The notes under the pieces: model-generated
The model's input: the letters and a program-made list of their open reading frames with translations, nothing else
The model's database searches: none
What the model was told of the DNA's origin: nothing
Assembly: GCF_002234675.1 (NCBI RefSeq)
Contig: NC_019864.2
Coordinates: 12,045,582 to 12,109,581, forward strand
Origin: Oryzias latipes
Lineage: Eukaryota; Chordata; Actinopteri; Beloniformes; Adrianichthyidae
DNA length: 64,000 nucleotides
Reading direction: 5' to 3'
Part shown: positions 1 through 64,000 of the stretch, one piece after another
Numbering within the stretch: position 1 is the stretch's first letter
How the letters are laid out: each line of letters opens with the position of its first letter
Program-made: the position numbers and the translations under genes

Positions 1-54
1 TTACATCATCTGCAAAACTTTCAGTGCTAAAGTCATTGATATTAAACAAAATTA

Positions 55-198
55 AAGTCTCCTTAGAGACCAACAAAAATTGCCATAGCCGACTATATTT
101 CAAGTCGTCAAGGCGGGGTATTGGGTAAAGTTTTCAATTAGCAATAATCGCGCCTCGGATAAACCTCATAGGCTACGATACTGCCACTGCGCAAAGAT
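55..198 (-). ncRNA. RNU4: U4 spliceosomal snRNA, array copy 1
   Basis: The reverse strand reads as a full-length 144-nt U4 snRNA. U4 base-pairs with U6 and chaperones it in the U4/U6.U5 tri-snRNP before spliceosome activation in the nucleus. Visible parts in order are the 5' U6-pairing segment (AUCUUUGCGCAGUGGC), the 5' stem-loop with the kink-turn bound by the 15.5K/SNU13 protein, the second U6-pairing segment (UUGCUAAUUGA), the central domain ending in ACCCCGCC, the 3' stem-loop, the Sm site AUUUUUG and a terminal hairpin (GUCUC UAA GGAGAC). A proximal sequence element lies at -44 to -61. A 3'-box-like motif, GTTTAATATCAATGACT, starts 8 nt past the 3' end (31-47). This copy has GGCUAUGG instead of GGCAAUGG just before the Sm site. 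The ends are set by alignment from memory to vertebrate U4 and are good to about 2 nt. Confidence 0.95.
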
Positions 199-241
199 GT
201 CCACTCACAGTTGCTCACAGTAGACTCACTCTCACGACTAC

Positions 242-259
242 ACCTGTCTGTTATGGTGT
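242..259 (-). promoter_or_regulatory. Proximal sequence element (PSE) of U4 copy 1
   Basis: The minus strand reads ACACCATAACAGACAGGT. Its ACCATAAC core resembles the vertebrate snRNA PSE core (ACCGTAAC in human U6) and lies at -53 to -60. No TATA box lies at -25 to -30, which fits RNA polymerase II and SNAPc use. Confidence 0.7.
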
Positions 260-915
260 CGGTGAGGGAGTTAGTTCAACAAAGATTAGTGAGTCTACAA
301 CAGTCGCTTTCTAATTTTGCATCAATGCGTTTCAACAAGATCTTCAAACAGGTAACTAAACTACAAAAAATAGCATTCTCTATTAATTATAATAAACAAA
401 AAAGAATAATCGTTGAACATAATCCCATGGAAAAAGTCAATCTACTATTATATCTTGAACGTGACAACAGACAGAAGAATACTTTTAGGGAAATCAACTA
501 ATTTTCACTGTCAACAGCTCTCAGGAAAAGCTAAACAACTACAACACTTACTGATTATTTGGAAAAAACAAGTACTTCCACGGGCAAAATTGAAAGCAGA
601 AGTGACAACATGTCATGTGCGACTTTCAAAGAGCACCACAAAGACAGAAGCTTTGAACATTCCATCTCAATAGGTAGGAACAACCAGGAAAAGTAAACAC
701 ATCAAGAATAAAACCTTATCAATATTCCCAGACTATATTCTTTATGGCCATTACATCATATTTAGTAAAACTTAGTACAAATACTTCTAATAAAATACAA
801 TATCATTGGCTACGCAGAGATCTCACCTTACTAGAGCCTAGAACTTATTGCAATATTAGTGTTAAATCATCTGCAAAACTTTCAGTGCTAAAGGCATTGA
901 TATTAAACAAAATTA

Positions 916-1058
916 CAGTCTCCTAGAGACCAACAAAAATTGCCATTGCCGACTATATTTCAAGTGGTCAAGGCGGGGTATTGGGTAAAGTTTTCAATTA
1001 GCAATAATCGCGCCTCGGATAAACCTCATAGGCTACGATACTGCCACTGCGCAAAGAT
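916..1058 (-). ncRNA. RNU4: U4 spliceosomal snRNA, array copy 2
   Basis: This is a second near-identical U4 gene, 861 bp from copy 1. It is 143 nt because one base is missing from the loop of the 3' terminal hairpin (GGUCUCUAGGAGAC). It has the GGCAAUGG form next to the Sm site AUUUUUG. A single change (G at 966 on the plus strand) turns the CGACU arm of the 3' stem-loop into CCACU, leaving one C-C mismatch against AGUCG, with no compensating change. Both U6-pairing segments, the kink-turn and the Sm site are intact. It is probably expressible, but could be a weaker variant or a copy on its way to decay. The PSE and the 3'-box-like motif match copy 1. Confidence 0.94.
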
Positions 1059-1101
1059 GTCCACTCACAGTTGCTCACAGTAGACTCACTCTCACAACTA
1101 C

Positions 1102-1119
1102 ACCTGTCTGTTATGGTGT
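1102..1119 (-). promoter_or_regulatory. PSE of U4 copy 2
   Basis: It is identical to the copy 1 element (ACACCATAACAGACAGGT on the minus strand) and sits at the same -44 to -61 offset. Confidence 0.7.
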
Positions 1120-1772
1120 CGGTGAGGGAGTTAGTTCAACAAAGATTAGTGAGTCTACAACAGTCGCTTTCTAATTTTGCATCAATGCGTTTCAACAAGA
1201 TCTTCAAACAGGTAACTAAACTACAAAAAATAGCATTCTCTATTAATTATAATAAACAAAAAAGAATAATCGTTGAACATAATCCCATGGAAAAAGTCAA
1301 TCTACTATTATATCTTGAACGTGACAACAGACAGAAGAATACTTTTAGGGAAATCAACTAATTTTCACTATCAACAGCTGTCAGGAAAAGCTAAACAACT
1401 ACAACATTTACTGATTATTATGAAAAAACAAGTACTTCCACGGGCAAAATTGAAAGCAAAAGTGACATGTCATGTGCGACTTTCAAAGAGCACCACAAAG
1501 ACAGAAGCTTTGAACATTCCATCTCAATAGGTAGGAACAACCAGGAAAAGTAAACATATCAAGAATAAAACCTTATCAATATTCCCAGACTATATTCTTT
1601 ATGGCCATTACATCATATTTAGTAAAACTTAGTACAAATACTTCTAATAAAATACAATATCATTGGCTACGCAGAGATCTCACCTTCCTAGAGCCTAGAA
1701 CTTATTGCAATATTAGTGTTACATCATCTGCAAAACTTTCAGTGCTAAAGTCATTGATATTAAACAAAATTA

Positions 1773-1916
1773 CAGTCTCCTTAGAGACCAACAAAAATTG
1801 CCATAGCCGAGTATATTTCAAGTCGTCAAGGCGGGGTATTGGGTAAAGTTTTCAATTAGCAATAATCGCGCCTCGGATAAACCTCATAGGCTACGATACT
1901 GCCACTGCGCAAAGAT
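1773..1916 (-). ncRNA. RNU4: U4 spliceosomal snRNA, array copy 3
   Basis: This is a full-length 144-nt U4 gene. The 5' U6-pairing segments, 5' stem-loop, Sm site and terminal hairpin are intact. It has the GGCUAUGG variant before the Sm site. A C-to-G change at plus-strand 1811 converts AGUCG in the 3' stem-loop to ACUCG, giving one mismatch against CGACU. This is the same base pair hit in copy 2, but on the opposite arm. The upstream PSE and downstream 3'-box-like sequence are the array type. Confidence 0.94.
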
Positions 1917-1959
1917 GTCCACTCACAGTTGCTCACAGTAGACTCACTCTCACAACTAC

Positions 1960-1977
1960 ACCTGTCTGTTATGGTGT
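1960..1977 (-). promoter_or_regulatory. PSE of U4 copy 3
   Basis: It has the same 18-nt sequence as in copies 1 and 2, at -44 to -61 from the predicted U4 5' end. Confidence 0.7.
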
Positions 1978-2633
1978 CGGTGAGGGAGTTAGTTCAACAA
2001 AGATTAGTGAGTCTACAACAGTCGCTTTCTAATTTTGCATCAATGCATTTCAACAAGATCTTCAAACGGCAAACTAAACTACAAAAAATAGTATTCTCTA
2101 TTAATTATAATAAACAAAAAAGAATAATCGTTGAACATAATCCCATGGAAAAAGTCAATCTACTATTATATCTTGAACGTGACAACAGACAGAAGAATAC
2201 TTTTAGGGAAATCAACTAATTTTCACTGTCAACAGCTGTCAGAAAAAGCTAAACAACTACAACATTTACTGATTATTTTGAAAAAACAAGTACTTTCACG
2301 GGCAAAATTGAAAGCAGAAGTGACAACATGTCATGTGCGACTTTCAAAGAGCCCCACAAAGACAGAAACTTTGAACATTCCATCTCAATAGGTAGGAACA
2401 ACCAGGAAAAGTAAACATATCAAGAATAAAACCTTATCAATATTCCCAGACTATATTCTTTATGGCCATTACATCATATTTAGTAAAACTTAGTACAAAT
2501 ACTTCTAATAAAATACAATATCATTGGCTACGAAGAGATCTCACCTTACTAGAGCCTAGAACTTATTGCAATATTAGTGTTACATCATCTGCAAAACTTT
2601 CAGTGCCAAAGTCATTGATATTAAACAAAATTA

Positions 2634-2777
2634 CAGTCTCCATAGAGACCAACAAAAATTGCCATAGCCGACTATATTTCAAGTCGTCAAGGCGGGGTAT
2701 TGGGTAAAGTTTTCAATTAGCAATAATCGCGCCTCGGATAAACCTCATAGGCTACGATACTGCCACTGCGCAAAGAT
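2634..2777 (-). ncRNA. RNU4: U4 spliceosomal snRNA, array copy 4
   Basis: This is a full-length 144-nt U4 gene with all pairing segments, the 5' stem-loop, an intact 3' stem-loop (CGACU/AGUCG), the Sm site AUUUUUG and a terminal hairpin with loop UAU. It has the GGCUAUGG form next to the Sm site. Its PSE and 3'-box-like motif are the array type. With copies 1 and 5 it is among the array copies with no unpaired change in the helices. Confidence 0.95.
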
Positions 2778-2820
2778 GTCCACTCACAGTTGCTCACAGT
2801 AGACTCACTCTCACGACTAC

Positions 2821-2838
2821 ACCTGTCTGTTATGGTGT
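2821..2838 (-). promoter_or_regulatory. PSE of U4 copy 4
   Basis: The sequence and offset (-44 to -61) are the same as in the other array copies. Confidence 0.7.
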
Positions 2839-3494
2839 CGGTGAGGGAGTTAGTTCAACAAAGATTAGTGAGTCTACAACAGTCGCTTTCTAATTTTGCA
2901 TCAATGCGTTTCAACAAGATCTTCAAACAGGTAACTAAACTACAAAAAATAGCATTCTCTATTAATTATAATAAACAAAAAAGAATAATCGTTGAACATA
3001 ATCCCATGGAAAAAGTCAATCTACTATTATATCTTGAACGTGACAACAGACAGAAGAATACTTTTAGGGAAATCAACTAATTTTCACTGTCAACAGCTGT
3101 CAGGAAAAGCTAAACAACTACAACACTTACTGATTATTATGAAAAAACAAGTACTTCCACGGGCAAAATTGAAAGCAGAAGTGACAACATGTCATGTGCG
3201 ACTTTCAAAGAGCCCCACAAAGACAGAAGCTTTGAACATTCCATCTCAATAGGTAGGAACAACCAGGAAAAGTAAACATATCAAGAATAAAACCTTATCA
3301 ATATTCCCAGACTATATTCTTTATGGCCATTACATCATATTTAGTAAAACTTAGTACAAATACTTCTAATAAAATACAATATCATTGGCTACGCAGAGAT
3401 CTCACCTTACTGGAGCCTAAAACTTATTGCAATATTAGTGTTAAATCATCTGCAAAACATTCAGTGCTAAAGTCATTGATATTAAACAAAATTA

Positions 3495-3638
3495 CAGTCT
3501 CCATAGAGACCAACAAAAATTGCCATTGCCGACTATATTTCAAGTCGTCAAGGCGGGGTATTGGGTAAAGTTTTCAATTAGCAATAATCGCGCCTCGGAT
3601 AAACCTCATAGGCTACGATACTGCCACTGCGCAAAGAT
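3495..3638 (-). ncRNA. RNU4: U4 spliceosomal snRNA, array copy 5
   Basis: This is the last gene of the near-identical array block: 144 nt, all helices intact, GGCAAUGG before the Sm site, terminal hairpin loop UAU. The promoter-proximal flank is intact through the PSE. Farther upstream the unit has lost about 54 bp (near 3846), and an L2 LINE starts at about 3958, 320 bp upstream of the gene. If the array's distal enhancer lies beyond -320 it is now separated from this copy by about 860 bp of LINE. Confidence 0.95.
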
Positions 3639-3681
3639 GTCCACTCACAGTTGCTCACAGTAGACTCACTCTCACGACTAC

Positions 3682-3699
3682 ACCTGTCTGTTATGGTGT
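3682..3699 (-). promoter_or_regulatory. PSE of U4 copy 5
   Basis: The sequence and offset (-44 to -61) are the same as in the other array copies. Confidence 0.7.
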
Positions 3700-3957
3700 C
3701 GGTGAGGGAGTTAGTTCAACAAAGATTAGTGAGTCTACAACAGTCGCTTTCAAATTTTGCATCAATGCGTTTCAACAAGATCTTCAAACAGGTAACTAAA
3801 CTACAAAAAATAGCATTCTCTATTAATTATAATAAACAAAAAAGAACAGACAACAGACAGAAGGAAACTTTTAGGGAAATCAACTAATTTTCACTATCAA
3901 CAGCTGTCAGGAAAAGCTAAACAACTACAACATTTACTGATTATTTTGAAAAAACAA

Positions 3958-4743
3958 AAACACTCTTAAAATGCATTTTAGACATTGAGTCATGGATGGC
4001 AGAGAACTTTCTACAGCTAAACCAGGACAAAACAGAGGTTTTAGTGATCGGTTCTGAAGACAAGAGAGAGATAGTTTTATCTAAACTAAAGAATTACAAA
4101 ACTTCTCAGTGTGTGAGAAACCTGGGTGTCATTTTTGACTCTGAGATGAATTTTATCCCACAAATTAAAAATATCACAAAAACAGGATTTTATCATCTAA
4201 AAAATATATCCAGAGTCCGCCCGTTTCTCTCTCTTGCCAGTACAGAGGTGCTAATGCATGCTTTTATTACCAGCAGATTAGATTATTGTAATGCCCTGCT
4301 CTCTGGTCTTCCCAGAACAAGAATAGCAAATCTTCAACTGCTGCAAAATTCAGCAGCACGCGTTCTGACCAGGACCAGGGGGCGGGAACACATTACACCA
4401 GTTTTAAGATCGCTGCATTGGCTCCCTGTGCAATTCAGAATTGATTTTAAAGTTCTTTTATTGGTTTACAAATGTTTTTATGGTCTCGGGCCTTCATATT
4501 TATCTGACATGATTTTAAAGTATGAGCCCTCGCGGACCCTGAGGTCCTCTGATACAGGCCTTTTGGTTGTTCCAAAAGTAAGAACAAAGACATACGGCGA
4601 GGCCTCATTCAGTTTTTACGGACCTCGCCTGTGGAACAGCCTCCCAGAGAGCCTAAGGGCCGCAGAGACTGTTCATGTTTTTAAAGGAAGGCTTAAGAAC
4701 TACCTTTTTAATTTAGCTTTTAGTTGAATTTTAGGACTTTTAA

Positions 4744-4813
<70 letters not shown>

Positions 4814-4817
4814 TTTA
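3958..4817 (+). mobile_element. 5'-truncated L2-type LINE inserted in the U4 array
   Basis: An open frame runs from the left junction through the Met at 3996 to a stop at 4725-4727 (243 codons from that Met). It encodes the C-terminal part of a non-LTR retrotransposon ORF2: WM-ENFLQLNQDKTEVLVIG, then SRLDYCNALLSGLP, LQNSAARVLT, ITPVLRSLHWLPVQFRIDFK and LWNSLPESLR. These are typical of the region after the reverse-transcriptase catalytic core in fish L2 elements. The catalytic part and any endonuclease are absent, as expected from 5' truncation. The 3' end is a long TTA/TTTA-rich simple tail (4740-4815). The intact frame suggests a fairly young insertion, but it cannot move by itself. The family assignment is from motif memory, and a related CR1/Rex1 clade is possible. 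Confidence 0.85.
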
Positions 4818-4945
4818 GGGAGTTAGTTCAACAAAGATTAGTGAGTCTACAACAGTTAAACTTAGTACAAATAAAATCCAATATCATTGGCTTAGCAGAG
4901 ATTTCACCTTACAAGGCACTAGAATTTATTGCAATATTAATGTTA
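4818..4945 (-). repeat. Rearranged remnant of the U4 array spacer, without a U4 gene
   Basis: Bases 4818-4857 match the spacer just upstream of the PSE (GGGAGTTAGTTCAACAAAG...). The sequence then jumps about 430 bp within the unit to a diverged stretch equivalent to 771-870 (CTTAGTACAAATA... to ...GCAATATTAATGTTAC). The U4 gene that should follow is missing. Spacer bases from far apart in the unit are therefore joined next to the LINE tail. Deletion or unequal exchange around the insertion explains this better than simple insertion. Confidence 0.8.
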
Positions 4946-5549
4946 CATTTTTTTAAAAAGTAGTTTATTACACACAATGGCCTTGTGTGACTCTGCAACA
5001 TTCTAAGAAAAAACAGTTCTTTAACAAGCTTTAAACTAAATATTTATTTTGGCTTGCAATTCCCAACAAGCAATCCTTAATCAATAAAGCAAAGCCTTAT
5101 CGATTTAAAGACTTTCAGCTACTATTTACTGTTGAAGTCAGTTCAAGGAGCCCCTGAAGTTTGGTGCGCCATCATATGTTCTACCAAAAGAAATCACCAT
5201 GGAGCAAAAACACCACAAAAACTATTGTTTCTCATTAAAAATGCAAGAATTCATCAATTGCTTGTCTCTCAATTTATATAAATGAACACAGAAATAAAAC
5301 AGAACATATTGGATTATATAGTTTAACAGATAAATAATTTCATGTTAGAAAATTTAGATTATTGAAAATACAGAATCATTTTAGCCTTAACTCAAACAAT
5401 GTTTGAGCAAGTTTCAAACTCTTTTCATAAACAACATAACTTAGCAAACAAATAGAACAATATAAATTACACACAAATGAGATGAGCAACGATCTAATCT
5501 AATCTAATGATCTAATAAAGATCAAACTATTTCACAGGCTGATGTTCGT
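4946..5549. other. AT-rich spacer, no feature recognised
   Basis: This stretch has no similarity to the U4 unit, no convincing open frame and no RNA gene that I can see. It separates the near-identical array from the diverged U4 units. Confidence 0.5.
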
Positions 5550-5920
5550 TTAAAGTCAAATCGTTCGCAGTGGTCTTTTAATTATGATTAGGACGTTTTT
5601 AGATAAAATCTGAAAACATGCTTTGTATTGTAATGCTTAGTTTTGCAAAGCAAGACTTTTTATCCAGCAGTACAGTTTTTATCCAGGTGCCAGCTCAGAT
5701 GAGGAAAACACAGACGTGCATGGGTCTATTTGTCTTCAAGTGGCTGCATCTGAATGGAAAAGGGCATTGAGCTTGTAGTCTGCTGATTTTAGTTTCTGTC
5801 ACAATTTCTGTTTTTAAACTGGATTTTTTTAAATAAATAAATACTCAGAAATGCATTTTGTTCTTTATATATGTCATCTATAATTGGTAAAAGGCTACAA
5901 GAATATGCTTAAACAATATG
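5550..5920 (+). mobile_element. TTAA-type non-autonomous DNA transposon, copy A (decayed)
   Basis: It starts with TTAAAGTC and shares GTGGTCTTTTAATTATGATTA and CCAGCTCAGATGAGGAAAAC with the complete copy at 11622-12216, in the same order and orientation. The right end is eroded and its position is approximate. The flanking U4 units make it a likely later insertion into a degenerate part of the array. Confidence 0.65.
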
Positions 5921-6156
5921 AAATCTATTCATCCATCAAAAGTTTCTTTAAGGCCTTTTTTGAGTTTTTTTAACCATTCATTTACATTGAGTAATCTCAA
6001 ACACTCCAAAATTCACGAGAGGATGCAACCCCACCATTGGATATTTATCATATTTAATTGATTGATTAATTAAAATAACATAATTTAATATTCATCACCC
6101 ATCTGTATTTATGTAACAAGTACATATTTAACCAGATTAAAATTTAACAAAGTAGT
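5921..6156. other. AT-rich spacer leading to U4 copy 6
   Basis: No gene is seen. On the minus strand, GTTAAATTTTAATCTGG starts 8 nt past the U4 copy 6 end and is a weak candidate 3' box. Confidence 0.45.
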
Positions 6157-6300
6157 CAGTCTCCTTAGAGACTACCAAAAATTGCCATTGCCGACTATAT
6201 TTCAAGTCGCCAAGGCGGGGTATTGGGTAAAGTTTTCAATTAGCAATAATCGCGCCTCGGATAAACCTCATAGGCTACGATACTGCCACTGCGCAAAGTT
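6157..6300 (-). ncRNA. RNU4: U4 spliceosomal snRNA, copy 6 (diverged unit)
   Basis: This is a full-length 144-nt U4 gene in a unit whose spacer is alignable to, but clearly diverged from, the array. The 5' end reads AACUUUGCGCAGUGGC, so position 2 is A rather than U. The second U6-pairing segment, kink-turn, 3' stem-loop and Sm site AUUUUUG are intact. The arm before the 3' stem-loop reads GGCGACUU. The terminal hairpin reads AGUCUC UAA GGAGACU, and this fully paired form is closer to vertebrate U4 than that of the array copies. The PSE is at the same position but differs in sequence. Confidence 0.94.
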
Positions 6301-7025
6301 GACCAAACTAAGCGGCACACAGTCACCTCATTCTGGTCCCTACACGTCTCGGTTATGGTTTCAGTGACAGAGTTACTTCAACAAAGATCAGTGAGTCCAC
6401 GACAGCCGCTTTCAAATTTTAAAATCAATGCATTTCAATAAGATCTTCAAAATAGTTCAAAACAGGTAGGTTCAAAACTACACAATAATCTCATACTCGT
6501 TTGATGACGACAAACAAAAGAGAATAATCTTTAAACATATCAATAACGTAGAAAAAGTCAGTTTACAATTGTGTCTTGAACGCAACAATCGACATGCAGA
6601 AAATTTAGGAAACACAACTAATTTTCACTACCAAAATAGTCTGGAAGAGGTAAACAACTGCAAAATTTACTGATAATTTTGAATAAACGAGTACTTCCAC
6701 GAACAAAGATAAAACGGAAGTGACGACATTTCCTGTGCAACTTTTTAAAAGCTCCACAGACAAAAGTATTAAACCGTTCCTCTCGATAAATAAACATGCA
6801 AAAATGTAAACTTTTAAAAAAAATAAAACATTATCAATAGTACTTAACCGTTTAATTTGTGACCATTTCAACATTCTCAAAAGGTGCTACTACCGCCGCG
6901 GCTACGATTATTAACGTTACTTTGGCCATACACGGAACCAGATTGTTCTCACGATGCCGCCAATCAGGTCCCTGTGGATTTTTAAACTTCTTGTATTATA
7001 TATCATTTTTCGTTATACAGAAGAT
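6301..7025 (-). repeat. Diverged U4-unit spacer (unit 6)
   Basis: Blocks of the array spacer are recognisable in the same order: the GTGACAGAGTTACTTCAACAA region, a TCAATGCATTTCAATAAGATC block, a GTCTTGAACGCAACAATCGAC block, and a GGAAGTGACGACATTTCCTG block. It shares more with the spacer at 7170-7823 than with the array. No protein gene is seen. Confidence 0.8.
6344..6361 (-). promoter_or_regulatory. PSE of U4 copy 6
   Basis: The minus strand reads AACCATAACCGAGACGTG around the core. The ACCATAAC-type core is kept at -53 to -60, while the 3' half has diverged from the array type. Confidence 0.65.
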
Positions 7026-7169
7026 AAGTCTCCTTGGAGACCATCAAAAATTGCCATTGCCGACTATATTTCAAGTCGTCAAGGCGGGGTATTGGGTAAA
7101 GTTTTCAATTAGCAATAATCGCGCCTCGGATAGACCTCATAGGCTACGATACTGCCACTGCGCAAAGAT
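7026..7169 (-). ncRNA. RNU4: U4 spliceosomal snRNA, copy 7 (diverged unit)
   Basis: This is a full-length 144-nt U4 gene, 869 bp from copy 6. It has the 5' U6-pairing segment AUCUUUGCGCAGUGGC, the kink-turn stem-loop with one extra difference in the loop (GGUCUAUCCGAGG, versus GGUUUAUCCGAGG elsewhere), an intact 3' stem-loop, the Sm site AUUUUUG and a terminal hairpin GGUCUC CAA GGAGAC. The loop change lies outside the tandem G-A pairs. It appears structurally competent. Confidence 0.94.
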
Positions 7170-7823
7170 AAACAAACACAGCGGCTCACAGTAACCTCAT
7201 TCTGGTCCCTACACGTCTCGGTTATGGTTTCAGTGACAGAGTTACTTCAACAAAGCTCAGTGAATCTCCGACAGACGCTTACAAATTTTACATCAATGCA
7301 TTTCAATAAGATCTTTATAAAAGTTTAAAACAGGTAAATAAACTACACAATAATCTCATACTCGTTTGATGACGACAAACAAACATCAATTAAATGGAAA
7401 AAGTCAGTCTACATTTGTGTCTTGAACGCAACAATCGACAGGCAGAAACATTTAGGGAACAGAACTAATTTTCACTATAAACAATAGTCAGGAATAGGTA
7501 AACCACTGCAAAATTTACTGATTATTTTGAATAAACGAGTACTTCTACGGACCAAGTGAAAAACGGAAGTGACGACATTTCCTGTGCAACGATTGAAAAG
7601 CTCCACATACAAAAGCATTAAACCTCCCCTCTCGGTAAATCAGGAACATGCAAGTAAATTAAACTTTCTTAAAAAAATATCAGTAAACCTTAACCATACA
7701 TTTTGTGGCATAATTTTCACTGTCATAAGTCCATAAAGGGAGCTATTGGCTCTCGCGGTGTTGCTCTTGCAACCATCTAGATTATTTATCAAAGTTGAAT
7801 ATGCGTTATATTTCACAGAAGAT
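7170..7823 (-). repeat. Diverged U4-unit spacer (unit 7)
   Basis: It is homologous to the spacer at 6301-7025 over most of its length and, more weakly, to the array spacer. It is shorter (798 bp from copy 7 to copy 8). No open frame or other gene is recognised. Confidence 0.8.
7213..7230 (-). promoter_or_regulatory. PSE of U4 copy 7
   Basis: It is the same as the copy 6 PSE, with the core at -53 to -60. Confidence 0.65.
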
Positions 7824-7967
7824 CAGTCTCCTTAGAGACCGTCAAAAATTGCCATTGCCGACTATATTTCAAGTCGTCAAGGCGGGGTATTGGGTAAAGT
7901 TTTCAATTAGCAATAATCGCGCCTCGGATAAACCTCATAGGCTACGATACTGCCACTGCGCAAAGAT
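7824..7967 (-). ncRNA. RNU4: U4 spliceosomal snRNA, copy 8 (upstream-most)
   Basis: This is a full-length 144-nt U4 gene and the closest of the eight to the vertebrate consensus at the 3' end (GGCAAUUUUUGACGGUCUCUAAGGAGACUG). The U6-pairing segments, 5' stem-loop, 3' stem-loop and Sm site are intact. Its 5' flank is unlike the tandem units. It carries a well-placed PSE (-44 to -61) and a strong ZNF143/Staf-type site at about -186 to -204, the place expected for a distal sequence element. It is the best candidate in the window for an individually regulated, functional U4 gene. Confidence 0.96.
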
Positions 7968-8010
7968 AACTCCAGCATAGCATAGCCGGGGAAGTCATTT
8001 GGCCACATAC

Positions 8011-8028
8011 ATAGTTCCCTTACGGTTT
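8011..8028 (-). promoter_or_regulatory. PSE of U4 copy 8
   Basis: The minus strand reads AAACCGTAAGGGAACTAT. The ACCGTAA core equals the human U6 PSE core and sits at the same -53 to -60 spacing as in the other seven copies, although the surrounding flank is unrelated. Confidence 0.7.
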
Positions 8029-8152
8029 TAGCTAAGCAATGTCCAAAGGTACATATTTTTCAATGCTAAACAGCGTTTTATTAATAGATTGAATAGAAAT
8101 TGTATTGGTGTTTTGTTTCTTTAAAAATAAGCAATTTAAAACTTTCGCCTTT

Positions 8153-8171
8153 CGCGCAGTGCATGATGGGA
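8153..8171 (-). promoter_or_regulatory. Candidate distal element: ZNF143/Staf binding site
   Basis: The minus strand reads TCCCATCATGCACTGCGCG, very close to the known Staf/ZNF143 consensus (TTCCCAGCATGCATTGCGC type). It lies 186-204 bp upstream of U4 copy 8. Vertebrate snRNA distal elements sit near -200 and often contain this site together with an octamer. I do not see a clean octamer beside it. Confidence 0.65.
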
Positions 8172-11100
8172 TTTCTCCAACACTTTCGTGTCGTTGTTCC
8201 GTTGGCAGCGATGTTTTTTTTACTTAGGAACAGTGTTGTCGAACAAATAAACAAAATCATAATATAAAGAGAGATATTGCCTAATATTTTACATGCATTT
8301 AAAAGGAAAGAAGATATACATTGTAAGACTGGGTTGTCTACGGTGGCTCGTTTGACTTAAATCAAATCGCCAATTCTATTTCATTGTTTTTAAAAGGGAA
8401 AATGTAAAAAATAGCAACAAAAATATTAATAAATCTTAAGAAACTAATTTTCAAATAAAAAAACGTATGTTTTAGAGAAACAGCTATTCGTACCTTAGGT
8501 GTTAAACTAAAAAGATCTTTATCGCAAAGTCACCACTAGGTGTCAGTAAACTCCCGGACAAAAATGAAGTCGAAGGCCTCGGAATGATAATTATAAATTG
8601 GGAACAGCGTAACACGTGTATTAATTGCATAATTTCTCCAAACCATCGTTAAAATTTGTATATTTTCGGTGTGCATTAAATATAAATCAAAACAACCTAT
8701 TTTTTTTATTTTTTTGTTTTATAAACCAGATAAAAAGGGTTTAAACTAACCCCTTAAAGTTAACTTTTAGCTAACTATACTAGCATATCGAAAAACAAAG
8801 GGGTGGGGCAAACGTTTTAAAAAGTGTCGACACTTAGAAATTTAAACTAAAAACACAAAAACTGTACATATAAATAAAAAAATACACTGCAAAGTAAAGT
8901 AAAACTGTCTTACCTGTTTAATATAGCTTAGTCGGGTGGGGGGGGGGGGGGTAATTACTGAAAAATCTTGAGAAACACCCATGCCAAAGAAAAAATATTT
9001 AGCTTGCATTTGGTTTGTAAGCTTGAAACAAATTTTTGAAAGGCTGCTGTTCTTCTTACCTGTTCACCAGAACAGAGGATGTAAAAAAAAAGAAAGTCTG
9101 CAACGGAAATTGGCTGGATGGCACGTGGCAAAATATTCGAGTGTATATGGCCGGTTTGATTTGATTTTCTTTTATTCTTTTTTTTTTTCTCTTTTTCCTT
9201 AAGACAAGGTCAACTCACCCTGTCTCGCTGTTACTGTGCATATCTTTTGCATGCATTTTAATAAAGGCCTAGACTTTAAAAGGGTTGATTTAAGATTTGA
9301 GACTGACATGAAAAAGTCATTTTAAAGCTAAGAGTTTAAATGTAATCCAGGTCCTTTTTCTTTAAAAATAAATTGAGTATTTAAGTCAAATATAAATAAT
9401 TACTTTAATTATATGATAATCAAGCCTTGTCTTCAGAGCAGATTAGCCAAACCTTGTCTCAAATAAATAAAAAATATTTATATATAATAGTTTCATCACT
9501 TGGGAAATACTTCTTAGGTGAGAGGATGCTGAAATCAGAGATGTGTCAAACACATGTTGCAATCAGGTCATGAACCCTTAGTAATTAGGGGGTAGATTTG
9601 TACACCGCAAGTGTAACTCAAACAGTAATTCCAGTGTGAAGAAATCACAAGCATTTTCACTTTTTGTGAGGCTTCAGCGGGATAATGTAGGTGCTTTTGG
9701 GTGCTCAGCACATAATCTGTGGTGTGCCAGGTGTTAAAGCTGCATGGGCTGACACATTAGACAGCGATTTGCTCCTGCCAGAATGTCAGGCCAATGAAAC
9801 TCACAGGCTTGGATCACTGTCAGGGACAGGTAAGTACTCAGATAAGGGGATTACACTGTGTTTGTGCCAAGTAATCTAAAATGAATCCTGCCGCACTGTT
9901 TCATCCTTAGCAGGAAAACACAAATTTCTCTTTTTTTTAAATCCAAGGTTGCACATTTAACGAACAATGTTAAAATGACAACATGCTTCTTTTAACCTAT
10001 AGCTTAAAGCATATTAAGGATTGGGGTTGTGCTTGTTTAATATCTGTGACAGCAATTATCTCATCTAATTCTCTGAGGCACAATTTCTTTTTTTTTACTA
10101 CGTTTTTCAATATTCTTTTCCATCAGCAGCACAGTCTAGTTCTGCTAGGGGTTTGTAATAACCACCTGTGTATTGTCAGTTGTGCTTTCTCATTGTAAGT
10201 TTTAAATTTATAATATAAAAAGACATTGTATTTTTGCAAGAGTATTTTAATGTATCTTTGGGCTTTTGGCTCTTCCTGATGGCAGGCAGAGTGATGGAAA
10301 TAGACTGTAACAGATGGCTCAGCTGCTTCTGCCATGCATCACAGGATGGTGGGTATGATGCCATCCAAAAGAAGCTCAGTGGAGAGCCCGAAGTCTTCAG
10401 CATGCTGGGAGCTGTTTTCCTCCAGAACCAACAAGCACAAGACTTTTAAAGAAAATGAGTGTGTCATTTCAAACATTACCTAATCAACTTTTACGAGCTT
10501 GCAGCAAAGCAAATGTTGTTTTGGGGGGGTTTGAAAAAGAGCCTTGCGTTGTGGATTCGATCACAGAAAAATGCTGCATCTCTTTAATCTCTTTCTTATC
10601 AAATTCTGGAATTAATGTTGGTTCTGCACAGAAGAACAAATGGACGTGTAGCATTGTGTAATCAGTTTTACACCACATCATGGGTTGTTAAAGACATTAG
10701 CTGATGCTGTGTGCTCCTCTGTCTGTCTCAGAGTGGGGCCACCTGGATAATAAAAGATGAGCTGATTAGATTGTGTTATGTGCATAGAGAGGAGATCGAT
10801 GAGATTTATCTTGGGTAAAGTGACAGCTGAGATAGTGTGAGTAAGATGTCTGATAAAAAAAAGACACTTTTTTTTTTGCTCTAACTTTAGGGTCAAAGAC
10901 AAACATTGGAGATTTTAGGTTTGGATTCCATTTCTATGCCCCTAGAACTGCTGCATTCAAGCTGCTTCTTTACACGATTCCTCCAATTCAGATTTCTTTC
11001 TTCCTCCTCCCAGACACACACATGCTCACAGACTGTTCACACCAACCCACTGACTGCTGCCGCCCTGCTATTCCCAGCTTTTGGTTATTCCCAGACTGAC

Positions 11101-11621
11101 TCAGAATGACACCATAAGCCTGTCTGTCCGTTTCATGCCAAAGCCGATGTCTCCTTGTCGCGCAGACTTTTGCCAAGAAATGGGAGGCCTGCTCACCACG
11201 GATTTGGTTACTCACACCAACTTCCCTCTGTTAATACTCTGACAGTGAAATCACTCTTTGAGACCTAGAGCTCCACTCTTCTCAGTCAGGAGGGCCCTTT
11301 TATATCAGAGTATCACCTCTGTTTGAAATAACCTGGCCCCTCACCCACCTCGACTTGAGTCTGTCTTCACACCTTTACCATTCATCAGCATGACATGTTC
11401 CTGTGTCTGTGAAGTGCTCCATCTGTTGTCCCTGCATATTATGATTAGCAGCCACTGTATATGTGACTTTGACTAGCTGCAGGAGACTTATTAAACAAGG
11501 GCAGGATTCAAATGAATTAAAATTTACTAATATCTGCATTTTATTCAAAAATCAAGTATTGGATTTTACCTACTAAATATAAAACACTGATAGATTCTCA
11601 TCCATAAAACATTCATACACT
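8172..11621. other. AT-rich intergenic sequence, no gene recognised
   Basis: Open frames are short and unrelated to known families. A run of 14 G lies at 8938-8951. I see no snRNA unit, tRNA or transposon ends in this stretch. Confidence 0.5.
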
Positions 11622-12216
11622 GTTAAAGTCCCACTCCAATCATCTTTTAATCTATTATTAAAGCGTTCCAAGTTGTCTTTTAATTATAATTATGCAGTTT
11701 TTAAGCGAAATTTAAAAATCTGTGTCGTTTTGAGAAATTTGCATCTGAGTTGTGGCTGTGACTGTCGGCACGGAAGCAAGCCCGCACTCATTTCCCATGA
11801 TCCCTTTGCTCACACTCTCTAGCTCCAACAACCCCCAAGCTAACATTAGTGGTGCAACAAAAAGGGTGAGCAATATTGACGCTGTCCAACCATACAGTTT
11901 GGAGTCAGATACCAGCTCAGATGAGGAAAACAAAGACGTTCATGGATCTAGTTGTTTACAACTGGATGCATCAGAATGGAGCAGAGCAGAGAGCTTGTGG
12001 TCCACTGACTGTAGTTTGTACGTAACAACTGCAATCTTTTTCAAACTGCGTTTTTTCATCAGTTTCTGATTCAAAACAATTTAAATAAATACATACTAAA
12101 AGAAACAAATTCAATCTCATATTTTTTTAAGTAAATGGCCTCCATCATGAGAAAAATTCTACAAGAAGATGTTATAAACACCAAAAACTCAATTTTCATT
12201 GGAGTAGGTCTTTAAC
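11622..12216 (+). mobile_element. TTAA-type non-autonomous DNA transposon, copy B (complete)
   Basis: The 595-bp element has terminal inverted repeats GTTAAAGTCCCACTCCAAT and, at the other end inverted, GTTAAAGACCTACTCCAAT (17 of 19 match). Both ends include TTAA (11623-11626, 12212-12215), which fits a TTAA target duplication as in piggyBac or Kolobok elements. Inside, an open frame (11752-12069) contains GATKRVSNIDAVQPYSLE followed by SDTSSDEENKDVHG. The frame is partly kept in copies C, D and E, so it may be a relic of a coding exon in the autonomous parent. Confidence 0.8.
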
Positions 12217-15200
12217 AAAATGTCAAGAGAACAAGACAAACAGTTGTCATACTGAGACAATTGGTGTCTTCTGTTGATCTCAGAGAGATTATGAGACTAT
12301 TTCAAAAGAAATTGTAGTCTATCATTCTACAGAGAGAAAAAATATTTGTAAGTTAAAAAAAGCTCAAGGTGGAGATGAATTTTCACCCCGAGGTCAGATG
12401 GTGAGGTGCTGCAAGTGAGGCTCATTTGGGAGGGCTGACATGAGAAAATGTCTTTTTAGTGAACAAGAAACTCAATTCAAAGTTTAGAAAGTTGCATCTG
12501 AACTGTAGATCCGATATAAAGTATATCTATCTATCTATCCATCTATAAAGTATCTGACCTTTATGAAAACCACCACATTTGATTAAAATCAGTACAAATA
12601 TTTTCATTGAGACTGGAGCAGTGGATGGTTGGAGCTTGTCTTGCAGTCAATTCAACCAACACCTTCAGATTCAAGTATGACGGTGTCCAGTGGCAGAGCT
12701 AGAATATATTATATGGGGGGGGGGCAGAACACTTTGGAAGGGTATCAAGTGAGAACAGCAGAGTGAACAGCCATTACAAAGAAAATAATCCAAAATACAT
12801 AAAAAAAATATATAATTTGAGGGGCTTAATATTTCATTTCTTAATCTTTGTCAACAATGATACAAGTATTGACTCAAAAATTGGGGGTCAGGTGGGGTCA
12901 AATGTGATGTGACTTCAGATTTAGAGAAAGTTTGGCTTAAACTGATGCCAACAAATGTAAAAGAACACAGTTCAAACACAAGCCTCAACGGACTCAAAGA
13001 GTTTTATTAAAAAGTGAAGCAAAATTCCTCCACAGCAATATCAGCAAATACAAAATAACACAAAAACAATGACTTCAGGTTATTGCTTCCAAATTTGCTT
13101 CCACAATCTATTGGATCAAGCCCTGACTTAACTTTGTGATATAGCTTTCAACTTTAGCTTCCCTTTTGCAAGTGAATAATAAGTAATGATTTCATTTTAA
13201 CTTTGTCAGTTTTGATAACTGGGTCCTTTTAAATTTCCCAAATTGCTCATTTGTAAAATCAAACTCTTAACACTATAATGCTTTACATTGGTTGCAGAGA
13301 AAGAAAAAAAATCAACCCTGTGCAGTTCCTGAACATCGTATATGTAATGTGCAAATTATCTGTTATCACCGTTTGCTTATTGACGTCAAATTACTTTGAA
13401 AAAAAAATAATTTTCTTCTTGCTGTGCAAATGTGGCGAAAGAATGAAAACAGCAGTGGTAAATTATGATTAAATATAGCATTTGTTAATCGAGTAATTAG
13501 GTATTGTGTGTGCAGAGTTGTGTATGTGTGAGTTTTCATTGCAAAACATGATCAACCCTGCAAATTGGTTTCCTCTTGTGTGAATTTTGGTAATGACAGT
13601 ACAGTCAAATACATCTGTTTGGGCCAAATGGATACTAAAAACATCCTCCTGCTTGTCTGTATCTGCATGATAGAGCGAAAACCATTTTAACACGAATACT
13701 ATTCTGGTAAACAAGAGAACTTAGTGCTCATTATTGAGGTCAGAACACAACACAAGCTGCGGCCAAAAGGGGGCAGTCTATCCTCTTCTCAAAAAGATTT
13801 TGAACCATGAACCTTGACTGGTAAAAGATCACTAAATTATGATGTACAGCAGAAGAGCCCCATTATAAATGATTTTTCATAATTTGTTGATAGTCATGTC
13901 TGGAGCAGCTGAGGGATGCTGCATGACAAATGGGACCGTTTGACACCGGCACGATAACAGATCATCGCTATTCAAGCAACATAAAGAGAAGCTGCAGCAA
14001 GGTATAGGTGCATTGATCATAATGTCACTACTGTGGGTATGGAGTAGAACAAAGTGAATTTCTATTCCACTCTGCTGCCTTTAGAGAGACTCAGCTTGGC
14101 TTCTCTTTACCACCACTATCCCCCGGGCTAGAATGCGCCAGGACTCAGCAGCCTCATTACTCTTTAGACAAACAGATTTGGACATATTGAACTCGGACCC
14201 CAAAACAGCCCGGCTGTCCATTCTCCCCGCTCCCTGTGTGATTAGTGGATGTTTGTCTCCCTCGCTCCGTCTTTGGGTGTCTCTTTGCCTGACACTTGTC
14301 CGGCTTGGCCTACTTTCCTCTTGATGTCATCAGTCAGCGTGTGGACCTGTGAAGGCCATCTCCCCATCTCGCTGTGTGAATCCCTGCCAGTTCTGTGCCT
14401 GTGTCAGCAGTTAGGGATCGACTCACACCCACACGCTCCAGTCTTTGCTCCGGGGCCCGCTGAGCAAAGGCAGCACATCTCCCTCATTCAACAGACAGCC
14501 TCATTTGCATGCCCATAAATCACTCAAAGAAGTGACACCCAGGCACACAACAAGGCATGACACAGTTAGTCACAAAACTCCATGTGGCCGATTGTAGCGT
14601 TAGAGATAAGACATAACTTCATCTGCAACTCTAGAGCCAATCAAGCTTTAACAGCACTTAAAGACATATGGTCTGCATAGCATTTCAATATGACTTTATG
14701 CTCCTCTCTGCAGGAATTTGACAAGAAATCTGTTAAACATCTGACTTAAAATGATCTTGACACAAGGCTTAATCAGAACTTGTTAGATCATCACAGTTTC
14801 CACATTTCCAGACTCAAGAGCTGCAAAATTATCCTGTCTATGATTAACAATTCAGCAGCCAAGGTACAGTGAGCACACAAATAATTTGCTCTGTTAAAAT
14901 AACTAATCCTTCTCTTGTAAGGACATAGTTTAATGGACTTAGTGAAATATGAATAAATGAAGAGTGTTTGCTTGGATAAATATTTTTAAACCAAACAATG
15001 TCCCCAGAACCATTTTCCACTTTAATTAACATTGATTGTATGGTGCACCAATGCTTTATTTATGCTATACTTCACTGCTTATGTAACAGGAAAAGTACAA
15101 TTAACATCATTACATCCAGTCACCTAAAATATAATAGACGTGCGGTGCATAGAGTTTATAGTGACAGCTAATTTACAATTGCTGTCAGTTCGGTTTAAAG

Positions 15201-16186
15201 GTGGCTGGTGCTGAGCCTCCTGCTGCTGCCACCACAGCACAATGGGGACAGATTGGATGGCGCACACAGGATCAACAAATGACAACAGAATTGTGTCTTT
15301 CTTTTGGAAAATTGACAGACCTCCCTGTCAACAATCTCCACAGGGAGCTGGTGTATATCATTTCAAAGCAATATTGGCTAGAGGCGGTCGGGAATGATGC
15401 CTGTTGATTATCGTGAGTAAACAAAAGATTGTTGGTGGACACCCGTTGCAAATTGTTGCAAGAAGGCATTTTCTTGTCCCATTCCAACTGATCCGATCAA
15501 CTTGGATGAAAACAAACAGAAAACAAAAACATGCAGATCAGTCTACAAACATCAGAAAAAGAAGAACATGCATGGGGAAATGTTTCCTTTGTTTGAACCT
15601 GCGATGCATACATCTTTTCACACAAACTGCCTTTAGATGTGAAAGCAGTTTTATTTAGGTATCTCATTTGCTAATTACACATCAACACCTCTTTTTTGTG
15701 CTACATAAAAAAATTTCACAATAAAAATCTGTGTGAATGATATCTGGTTCAAGAAGATTTACGGCAGGTAAAAAAAAAACATGACTCCTTGGTTCAGTTT
15801 TTTATAAATACAGTTTAATAGTCTATAGGTCTTTTTTTTTGCATTCATCGTTCTGACATGAGTGGGAACAGGACAAGTGGAATAATTGCATTATGATAGC
15901 TCAGTTCCATTTAGCTGCTTAAAACCCGCACTGATTCTCAGTGAGAAGCATTAACAGAAATAACTGGCTGCACAAAACACTGTAATGAAGAATTTTGAAA
16001 GAATCTGACTTTTATTTGAGGCTTTTTATAAATAACCTAGTCAGTGTCTGTGTTTTTGGTAAAGGGTGTGTTTCCAAGAAATTGAGCAGGACAAAAACCA
16101 CACTGCATGGAGATGAGTCAGCTATTAACCAGGAAAACATGTTGATGGAGTTAGCTGAACCATAGTGTTGTACACTCAAAAAAAGG
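12217..16186. other. Intergenic sequence, no gene recognised
   Basis: There is a short TATC repeat near 12521-12546. A stretch from about 12685 (CCAGTGGCAGAGCTAGAAT, then a G-run) resembles the end of a fish hAT-like repeat, but no matching second end was found. The more GC-rich, repeat-free block at 14100-14530 could be conserved non-coding DNA. No exon is supported. Confidence 0.45.
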
Positions 16187-16879
16187 CCATAGTCCAGGGG
16201 TCTTCAACCTGAGGCTCTGGAGCCACATCCACTGTGGCCCTTAAGCTTTGACGAACAATGCTGATGATTTGAAATAATAATAGGTTTGCAGTTAATTTGT
16301 TTTTAGGTCAGTATGTTTTTTCATTCCTGTTTAGATTTTTAACATCGCAGATAACTCAGTAATGTTTAGCAAAAGGGTTCAGATACTATCAGAGTAGCAT
16401 ATCTTTAGAATCTTTAGAAAAGTTCACATTCTTGTCATCGGCTGCAAAACAAGGTCTAGTTGTTGTTTAGGGACAAATTTAGTTTCAAATTTAAGTAAAC
16501 GAAGGTGAAAGGTAGAAAAATGGGATAAAGGTGCACCAAAATCATGACAGAAAAGATCTTGTTTGACTTGGATTTCTTGGATTTTTAATTTAAGTAAACC
16601 TGTTGCAGCAAGAGGAATTCATTTGACTCTGGTGGATTTTATTTTGAAAGGAACTTGCATGTGCTGCTGTCAAAAGATGTTCATATAGAAAAATATAACA
16701 CTGTTATAATTCAAGATTGGAAAATTATTTTATAAATGACTGGCTTAATGGTTACAAATAATAAATGTATTTTCCTAAACAGTAAAGTGGGACTTTGCAG
16801 CTTTGCTGGGTTTTGGTTGGTAAGAAACTGGACCAAGTGGCTCTTTCTGTGATAAAGGTTGCAGACCCCTGCCATAGCT
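16187..16879. mobile_element. hAT-like non-autonomous DNA transposon with 8-bp target duplication
   Basis: The element proper is 16195-16871 (677 bp). The left end starts CAGGGGTCTTCAACC and the right end inverted starts CAGGGGTCTGCAACC, 14 of 15 matching. Flanking octamers are CCATAGTC (16187-16194) and CCATAGCT (16872-16879), a slightly decayed 8-bp target duplication diagnostic of hAT elements. No transposase frame remains. Confidence 0.85.
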
Positions 16880-17014
16880 CATATCCTGCCTGTGTCCTTT
16901 CTCCAATGTGTTGTTTTTGCTCAGACACTTTGGCTTTCTATTAAAGTACAAACACATCTCATAGGGTGAACCTGAATTATCCCATTGGAGTAAGTGAGGA
17001 GTCTTGCCATGTGA

Positions 17015-17105
17015 TAAACTTGTTACCTGTCCAGAGAGCATCCTACATTCACTCCTAAGTTGGGATAGGCTCCAGCAACCCCTGTTATAGGACAAAGCAG
17101 GAACA
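17015..17105. repeat. Fragment of a common fish interspersed repeat
   Basis: The text ACCTGTCC...AGTTGGGATAGGCTCCAGCA...ATAGGACAAAGCAGG matches, from memory, a repeat tail found throughout fish genomes. The family name cannot be assigned with certainty. Confidence 0.45.
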
Positions 17106-17259
17106 GAAGATGTATGGGCACACTTTGTGCGTAAAACAATTATTTTTAAAGAGGGGGGTGTTTTTTGTTTAAAATTGGGTTATTCTGCTTATAATAAAAT
17201 CTTAGGTTGTTTAGTCAAAAAGTTATTTTTCTATAATTAAGCTTTGCTTGGATCAACAC

Positions 17260-17893
17260 GGGAACGCCCCCCCCCCCCCCCCCCCGACAGCGGAACAAGA
17301 GAGCGCCAGCCAGCTCCCGCCACACGCGGAGTCATCCCTGCGTAAAGGCATAACAACTCCGTGATCCCTGCCTGCTGCCTCCCGCTCGTTGGCTTTAACG
17401 CACAGAGGGTTTATCCCGCGAGTCTGGAGAGTGGGAGGGGGATATTCTCTTCCCGTTCGCGCGTCTCTCCCTCCCCGTCCTCCGGATTTGCAGACACGAT
17501 GAGGGTCAGGGCGCGGGTGTGAGCGCATCCCACAGGTGTGCTGCCGCCAAAACAACTGAGACTGAAACAAAACGCAGGCGCATACCTGGAAATTACCATG
17601 TGACTCTGCACCTGGGCGTGGAGAAACTCCCGGTATTTCCGATTTGAGACCCTTTTGTGGAGGAGTTAACCTCGTTTCTGAGCGCTGCCTGAGCCGGTCT
17701 CCAAGTATCCCGGATTTCTCCAGACAACAGTGCCTTCCTGAAAACATCTCCCAGGACGCGCACGGAGATGTAAACTTGCTTACGGACGCCTTTCTTTCGT
17801 AGAAGAATCATTTCATCTGAGGGGGGAGATTCTTCTTCTTCTTCTTCTTCTGTTCGCTGTTTGTGCATACACTCTCGCTCTTTTCCCTACAAG
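17260..17893 (+). promoter_or_regulatory. CpG-rich promoter and putative non-coding first exon of an unidentified gene
   Basis: Base composition changes sharply at about 17260 from AT-rich to GC-rich with many CpGs, then drops again after about 18000. The block ends with CCCTACAAG|GTGAGT at 17893/17894, a near-perfect plus-strand splice donor. ATGs in the block open only very short frames (for example ATGTGA and ATGTAA), so a leader exon fits better than a coding one. A run of 19 C marks the left edge. No TATA box is clear. The minus-strand frames of 164 and 91 codons here are compositional. The gene itself is not identifiable because no coding exon follows in the window. Confidence 0.5.
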
Positions 17894-20800
17894 GTGAGTT
17901 CCGGGAAAGTGTGCGTATTCCGTGCAAGCGTGGAAAGTGTTGTTATAGGAGGACATCCGGGTTTTGTGGTGCCCGTTACGCACATTGTCGATATTGTACG
18001 GAGCAGTTAACCCAGAAATGCACACACTTCAGCTTAAATATATGTAATCAAACTCTGTTTTAGTATCACCAGTCCCGAACAGTTCTGGAAGTCATTTAGG
18101 AAATCACGTGGTGAGCAGGGATGACTTTTGAAAACTACTGTGACATTAGGAAGACTTGGCGGCTTCATTTACTCCGGGGTTTTTTTTCAGGGAAAGGAAG
18201 AAATGGATCCTTGTGAGCTTCACAGTTTTGCCCCCAGGACAGTCTGTGTGCAAACTTCTTTTCCTGTTCTCTTACTCAACAGCTGATTGATGACATGGGA
18301 GGAACACGCGCCCCATTCCCAAAGACCCACTCTTTCTTGTTCTCGGTTCAGATGTGCTACAGTTGGAAGCATCTGCCCAGTCACCCTCACAAGAGCCGGT
18401 CTGTCACCGTGCACAGGCAATTACAGTGAGAAATGAGCACATGGACTGTGTTCCTCACTTTTGGACAGTTATGCTGAACACCGGCTTCTGAGGGGTGCTG
18501 ATGTAGTAGGGACTTGTGCTCCTTGTTTGTTTTTCCTCTCTGTATCCCTCTGTCTTGTCTTTTCTTAGGAGAACAAGGAAACAGAAGCGCTATTCATGTC
18601 CCTGTTGAATCTCCTGTAGTCCAGTGCCTGTGCATCTCTCAGCCCCTGGCTCTGCCTTCAGCAGACCACTGTACCGCCTTGTTTCCTTTTTAAATCGTCT
18701 TTATTTGTGGGCTCTTCTGGCTTCTTCCGCCCCAACATGCCCGACCTACTGTGCGCAGAATGCCCGGGACTCCTGGGGATTATTTCCATTAAGCAACATT
18801 ATGCAAACAGTCTCCTAGTTGGAATGGATTAGCTGGAAGGGGGCACTTGAAAGCCGGAAATGTTGCGACTGGTGGCTGATCTGAAGGCTAGAAGGGGGCT
18901 GGGGTAGGGGGTCATCCTACAGTCTCTAGGCTCCACAGGGAGAGTTGCCATTTGCTCACATGGGGACAAATAGTTTTTATAAAAAGTAGGCTGCTTCCCC
19001 TTTCTGTCTTTTTGTGTGTGCCATCCTCTCTCCCTTAAGTCTGCCTTCCCCCCTGTGTTCCACAATGCTTCATTCAGTGTTTATCTCTCCTGCTCTGAAT
19101 AAATAGAGACACCTTATCTGCTCAGAAGAGAGTGGTGATAAATGTTTTCTCCTGCTCCCCGCAAGGGTGAAGAAGACAAGCGTACCACTCTCCTTCATCA
19201 TAGGTGCTCTTTTCAGGACAAATGAATGGGTGACATTTCTCATTCAGGTCGTGTTGGTGTTTGCAGGGTACAACAAAACTATCCCCAAAATTATACATTA
19301 AAAAAAAATACAAAAACACAAACAAATCAGAAATCCTGTCTTTAGTTGTCCTGAAGGACTAGTTAGTAGCTGTGGAAGTGCTGAAAAAAGTATTTGACAA
19401 GAATATAGTTTGTGATTTTTAAAAAAAAATTTTTATTGCGAAATCCGTCTCTGCAATACATTTACCGCTAAAAACAGCTGCGATAAATGGCTAACTTAAA
19501 TGTTTACACTCATGCTAATACAATCTCATGGCAGCTTGAAGTAAATAACGAATCAAGCCCTTTATGCATTTGGTTAACCGTTTGGAGCTCTTCATGTTGT
19601 TGGCCAATCAAATAGAACCTTTTTATGTTAGAGGCACGCCTCCGATGTAGACGAGGGTCATTTCGAGTATAATTTCGTTCACATTTAAAAAGATGCACAA
19701 TCTTTTGAGGTCACAAAATTATTGCATACAAACTTTTGTTTTGTTTTCATTGTGCAGGATAACGGACAACTGACTCCTGTCTTTTTTATTTCAGAAAATG
19801 AAACTATAATGTCTGAAAATAAAAAACAATCCCATTCCTTCTGCATACTGGGAAAAGAACAGCTACAGACCAAATTGACATTTGAGAAGCATTCGCGCTA
19901 TTGTTTGGAGCAAGTGGCTCCTTCTTAATGACTAGTTAGATGCTGTAAATTGATGCTTTGTCCTACAGACTTATTTTGACTCGTTTCTCTCCAGCCTTGA
20001 TACATTTTCGTATATAAGAAGTGCCACACATGTTAAGGATCAAATAAAATACCATATTCCTTTTGCTTATTTACGATGCATATAGCTTTTAGGGGAGTAG
20101 TGGCAGATGCTTGAAGGGTGTGTCGGCCTGGCATCATGCAGTTGAAGGATCTGGGGAATAGAGATTTCCTTTAAATTGGAGATAGACCCGTCTTTTCATG
20201 TCTGAGGATTATCCTGTGATGAAGGGGCGTCATGCAGTGCTGGATTTCTGATCTCATCTCCTCTGGGTTTAACAGCTGCCACCCTTGCCCTTGGGCTTGA
20301 AGACCCCGTCCTAAACTGCCCCTCCACCAGTTTTCCATACTTTTGTGGCTCCCTCGATGTCTCATATGTGGTGTTTGCATTTCACACACCGAAAGCCTTG
20401 CGATTCCCGCCACTCAACACTTTCATCCCTTCTCGCATTCTCTTGAAATCAGATAAAACAAAGAGGATGTGTAGCAGAGTTTGAGGTGTGAATATGTTGA
20501 TTTTCACCCTGTGGGCCACAGCAGGAGGTTGTGAGATGAGCTTGGTGTGGGTGGTAGAGTCTAGATCTGCTGTTTCCATTGGACTAAATTAACTTCTGTA
20601 GGTTTTGTTTTGTGTTGGCATGCACTTCCACTCAGGGACTTTTGCTTAGGTTGTGCATTTGGAATAAACACATGACAGTTCCTTAACCCTGCTGACCATT
20701 TTCCCTGGATCAGGTGACCACACTGCTCTGGTTTCTAGCTGTTCCTCTTCACTTTGACCCTCAACTACAGTTAATTCTCCTCTTCTCATGGAGCTTAGAG

Positions 20801-20964
20801 CATGGGTGAAACCGATTAATATTGAAAGTGTACACCTCTGAAAGAATTGAATGATTCAGGTCGGTTGGGAATGGCCTTATCATATGACCTCCCTCAGAGG
20901 TTATGTGGCAGGATGTTCTGGAGAAAAACTATGAGACCTTTGCAATCATTTAATAGCAGAGAGA
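17894..20964 (+). other. Putative first-intron sequence, no exon recognised
   Basis: It follows the donor at 17894. Several pyrimidine-AG sites occur (for example before 18570), but none leads into a frame that I recognise. No repeat family is identified here. Confidence 0.4.
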
Positions 20965-21365
20965 TAAAGTTAATGTGAATCACTCCAATAAATATTGTGT
21001 TTTTGGTGTTTTAACATGTTTTTGTGGCATTTTTCTGATGGATGCATATAAAGAAAATAAAGCTTAAAATTGCAATGCTGAGTATTTCTTTATTAAAATT
21101 GCTGTAAATCAGGAGCAGATATAAAAAAAAAACTTTGAAAAGGCCTGTAGCTGTGACACAGAAGCTAAAAACGGCAGGCCATATGCTCCCTGCTCTGCTC
21201 CATTCTAATGCATCCACTTGTAGATGACTAGATCCATGAACGTCTTTGTTTTCTTCATCTGAACTGGTATCTGACTCCAAACTGTATGGTTGGATAGCTC
21301 CAAAATTGTGCGCCTTTTTGTTGCAGCGGCTGGAAGCGACAAAGGTAGTGGGAGAGGCTTTAAAC
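20965..21365 (-). mobile_element. TTAA-type non-autonomous DNA transposon, copy C (partial)
   Basis: On the minus strand it encodes MESDTSSDEENKDVHGSS and LEWSRAGS, matching copy B almost residue for residue. The CACTCCAAT end is kept at 20981-20989. The opposite end is lost near 21365. Confidence 0.75.
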
Positions 21366-24300
21366 AGAAGACTGAAGATGATAGAATGACAAAAAGTTAA
21401 TCAAGATAAATTTGGAATTCTTCTTTTCAAGAGGCTTTTTGTGAATGTTTGCAAACTGTGTTGAAGTTGAGGACTGATGGCTATCGATGGACACGGATTA
21501 CAGCCATCTGCCTCTGCCTTCCCCCACTCACCCACTTATTCATGGCAAAAACAGACACTGGCTTTTGATGCTGCTTGCTTACTGGAGGCATGTCAACCAG
21601 GCCACCTACTCAGGCCACAAGCAAAATTTCACACCCAGAAAAGCACCAAGTCTGTTGCTGCTCTTTCAAAACATTGAGCAATGACATGAGTCAAGAGTCA
21701 CCTTGTTTTCTGTTTGAAAATATATTGGTGAAAGGCTTTTTTTTTTCTTTGAAGGATATTATTGGCAAAAGAAAAGAGAGTAGGAATGTAATTTATTTTT
21801 TTGCTTTGATAATTTAGTGTGGCACATATTTCCATCCAAAAATGACAAGCTGGTCGGTTTTTGCCTCTTTCATCGTAATGTGACTGACTATGTTTAGTCC
21901 ATCTCTCTTTAGCTGTGATGAAAAGTCAACATGGATCTTTCAGACTGTAACATTTCAAAGATGACTTGATGCTTCATTTCTGTGCAAATTGGGGGTATTT
22001 GAGCAGGATTTGGCAGCTTTCTTACCCATCTGAGTTAGAAATCATCTTTTTCAAACACCAACTGTGGAATAATAAAAGACGTAGAGCGACTTATTGTACC
22101 TCAAACCATTTTTATTCTGCGTTTGTTGTTGGTTTTTGATGCCTAGTTACTCCTTGTTGAGCAGTTTGTTATCTTTAAGGCACAGAAGATGCAATTCAAT
22201 ATATCAGTGAGTCATTTTAATAGCTAATCCTTAATGATCAATTTACTCCCACCAAGATCATTTTTAATAATCACACAGGCTTTACAGCTAATGTGACATC
22301 CAGCTGGTTGAAGTTAATGTGGTTGTGGCTGTTGACCTTTTGCCCCCCCTCTTTTTTTCTCCAATTTTACATGTAAGCTAGGTGATTAATTATAAAGAAG
22401 TGAGAGAAAGGCTTAGCCAGGAGTGGTGGGTGACAGATGTATGAAGGGTCAATGCGCTGGCAGCTGGAGATGAAGGTCACGCCAACCTGAGGTAGCAAAG
22501 GGGGAAGATAACGTTGCCAACCTGAGGAAGACATGGCAGCAGGGTATGAGCAATAAATGGTCCTCTAGGATCCAAAAGTTACTTACCTGAACAATGTCAA
22601 ATAAGGGACAAATACACAGCTTTAATGCAAGTAAGTCTCCAAAATACATGCTTGCTGCATCAACATTTTCCACATGGTGCACGAACTGCAACATAAATAT
22701 GTTTAATGAAAAACATAACATAAAAGCAAGAGCATATTTTGAAGCCTTTTTTTTTTAGATGTTTTTGAAGTTTCTTTGTTTTACTAAAATATTCCTGAGA
22801 TGCATGTTTTGATCAATGAAACACATATTTAAAAAACTGAATTAAAGGATAATAGAAAAATATGAACTGTACAGACTCTAAAATAGCAAATGCAATATTG
22901 GATCTTGGGAAACCATATGCTGTCCCTATTATCTCTGGCATGTGTTGAAACATGCTGGCAGGTGGAAGTGGACATGGGGGCGGCGGGCGGCAGTGCTGAA
23001 GGTTGGATATCTGTCCCTTGGTTGTCAGGTTCAGTCAAGTATTGATGTTTGGCAAGTTTTGGCTGTGAAATGAATAGTTGCTTTGCATACACGTTGGCAT
23101 GAAGCCTGCAGGCTTCCTGACGTTTAACTGTATTATTTTTTTTCTATTTACATGCAAAAGGCTGCAATGTACAGTAGCTAGTATGTGGAACTTTTAAAAA
23201 AGAATTAGCTAATTTGTTACACAAGTAAAAGGACATTTTTGCATTTTTATGTACCCTTTTTACATTTCATAATGAAATGGTTTGGTAGTTGGTATTTAAA
23301 TGGAATTATAAAAGTTTCTTTTTCTATTTATGATTTTTTTTTTGTATGTATCTTGTCCTTATCTCTGGTAAATGAGGTGGTAGTGGCCTTTTGCTAGCCT
23401 ATGATCCAAGAGGGACCTATTAAAATTTGTTCATACAGCGATTGTTAAAGTTGCTGAGACTCTAGTTAAATGCCACTGGCTCTGTTGCTTCTCATCTGTA
23501 AACTGACAGACCATTTTACTGTGGCAGCAGGCTCAGCAGCAGTAATAACGCTGCCAAAGAAACCACCTAAGTATTAGAAAGTGACATTTTGCCGATGACA
23601 ACTCGTCACAAAAAAATTTGTGGTTGCTAATCAAAAGGAAGATTTGCCAAGGTAACAATAAAGATACCCCACGGCAAAATTAGCTGCCTAATGCAGAAGC
23701 AGAAATATTCAGTAGGGAATAAAGAATATATGCAACAAACAAAAAAAAAGCTTTGAACATTTAATGCCCAGAGGCCAATACTTTGATTTTTCCCCCTTTT
23801 TGTATTTATTTTATTTTTTATATGCCATACATGGAGACTTAAAGAGGCCATTTTTATAAGCCATCATCTTATCTTGTGTTTGCCTTTAATTGGTAGAAGC
23901 ATTCTCGTTGACTAAAAAGCTGACCTGTGAGAGTTTATCATTCTGTTGTGGACAAAATAACTTCCTTCAGTTATGCATAATCAGCAGACTGTTACCCTTG
24001 TGTCAGAAAATTGGTGTCTTTGTTGTTTTACTTCCTCTAAATGTGTTTCCCAGTTCTGCTAACAAAGTTTCTGTCTTTTTCCTGCTATTTCATTATCTTT
24101 TTGTGCGGTGCACTCTGTGTGTCTGTAACGTACGTAGACATTAATCCTGGTCTCTCAAACATGCCTGGGGCGTGGAGCTGTCGACTGAAATGCAGATCTG
24201 TGGAGGTGTCATCATAGCTCTGTGTCTTGGGTGCCTATGCTTGCCCCCCAGCTTCACTTTCCTATTCACGGGGCTGAGATGATATACGCATTATTCCTCA

Positions 24301-27300
24301 CTGATTCATCTGTATAGCCTCAGAGCTCTCCGGTTTTCTATCTCCTTTTGACTTTTTCATCCAGCAAAAAAAAAAAAAAAAAAAGTAACCTGGATGGATA
24401 GTTTTGCTGGTGTCTGCAAGTTTGGAAGAAAAAGAATCTGCATTTTTTTTTTTTTTTTTTTTGTCCTGCAATATTTATTTGGTAACCTTTATACAGTTGC
24501 TTAGGCATGTGAGGGTCATACAAATGTCTTTTGGTATATTTTGTTCACCGTCCCACTTTTTCTCACTATTTCCCCTTTGACAGATCCCTGTTTACAGTTC
24601 ATCCAGAGTAAGTTTCAACCTTTAACTAAAGGAAATGATAGGCTTGAGAAAAATGACATCAGAGTCCCAGCCACATACACTTATAAGAATGTCTAAATAT
24701 TTACGAGCTTTCATAACACTTACAACCAACCACTTAGCTTCTGATATGTTGGATCTAAAATTCTTTATCCAGCCCTGTGGTCATTTCAGTCTGCTTTGAC
24801 AACCGTCTGGACTATGTTTCGTCTGATCTGAGGTCATGTCACCTCCCTATGTGGGACAGGACTCTTTAATTACAGCCATTAACCACAGAAGATCTTCTTC
24901 TGGGGTTAGAGAACCCTATTACCCAGACTTTGTCCCCCCTTCTTTTTTTTTAACCAACACAGCAACCAGACTAATGCTTTTCTCCAGTTGGTTCTCTTAA
25001 AATGAACTGCTATTACGCTGTTTACAGAACACAATCTGCCAAATTGGATCCTGAAATCACACAAGTCCCAATTTCCACATTTACCCACATCCTTTTTTAC
25101 TGGCTTTGGAAAAGAAGTGTACACAAGTCTAATGAAAGACTGAAGTAAACAGTGACATGTAGGGGTGCGTGTGTGCTGTAGCTTGTTTACGTGTTGACTG
25201 ATCCTTATTGTTAGTGGGGCAAAAGCGGGCTAGGTCTTCATCCACTTCTCCAGACTACCATAAAATCTCTTTCTGACTGAAAGAATCGGCAGAACACTTG
25301 CACAAACATGCCTTTTATGTCTTTCTTGGCCTCTGTTTCTCCTTTTAACCAGGTTCTGTTCACTTTCATTTCCTGTTTCTGTTTTTGTCTGCCTTCTGGA
25401 ATGCATCTGGAATTCCTCTGTGTCTGTTACTTCAACATAAATAAAAGTTAGTCATCAGATTGAGAAATGGAAAAAAGAAGTCATATTTTGTTCCCACTGT
25501 GGTCCTATGCGTCTGTCCACTTACTGAATTGAAAACAAAACAAAACATTGTCTCCTCAGAGAGGCTTACTTAAACCAGACATCTGTTCTCCACATGAGAT
25601 ATAAACAAACCCAACTCTACTCACTGAAAACCAACAGGATTATTAAATATGGTCTAATTTCAAGTGGTAAAGTGTGTGTTTTTTTCTTCCTAGGATGTTA
25701 AGTCTGATTATAGACCGGATTACAGTGATGTTTCATTTTATCCATCTTTAATTTTCTTGTTGAGACCTAAATACATTTTGATATTGCATTTTGCAACTCA
25801 ATATAGTGAAAGGTTGCGTGATGGTGACTTGTCCTTTGTTTAAAGATCAAGCAAATAGTCACATGATGTGCGTAAAGAAAATTTGGCACACGTTGTGTTT
25901 CGTACACCACCCATAATTGGGGAAGTAAGTCTCCTTTTCTTACAGCTTTGTGACAGAATACAGTTTTATCTTTGTGTGATGGCTTGTACCTTGTGACAAC
26001 TGCCGATGGTTTGAATACCAGAGTACACACCGAGCAAGACTTTGTTTCATTGCCTTATTAGCAGTATCAGACCACCCACTGGAACTTAGACGAATAAAAA
26101 TCCCATTTCCTCCCTTTCTATTGCTGGTATTAAGAGCTGAGGATTGTGCTATTTCCTGAGTGCCAATGAAAAAGTCACTCAGTGTGTGAGCAGTTAAAGC
26201 CCTCTCAGTGCAGCCAGAGCGAAGCCCCCCTTCTGTATGCATCATCCTAGTCCGCCTGATCGATTCAGTGTTTGCACTGTCTTGTCTAAGTGCGAGCCCA
26301 CACTGTCCACTCTGCCCACAGAAAATAATTTGGACTTTTACCAAGGTAGCTCGCCTCCCCGGGCTTCCTTAGTACATTGCCACAAGTACACAAACATATA
26401 CAAGCATAGAGATTCAACTCACACTCTTTCAGCCAAAGGGAGCTTGGTAGCCAAGGCGTGGATCCATGAATTCCTCATAACACAATCTGTTGGCTGATCA
26501 ATAATTCAATTTTACCTGTGAGCAAGCATGTCTGGATCCAATCTCACCTGCACCTCTTTTGGCTTTTTTTTTTTTTTAACAAGGTGAGTGTTGTGTCCTT
26601 GAGCTGTGCTCTGTCAGTGTGACTCTGTCTTACCTTGTGTGTGCTGATGAGCTGGCTTCAGTTAATGCTTAGGCAGTGCTTTGAAAATACTTTCTTTCTG
26701 TTTCCACTTTCCCCTGTGCCTGTGTGTAAGTGCAAGAAGCCTTGGCCACTGTGGATTGTGGTGTTCATTATTTCACCTGTATACATCCCTCTTGTGTGCT
26801 TGTGACCACAGCTTCATGTTCATGTGGAGGTGTTCATTTACATTTCGAGAAGTTGTTGTGTGAATGTATGTGTCTAAGTGGGATTTGCCTCCACCTTGGG
26901 GCGCCTTGACGAATCAAAGGCATGGATCTCATTAAAAGATATAGAGCCTGTGGAGAGGTCAGTAGCTAAGTTCTCTGATTAGTCGGATCCAGCGGGTTGC
27001 TTTGCTGTTGTGTTTGGTGGTGGTAGTGGGGGGTTGTTCTCATTAACATGCCCCCTTATCCTTCCCTAGCTAACACCTTTCAGGTTCTCTACCCAAAACT
27101 TTTTCACCACAGAACTCTGCTTCATCTGGCGGGGTCAAGGGCAATGCATTACAGTTATGGATTTACCCCCAGCAGCAATTGTCTGGCCCTCTCTTTCTCC
27201 CATACTTTCTGTCCCAGCCCTAGTGGGCTGCATATTTAAAAACCTTTTTTTTTTTTTTATCCTGCTTTGAGTGTATTATCAAAGGAACATTCAGTTTTCA

Positions 27301-30300
27301 TTCCAGTCGCAGCTTCTCGAGGTGTATATCAGGCTTCACCAATGACCCAAAGAAGCTTTCTAGGTTGTTAGTAACTCGTTCCAAAGCGTGGACTCTTATC
27401 AGAGCCAGTAACCATGAACCAGGAATGACTTGGAGCCAAGGGCAAAGTGTGTGTGTGCGACATACAACTGTGAATTTGACAGACAGGACACGTCTTAGGG
27501 TTGTCTGACTTTGGACAGTTTCTCCCCTTTATTTCTGAATGGCCCTTTCTTCTACTCTGGGAGGCTTGTCCCATGTGTGCCTTTCAGTTTAATGTCCTTC
27601 CAGATAAAACAAAGCAAGTAAACTTCCCCTTTGTTTCTCTCCCTCCTCCTCTCGCTGATAACCACACTATCTAAAAGTTGGCCCTGCCGACACTCTCTGT
27701 CAATTCACTGCTTCTGCCCCCACCTCCCCATCGTCTTGCTCTGTATGGTGGGGCATATTGTATGTAATCAGTAGATATGTTGTGGTGGGGGTTTCATTCT
27801 TCTTTCCTTTTCTTTTTGTGGAAGTGAGTGTGGAGGAAGCAGACTAGTTCGTATCTGCTGACTGTCACTTCCATTAAGTGTGCTGTCCTCAGCCTGCTTC
27901 CTTATATGCCCAGAACCAGTTCTTGTAAGCCCCTTTTGTTCAGTGTCCACCTCTTTAATTTAGAGTCGGTTTCACCCAAGTTTTTCACGTAGGAATTCAG
28001 ATCTTTCTAAAGGTTGACTGTTACCACTACACAAACGAATTAGGAATACAGCTTTTGTTATGGTTGTCAAAGTATCTTGGTGTAAGGGTTGGGTATTAGT
28101 ATCTGATTAAATAAAGATGGAGAGTCTTCATATTGTATTGGATGGTTCACAGTCTGACAATCTTAAGTTACCCGTATTTTCTGCACTATATAAGTCCATC
28201 AGTCGGTCGAACTTTAATAACTGCTTCCACAGTAACTCTAGAACTTGTTTGTAACACATTACGTTAGAAATGTTTGCATAGTTACAAAACCCGTAACTCC
28301 CAACCCTGTTTCCAACACGTTAAAAAAAAAAAGTTTAAACAAACAATACTGTGACTTTGCTAACTCCAAAGGCTTGTAGGTATGCTTCATTGTGTGGAAA
28401 ATAATAAAAGGGGTGAAAAATGTTGACACATTACAATTATAAGAGTTTTTGTTAGTGACTGACAGCAAAAAGCTCTGCAGCCACATTTTAGTTGTTTTTG
28501 TTTACATATCTTTGCATTCCCCAGACAGTGTTCTACCATAAATTATGGTCTCAAAGGGTCTTTGCTTAACACAGTGCAAGTGGCTTTTTTAAAGGGCAGA
28601 ATTGTGTCTATGGTTGTTGATGTCTGGTTTAGCAGAATAATCCGTACCCTAATTAGCAAAAGTCAGTTCAGAATATCAATTATAGGTTTTAGCTTATCAG
28701 CACACAGAGAAACAATTATTACTGATTGTGATTTTTCCATCTCTCTTGGTGCTGATAAGTTGTTTTGCTTATAAATCACTGCAATTTCCCTAACCCAAAC
28801 TTAACTTGCAACCCTCCAGTGTTCTTATTAGGAATGTGCTGTCTTTTGTGAATGAGTCAATCATGAGTGTCTTGCATTTGAGGCTTAAAACACTATGGTG
28901 TTAGCCAAAGATCTGTTGCTTTCTGTTAGAATTTTTGGTTTCATCCCAGTCTAGGCACGCTCACTGCTCTAATATGCCAAAAATCTTCAAGATACTGGTT
29001 CAAACTAGAGCTATGCCTTAATACTGCACACTCATCCTACTAGTTCTACCCATTCATTTATATTTGCCAGCTTCTGTTTGTTTTTCTCTCTGTCAAACAC
29101 CCTAACACAAACACTCTCTTGAGCATCCCGTGAGTATGAGAGCACAATGCTCTGGAGTATTTCTTCTCCTCTGGCTGGGGTAATGACATGGTTGTGGTCC
29201 TCTCTGCGGTGGCTGTGTAACATCAGATCTGCTTTACAACCGGACCTCTCTGTCTGTTTATATGCTGTGATGCCGCATGTGTTCTCATCTGGCAACATGC
29301 CATCAGTTCAGACACGCTGTCATCACCACTGTTCATCCAAAGCAGCCCAGAGACAGTTTAGCTGCACCTCATCTCTTTCTTTCTGCTTAAGCTTATTTCT
29401 TGTCTGATTAAAATGTTTTTCCACTTCTTCTGCCATGTTTGGAAATGATTTGCCAGGCTTGATTGTTTCTGTGATATGATTAGGATGTGATTCTTTTACA
29501 GTTTCTGTAAAGTAGTTTGCATTTTCTGGCTGGTCTGTTCCAACTTGGGAAAGGGTGCAGTGGAACCAATTATAGCAATGGGTTTTGTGTGCAGAAAGCG
29601 TGGTGTGGCCATAGTGGGTGTGATGGTTTTTTAATGGGACAGAGCCAGAGTCACAGATGTAAGGGCTTGTTGTTTTTGGTGATTGCAATGGTCAGCGTGC
29701 AATAGGTGAGCCAGCAAAGCACAGTCTACTTGAGTCTGTGACTGATTGTTAAGCTCAAGCAGCACTCAAAGCCAGATGGTTTCGCAGCAGTATTTTTAAA
29801 TCACTTGTTTGTTCCACTGATTTATAATTGAAATGTGAGTCACATTGCCAAGTTTTTTTTTCCCCCACAGAAAAAAGGCCTGTGCAGTTGGGGTTATGTG
29901 CCCATTTCTCCATCTGTAGCAGTTGTAGAAGCGTTGTTTGGCTGATAGAGTCGTGCACTTTGCAGAAAAAGTGAACAAAGTTGTATTGCCCAAAAGCCAC
30001 AGTTGATTGAGTTTCCTCTCACAATGGGAGTTCAAAGCAAAACTCATCACATTGAAGGTATCCTTTGATTTTATCGTGTGAGTGATGAAAGTCTTGTTTC
30101 GTCCCTGTCTTTCCAGCAGCAGCATGTGATTCTGGATCTGCAAGACGCTGTGTGGTAAATGATATGGCTAAAGCTATTAACTAGATCTTTGTTTATACTG
30201 CTGGCTCTTCTTGATAGCTGAAGTGTTTTCTGCTTAATAACCATCCTATCATATGCTGTTGTAAGAATGCACATTCATCTAAATACTCACTTTACTTCAG

Positions 30301-32109
30301 CTCTTTGAAGCAGCACACATAAATCCACAAGAGGTTTGATCAGCTAAGAAATTAACAACAGAGGGCCAGTTTGCTCGTTTTTTAGCTCAGCGTGGACTAT
30401 CAAAGACATGATTTGTATTCGTACTGCCTAGCACTCGCCATTCTGGACAGGGGGTTGTTATCAGAAGGCCTGAATGAAACAGCTGCCTTGCAGTTCTACC
30501 CAAAGCTCTCTTCAAGCTCTTCTACACCTTTGAAACTGTTGTGTTCGGCTTGTTTTGTCAGACGCCGCTTTCTTTTGGCTCCTGACTCTAATCCAGTCTC
30601 ATCGTGTATTCTGAACCTGGTTTTTAATGCGTCAAGGCCCTCTTATAACTAAGCAGTGTTACCTGGATCTTACCAGCCAACTCCTTGTCTCACAACACCT
30701 TTCCATGGTGGTCAAACCATTTTGGGGATAAGCTAAAACCCATAGAATTTGGTAGTACCTACCACATCTAAAGTTTTTATGACTAGTGGGAATCAGAAGA
30801 TAGCCTTAGAGGGATGCTGCCATGAATTCTGCACCTCACATCTATTTTGTTGTTCTTATTTTGCCCTTTTGCTGCCCTTGAATTTCTGAGTTGCTACTGA
30901 AACCATGCACACGCATCAAGTTGTCAGCTTATGTAGCCACTAACAGCCAGCTCATGTACATCGCCTTTATTTGGGATGTCACCTGCTTCCTACCCTGTCC
31001 ATGCTAGTCTGATCCAGGTCAAAAACCGCCCCTCCTCCACATCCTAAAACCTGTCTGTTTGGTTGTAAATCAGTTTAAGCCTTTTGTTGAGCAAGGCATT
31101 AGCCTACTTTTGTGGATATTGGTGCTTTGTCATTTAAACTTAGGAATGTCCAAGGCAGATGGGTTATTAAACAGACAAGTTAATGTAATCCAGCATAGTT
31201 TTGTTTTGGAGGGGGATTTGCTCAAGAACCTGAGTGAAATTAAAATGCAAAAAGCTTAAAATCTTGCACGTCTGTACATGTTTGCATGCACCGACTCTAA
31301 AAGCACCACACCTCCTGAGCATGTACCCCTTTCAAATAAAAAACCCAAACAAAACAAAAGTCCTCGGAGCCATCTCATCTCTAGCTATGTCTCTACTAGC
31401 AGGGCTTCTATCAGCAATTTGGAGTGCAGCTGTAGGCTGGTGTAATGATAGCTTTTGCAAGGAGGGCAGAATAAAAAAAAAAGCCCAGCTGTTTGCTCAC
31501 AAAGTACGAGACTAAAAAGTCGGGAAGAGGAAGATGAGGAGCTTGAAAGCATCACTAGCCTTCTATTGTGCAGCTGCAGTGTCATGCTGCTTGTGAAGGC
31601 AGTCCTAACAAAAGCTTCAGCGCGTGTAGCAATAAAGATTAATTGGTTGCTGTTTGCTCTTAGTCTCATCATCACCTGCAGCAGAGAAGGTAGGGAATAC
31701 AGAAAGAAACATGTCGACTAGTTTCTGGGGGGGATAAAAAGGTGTTTTTCTTTCTTCCTCATCGCCATTGACTGACAAAAACTTTCTAGTCAAACCTTCG
31801 GCTGCTGTAAAAGGAAGCAGATATGTTGATTTATGCTCACCTGGTGAAGTTGGCTGGGTGACAGCTTATCAGCTCTGATTACACTCTGGACATGGTTAAC
31901 AGCCCATTTAGAGGTGGTGTTTGTGCATATACATGGATGAAAATGAGTGTGTGGTTCACCACTGTCCACACTTATCTGCTTGGTTTTAATTAGTTATGGC
32001 TGGCAGAAGAACAGACCAGTCTCTCTGGTGTTTAATAACAGCTGAGACGCTGGACATTTATCATAGTGTCAATTCAGCTGAGGGACTGTATGTTGATTGG
32101 ACAAAATTG
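21366..32109. other. Probable intron, no gene recognised
   Basis: About 10.7 kb contains only short random open frames. Poly-A (24366-24384) and poly-T (24443-24462) runs flank a 58-bp segment. Text at 28168-28215 (CCGTATTTTCTGCACTATA) resembles the end of a fish DNA transposon, but the element is not delimited. No splice-bounded frame with recognisable protein similarity was found. Confidence 0.45.
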
Positions 32110-32707
32110 CTTTAAAGAGCCACTCTGATAAAAATCGTGTTTTTTGTTTTTTTAAACTTTGCTCTTGTGTCAATTTTCTCAAGATGGACGACATTTGCAA
32201 ACAAAAATAAACTTAAAATTTAGTTTCTGAGACTTTCATTTTTCAAATTGTTGTAAATTTAAGATTAGACCAAAAATACCACTGGAAAAGCTTGTAGCTG
32301 TGATGTAGATGCTACAATCAGTAGTCCCCATGCTCCCATCCACTTGTAGACGACTAAATCTATGTACTTTTCCTTATCGGAGCTTGAATCTGGCAAAAAA
32401 CTGTACAGTTGGGTAGCTCCAATATTGCTTGCTGTTTTTGTTGCACCTGTCATGTTAAGTTGGCGTTGTAAGGGGTTGTAAGCTTGCGGGAGAGTGATGA
32501 TGATGGAAAATGGGGGCGGGCTTACTCTGTGCCAACAGTTCTGCCCACAACTCTGAGCGAGGGGAATTTCTAATTACCAACTGCCTTTTTGCAGAAATTA
32601 TGTACTAAAAAAACAACTCAGTTATTAATTTAGGCTTAATGTAATTAAAAGACCACTGGAAACACTTTTAAAATAGATCAAAATATGAGTGGAGTGGGAG
32701 TTTTAAG
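32110..32707 (-). mobile_element. TTAA-type non-autonomous DNA transposon, copy D (complete, diverged)
   Basis: It is 598 bp between TTTAAAGAGCCACTC and the inverted end CTTAAAACTCCCACTCCACT, with TTAA at 32112-32115 and 32703-32706. The minus strand keeps GATKTASNIGATQLYSF and DSSSDKEK, a diverged version of the copy B frame. Its full length equals copy B within 3 bp. Confidence 0.8.
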
Positions 32708-33689
32708 TGACTGAGCTATTTAGTTTCTCAAATAGCTACAAAAAGGTTTTTGTCTACAATACATGCAGAGGCAAGTTGAAACAGGGTTGCAAAGAATGTC
32801 TGTGCATACATTGGTGTTCTTTCAGCCATTCTCTTGTGTTTTCGGCTTTTTTTTCCATTTTTATTGTATGAAAATGCAATGTGTTTTACTAAAATCTATC
32901 AGCTTTAAAGTTTTTGCTTGTTTTTTTTTTTGTCTTACTCTCCTTATTTTTTGATTAGCCTTTGTAATATAAATCCCAGCTAGTTTGGTTGTTTCCTCAG
33001 TAGGATTTAGTGAGTAACCCTTTGGACCTAACAGACTCTCTCGTCTGTTTTTCCCTCTGAAGGCAGTGGTTTCTAATCAGACCAGGGGATTTTTACTGTT
33101 AAAGTGACCTGAGCTGACATGCACCATCTCCTCCCTCCACCTACCCTCCGCCTCATCCCCTGTTCAATCCCCTCACGCATGTGAATGTTACCTGACGGGA
33201 CTCATTTGTCAGGCCCCCTCCCTAGTCTTCTCTCCTGTCTAGTTGCCTGAGCCACCTGATTCCTCTTGCCTGGTGTTCTGCCAGTGCGAACCAAGCTGCA
33301 GGAAGTGTTGTGTGCGTGTGTGTGTTTGTGCAGACATGGAGTCTGAAGAGACAAAAACCCATCTGAGCAGAGCAGAGAGCACACAGGTGCAGCTCTTCTT
33401 GCTGCCTGAGGGATAACTGTCAAAGTCTCTCCATTCTGTCCATCTTTTTGAGTGTTATCCCCACTGTGGTTTCAGACTGTCTTAATCTAATCTTACTCAA
33501 GTTTAGCTTAGCAAAAAAAAAAGGTGTTCCCAAAAGACACAGTATAGCTGCCTACTATGAGTATCTCTCCAGGTGCTCCTCTCAGTGTTGGTAATAATTA
33601 GTTGTTCTGTTTTGAAGTGGTATGTAGATTATGTTTGTGTCGTACTATTTTTAATAATAAATAAAGGTTCCCCCGAAATCCGTAATATA
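32708..33689. other. Probable intron, no gene recognised
   Basis: Only short open frames and a T-rich stretch are seen. There is no repeat with identifiable ends. Confidence 0.45.
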
Positions 33690-33886
33690 GTTTTTCCTTA
33701 CTGAGAAGGAGGGTCTAAGGGCACGATGCCCAGTTTACGGTAGTCTGTTTAATTTAGTTTAGGAATGACTGATTTTATGTTTTGTACAATTACTGATGGG
33801 AAGTCAGTTGAGACAACAATGTTGTAGTAGTATTGGGCTATATAAATAAAATTGAACTGGATTGAATTGAATTATTTCAGTGCATG
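33690..33886 (+). repeat. 3' end of a LINE (L2/Rex1-like) or LINE-derived short repeat
   Basis: The end GTATTGGGCTATATAAATAAAA followed by TTGAACTGGATTGAATTGAA is the typical 3' terminus with short tandem tail of fish LINEs. Upstream CTAAGGGCACGATG fits the same family. The left boundary is approximate. Confidence 0.6.
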
Positions 33887-35399
33887 GCAGAAGGTCATAA
33901 TAAATGTGGTGTTCAAAAGAAACGGTAGCATGGCTAAAGTGGCCTCAGGCTGCTTTTTCCAAGCTGAGTCAAAGCAGAAGGACTTCGTAAGAGTGAAACG
34001 GGGATTCCCCTAGGTGGGAAATTTTGGACTTCTCCGCAGTGCTTTACAGCCTCCTATTCCCTCATTCGGTTTCACAGCAACTTCCTTCTGTTGGGATTGG
34101 CTTTCTGATTCTGCTCACCTGTGGGGGACACTTAGATTTTTCCAACCAGACTTTACCAGATTAAATGGAGCCAGTCCAGGCCCTATGGACGCATGGCTCC
34201 TAGCACATTTGTGTTCTCATTGTTCTTTGCAGCACTCCTTTTATTTTTGTTTTCTCCCCTTTCCTTTGTTTGTGTTGCACTTCAGCTCGGTATCTGGCCA
34301 ACGATTGATAAGACCCAATCCCTGACAATGTTTGGCACGTGCCACAGGATTGGTGGCAGCAGTGCTCCTACATTGTGGAGTGTGTGTGTCTGTTGAGGCT
34401 TTAGGAAGAAGATGGGATGCAGCTAATGTCATTGTTTATCTACCTTTCCTCTTCCAGATGGTGCTCAGAAGAAAGAATAGGATTCCTGACATGCTCAGGC
34501 CTTATCGCACTCTCTTTCCTCAATCTGCCTGTTCCCTCTATTCCTCCCATGGCTCTGTCTGGTCTGGTGATTTAGTTTCAGGACCAGAATGTGCAGCATG
34601 GGGTGCAGCAATAGCCAAGAATGCGCAGTGGGACTTTAAAGAAAACACTTGAAAGTCAGGTGGTTGTTCTTGATTATGTGGAAAGAGTTGGTGTGAGAAC
34701 ATATGTGCTTTCAGATTGTAGTGCTGAGGTTACAGCACTTTGTGAATCTAAATTATACTGTTCAAAAGTGCGAGTATGACAACACCTTTGAAACACTCAA
34801 CACTTTTTCCCATTTATTTTTAAGTCAGTAAATCATACAAACTTGTCTCAGACAACAATTGAGTTTGCTGGCCTCGGTCCTCTTGATCGGCTACATTGAT
34901 GGATGGTCAATTTCAGCAACCAGAGATAATCACAGCATGTCAACCTCTACCGATCCAAACTCTTATCTGTGTCTGCCTACTGCCAACATACCACAAATGA
35001 CCACAGGGACATGCTTTTTTTACAATCAAAAAAAGCAAAAAAAACCCTGGGGAGGTGGTATGGTATAGAAGTCATTTAGTTTTTGCAGCATTGTGAGAGG
35101 TTACCGGGATCACTGGGACTTTTTTTAAAACTTTTCCTGAAAATATATCATCTCTGTGATAAGCAACAATGTAAAATATGACATTGTTTTTAATTAAAGG
35201 TTTTCCTTGCTTAAATTTTATGTTTTTGCATGACCTTGTCAGAAGTATTTGATTGTAAGCCTTTCCAACAGAGAGCTCCAGCTGCAGCTAAGAGGGTTGG
35301 GTTGTTTCCCAACACTAATGTCCGGTCTTGATCCCTTACCCTTTGATAACCTCACTGAATGTAACAAGCATATAAACTTGGAAAAAGTGTTGTATATCT
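33887..35399. other. Probable intron, no gene recognised
   Basis: Open frames of up to about 106 codons (34014-34325, 34332-34652) are rich in Leu, Ser and Phe and lack recognisable domains. I treat them as chance frames. Confidence 0.4.
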
Positions 35400-36082
35400 A
35401 CACTGTACATAAATTTAAATGGAACACTTTTGCTTTTGGTGCCATTTGTCATGAGATGAACTCAAAGATCTGAAACGCTTTCTACAATCACAAAATAACC
35501 ATTTCTTATATATTGTTTACAAATCTGTCTGTGATAGTGAGCACTTCTCCTTTGCTGAGATAATCCATCTCACCTCACATGGATGTGAGGTGGAATGTGT
35601 GCTAGATCAAGATCCTGATTAGACAGCATAGTTATTGCACAGGTGTGCCTTAAACTGGCCACAATAAAAGGCCATTCTGAAAAGTGTCTAGGGACTCAAA
35701 AAAACCCAGCCAGTATCTGGTGTGATCACCCAAGGTGGTGTGGTTATGTGATGGGCAGGTGTATGTTATGGAGGAAAACACAGGTGCATTTGATTGATGG
35801 CATTTTGAATGCAGAGACACCGTAACAAGATTCTGAGGCTCATTGTTTGTGCCATGCATCCAAGAACACCACCTCATGTTGCAGCATGATAATGCAGGAC
35901 CCCATGATGCAAGGATCTGTACTTAATCTTAGAAACTGAAATCATCACAGTTCTTTCACGGCCAGCATACTCACCACCAGACGTGTCACCCATTAGGGGG
36001 GTTTGGTTTGCTCTGGATCAGCGTATATGACGGCATGTTCCAGTTCCTGCCAACTTTGCACAGCCATTTGTAGTGTACATAT
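35400..36082 (+). mobile_element. Internally deleted Tc1-like DNA transposon
   Basis: The left part (CACTGTACATAAATTTAAAT, then TGTGATAGTGAGCACTTCTC, then GGTGTGCCTTAAACTGGCC) matches the 5' region of a very common fish Tc1-like element. It then jumps to 3'-end sequence and to the transposase C-terminal half: VHLIDGILNAE, HHLMLQHDNAGPHDARICT with the second catalytic Asp in LQHDNA, then AYSPPDVSP-like and CSGSAYMTACSSSC-like degraded text. Most of the transposase, including the first Asp, is missing. The C-terminal PIEHVWD catalytic Glu region is altered. Non-functional. Confidence 0.85.
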
Positions 36083-37570
36083 CCTCCTATTTATTATGTT
36101 TGTGGGATTAGGTTGATTTAGTGAGTCATCCCAGGGCTATGCAGTGCACTTTTTAAGACCTCTTACTTTAGAGTCCCCATCCATTCACATCAAGTATGAC
36201 CAAATAAGATTATCTCTCCTGAGTGTTTATTGCAACAATTGACAATCACGAAAGTCTTACTTCTCTCATCTGCTCTTCTGTCCCAAAGGTCTTTGGCGGG
36301 GTTATTTTTCCCTGAATGAGCTGCACTAATTGCGGCCTAATGGCGAGCTGTTATAGCTTAGAGTGGTAAAAAGCAGTTGGTTGGTGAGGGTTGCTGCCTT
36401 TCCTGTACGGGCTGATTACACTGTCTAGTTAATGCACCCTCCTCAGATACAAATGGAGGGTGGTTATTGCATCAGGGGAGACAGTCGGCCTGTCAAAATC
36501 GTGCTATCCAGCAGACAAGAGAGAGATAAAGAGAGATGGAAAAGAGTGAGAGGGAATATATTCTGGAGAGCCAATTTCACTGAGGGGATAGACGTGTAGG
36601 GGTGCAATTATGAAATATAGCTTTCTGTTTCCATAATGACCTTCTCTGACGCTATATATAGGACAGTGTAAATGATTTGAAGAAGGAACCACTGTGTCCT
36701 ATAAGATTATGACCTATGGATTCTTACAAATAGCACAGGCTGTCCCCACTGAAAGATTGCATCCTCCTGCCACTATGTTGAATAAGAATGGCCATAGTGA
36801 CAGCTGAGGACGAAACACACTAGGGCAGCGGCACAGTTTTTCTCCAAGTCGTTGTTCTTTTGCCACTGTTGGTCACTTCCAGTTTTCTTTGCCTGGCATG
36901 TTTGTGTGGGAGTACGAGCCTGTGTACCTCTGTTGGAAATTTTCACAGGGAAACTGGGAACTCTCATGTGGGCCGACTTTACTTTTAACATAATTAATCA
37001 CCAGAGGAACACATGATTTTTTTTCAGCTCAAGATGCATTTTCTTGAAAAGAAAAAAATAATCCCTCTCAGCACAACGTTTGCTGCTTGTCACACACGAA
37101 AGCCCAGCAAAGCCTCAGCCTCAGCCCTGCTGGCCAATGTATAAAACACCCACATTTGCTGCTGGGCTGCTTACTATGCATCTGTCTGGATGGGTTCTCA
37201 GAGGCAGTGCAAACCAGCTGCTCCACCACCACTTGAGCCAAAGCTGGAGGTAGGAGAAAGGGTCACAAATTAAAGGAGCCCTTTTTGACCCTGTGATATG
37301 AGAAAAGGACTCTAGTGGAATCTTATGCTGCTATAAACCAGGAAACATCTGAGTTAAAAGCATAACAAGCTACTGAAATATTCATGCTGAACCACTTATC
37401 AGTTGCAAATGTATATATTATATTCTATAATAACTAAAGAGCCCAGATTTATGTCGAGAGTCATTACCCTTCTTAGGTTTTGCTGTGTACCATTAGAGGC
37501 ATGGGTCCAGTGCACTTTTATTTTGGCATCAGGAAATATTTTCTTTAGTTATTTTTGTTCCATGTCTAAA
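36083..37570. other. Probable intron, no gene recognised
   Basis: No open frame of interest and no repeat with definable ends is seen. Confidence 0.45.
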
Positions 37571-38463
37571 GCTATGTTAACACGGCCCTCACGAACAAGC
37601 GTCAAGCGACTACTTCCAATAAAACTCCACATAAAGTCCTGTGCGTTTTGGGCTTCTCTCACGTTCACGCATAGCTACGCATGTTTCTACCACCATTTTC
37701 AGGCTTTATGTACAAAACACTCGGCCATTGAACGCGTGTTGAAAGTTAAACCAGGTTGAACTATGAGCATAGGGGAGACGATTAGGTTGATATTTCAGAC
37801 AAATTGTGCTTCTTGTGGTACAAGCACCAAATTTGGCATGCATGTACCTTAGGTTCCTGTCTTTCAGAAAAGACACAAGACAAATCCAAAACGACGGCCA
37901 TTTGTGTAGATGGTGGTCATGCACTCAATTGTTACAAAAATCTTCTGGGCTTTCATGCACAAAACAGTCTTTGAATTTGAGGGGTACCTAGAGAATACAT
38001 TTGTGTGTAAATTTACAGAAATATTGCATACATCTTAAGATCTCTGATTTTCTCTGGGCTAAAGTGCTTTTCTGAAAAAGGGGCCCCTAGGGTAAATCCA
38101 TGCCAAATTTGGTGCTTGTTCCACAAAATCAGCGACTCAGATTTGGTAGTCACATATGGATGGTGTCCTTTTTAATTCACGGCAGTGCCAACTGTTTGAA
38201 AATTGAATATGAAGGAAAATGAAAAATTGTGGTTTCTGTCTGGCTGGAATTATATGACACCAAGTCTTTCATTTGTTCGATTAAAGCTGTGAAAAAAAAT
38301 GGAGAAAAATAAGCAAGATTCGCACCGCTTTGACATTACACACCACCTCATCCAATTGTAGGTGGTGGATATGTGCAAGTATTGGGAAGTGACTCTCCAG
38401 TGTACACACCATGGGCTGCACGGTGTTCAAGAGTGCGCATCAAAAGCCCGGTATGAACATAGC
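37571..38463. mobile_element. Non-autonomous DNA transposon, CpG-containing family, copy 1
   Basis: It is 893 bp between GCTATGTTAACACGGCCCT and the inverted right end GCTATGTTCATACCGGGCT. It shares long stretches with 51760-52292, for example the block with TTTATGTACAAA...GGCCATTGAA and the block with GCTTTGACAT...CACCA. No transposase frame and no clear target duplication are seen, so the superfamily is open. Confidence 0.6.
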
Positions 38464-41400
38464 ATAAGATCTTTGTTAGAACTCTTCAGTAACAATAGCA
38501 TCAGCAACAACAGCCATTTGATGTCAGACGCAGTGAATGAAATGACTATTTTCCAGTAAAGTAAAAGTTCATATCTCAATTTTAACTCGGTTTCTTGCTC
38601 AACTTAGAAATCATGGAATTTTTAAACACAACTATCAGGGAGGAAAGTTCTTGGAAAGCCCCCTGCTGTGGTACAAATTTCTCCTTTTTTTTTAAATTTT
38701 AGAACACAAATGAAAATAAACAAGTGTTTAAAAAAGACATAAAATAAGACGGTGTGCATGAAAAGGAGTGGGTTGAAGAGAAATCTTGTATGACCCCCCC
38801 CCCCCCCCCCCTTTTTTTTTACAACACCTGATGTGCGTGCTTCTATTTGCAGTTTTGTTCTAAACATTCACATTATATTCTGAACAGCATTTTTATTGAT
38901 CATTTTTTGCCTTGTACAGTTCCATCACTGACATCTTGTAGGACTTTTTTGAATGCATGTGAACTTTTGGTTTGTTTTAAACCTTCGTCCAATTCGTTCC
39001 ATAAATCCACACCACAAATTGATAAGCACATTTTCTGTTTTGTTGTAGAAATGCACTGCTTTTTGAAGTTCAGTGGATTTCTTAAATTATAACTCCCATC
39101 TCTGTCCTTGGACATATGTTGAATGCACAGCCATGCTTAACTCAACTTGCCTGACATCTTGATTGTCTGCAGGAAATGGTTGGATCCTGAACGCTTTCAC
39201 TCCATGGACAGTTTCCTAGAGATGCTACTGTTGGCTCCCAGTGGTGCTCTTACAGGCAGTAGATAGTTAGTCTGCTCCAAGTAGTGACAGTAGTCCCTCC
39301 TGCAGATAGAGTAGAAAAAAACAAGATGGCTGCCAAGTATTTTCAACACATGAGTGCCTTGTCGGTAGGTCATTCAGGAGGTAATGAGGTGAAACGCTGG
39401 TAGAGCAGCAACTGTCAATCACCACCGACATTGTTGGATTATAATGAGGGTTGTGCATGAACACGTTCATAACTAGGCAACTTAGAAGAACTGGAATCTT
39501 TAGACTCTTCCAACGTCTGTCTGTCTTTTTGCTATCTCCATTTTTTTTGGTCCATTTTCCTATTCCGAACAAGGCAAGCAAAATTAGCCATGGACCATTT
39601 CCCAAGCATAATCCAACATCTGTCTCCTCATGTCTCTGGTTTTGGCATGAAAACACTCAATCTCCCTCTGCTTCTTCTCTCCCTCCACCACCCATCCTTT
39701 GGTAGCCGTCACAGGCGCTGAACGATTTCCTCTCACTGGGAGCCTTCTTCGAGTCACTGTGGCAGTGTCAAACGAGGCTCCTATTTAAGCTCATTAAATG
39801 TTTCCAAGAGAATGGGAAATCAATGGTGCATACCGGTGCGCAAGAACTTTTCTCTTAATTTAATTTCCCCTCCACTATATCTGTTTGCAGATCCTCTCCC
39901 CCCTTCCTCTCATCATTCTTGTTTGGCCTTCCGAGCTTGTCATTCTCTTTTAAGTGGTGGAGGTGATGATGTGAGATATGTGTGGCATTGTGGAGGAGGC
40001 CAAAAACTGTTGCCTTCAGAAACTGTTGCAGATTTGTGTTTGTGTCAGGGACCTTGGTGCGAAGCTGTCCAGATAATTTAGTGTTGTTTAGCACTTGCCA
40101 CACAGATTGCAATTGACTTGGAAAGTTTTCTATACACTGACCACAGTCGTTGAATTTGAGGCTTTTGTTTTTGGGCGTGCTGTCAGGAAACATGCTTCCA
40201 CTGAAACAGAATGTTGTGGAGAAAAGTGGGGGAGTGTAGCATGCAGATTTTTTTAAAACCAAGATTATTTCTATTTAAATGACACTGCTTTCTTAAGCAG
40301 ACCTCCTTTCCATTTTGGATTTTGCTCATTTCCTGTTTTGGCCGTCTTTTCTTTGCTCATCAGAGGGGGTTTTTCTTATACTGAAAATGCTTATATGTGT
40401 GTGCGCACGCATTCTTGTGTGTCCTTATGTGTTCATGTCTGGCAAAGCTTTGTGCTGTTTGAAACTATGCCTGGGGGTTTAGTCCCACACCTTCTCTTGA
40501 GCTTCTGTAATTGCTCTTTTGGGGCCCTTTCTCTGGCTCTGAGCCTGTCACCATCACTCTCTCTGTCTTCCTGCCCTCCTTCTACCTTCTTTTTTTTTTT
40601 ATTTTGCCCTCACTCCCTGTCTTTTCTCCCTGCATGGCTCATTATGGCTGATTCCCACCTGCCCATTCAGGGAATTCTCTCTTTACACACATACACACCC
40701 ACAGATGCATTGAGGGCCACTCAGCAGTTTTCAGATCTACTTGTCGCTTGGACAGTTTGCGTCCTATCTCCTGAAAAACAGCTTTGCAAATGCTGTTTGG
40801 CCAAGAAACGGAAACAATGGTGCCATCATTTTTTGCCCACTGTTTTTCTCATCTCTTTTTTGTGGTTTCTGGGACATAGTTTTAAATTTGGAGCCCTTCA
40901 ACACCAGCTCATGCCTTTTGTACACTCTAGTCTCATCTGCAAGCTCTTAACCACAGGCTACTTTTCCATTTCCATCCCACTCTTCTCTTTGTCATGTCAC
41001 CCGGCAGCCCCTTCCATGCCTGTTTCTGGGCTAGCGGGCTTACTTTGAAGGATAATGGATGTGGCCAGTTGCAGCTGCTCAGCAGCAGGACACTATCACA
41101 GGAGTTATCTGAGGACCTGAGAGTGGCCCGTGATGAATGGCTTGGATCTGTGTGTCTCCAACGATCAATAAGCCACTAGCACCCAGATGAGCTAGATGCC
41201 TTCTTGTACTCAGTACCTCCTCCCCATCCACTCATATGTCTCCCTCTCATAATTTTGTGTTACATGTTTGTGAACTTTTCTCTCCAAATGACGTCCTGAA
41301 TTGACCCATTGATCTTTCTCTCCTGACTTGTTTTAAATAAAAGGACCAATGTCTCCTCTCCACCCAAGCATATACGCTTTCTGACTGCAGATAGCGCTAA

Positions 41401-42333
41401 ACAGATGTGAGTTGTGGCTCACAAATATTACTTTAGCCTGGTCGAAAGTCTGTAATCTGAGATGTGGACTGTGGAAAACAAGGGAGCATATGTATGAAAC
41501 TGCTACCCCCCATTCTGAAACGCCCCTGAGGTTTACATGGCAAAGCCAAAGCAAGGCAGAGGTCCCATGTTCTAAAATGAAGTCAAACATGCTCATATTT
41601 TTCAAAGTAGAATGCTCCAAGGGCTCTTTAAACTCAGGTTGTACTTAAGCGCCTTAAGCAGCCCCACCCAGTCTAAAAAAATTGCGTTTGTCTTAGTGTT
41701 GAGCACACATTTGAGTCTCTTTAGATCACCATCATTTGAGAATTGCTTCTGCAAAGGAACAGTTGGTGAGATGTAGCTACAGGATGAGTTAGGGTTTGGA
41801 TTTGTATGTTTCTTTGTAATTGTAAATGGTGGTGAAAATGGGACTGGAGATACCACCTCCTTTTTTTTCATTTTACTTTTTTCTCTCCTCCTGGAGCTTT
41901 GAGATTAGTACATCTTCGTCTCCTCACCCTCATCTTTCATTTCTCCTCCTATTTTGCTCCAATCTTTCTCTTGATCTGCTGTTGTCTCTGTCACCGAGAG
42001 CAGACTCCCAGGCTGATAATTGCATGTCTGGTGGCCACCACACCTGTTGCTGTCATTACAGCTGTGTTTGTGAATAGGGGAGAGCTTTGCCCCTTGGTCC
42101 CTGTGAATCTAACCCCTACCAGCACCACCACCACCTTTGCTGCAGGCATAAACCAATGGGGATGTGAGACTTTTCATTTAGTTGGTGTGTACGTGTGTGT
42201 AAGACACTCCCATTGTAGATTGTGTTTGCCTGTAACCTTGAGTGCTACCTCTAGCATGTGTCTTCTTACACCTGGCCACTACTGATGGTTTACACTCTTA
42301 CCTCCTAATCCTCTCCTTTCTCCCTTTCTCCAG
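38464..42333. other. Probable intron, no gene recognised
   Basis: It includes a run of 18 C followed by 9 T (38794-38820). The 236-codon frame at 40338-41048 is a Ser/Leu/Phe-rich chance frame over a pyrimidine-rich stretch. No coding exon is supported. Confidence 0.45.
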
Positions 42334-42514
42334 AGCCCAGGCCCTTAATGAAGCTCGGGGTCAGCGGCAGTGGGAGGCTAATTGGCCAGGTTTGCCCGGG
42401 GGTCCAGCTGCCTGTGATTGAAGTGTCCAGTGAGCGCCCACTGTGTAGCTGCTGCACCTTACTCCGTTCCACTCCAACAGCCAATATACTTACTGAATCC
42501 CTGTCAGCCTCTCC
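42334..42514 (+). other. Possible exon of unknown function
   Basis: A polypyrimidine tract ending CTTTCTCCAG precedes 42334, and CCCTA|GTAAGT follows 42514. Within it, an ATG at 42349 opens a 59-codon frame (MKLGVSGSGRLIGQVCPGVQ...) that ends in TAG just at the donor. The segment is more GC-rich than its surroundings. I recognise no protein family. It could equally be conserved non-coding DNA or chance. Confidence 0.2.
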
Positions 42515-45500
42515 CTAGTAAGTAGTTGCCAAGGTCATTTTATATTTCACTTATCCTATCTTTGGTCCAGTTATTTTTCACGTATTTCTTTTTGTTCATA
42601 TGTGTGTCTTTGGGTTCTAGCTGTTATATGAGGCACTTTTTTGGCATGCTGTTTTGTTGTACAAACATTTATTTATGTGCTCCTTTTCCGAAGTTTTATC
42701 TTCACTTTCCCCATCTGCATTTCTTTTAATTGCCAGACTCTTTAATTCCCCCTCACCATCCCAGCATTTTCTCACTTTCTCTGACTAGCACTTCCCTAAC
42801 ACCTTTTTGTCCTTCCTTGCCACAGTTGGAATTGTGCAATTACTATGGTTCCCCATTGGCCAACAGCCAGAGAGGGGGAAAAAATCTTTTAAGCCCCTGT
42901 TTTTTTCTAGACAAGCCCATCAGTCTCAGGTTTGGCCATGTTATATCAAACTGGTGTGCATTTACAGGTAGGGGTAAAACGCGTTGGAGTTGGGGGGTAT
43001 CTAATTAGTTGAGTCTCTCTACTCATTAAAGCAGGTCTGACTCCTGTTGTTTAACTGTCTGCGCAGCAGCAAAAAGTGAGGGTCGGCTCCAGGGGAAGAA
43101 ACTGAGCAGATAGCAGACAGAAGTTATTGAGCCGGCTCGGCACATAGTTGCCCATCTCACTGGGGAGTTCAGCAAGCAAGGCAAAACCCCAAAGCGCCAC
43201 CACATATATCAACAAAAAATGCTTTTTTTCTCTCTTTTATATTCTCAAGGAAGTGAAAGAATGGTGGCTACTAGACTGGCTAGCTCTCTGTATTTGTCAG
43301 GAAACAATAGTCCAATTATAAGTCAAGCCTTGGCTCCAAGCTATAGTCTGTCAACACCTCATTTGAACCCCTTTATTTTTTTGTGCTTGTTTATTAAGAG
43401 ATGCAAGTGATTACATCTGCTCCGACGCTCATTAAATGAGGATACCCAATACTTAATTGCTGCTGTAATGATTTTAGGTGGAGGGTTGTTAAAACTTCCC
43501 CAGTACACATTAATTTGAAGAGTGAATAACTATGTATGTGAATGAAGGTGAAAAGTTTTAACACGTAATTGCTTACGATACATTAACTTTTATCCACTGT
43601 TGGCCAATTCCTCATAAACCATTTCTGCGGCTTCATCTAAATCCCAAAGCTGCACAGCCTTAAGACATGCTGTTTACTTTAAGATGCCAACTCGCATCAT
43701 CTGTGGAGTGCTTAGCCTGACAGACAACTCCTGTTCTTGCTCTACTCTTCCATAATCAGCCGTTTGGTTGGGTCATAGCTCTTGTGATCCACTTTCCCTC
43801 CCATTTCCTGCGGTGCTGCATGTCCACCAGCCAGCCCTCTGGTGTTTAAAGATAAACTAAATATGGCTATTTGAAATGTAGGCTACTTGAGACGACTGCG
43901 CGCACAATAATCTTTCCACCTTAGTTCTAATAATTCACTTCAACAATGACACAACCCAATCTACATGTGCGACCCAAAATACACCCTATAAAACATTCAC
44001 GCTTTTTATCTTTGGAGTCTTCTCTGTTTATTCCTTTGTTGTTTGCTCATTTCATTTCGTATCCCAGAAGACGATGTAAATGTCATGGTAATAGCATACT
44101 TTTTGGGATCCACAAGGATTAGGAAGTGCCAGTCATGTCTCTCAAGAGGCTTTCCCTTGGCATAACCCCAGAGCAAAGACATACATACGAATGAGGGAAT
44201 TAGGATGCGCAAACAAAAACATTCCTTGTTTTTCTTTTACCATTAGGGTAGAGCCCATTGTTTTCCTTTCCCCCCCTTGTGGAGTGTTAAAACTTTGTGT
44301 GCTAATTTTAAGTACTTTGGAATCAGTTCAGCATCATTCTATAATTTTTCTATTTTCTTTTTTCATCAATTTTTCTTGGAGGTATAAAGCAAAAATATAC
44401 ATGAAATAGGTAAGTTTTCAATAAATTCTAAAACCTATTGTTTTAAATAAAGTTCAAGAGAAAAAGCTGGTTTTGAAAAAAAAATGGATAGCATTACCCA
44501 AACTGTGACCTTTTTGAAGTTTGTGCAGGTTAATCATGAGCTAAAATTGCTGTCTTGCATAAGGAATTCTGTAATATGAATATTTCATATTTATAACTAT
44601 TAAAATGACTCTGAATTTCACTATTAATCCATAGAAATGAGACTGAATTATTCATTTACCATGTTAAATTAAAGTGGTGATTCTAACTTTAATGCCTATG
44701 ATCCACTGAAACGGAAATTGCTTCAGAGTTTTGTGAGGTGATAGTGTTGCAACTTTAGTCGGTTACTGTTTTGGCATGGTCACGGTGTTAGATTTAGTTT
44801 TTCCGCTATTTGCATTTTTTTTAAATTCTTTCCACGAGCATCATAATCATTTCTGTTTAGTGTTCTCTGCTATTGTGAAAGTTCACGGTGGTACTTTTGG
44901 CAGATTTTGCATAAGGAGCAAGCACAGAGACATTTAGAATCTGTCAATAAATAAGAAATGTGCTTTTATTCCCTCCTGACAAACATGCAGGAGGATGGAT
45001 TTAATTGCCTACAGCAAGGTTAGGCATGTGACCCTCGTCACCATCACCTGCTTAGGTCTGGTCTCTATTCTCTGCAAATGCCATGTCCTTGTGGTACCAA
45101 AATAATGTAAACCACCTTGTTCCTGACTCATCACTCTAGCCCTCCTTCTGCAACCTACTTGGTTTCCAAAATTGTACTGCAGCTTTCCAGTTTTCCATTG
45201 CCCCCTGCAAATATCCAAGCTGTCGGGTCTGCCTGGGTTGGACTTGTTCTTGCCAGAGCACAGTTGGAACACATCCGGCCTTCGGGCCACATATACTGCT
45301 CCACTCCAGGCCCTGCAAACAAGGCCTGCCCCATGCAGCTGTCGTCTAAGTGTGAAGCGCCTTGGATTGTTATGGAAGATTACTTTTGTGCATACTTTCT
45401 CACTTTTGAGATCTGTTTTCATTTTTTATATATGAGATAACTTTCCATGCTTTACGGCTCGTTGAGTTTTTGTTTGAGCTCATTTTGAGAACCAATGAAA

Positions 45501-48500
45501 TTTCACTGAATTGTCAGTATTTCCTCTGTGTCAACAAGGTCTGCAATTCCAGAAATTGGTACAGATAATGTTGGCTTTCACTCAAGCATGCCAGTACAGC
45601 ACAATGATAATTTTTCTGATCATTTTGAATATTTTCTAAGTAGCGTTGTTACAATTAATCGACTCAATCAATGAATCAATTTATATTCCTACAATTTAAC
45701 CAGGTTGATCTGTCTGAGGCAAGTTGTTAATAAAATCAAGCTATACCATTATAAAGTCATTTGAAAATGAAATAAATCCATTATAATAAATATTGGAAAA
45801 TACCATTTGGATTGAGACATGGTAGATTTATTTTACTATAACGTAAAAACAACAATTGCAGCTGACAACAGTTGATGTCAGTAGAAAATGATTTGTCCAT
45901 CATTACAGTTCAATGTGTGAAAAAACATTGGATTTAGCAAAGACGTGTGGCCACACAGTGTGGTAGAATGTTCAAATAATGTTCCATTTGGATTATTTTG
46001 ATGTGGAAAAACAACAGTGGGTTGAATTTAAGGAAACTGAAATGTAAATGGATTTGACATTAATTCTTATTTACTTGTTTGTACACATTTAATTTACACT
46101 TGATTATCTTGCAAAAAATACCAGGAATCTGGAAAATTCTCCTGCTCTGGTCAGTACCCAGTTTTGGCTAAACATTTGTGCAGCAGCCAAAAATTATGAT
46201 TTAAAATGAATCTTTGTTAAAAATGGATCTATACACTCCTATTTCTAACAAATGGTTAGCTTTAATACCTGCACCTGATGGCTAAGCACTTTGACATCTA
46301 GGTTTCATAAGCTCAACAGCCAGGTTGATGTTGAGGAGATACATTCACAGACATAGTCCAGGCAAGCCTCTCAAATAGTTTCATGTCAAATTCCCAGTCA
46401 TACAAATCTCCACAATGATCTGCCAAGTCTTTGCAAAACTTAGTGGAGCAGGAAAAACAGAATTTCACACCCCCACTCTGAGCCCACAGTTCCCTTCCTC
46501 TCAGCCATCACTGGACACTGCTTGGCAAGGAGGAGTGATGCAGAACATCTGTGAAAGTCTGTGTGTTTGTTTGTGCTGTGATGGATGAATACTCTATCTG
46601 GGTGAGGACATTTGTGCTTATCTTTTTATTTTGGATTTGGATATTAACAAATTTTGACGCAGCAACTGAGTCAGTTTGCCTTTCCTGAAATCTTAAAGAA
46701 AAGAAAGAAATTAAATTTAGCTCTAGAGACCAACTGTTTTAATAGTTGAAAGGCATTGGGGGCTGAATTGATCCTCCGGCCTCTGTTGACAGATAAATGA
46801 GGAAAAGTAAGTGGGGGGAAACAAAAGAAAACACCCTTCCTTTTCAGCTAAATTGCTTCCTGATTCTGACAAAAAAGGAAGTAGGGTCAGCCCCCTGTTA
46901 GTGCATTTTTCCAGTTTTCTGCGCAACAAACTGTTTGCCCGCAGACTGGTTTGTCATCAGGAAAAATATGTCTGAGAAAATGATTCAGCAGGTCTCTGGA
47001 TGTTTCTCTGCAGCTGCCAGAGATGAGAATGCTCAGAGTCACGTAAATCTCTTTTATTTGGGTATGCTTTTCAGTATAAATAATAAAATGGAGCCCATAA
47101 TTGGTGGTTTTCTGTAATTAGGACCAAGCTGTCAGCTAGCGAAGTTGCCTCAGTCAGTTGGTAGTGCAGCTAAGACAGTAATTACTATTATCTGTGGGGG
47201 TTGTTGACTCAACAATAATGTATTTTTTTAGGGTTAGAGGTTCAAGCATAATATTGGAAAAGACATTAATCTTTTAATATTTGTTTTAATGTCTGGCAAG
47301 TGGTCAGACTGTTGCTGTAAACGGAGCGGGAAAGACCCCCCGTCCTTGGATTTTTCTGCTCAGCGACTATGTGAAGAGCTAGTCCATATTTTCATTAGTG
47401 AAACAGTTTGACTTTTTCCCTTCTCACTGCATGACGCCCAACCATAAACAGCATTATCAACTATCTCAGCAGGTTTTCTAATACCCCCGTAATCCTGTCA
47501 TTTCATTCATGGATACCGCCGGGGTTATTCCAGGCTTGGAGCGCATCTGTCTCCTTGTCTCTCCTCCTCTATGTGAGAGATTGGATTCCTCAACTGCTCT
47601 TCTGCTTCCACCACATCCTCCCCCCACACAAACATGTTTAGGCTCCTCTCTTGTCACATCCCCATAGTGCAAATGGGTCGGTCAGAACCAGTGATATATG
47701 GGCAACAGGAGAATGGCATAGTAAAGCCTGTGCAGGGATGATTCCTAGTTGTGGATAGTAACTTCCCCTCACAAATCTGGGTATTTGGCAAGAGGTTTAC
47801 AAGCACGGCATGAGAGGGGGGAAACGAATGAGCACAAAAGCAGAGAACCCAGGTGATGCTTTCTTTACTCTCCTGCTAAGTAATGAGTCTGCTGGAGAGT
47901 CGCCTGACCTCGTGTGAAAGGGTGCGCAGTGTGATTATTGGGCGAGTGGAAGAAAGACACAAAGGTCAGACGCGTCACTGTTTTTACCTGTTCGCTGGCA
48001 CCAAACATGCAAATTGTTCCGACTGTGAATTAAACATGTGGCACCTGGTAGCCTGAGGCATGGTGGACATTCAGTCATATTGCGAGGCAAAGGAAATGGC
48101 TTTTTAAGTAGGCTATTTATGGTGAAGATATTGTATTCATTTTATTATAATAAAACATCCATTACTTTCTGACTGTATGGCATAGGGAGTATGAGGCTGG
48201 CAGAGTGCAGCTCAGTGTAATAAGAACGGTGCGTCTGTTCCAAATGAACCAAGAAAAAGAGCAGGTTCCCGTAGATATTATTTTCCTTCGCAGGGGTGCT
48301 CAGATCTAGTGATATGCTTTGTGAGGAGTAATAAAGAAATATATCTGTTTTTATTGTGCATTGGCGACAGAGTTATGTTTAGAGCTAGCATAAAGAGCTG
48401 GAACATGGCGTAAAATGATATTATGGCCCATTAGGTTGGGGCCTGAGCTGAGCATCGTTTGCAGTATCCGTGGACCGGAGGTAATGGGGCCGCGGCGTAT

Positions 48501-51500
48501 TGTCTGTGATCTGCTCTTTCACTCTCTCTGATTGAATCGTCTACATCACTGGCACTTCATCTCATGGGGAAAGGCAGTAGACAGGGTGATTTTGGCCAAG
48601 GACTCTTTCAAACATAGAAGATAAGAGAAAAGGGTGGGGGCATTGTAGGATTTTCTCTGTCAAACATAAATGCAGAATATTGAGGAATTTTTGTTGATGG
48701 GTTCTAAACTGATCCAAATGTGTATGGATGTCTTGTGTTGAAATAAAAAAAATGATTCTTGCCTACACTGTACAAGGAAAAATGGCTAAATTGTTAAAGT
48801 TGGGGGGAAAATATGTTGTATCATTTGGTTGAGAAGAACAACTAAAATCACACTAAGCCCTCAAAGTTCTTCAGTGTTCTTAGCTGACTCACCTTCCAAG
48901 TCTTTCAGGGTTTTTTTAAGTCTCAGCAATGCTGACCCACCTCCACTGGGGCTTTCCCGAGTGCAGAGCAGTCAGTGTGAAGGGAAGAAAAAAAACATTA
49001 AGGCAGTGTAACGTGTAGCTCAAGCTGAATTTTTAATGTCCTTTTGTTTGGACCCGCTCCTGTTTAACTACAAGGGGTGTGTGCTGGAATTTAAAATGCA
49101 AAATTGGCATTCTTATCATGCTTGGAGCATCTTGTTAAGTCCCTTCAAATCTACAAACGGTCATGTAAACTCAGTTTCACCTTTGTCCATCGTTGGTGAA
49201 TCCACATCTGCCGTTGGGTGTTGAATAGGTGAGCAATCTGTTGAATGGTATGGTTTGTCTGTTGCCCTTTGCAGCCAGCATGGGGGCTCAGCGAGTAATG
49301 TGAACCAAGCTGAAGAATTTGTGGCATGCTGAATGGAACCAGATGTCTTAGGTTTTTGTTATTCTTTTTACCCAAAGTCTGGGTCCCAGACTCAAAGCCT
49401 GTGTTCTTGGAGCTTTTCACCAGCCTTCATAACATGGAGACATGTTTGAATTTGTTTCTGGGCAGTTACCACCATATTTTTGAGATGCAACATCAAAAGA
49501 CCCACAGGGTAGCCTGGATCTCATAATGGAACTAGACCTGATACCAAATGCGATAAGCCAGGAATGACCACTGCTGGTTTATTTGTGTTTGCATAGCATG
49601 TGGGCCTTGTAGACCTCTTCCCTTCAAATGGACCACTAATGCGTGTTGCATGGTTTTACACACGTGTTTCTTATTGACCCAGAGAGAAGCAACACACGCT
49701 CCTCCTATCTGTATTGTCAGACACCTTACGGAATTTGAGCATCTTATGATTTTTACTTGATATCTAATGTTGTTGATCTTACCGGAAAATGGCTTTGTAG
49801 AAAACAGGATACAGAAAGTACCGGTAAAACCACAACTTTAAGATCTCCTGCAAGGATACAAATCATTTCTTTAATTTACAGACTTTTCATTACCAGTACC
49901 AGAGGCTGTAAAAACTGTTCTTTGCCAAGCATTGAAATGAAAACCCATAAATTAAATGTGATTCAATATACCTCTGCATCTGAATGTCTGCCAGGAAAAT
50001 TGAATTTACTCAATAAAACAAAACCAAAAAAGAAAAAGCAAAAAGATTTTGTCTGAACAGGTTCTGCCCTCTGAAAACCGTTTGCCGTGTCAAACATTGC
50101 CAGTTCTGAAATGTAGAAAGGCTTAAAAATTGTTGGCTTCCAGTTGTTTCCGAAATGACACCCATATTGCGTAAGTGTTGACTTCAGGCTGTGTCTGAAG
50201 CACTTAGAAGATTCTGCCAGGCCACACAAAAGACTTCTCAAATATATCCCTCGACCAACACACTTGTTCCTCCCTCTTCTGGACTTCGCTATACCATCAA
50301 AGGAGGTGGCAGTCATTTACTGAGATTTTGCTGGTAGGCATGTGTGACTAAGTGTGTGAACACTCTCTGCCTGAACCTGTAGGTTTGTGTCGGCTATCAC
50401 TACAGGAAATGACCAGCTGTTTGCTTTGAAGTCCCAGCAGAGTATTTCATTATTCTTACAATCTCTAGAGACATGATAGGGCAGATTTCCTCTTCTCCTC
50501 CTCTTCCTCTCCCATAGACCCTCAATGCACTCGTCTGCCAATGCTTCACACTCAGAGCTGTGCCACCAAATGCCTGTTAGAATGCAGAACAGGCATCCAT
50601 TAGCATAGAGAATGGTAGTACTGGTCGCCACAGGGCACAACCCCCCCCCATCCACTTCGCTACCCGCTCACTTCTACACACCATACTTGCCTGAAAAGGC
50701 TGAGAGGGCACGTGTAATTGCATTTTCCTCTCCCTGTGCTAAAGCTCATTGCAAGATACAGGGAATACTATGATTTGCCAACCTTGGCCCATCCTTACTA
50801 CTTCCTCTTATTTTTTTCCCCACTTGCCTCACTGCACCTCCACTTCATTGAAAGCGTCACCTCCTCCTTTTATGCTTCAAGCATGTTGAAAATGTGCAGC
50901 GAGTGGGGGTGAAATTAATTGGATCCAAGCATAGAAATGTTCAGCCCCCCGTGGTGTAGCCGTGTAAGGAAGGATCTGTACATGCGTACCAGAAATTGCT
51001 GCAAGAGATGCTCTGCTCCCAGACTGTGCCAATCTGACAATCTTGTTTCCTGTGCACAGCGCCACTACCAACAACTTTTGCATACATATCTAATTATGCA
51101 TTTACTTTACTGCACTTATGAAACTACCAAGTGCGCTGAAGTGGTTTACAGACCAAATGCATACATGCACATATAGATTGGATGTGTTTTGTGTGTGTGT
51201 CTGTGCAGATTTACAGCCAAGAACACATTTTTGGCATGGGTGTGGTTCAGATGTGGGCTAGGAAATCCCTTGATGAGGTTTTTGCTGGCAAAAATGCTTG
51301 TAAAGTTTTTGCTCCTATAAACTCCTACACATTCCAGACGTTACCAAATGGAAACTTAAAGTGCCTATTCTAAATGTGCTCTGCAGTTTGTAGGACTGAA
51401 TTCTACTTAAAAAGTATCTTGATTAGGGCTTTAAGTGATGTGAGGCATTGTTGGTGGCCTTTTATCTGTGACTGTTCAGGAAATCGTTTTCTTTCTTTTA

Positions 51501-51759
51501 ATTTAGATAGTGAGCATTGCCAGTAGAGATAAATAGTGAGAAAGAGGCAGTGGATGGACTTGTGCTACATGTTATAGCTAGTAGCCTGTGATGGTAATCA
51601 AAATCTTAAATGTTTTTTAAAAACTTTTTCGAGCTGCCTGGCAAAAGTGATGTGGATTTGTTTTAAATAACTGACCTTTGCTGTTTTTGGGACCCTTTAA
51701 TTTGAAACCCTGTTGCCATCTAAAGGTTAAGTTGTGTAATCATGTTTATGTAGACATAA
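42515..51759. other. Probable intron, possible conserved non-coding blocks
   Basis: No coding exon or transposon with definable ends is recognised. The block from about 47280 to 48600 has few simple repeats, balanced composition and sites such as an octamer-type ATGCAAAT (48007-48014). It has the look of conserved intronic regulatory DNA, but I cannot compare genomes here. The 137-codon minus-strand frame at 45009-45422 has no recognisable domain. Confidence 0.4.
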
Positions 51760-51959
51760 GCTGCATACAAAGTCGTCGGCAACGCGGGTTCAAGTGGCTG
51801 CTTAAAATAATAGTCAGCGTAAATGTGAGTTTCAGGCTTCTGCGTTCAAAACTGTTGTGTTCACACATAGCTGCACAAGTTTTTACAACCGTTATTTCGC
51901 TCTATGTACAAACTGAAGGCCACTGAATGCGCTATGCCAGTTACACCAGGTCAAACTTT

Positions 51960-51992
<33 letters not shown>

Positions 51993-52292
51993 TAGATAAT
52001 GTAGTGGCGTTGCCTGTTGACGTCTGCATTTGTGTTTCAAAAAAAGTTAAAACAAGGCCACTCTCCTGACATGATAGTAATCTATATCCGCTATTGCAAG
52101 GACGCTTGCAATGAACCGAACTGTTTACGTTTCATGCTCAAGTGGCGCTTTGACATAACGCACCAAGCTTCTTCCAACTGCAGGTGGCGGACATGAGCTA
52201 GTAAACAGAAGTAACCCCTCCCTGCTTGTCCAATGTGAACTCCATGGGCTAAAAGTGCGTTCAAATGTCAAATGCCCCGGTGCGTGCATAGC
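51760..52292. mobile_element. Non-autonomous DNA transposon, CpG-containing family, copy 2
   Basis: It is a shortened relative of 37571-38463 in the same orientation. The right end inverted reads GCTATGCACGCACCGGGGC. A run of 26 G (51967-51992) sits in the middle. Confidence 0.55.
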
Positions 52293-53913
52293 TTCAGAAG
52301 TCTGGTCTCACTGTTAGGAATAGCTCAAAACTCTCTTTTTTATTAAGTTTTAAGTAATATCATACACCATCAGATATCTAAAAATGAATAAAGGAAAAAA
52401 AAACAATACAACATTTCTTGCTTAGGATAAGAATGGATCTGATCAAATAAAAACTGGACATCTGATAAAGCTTCGGTGTTAGTGGCTTTCATCACACTTT
52501 ATAAACATTTATTCAAACCAGCCTCCAGAACATTGCAGTCAAAGCAGACACAGCATCAGTTAAACTACCAACTTATCTCTGAAAAGCTCCTCTCTGTGTT
52601 TTGTTCATGTCTTGAAGTGTTCCAAATATGTCTTATGTCCAGAGGTAGCTGGCTATCACCTCTTCCTGTCTGATCAGTGCTATGTTTTTGTGGCTTTTTG
52701 ACTTCCCTTTTTGGCCTTCTCATTGTTCCTGCTGGCTGCCATTGTATGATTTATGACCGTCTGGAGCTAATGGTACAGAACCTGGATTTGTGTCCGTGGC
52801 GTTGTGACTGGACTGGTGCCGGCTCATTGGCACCCTCACCTCTTTCCGTCCCTCTCTGTTTCTCTCGCTTGCTCCCTCTAGATATAGCGAGATGTCTGGT
52901 GAGTGACTCTGCTGTTGATCAGCATCCCTGTACGCCGCCTCATTTGTCTTCATCTTCCCGCTTTTTTTCCACCAGAGAAGCCAGGCTGCAGGCTGGCAGG
53001 GGAGCCAACTCACCTTCAGACAAGGCGACAGGACCTTTCATCCCCTTTTCATCCCTCATGCTTTCTCATCCCTACCTCTTGAACACCAGCATATTCCCTC
53101 AACCCCCTTGTCAGGGTGTAAGGCTGTGGTCGGCATATGAGACCAGCAGGGGGCCTTGTACGTGGAATTGGGTTAATTAGCACAGCAGTCTGGAGACGAA
53201 TGCTGCGTTATCTAATGCTGCCACCCTTGTCCTCCAAACCCCCTCTCCCTTTCTCCGTCTCTCGAGGTTGCTTCCATCATTCTGCTTGCGTCGCCAGGTT
53301 TGTTGAAGGATGTCGCTGCCAGCTGTCTTTTCATGGATGACTGCCAACCTTTCTTCATATCTTCTGTCTGTTGTCATTTCCTTGTTTATTCCCATCTCTC
53401 ATTCTTTGTTTTCTTCCCCATCTTCCACTGTGTAGCAGGTAATGAAGTTTGTGTCCCAAGCCTGTTTCTGTTTTCTAGCTCAGCCTAAGGGAGAGGGTTT
53501 CTTTCTTTTCTTTTACATCTCGGGCAAGGACCGGGCATTTTGTGGAGTGTTCATGGCACACTGGCGCAATCATAGCCAGGTTGCGCAGGGCAGAGAGCAT
53601 CCCAGGTCGGCGTGCAGTCTGTGTCCACTCTACCATGCCAAAGCTGCAATCTGTGAGCAGTGTGTAAAAGCAAAACAGACTCTGGATTTCCCTGATGGCC
53701 GTGTGGCGTTTGCCTTCTTCAGTGTCAAAGATCAAAAGGGCATGGTCAGTCAGAGTTTTAAATCCTACCAGAACACCAGCATTTTATCTAACTGTTTTTG
53801 CTTGTCACCAAACAAAGCAGACTTTTTTTTTTCAATAGGAAGGATATTAAAAATACATTCCCTAATAATTTAGTCGTTACACTTAACAGCATATGAAATG
53901 AATTTCCTTGGAA
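52293..53913. other. Probable intron, no gene recognised
   Basis: Frames of 167 codons (52677-53180) and 143 codons (53442-53873) lack recognisable domains and overlap frames on the other strand. I treat them as chance. The composition is pyrimidine-rich on the plus strand. Confidence 0.4.
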
Positions 53914-54363
53914 AGCTTTATGTGATGTACACACCGGGCATGTGATGCGGGTTCAAAAACGCACTGAACACGGGTTCTTATCCGCCCTTTTAGCATTCAG
54001 ATTAGAATGTCGCTACCTGATACTATGTACCTACAGTTGATAGAAGTTTGGTGCAAATCTAGTGAATCTTGCTCCAGGTCTTTTCTTTCGCAGATCAGAC
54101 ATACAGTATGAAAGACATGTTAAAGGTATATTAGTTGTCACAGAACTTTGGTGTGTGAAATTTGTTCTCCACATTTGGCCCATCCCCTGGGGGAGCGGTG
54201 AGCAGGAGACACAGCCGCTCAGGAATCAATTGTTGATTTAAAGCCCCTAATCCAACCCCTGAATGCGAGAGAACGCGGAATCCCGAAATGCACGTTTACA
54301 CAGACTTTCCATTGGAAAAGCACCCTTGAATGCGCATTTCCGAGCTTAGTGTGACCGTAGCAT
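53914..54363. mobile_element. Probable DNA-transposon copy 3 with a SINE fragment inside
   Basis: The left end GCTTTATGTGATGTACACAC then CGGGC, and the right end (inverted) GATGCTACGGTCACACTAAG, resemble the ends of the CpG-containing family. Bases from about 54135 to 54270 (CACATTTGGCCCATCCC, GGGGGAGCGGTGAGC) match the SINE at 63650-63920, so a SINE piece interrupts it. Assignment to the same family as 37571 is tentative. Confidence 0.4.
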
Positions 54364-54481
54364 CAGATTGAAAAAAACTTCCAAAGACAAAAGACTTTTG
54401 AAGGATAGCAGTGACGACCACACACTGTGGTGTCAAATCAAAGACAGGACATTTCCTGTATGTTTCAAGCACATCTGTGTG

Positions 54482-54734
54482 CACTGCAAAAGAAAGTAAA
54501 AAGACCCTCGTCTCAAGAAAAGTTGTCTTATTTTCTGTCTTGCAAGACAAATGATCTTTTAAAGAAAGTTTTTAAACAGCAAAAAAAGTTTTAGTTTAAG
54601 AAAAAATATATTTCTAAAAATAAGATTCTTAGCAAGATCACTTTTCTTATCCTACTGGCAAATTTTTTGCTTATTTGAAGAAATTCTTGAGAATTTTTTA
54701 TCTATTTTTAGGGGCCTGTTCTGTTTTTGCAGTG
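54482..54734. mobile_element. Short non-autonomous DNA transposon with CACTGCAAAA ends
   Basis: It is 253 bp, starting CACTGCAAAAG and ending CTGTTTTTGCAGTG. The inside is AT-rich with the GTCTTATTTTCTGTCTTGCA and AAGACAAATGATCTT motifs known from a frequent fish repeat. Flanks TGTGTG and TGTATG may be a decayed target duplication. Confidence 0.65.
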
Positions 54735-56189
54735 TGTATGTTGATTTTTTTTTTTACTCTAAGTGGTGGGCATGTAACAGGAAATCAGTGTTTGTGTGTG
54801 TTGAAGTTGCAGAGTACCGGTAGTTGCCTCCTCTGGTGTGCAGGAACCGTTAAGCTCTGCACTGTGATTGACCCTGCCCTCCTGTGAGGTGTCATTGCAA
54901 GCCAAGTGAAAAACAGATCTATGCCAAATAAAGACATGAAATGTCCCTCCCTGTGAAAGTGAAATGATCCCCTTACATCCAAAGGAAGCCCATCAGTCCT
55001 TTTGTTCTGCTTTTGCCCCTGAGAATTCTGTCTACATACATTTAGCTCACTTAGTCTTTGATCATATCAATTAATCTGCCTTCACTGGGCTTAATGGAGG
55101 TCACAGTGGGCAAGTCATTAAAAAAAAGTCTGCTCTGTGGTATCACTGCAAATTTCTTAAAACCAAATAAATGTGTGTCTTTTGCTCTCTGGTTTTCATT
55201 ACATGTCCTTCTGCACCACAAGAAGTCTCCCGACAGCAGTCCCTTTCAATATCGTGTCATTGATAAAATTCTTTGATACCCTCGTTAGAGTGAGTTGATT
55301 CTACCACGGGGGGATTTAGTGCCGCTTTTGTACACTGAAGCTCTTCAGTGCTGTGCTGAGCAGTGATAGTGGCTCCTCTGAGAGGAACGAGGACAGAGTG
55401 GGTGGGAGGGAGCATCTCTCTGATCTTCTGCCTCTCTCAGAACCATCTGTTTGGTGCTGGCCCAACATTCTGTGCCGCTTGGTATTAGCGCTTACAAATA
55501 TATACATTTCTCACTCAACGCTTTATGAGAGAAGTCATACCCCTCATTGAGATGTGCTCGCCAGGAGATGGGAAGTGAGAGCAGATTGGAGTGGGGCAGA
55601 GTTGTGGGGGCGACGCCTGCCATTTCTTCATTGATAGCAGGCATGGAAAGTACAGGGGGGGGGCGGGAGGGGGGATTGGTTGGATGATGAAACCAGGACA
55701 AGGAGTTGGCTGCGTCATCATAGCTTGTGATATCCAGACTGACTAATGAAAAATGTTTTTTCCGGGGGCTTGACAACACAGCCATCCTCATAAAGTTTTA
55801 ATACTATCTGCATGGCTGTCTTTTGCATTTAGAGCAAAAAGTTATCAACAGGTTTCACATGGCATGTTTTATAGTTTATAGTAGCATTTATGATTGTGGA
55901 CATATATGAAGAATATTGAACTCAATACAGCAATTTTGAATCTTTTTGGGGTGAAATCATTGTGAATCGGGAGCAGACAAATCCCAAGCTTCCCTTCCTG
56001 TGGAGTTGTTTTTACCAAGAAATGGAATGGAGTAAAAGAATATTAAAATGTTTGAGGTTGTTTAATCAAGAACAAAATGAACAACTTAATAGACAAACTT
56101 ATGCAGGTGACTATAGAAATACACCCAAGTATGACAATGGGTCAATGAGTAAAGAAATGAACGGAGGATTCGAAGCTCAGTTAAGATCT
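54735..56189. other. Probable intron, no gene recognised
   Basis: Only short chance frames and a G-run near 55657-55673 are seen. Confidence 0.45.
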
Positions 56190-56565
56190 AACTCCTTTTT
56201 GTTCTTCTTTTTGTATTTGATTTCCTCATCTATGGTAGCACCTGGTTAAAAACTGTACGGCTGGATCACTGCAATATTGCTTGCTGTTTTTGTTACACCG
56301 ATAATGTTCAGTTGGGGGTGTGAAGGGCAATATAAGCTAATGGGAGAGAATGTAAACAGATGGATGATGGGAAGAGGGGTGGGCTTATTCCATGCCTATG
56401 GTCCTGTCCACAACTCAAAGTTTAATTTAAATGAACTACTGCAAATTTGCAGAAACTTTGTCCTAAGACATGACATTATATATTTTGGCTAAAAACAGCA
56501 TAATCATCAATAAAAGACCACTGGGATTGATTTTACAATAAACGAAAAAATTGGTCTTTACAGTC
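56190..56565 (-). mobile_element. TTAA-type non-autonomous DNA transposon, copy E (partial)
   Basis: On the minus strand it contains VTKTASNIAVIQPYSF followed by a stop and a degraded DEE segment, homologous to the frame of copy B. The AAAAGACCACTGG stretch matches copy D. Ends are eroded. Confidence 0.65.
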
Positions 56566-58721
56566 ATGCTTTACTTTAATTTATTCCATGTTCGGCAGCG
56601 TAAAATATGCTGTTCCTATGTTAGTTGTAGATAGTTTTAAAAAGTTTTAAAATGCAGAGAGGATATGTGCAGTGTGTAGTACTCTACCACTCAGTTGTCA
56701 TCTAGGTAAGCCTGTGAGACATACAGCAGGATGATGTGATGTTAAGCCTGCCTGCTCCCTTTTTTTTTCTTGAGATATCTTGGGGTGAACAGCTTTTATC
56801 CAAGGCCTCCATTTCTCTTTAGAGGCTGTGACTGACTCTCCCACCCCTCCTCCTCGCTTCCTTGCTGCTGTGAAATGGAATTGCTTTCTCGTTCGTTAAA
56901 GATTTTCTTGTCGCTGCCTCGTAGTACTCCAGCAGCGAGATCACTTGAAATGGCTAAAAGTTCTCAAAGACCACTAGAGAATTATAGTGTACCAGTAGAG
57001 TCTTTCAGTGGGTGGATGGAGGAGCCAATGCAAAAGTGAGGAAAATAGATTTCTTTTTCTCTCAATTAAATCTGTTTGGTGCATTTTTTTTTTCTTTTCA
57101 ATTTGTCTTAACTGACAACACAAAAATTAATCCTGGCGAGTTGTCGTTTTAGATTAAAGCATTAAGTGTCGTGTTGGTATAAGGGAAAGCAATCCATCTT
57201 CTGGTTTCCAGGAGAGTATGTGAGCTACAGGATTGGGCACCAGCCATGCTGGTTCTGCCAAAACCTCTGCCCACCTATGTCATGCAGGCTTTTTCGGGCT
57301 TGAATTGGTTTCCTTTCAGACCACCCAGTCTTCTCACTGAAAAACCTTTGGCCCACTTTGGATTGGGCTGGTGTTTAATATTCACATCTTCCTGCCTTTC
57401 CATGTAAGACTCAAACAAAAAAAGTATAATCTGCGTGTGCTTGGTTTAATCCCCTTCTTTTTGAAATGATGTGTCTCTAAATAGTGGTTAGCAGCTTTAT
57501 GAACTCTCACGCCACTTCCATCCACCATACCTCCCGCTTTCTCCTCCATTTGCTCCTTCCTCTTCCAATCATACTCTCATCGTTGTTTCCATCTGCCTCT
57601 TAACAACACAACTGTTCCTCGCACTCATGGCCCAGCACCCCCACCGTTGGCGTACCAATGCTACGTTGCTCGGTGGGTGTATAGCGCCAATCTTAATCAC
57701 ATTGGGCGAGCACACCTGTGAAAACAGATGTCCACCGGGGCTGGCATGCTGTTCCTCTTTAGGGTGGAGTGTCTGCATGTGGCTCGCTGCCACTTTTTCC
57801 CTTTCCCTCCCCTCGATTATTCACCGAACGGCTCAGGTTCACAGCAGGCAGGTCTGGCCCTGAAACTCAGACAGGAAGAGCCCACGGCGACATCATGCAG
57901 GGGACAGGAAGCTCCCAAGTCCCCAGGCTTTTCTTGCTGATGTGTATGTTTAATATAAGTCATGCCTTCAGATGATAATGAGAAAATGTGGTCAAAGCCA
58001 CACGCTTCTCCTCTCCCACAGCTGTATCGATTCATTACAAGAATCACATCTATAAGAGTTTGATCCTTTTTCCAGCTTAAATCTATTCTCAGCCCTTATG
58101 AGAAAATTTGAAAAACGCCAGGTGTTGACCTTTAAAATGAACCTTGAAGATGCCAAGAGCTTACTCTGTTATTTGACATATAGAAAAGCTTTAGAATGAG
58201 TGTTTTGATGTCCGCATACGATTAAGAGGTTTAAGATGACATAAGTCAATACAATGTTGTCTTGTATGATTACATCCTTGTGTGATAGAAAGCATCTTTA
58301 AAAGCCACATCCACCCGGCTGTACTTTGCCTCCAGGCATTTGGGATAATATAGACCATTAAATTGATTCTCCAGATATCTACTGATGAGTTATACACAGA
58401 CTATTTTCTATTAGTGCATTTAAAAAGGCAAAAAGAAAAAACCTCATCACTAGTTGTAGTGAGAAGGATAATGTGATTTCTTTCCAGCTGGGTTTTGTGT
58501 TTGACTTTCCTGAAACCTCAATCCATTTTAAACCATCAAATTCTTCTGGGTAAATGCGGTTTTGTTCAGGTGCTTCTCTCAACATACAACCTACAGGAAG
58601 GACTTTCTACCTGAGCTGTCTATTGCATATTGCGTGTATGAAGCATTATTTAATGGCAAAGAATGTGATATTTTCCTGAGAATTTAATGTGTGTTTGTTC
58701 ACCTTTCGTACATCCCTTCAG
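56566..58721. other. Probable intron, no gene recognised
   Basis: No exon, RNA gene or delimited repeat is seen. Overlapping frames on both strands at 57570-58050 are chance. Confidence 0.45.
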
Positions 58722-59005
58722 GAGGGGGGGGGTCGCCAAATCGAATCCGCTTGCAGTGATCCACACAGGTGGTTTGGCAGAGATTTACACCAGATGCTCT
58801 TCCTGACACACCACGGTATTTTATCCGGGCTGGGGACCGGCACAAGGGAACCCAGACCTGGGCCTCCTTTTGGCGACATAGTTACGCAGTATCGTGAAAG
58901 GTTTTGCCCAAGGACCCACACTGAATAAAGCTCATTGCACCCCCTGGGAAACCCTAGTTTTCTATGTACCAGTCCTACACACAGCCGACTGAGCCAACCA
59001 GCTAC
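58722..59005 (-). mobile_element. tRNA-derived SINE
   Basis: The minus strand begins GTAGCTGGTTGGCTCAGTCG, an A-box-like tRNA head, followed by a degraded B box (CTAGGGTTTCCC). The body runs GGTCCTTGGGCAAAACC, then TGCCGGTCCCCAGCCCGG, then GCCAAACCACCTGTGTGGAT, and ends near TGGCGACCC. The body is shared with 62712-62925. Confidence 0.75.
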
Positions 59006-61483
59006 TTTTCCTGAAAATTTAGCATTTTTCTTCATGTAGATTCAGTTTATTTTGGTTTTGAATGGCTTTAAATTGTTTTAGATTTCTTAATTCTTAAAAA
59101 ATTCTACTTTAAAGAAAGCAGCATTTCTTTTACTTTACAGTTACGATGCTCTATGAAGCCCCCCCCCCCCTCTTTTTTTTAATAGTAGGCCATAGTTCTA
59201 CACTATCTTGCTTTGTTGAGATTTATATCCTTACATTTTGTTAGCATTATTTAAAATGATCTTTACCTTATAAACTTTTAAATGTCACTATTAATTCGGT
59301 CTCAACGTGTTTTAAAAACATGATCATCTTTGTAATATTTGAAAATCAGAGAAAAAAATACATAAAAAATGTTAATTTGCAATGTATAAAGTTGGTTTTT
59401 CTTTATCTTTGTTACGTTTGAGTAATCTTAACACTGCAATAACTACAAATTATTACATAATTGTGGGGCTTTAACGTACTTTCAAGCTATTTTTTGTGTC
59501 TTTTTGGTTATCGTAAGCAATGGTGAAGTGTCTAAACAGAAAGTGTCTAATTAGAGTTATAATAGAGGAGCCACATAGGAAAGAATTTGTTTGCACCGCT
59601 TAAGTAAAGTTAGTCAGCTTTCTCAAACACATTGGTTTTTCCAGAAGCGTGTCTCCTTCATAAATAGATGAACATACAATCACCTTTTTTCTAAGTGTTG
59701 TAGTAAAAAACAAACAAACAACTATAAAAAGAAAAAAACATGCATAGCATGGCTGCATAGAAAAAGACATGGCTGCTGCTTCCAAAGGCACCAACAGGTG
59801 TTGCTATTCAAAAAAAGTTGATTAATTAAATGTCTGCATGTGTGAACAAAAAAATGTAAGATTTGGGTAATTTATTACTCTGTTGCTTTTAGACATATGA
59901 CACAGATGGAGTCTTTAATTCTTCAGAACGGTTTACTAGAAAAATAATGGCTTGTGTGGAGAGAGCTGTCAACGGTCACAAGAACAGACTTCCCAGCAAG
60001 TTTAGCAAATTGTAGGACTTTTCTAAGTACTAAAGAATAGCTGATTTTGAGTAAAATATCCTGCAAAGAAAAATCTAATTCCATCAACAAATAAGCTAAA
60101 ACTGACTTTACTGTATTACATTTTTTTGGAATGTTGTACTCGGCCACAGGAGTCAAAAGTTAAAATTAATAAAAAATATTTTGAAAAACTTTTTGACCTC
60201 AGAGTACACTCGGGTATGAAGAAAACAAAACGTTCCAACTTTCCAAATGTCCAGCATAGTAGCAGAATGTCTTGCTTTTCCAACCACCGGGCCATATATA
60301 TCTGGCTGCACAGGCAAAGTCATTTTAAAAGTAATTTTACAGGTTTTTTGGATCATAATGTTCTATACTGTTCGCTCATAGCTTCTACATTTTGATTTCG
60401 TTAAAAAGAAAAAGGTGTCATGTGCAATGTGACGTTCTAGTTGTTCTGAGGATTTTATTTGTCAAACATCATATAATTTTAAGAGGGTTTTACTGCTACA
60501 CATGCAACAGATTTCATTTCTTGAACAGATTGACATGATTTACTTGAACCCACTCTTCATCTGCCAAGTATGACAGCTCATGCAGACTGTGGCAGCTCAC
60601 CATGCAGCTTGCCTGTTTTACCTCCTTCCCCTTTCTGGCCTCTTGTCCAAACATAATTGATCCACTCTCTTATCTCCACTCTGATCCCTATGTTATTTCA
60701 GGAGCATAGGGATTGCTTAATGATCTATTGACCTGATCTATTGATCTTTACAGTCAACCACAATGGTCCATCTACTAAAGAGGAGCCTGCAGGGCACAAT
60801 CTCCGTACTCCTGCTCAACTCAGGCCCTCCCACCTCTCTGAAACTAATCTCTATTCTCTCTCGTCCCCCTGTGTAACTCCTCAGAGATAATGCCTTGATG
60901 GGCTCTGAGCATGTGACTCTAAAGTGGTCTTTAGTTTTTTTTTTGTTTTTTTTTTTTTGCTCTTAAACGAGTCATTGCTATTATTACTGTAGATGATCTG
61001 GCTCAAAATAATCCACACTGCTTCTATGTGCTGTCGTTCAAACAATGGTGGCTTTTGCATTTTGTGCCCAGGCCTTCAGTGATGTCATTCCTTGTCCCAC
61101 ATTTACTCAAAATATTGTCTACAACTATGAGTCAAAACTCCATAAAACTCAGGTGTAATCAATCGCTCAGGTCAGTCATTCACCGTCTCTTCAGTCTGAA
61201 ACATGAAAACTGAACAGGACTGGCAAAGTCTGCACTTGGGTGCAGTAACAACAGTGAGCTAAAAATACAAAAAAAATGTATAAACCAGGAATCCAACTAT
61301 CAAAAACTCCAACAACAAAATATTACTCAAAAATGGAACAAAACTACAGAAAATGTAAGCTTTCATGATGCTTTTGAAAGCTTACAAGCTTCCCACTGCT
61401 AAAGTAAGGTCATTACAGGATTAAAAAAGAAAGTCAAATGTTTTGCACTGCCCTACTCAAATCTCCTCCCCAGCACTTTCCTA
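59006..61483. other. AT-rich probable intron, no gene recognised
   Basis: There is a C12-T8-type run at 59159-59180. No open frame with recognisable content is seen. Confidence 0.45.
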
Positions 61484-61750
61484 TTTAAAGTCCCACCCCG
61501 ATCATCCTTTGAGCTATTTTAAAAGCGTTCCCAGTGGTCTTTTAATTATGATTATGCTGTTATTAGGAAAATACCTGAATTGTTTTCTAGGACATAGTTT
61601 CTGCGGAGCAACATTGGTTCATTAGAAATCAATCCGAGTTTTGGGTTGGAACAGTTGGCATGGAGTAATCCTTCCTTTCCCGTCACCCATAACTGAACTG
61701 TTTACACTCTCCCGCTATCTGACAGCTCCTTTGTCACGTCAAACTGAAAC
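61484..61750 (+). mobile_element. TTAA-type non-autonomous DNA transposon, copy F (left part)
   Basis: It starts TTTAAAGTCCCACCCCGATC with TTAA at 61485-61488, and keeps AAAAGCGTTCCCAGTGGTCT and TTTTAATTATGATTATGC. The right half is missing or too diverged. Confidence 0.7.
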
Positions 61751-62711
61751 TTAACTCAGCAAAATCAAAGATAGGTAAAAAGTGAGATGACACATAACGC
61801 ATGCAAAAAGATTTTTGGAGGTGGCAATAGTGGCAGTTTTATCAGGCAAGTTGCGCTCAGAGAAGTCAGCAAAATCGATAGGAAAAAAAATAGAGATTTG
61901 ACACAACGCATGTGAAAACGTGTTTTGCAAACAGAAAAAAAGTTTTTGAAAAGCAAAAATTTTTGAAAGCAAAAAAATAATAATTGAAAAGAAAATATTT
62001 AATATTTTCACTTGTGACTTAGAAGGTTTTGTGCGTAACATGGTGGGAAAAATATCACTCCATGGCAAATGACTGCTGCACAGTTTATTTGTGTGCTTCG
62101 CCTTCATCAGCTGGTTTTCTGAAGACACTGGAGGCTAATGCTAGTTGTGTTTGTTCGTTTTTTTTTGTTGTTGGTGCTGTTTTTGCATAAAAACAGAGCT
62201 GAATAGGAACATTTGACAGGATTGGTCACGGACAAATAGACAACCTATAGTGCATGAAGCTGTGCCATATGCACTTTGATTTTTGCTCCAAATAAAACAG
62301 ATCAACTTCAGGGTTTCCTCCGCCTACGCAAAATCTTATGCAACCACAGGGTGCATACTTGTCAAGTTAGGTGTAAAGCATAGACACAGGATGTAAAGCC
62401 TTCATGCTGGTGTTGGTGTCACAGACGTGACATCTAACTGGCTATTGCAGCTGTGTACCTCAGTTGCTTAAAGTGCATGGCAGCATGCTTTGTAGATTTT
62501 GCAAGCCTTTGAAAGATTTGCAGAACCTGATAACACAAGCTTGCTGATGCATGTTTAGATTTAAACCATAATATAAAACACTGCCAACAGCTGAACAATG
62601 ATATGAAGAGATCGTATGATGATTATTTTTTGTTGTTTATTTAATAAGGTGCATTTATTTTAACTAGATACTTAAAAAAATATTTTTAGTCAGTTTTTTA
62701 GGGGGTGTGAT
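61751..62711. other. AT-rich sequence, no gene recognised
   Basis: The 125-codon minus-strand frame at 61751-62128 is Phe/Leu/Ser-rich over A/T runs and has no recognisable domain. Confidence 0.4.
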
Positions 62712-62925
62712 GAGCTTCATCTAGTGTGGGTCCTTAGACAAGACCCTTCATGCTACTGCCTAACTGGGGGCCCAAATCTGGGTCTCCCTGTGCCGGTCCC
62801 CAGCCTGGATAAACGACAGGGTTTTGTAAAGAAGGACATCCGGCGTAAAATTCTCTTCCAAACCACTTGTGTGAATCAGTGAAAGCTGATTTGCTGTGGC
62901 GACCCCTGACCGGATCTGTCAAAAC
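62712..62925 (+). mobile_element. SINE body without tRNA head
   Basis: It is the same body as the minus-strand SINE at 58722-59005, here on the plus strand: GGTCCTTAGACAAGACCC, TGCCGGTCCCCAGCCTGG, CCAAACCACTTGTGTGAAT, TGGCGACCCC. The head is truncated, as is common for old copies. Confidence 0.7.
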
Positions 62926-63649
62926 GTGAACAACTTAAACATTTTTTTTTCCTAAATACATTTAGGCCAGCAGAGAAGGGCTTAGAAACTGTGACGGTTC
63001 ATTAATGGGTGTATTTATGTCTAAATGTTTTACATAAAAGCCTCAGTTACCGGTATTTTTATACTGATATTCTCATTTAAGCAATGTATTTTTTATGTTA
63101 GAATTATTGAACTCCAAGTTTTAATCATATGTGACCTTTAGAGTTTACAGTGGAAACCAACTGAATGCACCGTCCTAACAGGTCAGGGGAAAGATATTTC
63201 TAGGCTGCTTGGTGTGCATACAGGTTTACATGCATCCTGTGAGGTCTAGCCATGTGCAGACACCAGTTGCACACCCCAGACACATTTGATTGGATCTTGC
63301 TTTGTGTCTTGTTTGCACTCTGGCACCTTTTTAGTGTGACTGCAGTTGTTGTGCTTGTACTAGGTGAGATCCTTTGGGATTTGCTGGAAGAAAGAACTTT
63401 GATGTTTAAGGCAGTTTTACTATTTCTTGGAAAATACTTTTTTTCCCCTTCTTTGAAACCACCTGCAAGTCCTTGATAGCCATAGCTGATCACAATTTGT
63501 TTTAGTATTTTGACAATTAAATTAATAAAACAAAATCTTTTTTTTCCTTCATCCATTGCTTTTTGCCTCAGAGACTGACTCTGGCACATTGAAAAAATTC
63601 TAGTAAATGGTTTTTATTTAATTTACAATAGTATCTTTTTTATTTTTAT
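62926..63649. other. AT-rich sequence, no gene recognised
   Basis: Nothing is recognised apart from short chance frames on both strands. Confidence 0.45.
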
Positions 63650-63920
63650 TTTTATACACTGTATTTTATCCCACGAAGGGAAATTCTTTCTCCGCATTTG
63701 ACCCATCCCCTTGGGGAGCGGTGAGCTGCAGCCGAAACCGCGCTCGGGAGGCAGCAGCGTTAAGGGTCTTGCCCAAGGACCCTCACTGGGTGATGTTAAC
63801 TGCTCGCCATTGATATGGTAATTGCCCCCAGTACCATTGCTCATTCCCCTCCGGGAATCGAACCCTGGTTTCCTGCATGGTAGCTTCCCACCTTACCAAC
63901 CGAGCTACCCAGCCGCACCA
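63650..63920 (-). mobile_element. tRNA-derived SINE with intact A and B boxes
   Basis: The minus strand starts TGGTGCGGCTGGGTAGCTCG. The A box is TAGCTCGGTTGGTAAGG (63891-63907) and the B box is GGTTCGATTCC (63854-63864), the internal RNA polymerase III promoter of a tRNA. The body contains GGTCCTTGGGCAAGACCC and GGGGAGCGGTGAGC-type text and ends in an AT-rich tail near 63650. This is a SINE, not a tRNA gene: the head cannot form a full cloverleaf and is followed by about 200 bp of SINE body. Confidence 0.8.
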
Positions 63921-64000
63921 TTTCTTTTACATTTGTATAATTATAAGGCTACACCCTAAAAAAGTCAAACATTTATATTTAATCTTTACTGTTTTTGCAA
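63921..64000. other. AT-rich end of window
   Basis: Nothing is recognised. Confidence 0.4.

Follow-up and report, generated by a model that had tools for sequence, protein, structure and literature searches.

Does a long tandem run of U4 snRNA genes supply its host with U4, or is it mostly a dead repeat? The question is raised by the left end of a 64-kb stretch of DNA, here referred to as the window. Human U4 variants are named as a cause of common neurodevelopmental disease in PMC13083260, and the dose and sequence of U4 therefore matter.

U4 genes in the window

A cmscan search of the whole 64 kb yielded eight Rfam matches at the gathering threshold, all of which are to U4 (RF00015), are located on the minus strand and span positions 1-138 of the 138-position model. 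The matches (58-198, 919-1058, 1776-1916, 2637-2777, 3498-3638, 6160-6300, 7029-7169 and 7827-7967) have scores of 120.4-130.4 bits (E-values 7e-27 to 2e-29), as compared to an Rfam cut-off of 46 bits for U4. A first-pass annotation of this DNA had proposed a minus-strand cluster of eight full-length U4 genes; 8/8 were recovered where it had placed them, at 120-130 bits, and none of these eight full-length copies had the truncated or pseudogene-like score that it had named as speaking against the proposal. Nothing further was found in a permissive Rfam scan of positions 1-9500 except for one sub-threshold snoRNA (22 bits, cut-off 35).

The five left-most copies, all on the minus strand, belong to units of a type that we refer to as young. 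Gene 1 (55..198; 127.2 bits, model 1-138) has T rather than G as its terminal base, while gene 2 (916..1058) is 143 nt long, has a 1-base deletion in the terminal loop as well as G93C in the 3' stem-loop, and obtained the lowest score in the window (120.4 bits). Gene 3 (1773..1916; 121.3 bits) carries G106C in the 3' stem-loop, and it is followed by gene 4 (2634..2777; 126.8 bits) and gene 5 (3495..3638; 129 bits), the last young unit, the spacer of which is interrupted by a LINE fragment. The remaining three minus-strand copies belong to old units: gene 6 (6157..6300; 128.3 bits), the spacer of which shares 65-67% identity with the spacers of units 1-4, gene 7 (7026..7169; 128.3 bits), the spacer of which shares 81% identity with the unit 6 spacer, and gene 8 (7824..7967), which is located at the right end of the array and has the highest score in the window (130.4 bits). 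Start-to-start spacings of the first five copies are 861, 857, 861 and 861 bp. The proposal of one cluster with five near-perfect units of about 860 bp holds with regard to spacing (857-861 bp), but the cluster is made up of two types of units rather than of a single uniform type. The window consensus is identical at 134/144 positions to the human U4 sequence.

The RNA features listed in the first-pass annotation, namely the two U6-pairing segments (as predicted), the kink-turn, the Sm site and the terminal hairpin, were present in 8/8 window copies. The Sm site AAUUUUUG and the 3' terminal hairpin were found in all eight, and positions 27-33 and 42-46 of the kink-turn in the 5' stem-loop were identical in all eight. 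Among the 20 copies to the left of the window, two have a changed kink-turn (C27T, A44G), and one has T123C. Cofolding of the first 80 nt of U4 with the U6 encoded on contig C13 of the same genome predicted pairing for 28/28 copies; stem I has 8 predicted pairs in every copy, and stem II (U4 positions 1-17) has 15 in 26 copies, 14 in one and 13 in one.

Promoter and 3' elements were scanned for with assumed PSE, SPH and 3' box consensuses. A PSE-like element is present at the same offset in 8/8 window units (gene 5' end + 43 to + 62), close to the 45-65 bp upstream that is usual for the PSE of vertebrate snRNA genes, as in gene 1 (241..260, minus strand, at -62), and inspection of the motifs identified it in 28/28 U4 genes. 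The best match at -62 covers 10/12 positions in units 1-5, 9/12 in units 6-7 and 7/12 in unit 8, where it ties with a match at -69 (7/12). A profile built from units 1-7 scored best at the shared offset, out of 275, for gene 8 (8010..8029, minus strand; 8.9 bits, runner-up 8.1 at -237), a test that is not fully independent since the local BLAST alignment of unit 8 to unit 6 extends to 8031. A possible, weak DSE (SPH/ZNF143-like) is located at 8161..8179 on the minus strand of gene 8 (-212; 11/15 positions), and units 1-5 share an octamer-like match (7/8) at -124. The consensus scan identified no exact octamer in the window units, no clear DSE in units 6 and 7, and no strong 3' box in the window units, where the best matches are weak and their distances vary.

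Within the window, the cluster consists of five young units, the LINE fragment, the remnant of a unit that lacks U4, and then three old units with diverged spacers. The 5'-truncated non-LTR retrotransposon fragment (3956..4816, plus strand), which we presume to be L2-like, adjoins unit 5, ends with a TTA run and contains a 243-aa open frame that has no match in Pfam and overlaps no U4 gene. No convincing target-site duplication was seen, a low-complexity 8-mer at most. The remnant (4817..4959, minus strand) was recognized from 40/40 and 77% matches to the unit spacers, and its pieces were recovered again in a spacer search; there was no significant U4 match in 3956-6136. Seven of the 20 ORFs of at least 60 aa in 1-9000 overlap a U4 gene, such that the remark in the first-pass annotation about open frames lying over the genes was fair but minor. 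Of these 20, the LINE ORF was the one scanned against Pfam. The seven overlapping frames are 60-111 aa long and antisense, and a protein-coding reading of them was set aside as improbable. A wider set of 20 long ORFs, made up of the LINE ORF and 19 from a list of 174, matched no Pfam family, nor did six-frame scans of 8-64 kb at E 0.001 and 0.01, which short exons could escape, and one 263-aa ORF had no match in PDB. Paxillin, which like SIRT4 is a neighbor of RNU4 in human, gave no tblastn match in the 64-kb window, a DYNLL1 match at 8093-8221 (E 0.003; 37% over 43 residues) was judged to be due to chance, and the DNA of 1-3955 had, as expected, no match in a phage collection.

Young and old units across the array

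We searched the host genome, 734 Mb in 25 contigs, for U4 and identified 28 genes, all on one strand, in one cluster of 25.5 kb (C6:12028034-12053548). Twenty of these are located to the left of the window and eight within it, in line with the suggestion in the first-pass annotation that the array continues past the left edge. No U4 was found outside the cluster in the genome DNA search (28 candidates, 28 scored, 28 matches), all 28 listed genes exceed the 46-bit cut-off of the covariance model, and the spacer sequence was recovered from the U4 array alone. The copies represent 21 distinct gene sequences, 18 of which are found among the 25 young copies. The two left-most copies score 119.3 and 116.9 bits, while the lowest scores (113.5 and 114.9 bits) belong to internal young copies; decay of the copies towards the left edge is accordingly poorly supported.

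To judge by gene and spacer identity, the array has an old right-hand end, three units long, and a block of 25 units that share a younger type of spacer. The 24 full spacers of young units are 94-100% identical to one reference (97.5-98.7% pairwise in units 1-4). The U4 genes of the three old units are 95-98% identical, while their spacers are 65-81% alike or, for the upstream flank of gene 8, similar to other units at background level only. Position 126 of U4 is T in 25/25 young copies and G or A in 3/3 old copies, while at position 112, in the second stem-loop, 22 young copies have T and the other 3 young copies, like the 3 old ones, have A. Identical units recur at lags of 2, 8 and 10 in the young block, with a single difference at lag 3, a pattern to be expected if blocks of several units underwent unequal crossing-over or conversion. 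The first-pass annotation described neither the two age classes nor the remnant without a gene, and it did not note that the copies differ in quality.

Copy quality and competing explanations

We compared the divergence of genes and spacers. Units 1 and 7 differ at 4/144 gene sites and 203/641 spacer sites (Fisher p 3e-16), and units 6 and 7 at 7/144 and 121/648 sites, respectively (Fisher p 9e-6). Gene 8 is 96.5-97.9% identical to the other genes, as compared to a background-like 42-46% in the upstream alignment and 37-48% identity of its first 65 upstream bp to three other units. Greater conservation of genes than of spacers was not seen in the 24 young units (segregating sites 24/144 versus 78/714, odds 1.63, p 0.065; pi 0.026 versus 0.027), nor do the rates differ in units 1-4 alone (5/144 versus 25/717, p 1), and in the 24 young units variability is higher in the 3' stem-loop (11/34 sites) than in the spacer (p 0.001). 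Variants in young genes are more often singletons than those in spacers (12/24 versus 15/78, p 0.007), and this applies to 5/6 of the variants in intolerant regions (p 0.003), with both p values approximate because the units share ancestry. The intolerant regions are those of human RNU4-2, as given in PMC13253345. Only 1/13 variable sites in the eight window copies falls in such regions (p 0.023 with 51 positions; p 0.041 with a refined set of 46), while in all 28 copies there are 7/32 in the 46 positions, with 10.2 expected (p 0.12), a weak avoidance. With human-cell intolerance as the yardstick, the copies in the array are unequal: changes in intolerant regions other than at position 126 were identified in 5/28, none of them in the window. 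The amplified block has changes that affect the 3' stem-loop, and a few of its copies are changed within or adjacent to the T-loop/stem III region.

We consider it very probable that the locus is a U4 snRNA gene array, probably of a teleost, with 28 head-to-tail minus-strand units that supply U4 dose and with a redundancy that permits single copies to drift. By analogy with known vertebrate snRNA genes, RNA polymerase II would transcribe each unit from a PSE centered near -53, and the transcript would be capped, ended near the 3' box and loaded with Sm proteins, after which U4 would pair with U6 to form the U4/U6 for the tri-snRNP. If the units are transcribed and assembled in this manner, the many copies would together add up to the required dose. 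Redundancy would allow single young copies to drift, and some would therefore be fit and others probably weak or dead.

That young genes are as variable as their own spacers is also what would be expected if the array were mostly dead, with U4 provided by the three old genes, possibly joined by a small number of young ones, while the 25 young units drifted neutrally in a satellite-like manner. The intolerant-region changes in 5/28 copies, the U4-less remnant and scores down to 113.5 bits in the young block fit this explanation as well, but the PSE-like motif and the predicted U6 pairing are retained in 28/28 copies, all of which score far above 46 bits, and singletons are commoner among gene variants than among spacer variants, as if damaged copies failed to spread. 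We regard a mostly dead array as possible but doubtful. Newer mutations alone could also yield the singleton excess. A division of labor like that reported for other snRNA genes and 5S genes of zebrafish, in which young units provide U4 in oocytes and embryos and old units in somatic cells, is suggested by the differences between the two classes in the spacer and at position 126, and by zebrafish, for which PMC11075544 describes oocyte-specific U1 and U6 and two somatic U4 sequences on chromosome 4. It seems unlikely, as position 112 is not correlated with age class and no promoter class was distinguished between young and old units. The broader idea that all U4 of the major spliceosome comes from this one array, with the variable amplified block as the oocyte and embryo supply and the three ancestral genes as the somatic one, is rather more speculative.

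Some units are identical or differ at only 0-2 sites, and an assembly error could have inflated or collapsed the number of young units, but most units have private differences, variants are interspersed along the array, the LINE fragment and the remnant lie inside the cluster, and the 94 kb inspected contain no N, all of which make such an error very improbable. The multiple copies of U4-like sequence also bring to mind the processed pseudogenes of mammals. Here, however, the promoter-like element is kept and the copies are arranged head to tail; the retropseudogene explanation was rejected because the spacers are duplicated together with the genes and dispersed copies were not found, and we give it almost no weight. 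A genome with its U4 genes in one array, in which fit and damaged-looking copies are adjacent, offers a natural experiment on the number of good copies required and on the speed at which bad ones are purged or spread. It also displays ongoing concerted evolution of snRNA genes, with old units persisting at the edge.

Comparison with known snRNA gene families

The first-pass annotation had set the array against mammals, which were said to keep few functional U4 genes. This agrees with the at least two functional U4 genes in human (PMC13083260), but the contrast is not absolute, because 11-117 potentially functional genes are given per major snRNA type in the same paper. In PMC4291461, the snRNAs of vertebrates are said to form families with dozens of nearly identical members. 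Human RNU4-1 and RNU4-2, which are contiguous on chromosome 12 and 97.2% identical to each other (PMC11030480), resemble the genes studied here in being contiguous genes for the same U4 RNA of the major spliceosome, with two functional genes as compared to 28 copies. The human RNU2 array (6 to >80 copies; PMC13083260) is likewise tandem, with a high and variable copy number, but it encodes U2 rather than U4. In the array studied here, 21/28 sequences are distinct and an old, unhomogenized edge survives.

The literature searched, in which subscription papers and preprints are poorly covered, yielded no description of a U4 array in fish, which does not imply that none exists. Tandem arrays of U2 and U5, with repeats about 1 kb long that contain a PSE and a 3' box, have been published for teleosts (PMC3464664); these are similar in arrangement, but they link U2 and U5 in one unit, whereas the present array contains U4 alone. 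The host genome also has a U1 array on C2 (repeat of about 1,070 bp) and a U5 array on C19 (about 880 bp), both tandem and with many copies like the U4 array, and the earlier view that a U4 array is notable as such was overstated. Among the matches listed, which give lower bounds, U1 is found on at least three contigs and U5 on at least two, and 23/25 U1 copies on C2 have an equal score, while U4 was found at a single locus, where the copies vary more. Arrays of tandem snRNA genes are ordinary and common in fish; what is less usual about this one is that the search located U4 nowhere else and that several copies look worn.

The one U4 locus found

When the whole window was scanned with Rfam, exactly eight matches reached the gathering threshold, and all eight were full-length U4 genes on the minus strand. 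Their scores of 120.4-130.4 bits, against a cut-off of 46, exclude chance, and a permissive scan of positions 1-9500 gave nothing credible beyond these eight. The first-pass annotation had placed eight full-length minus-strand U4 genes at 1-7967, and the Rfam matches, numbered here from left (unit 1, 58-198) to right (unit 8, 7827-7967), fall within that interval. The two U6-pairing segments, 5' stem-loop, Sm site and terminal hairpin that it had also described were seen in every copy (8/8), and 13 of the 144 columns in the alignment of the eight genes are variable. The two lowest scores in the window belong to genes 2 and 3, both of which carry substitutions in the 3' stem-loop (G93C plus a loop deletion in gene 2; G106C, with an altered predicted fold, in gene 3).

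A U4 model search of the host genome (734 Mb, 25 contigs), in which the window occupies C6:12045582-12109581, identified 28 genes after 41 out of 45,194 first-look candidates had been scored. Queried with gene 8, a DNA search recovered the identical set (28 candidates, 28 scored). All 28 are located on the minus strand of contig C6 (NC_019864.2), between 12028477 and 12053548. As had been proposed, the array continues past the left edge of the window: a separate Rfam scan of the adjoining 30 kb contained 20 of the 28 genes, with no U4 gene in its left-most 10 kb. Spacer sequence was located only in C6:12028034-12053245 in a search of the genome. Since the gene, DNA, left-flank and spacer searches all converge on this stretch, the U4 genes form one array of approximately 25.5 kb, which is the only U4 locus found; strongly diverged copies could escape such searches. 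A possible terminal coding exon was read by eye to the left of the array, on the minus strand of locus L010 (approximately 1780-1885), with a splice acceptor, about 30 codons and a stop.

Organization and turnover of the array

The young block consists of 25 units, five of which are inside the window, with start-to-start distances of 852-862 bp in 23 of 24 cases and 843 bp in the remaining one. Compared with the query spacer, itself one of the set, the 24 full spacers of the young units show 94-100% identity. The old units 6 and 7 have spacers that are 81% alike mutually, as compared to 65-69% against those of units 1-4. Leftward from units 6 and 7 follow unique DNA, a unit remnant without a U4 gene (4817-4959), a LINE fragment that we take to be L2-like (3956-4816), and then the young block. 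Gene 8 marks the right edge, with an upstream alignment at the background level of 42-46%, though one local alignment to unit 6 extends to 8031.

Among the 28 genes there are 21 distinct sequences, with shared sequences in groups of four, three, two and two copies. The sharers are mostly non-neighbours, one adjacent pair excepted, and identical or near-identical whole units lie 2, 3, 8 and 10 units apart. Such spacing is what unequal crossing-over or conversion is expected to leave when it duplicates blocks of units, with old units persisting at the array edge.

The window also contains dispersed repeats, 66-85% alike and with copies on both strands (5545-5929, 11660-12194, 21007-21319, 32337-32475, 56213-56546, 61484-61611), and a run of 26 G at 51967-51992.

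Uneven conservation of the copies

There is a strong sequence-based case that the old units contain real genes. Units 1 and 7 differ at 4/144 gene sites and 203/641 spacer sites (p 3e-16), and units 6 and 7 at 7/144 and 121/648 (p 9e-6); these and all other p values on the array are approximate because the sequences are related by duplication. The same contrast could arise from conversion restricted to the gene, yet even then the gene would be the part that is kept. Scored against a PSE consensus, a PSE-like element was the best match at -62 from the gene 5' end in 8/8 window units, although -69 scored equally well in unit 8. When units 1-7 were combined into a profile, the same offset ranked best of 275 in unit 8, a test that is not fully independent because of the local alignment to unit 6; identity to units 4, 6 and 7 over the 65 bp immediately upstream of gene 8 is, however, only 37-48%. 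For a DSE, the units gave a 7-of-8 octamer match at -124 (units 1-5) and an SPH-like match at 11 of 15 positions at -212 (unit 8), with no clear candidate in units 6 and 7, and for a 3' box they gave weak matches whose distance from the gene varied. Pairing with one of this genome's own U6 RNAs in stems I and II was predicted for all 28 U4 RNAs.

In the young block, the variation counts against every copy being functional. Segregating sites, counted in the 24 units with full spacers (unit 25, with a cut spacer, left out), amount to 24/144 in the gene and 78/714 in the spacer (odds 1.63, approximate p 0.065), and pi is nearly equal (0.026 and 0.027). The 3' stem-loop (84-117) varies more than the spacer (11/34 sites, approximate p 0.001), and in units 1-4 alone 5/144 gene and 25/717 spacer sites are variable (p 1). 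The array's lowest scores, 113.5 and 114.9 bits, come from two internal young copies. Singletons are commoner among gene variants (12/24) than among spacer variants (15/78; approximate p 0.007), which fits selection that keeps damaged copies from spreading, or just a more recent origin of the mutations.

The regions that were reported as depleted in a saturation-editing study of human RNU4-2 (PMC13253345) were applied here as regions and not as scores of particular changes. Of the variable sites in the window's eight copies, 1/13 falls in these regions (51 positions, p 0.023; refined 46 positions, p 0.041; both approximate), and for all 28 copies 7/32, with 10.2 expected (approximate p 0.12). 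Five of the 28 copies, all outside the window, are changed there at a position other than 126. Two young copies, C6:12033615 and 12036194, have A73G and C75T in common. C75T lies in the counterpart of human stem III, so a change in a human-intolerant region has been copied within the array.

Published work describes developmental switching of U4 isoforms in Xenopus, chicken and fly (PMC4291461) and oocyte-specific snRNA clusters in zebrafish (PMC11075544). On a more speculative reading, by analogy, the young block could provide U4 to the oocyte or embryo and the old edge could provide the somatic U4. Gene position 126 cleanly splits the classes (T in the 25 young, G or A in the three old); no such split is seen at position 112 of the second stem-loop.

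Comparison with other snRNA genes

U1 and U5 are also tandem in this genome. For U1, at least 42 matches were scored, at least 25 on C2, 13 on C13 and 4 on C22; the C2 array (C2:9149086-9184586) has copies mostly ~1,070 bp apart, the same score being obtained for 23 of the at least 25 matches, and smaller groups are found on C13 and at C22:24923716-24926952. For U5, at least 47 were scored, at least 44 of them in a large cluster on C19 (C19:13304142-13432799, with tandem runs at ~880 bp) and at least 3 on C7 (C7:6878217-7547681). U6 gave nine matches on three contigs (C11, C13 and C2; loci L028-L031), three above 110 bits (48 candidates scored), so the partner of U4 is not arrayed like U4. The U6 copy on C2 carries a one-base insertion as well as substitutions and resembles a pseudogene or a variant form.

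Vertebrate snRNAs have been described as families with dozens of almost identical members (PMC4291461), the tandem copy number of human U2 ranges from 6 to over 80 (PMC13083260), and fish U2-U5 arrays are already published (PMC3464664). Together with the U1 and U5 genes of this genome, these place the U4 array among known arrangements. What stands out is the uneven quality of the U4 copies and their presence at one locus, whereas U1 and U5 each occupy two or more contigs.
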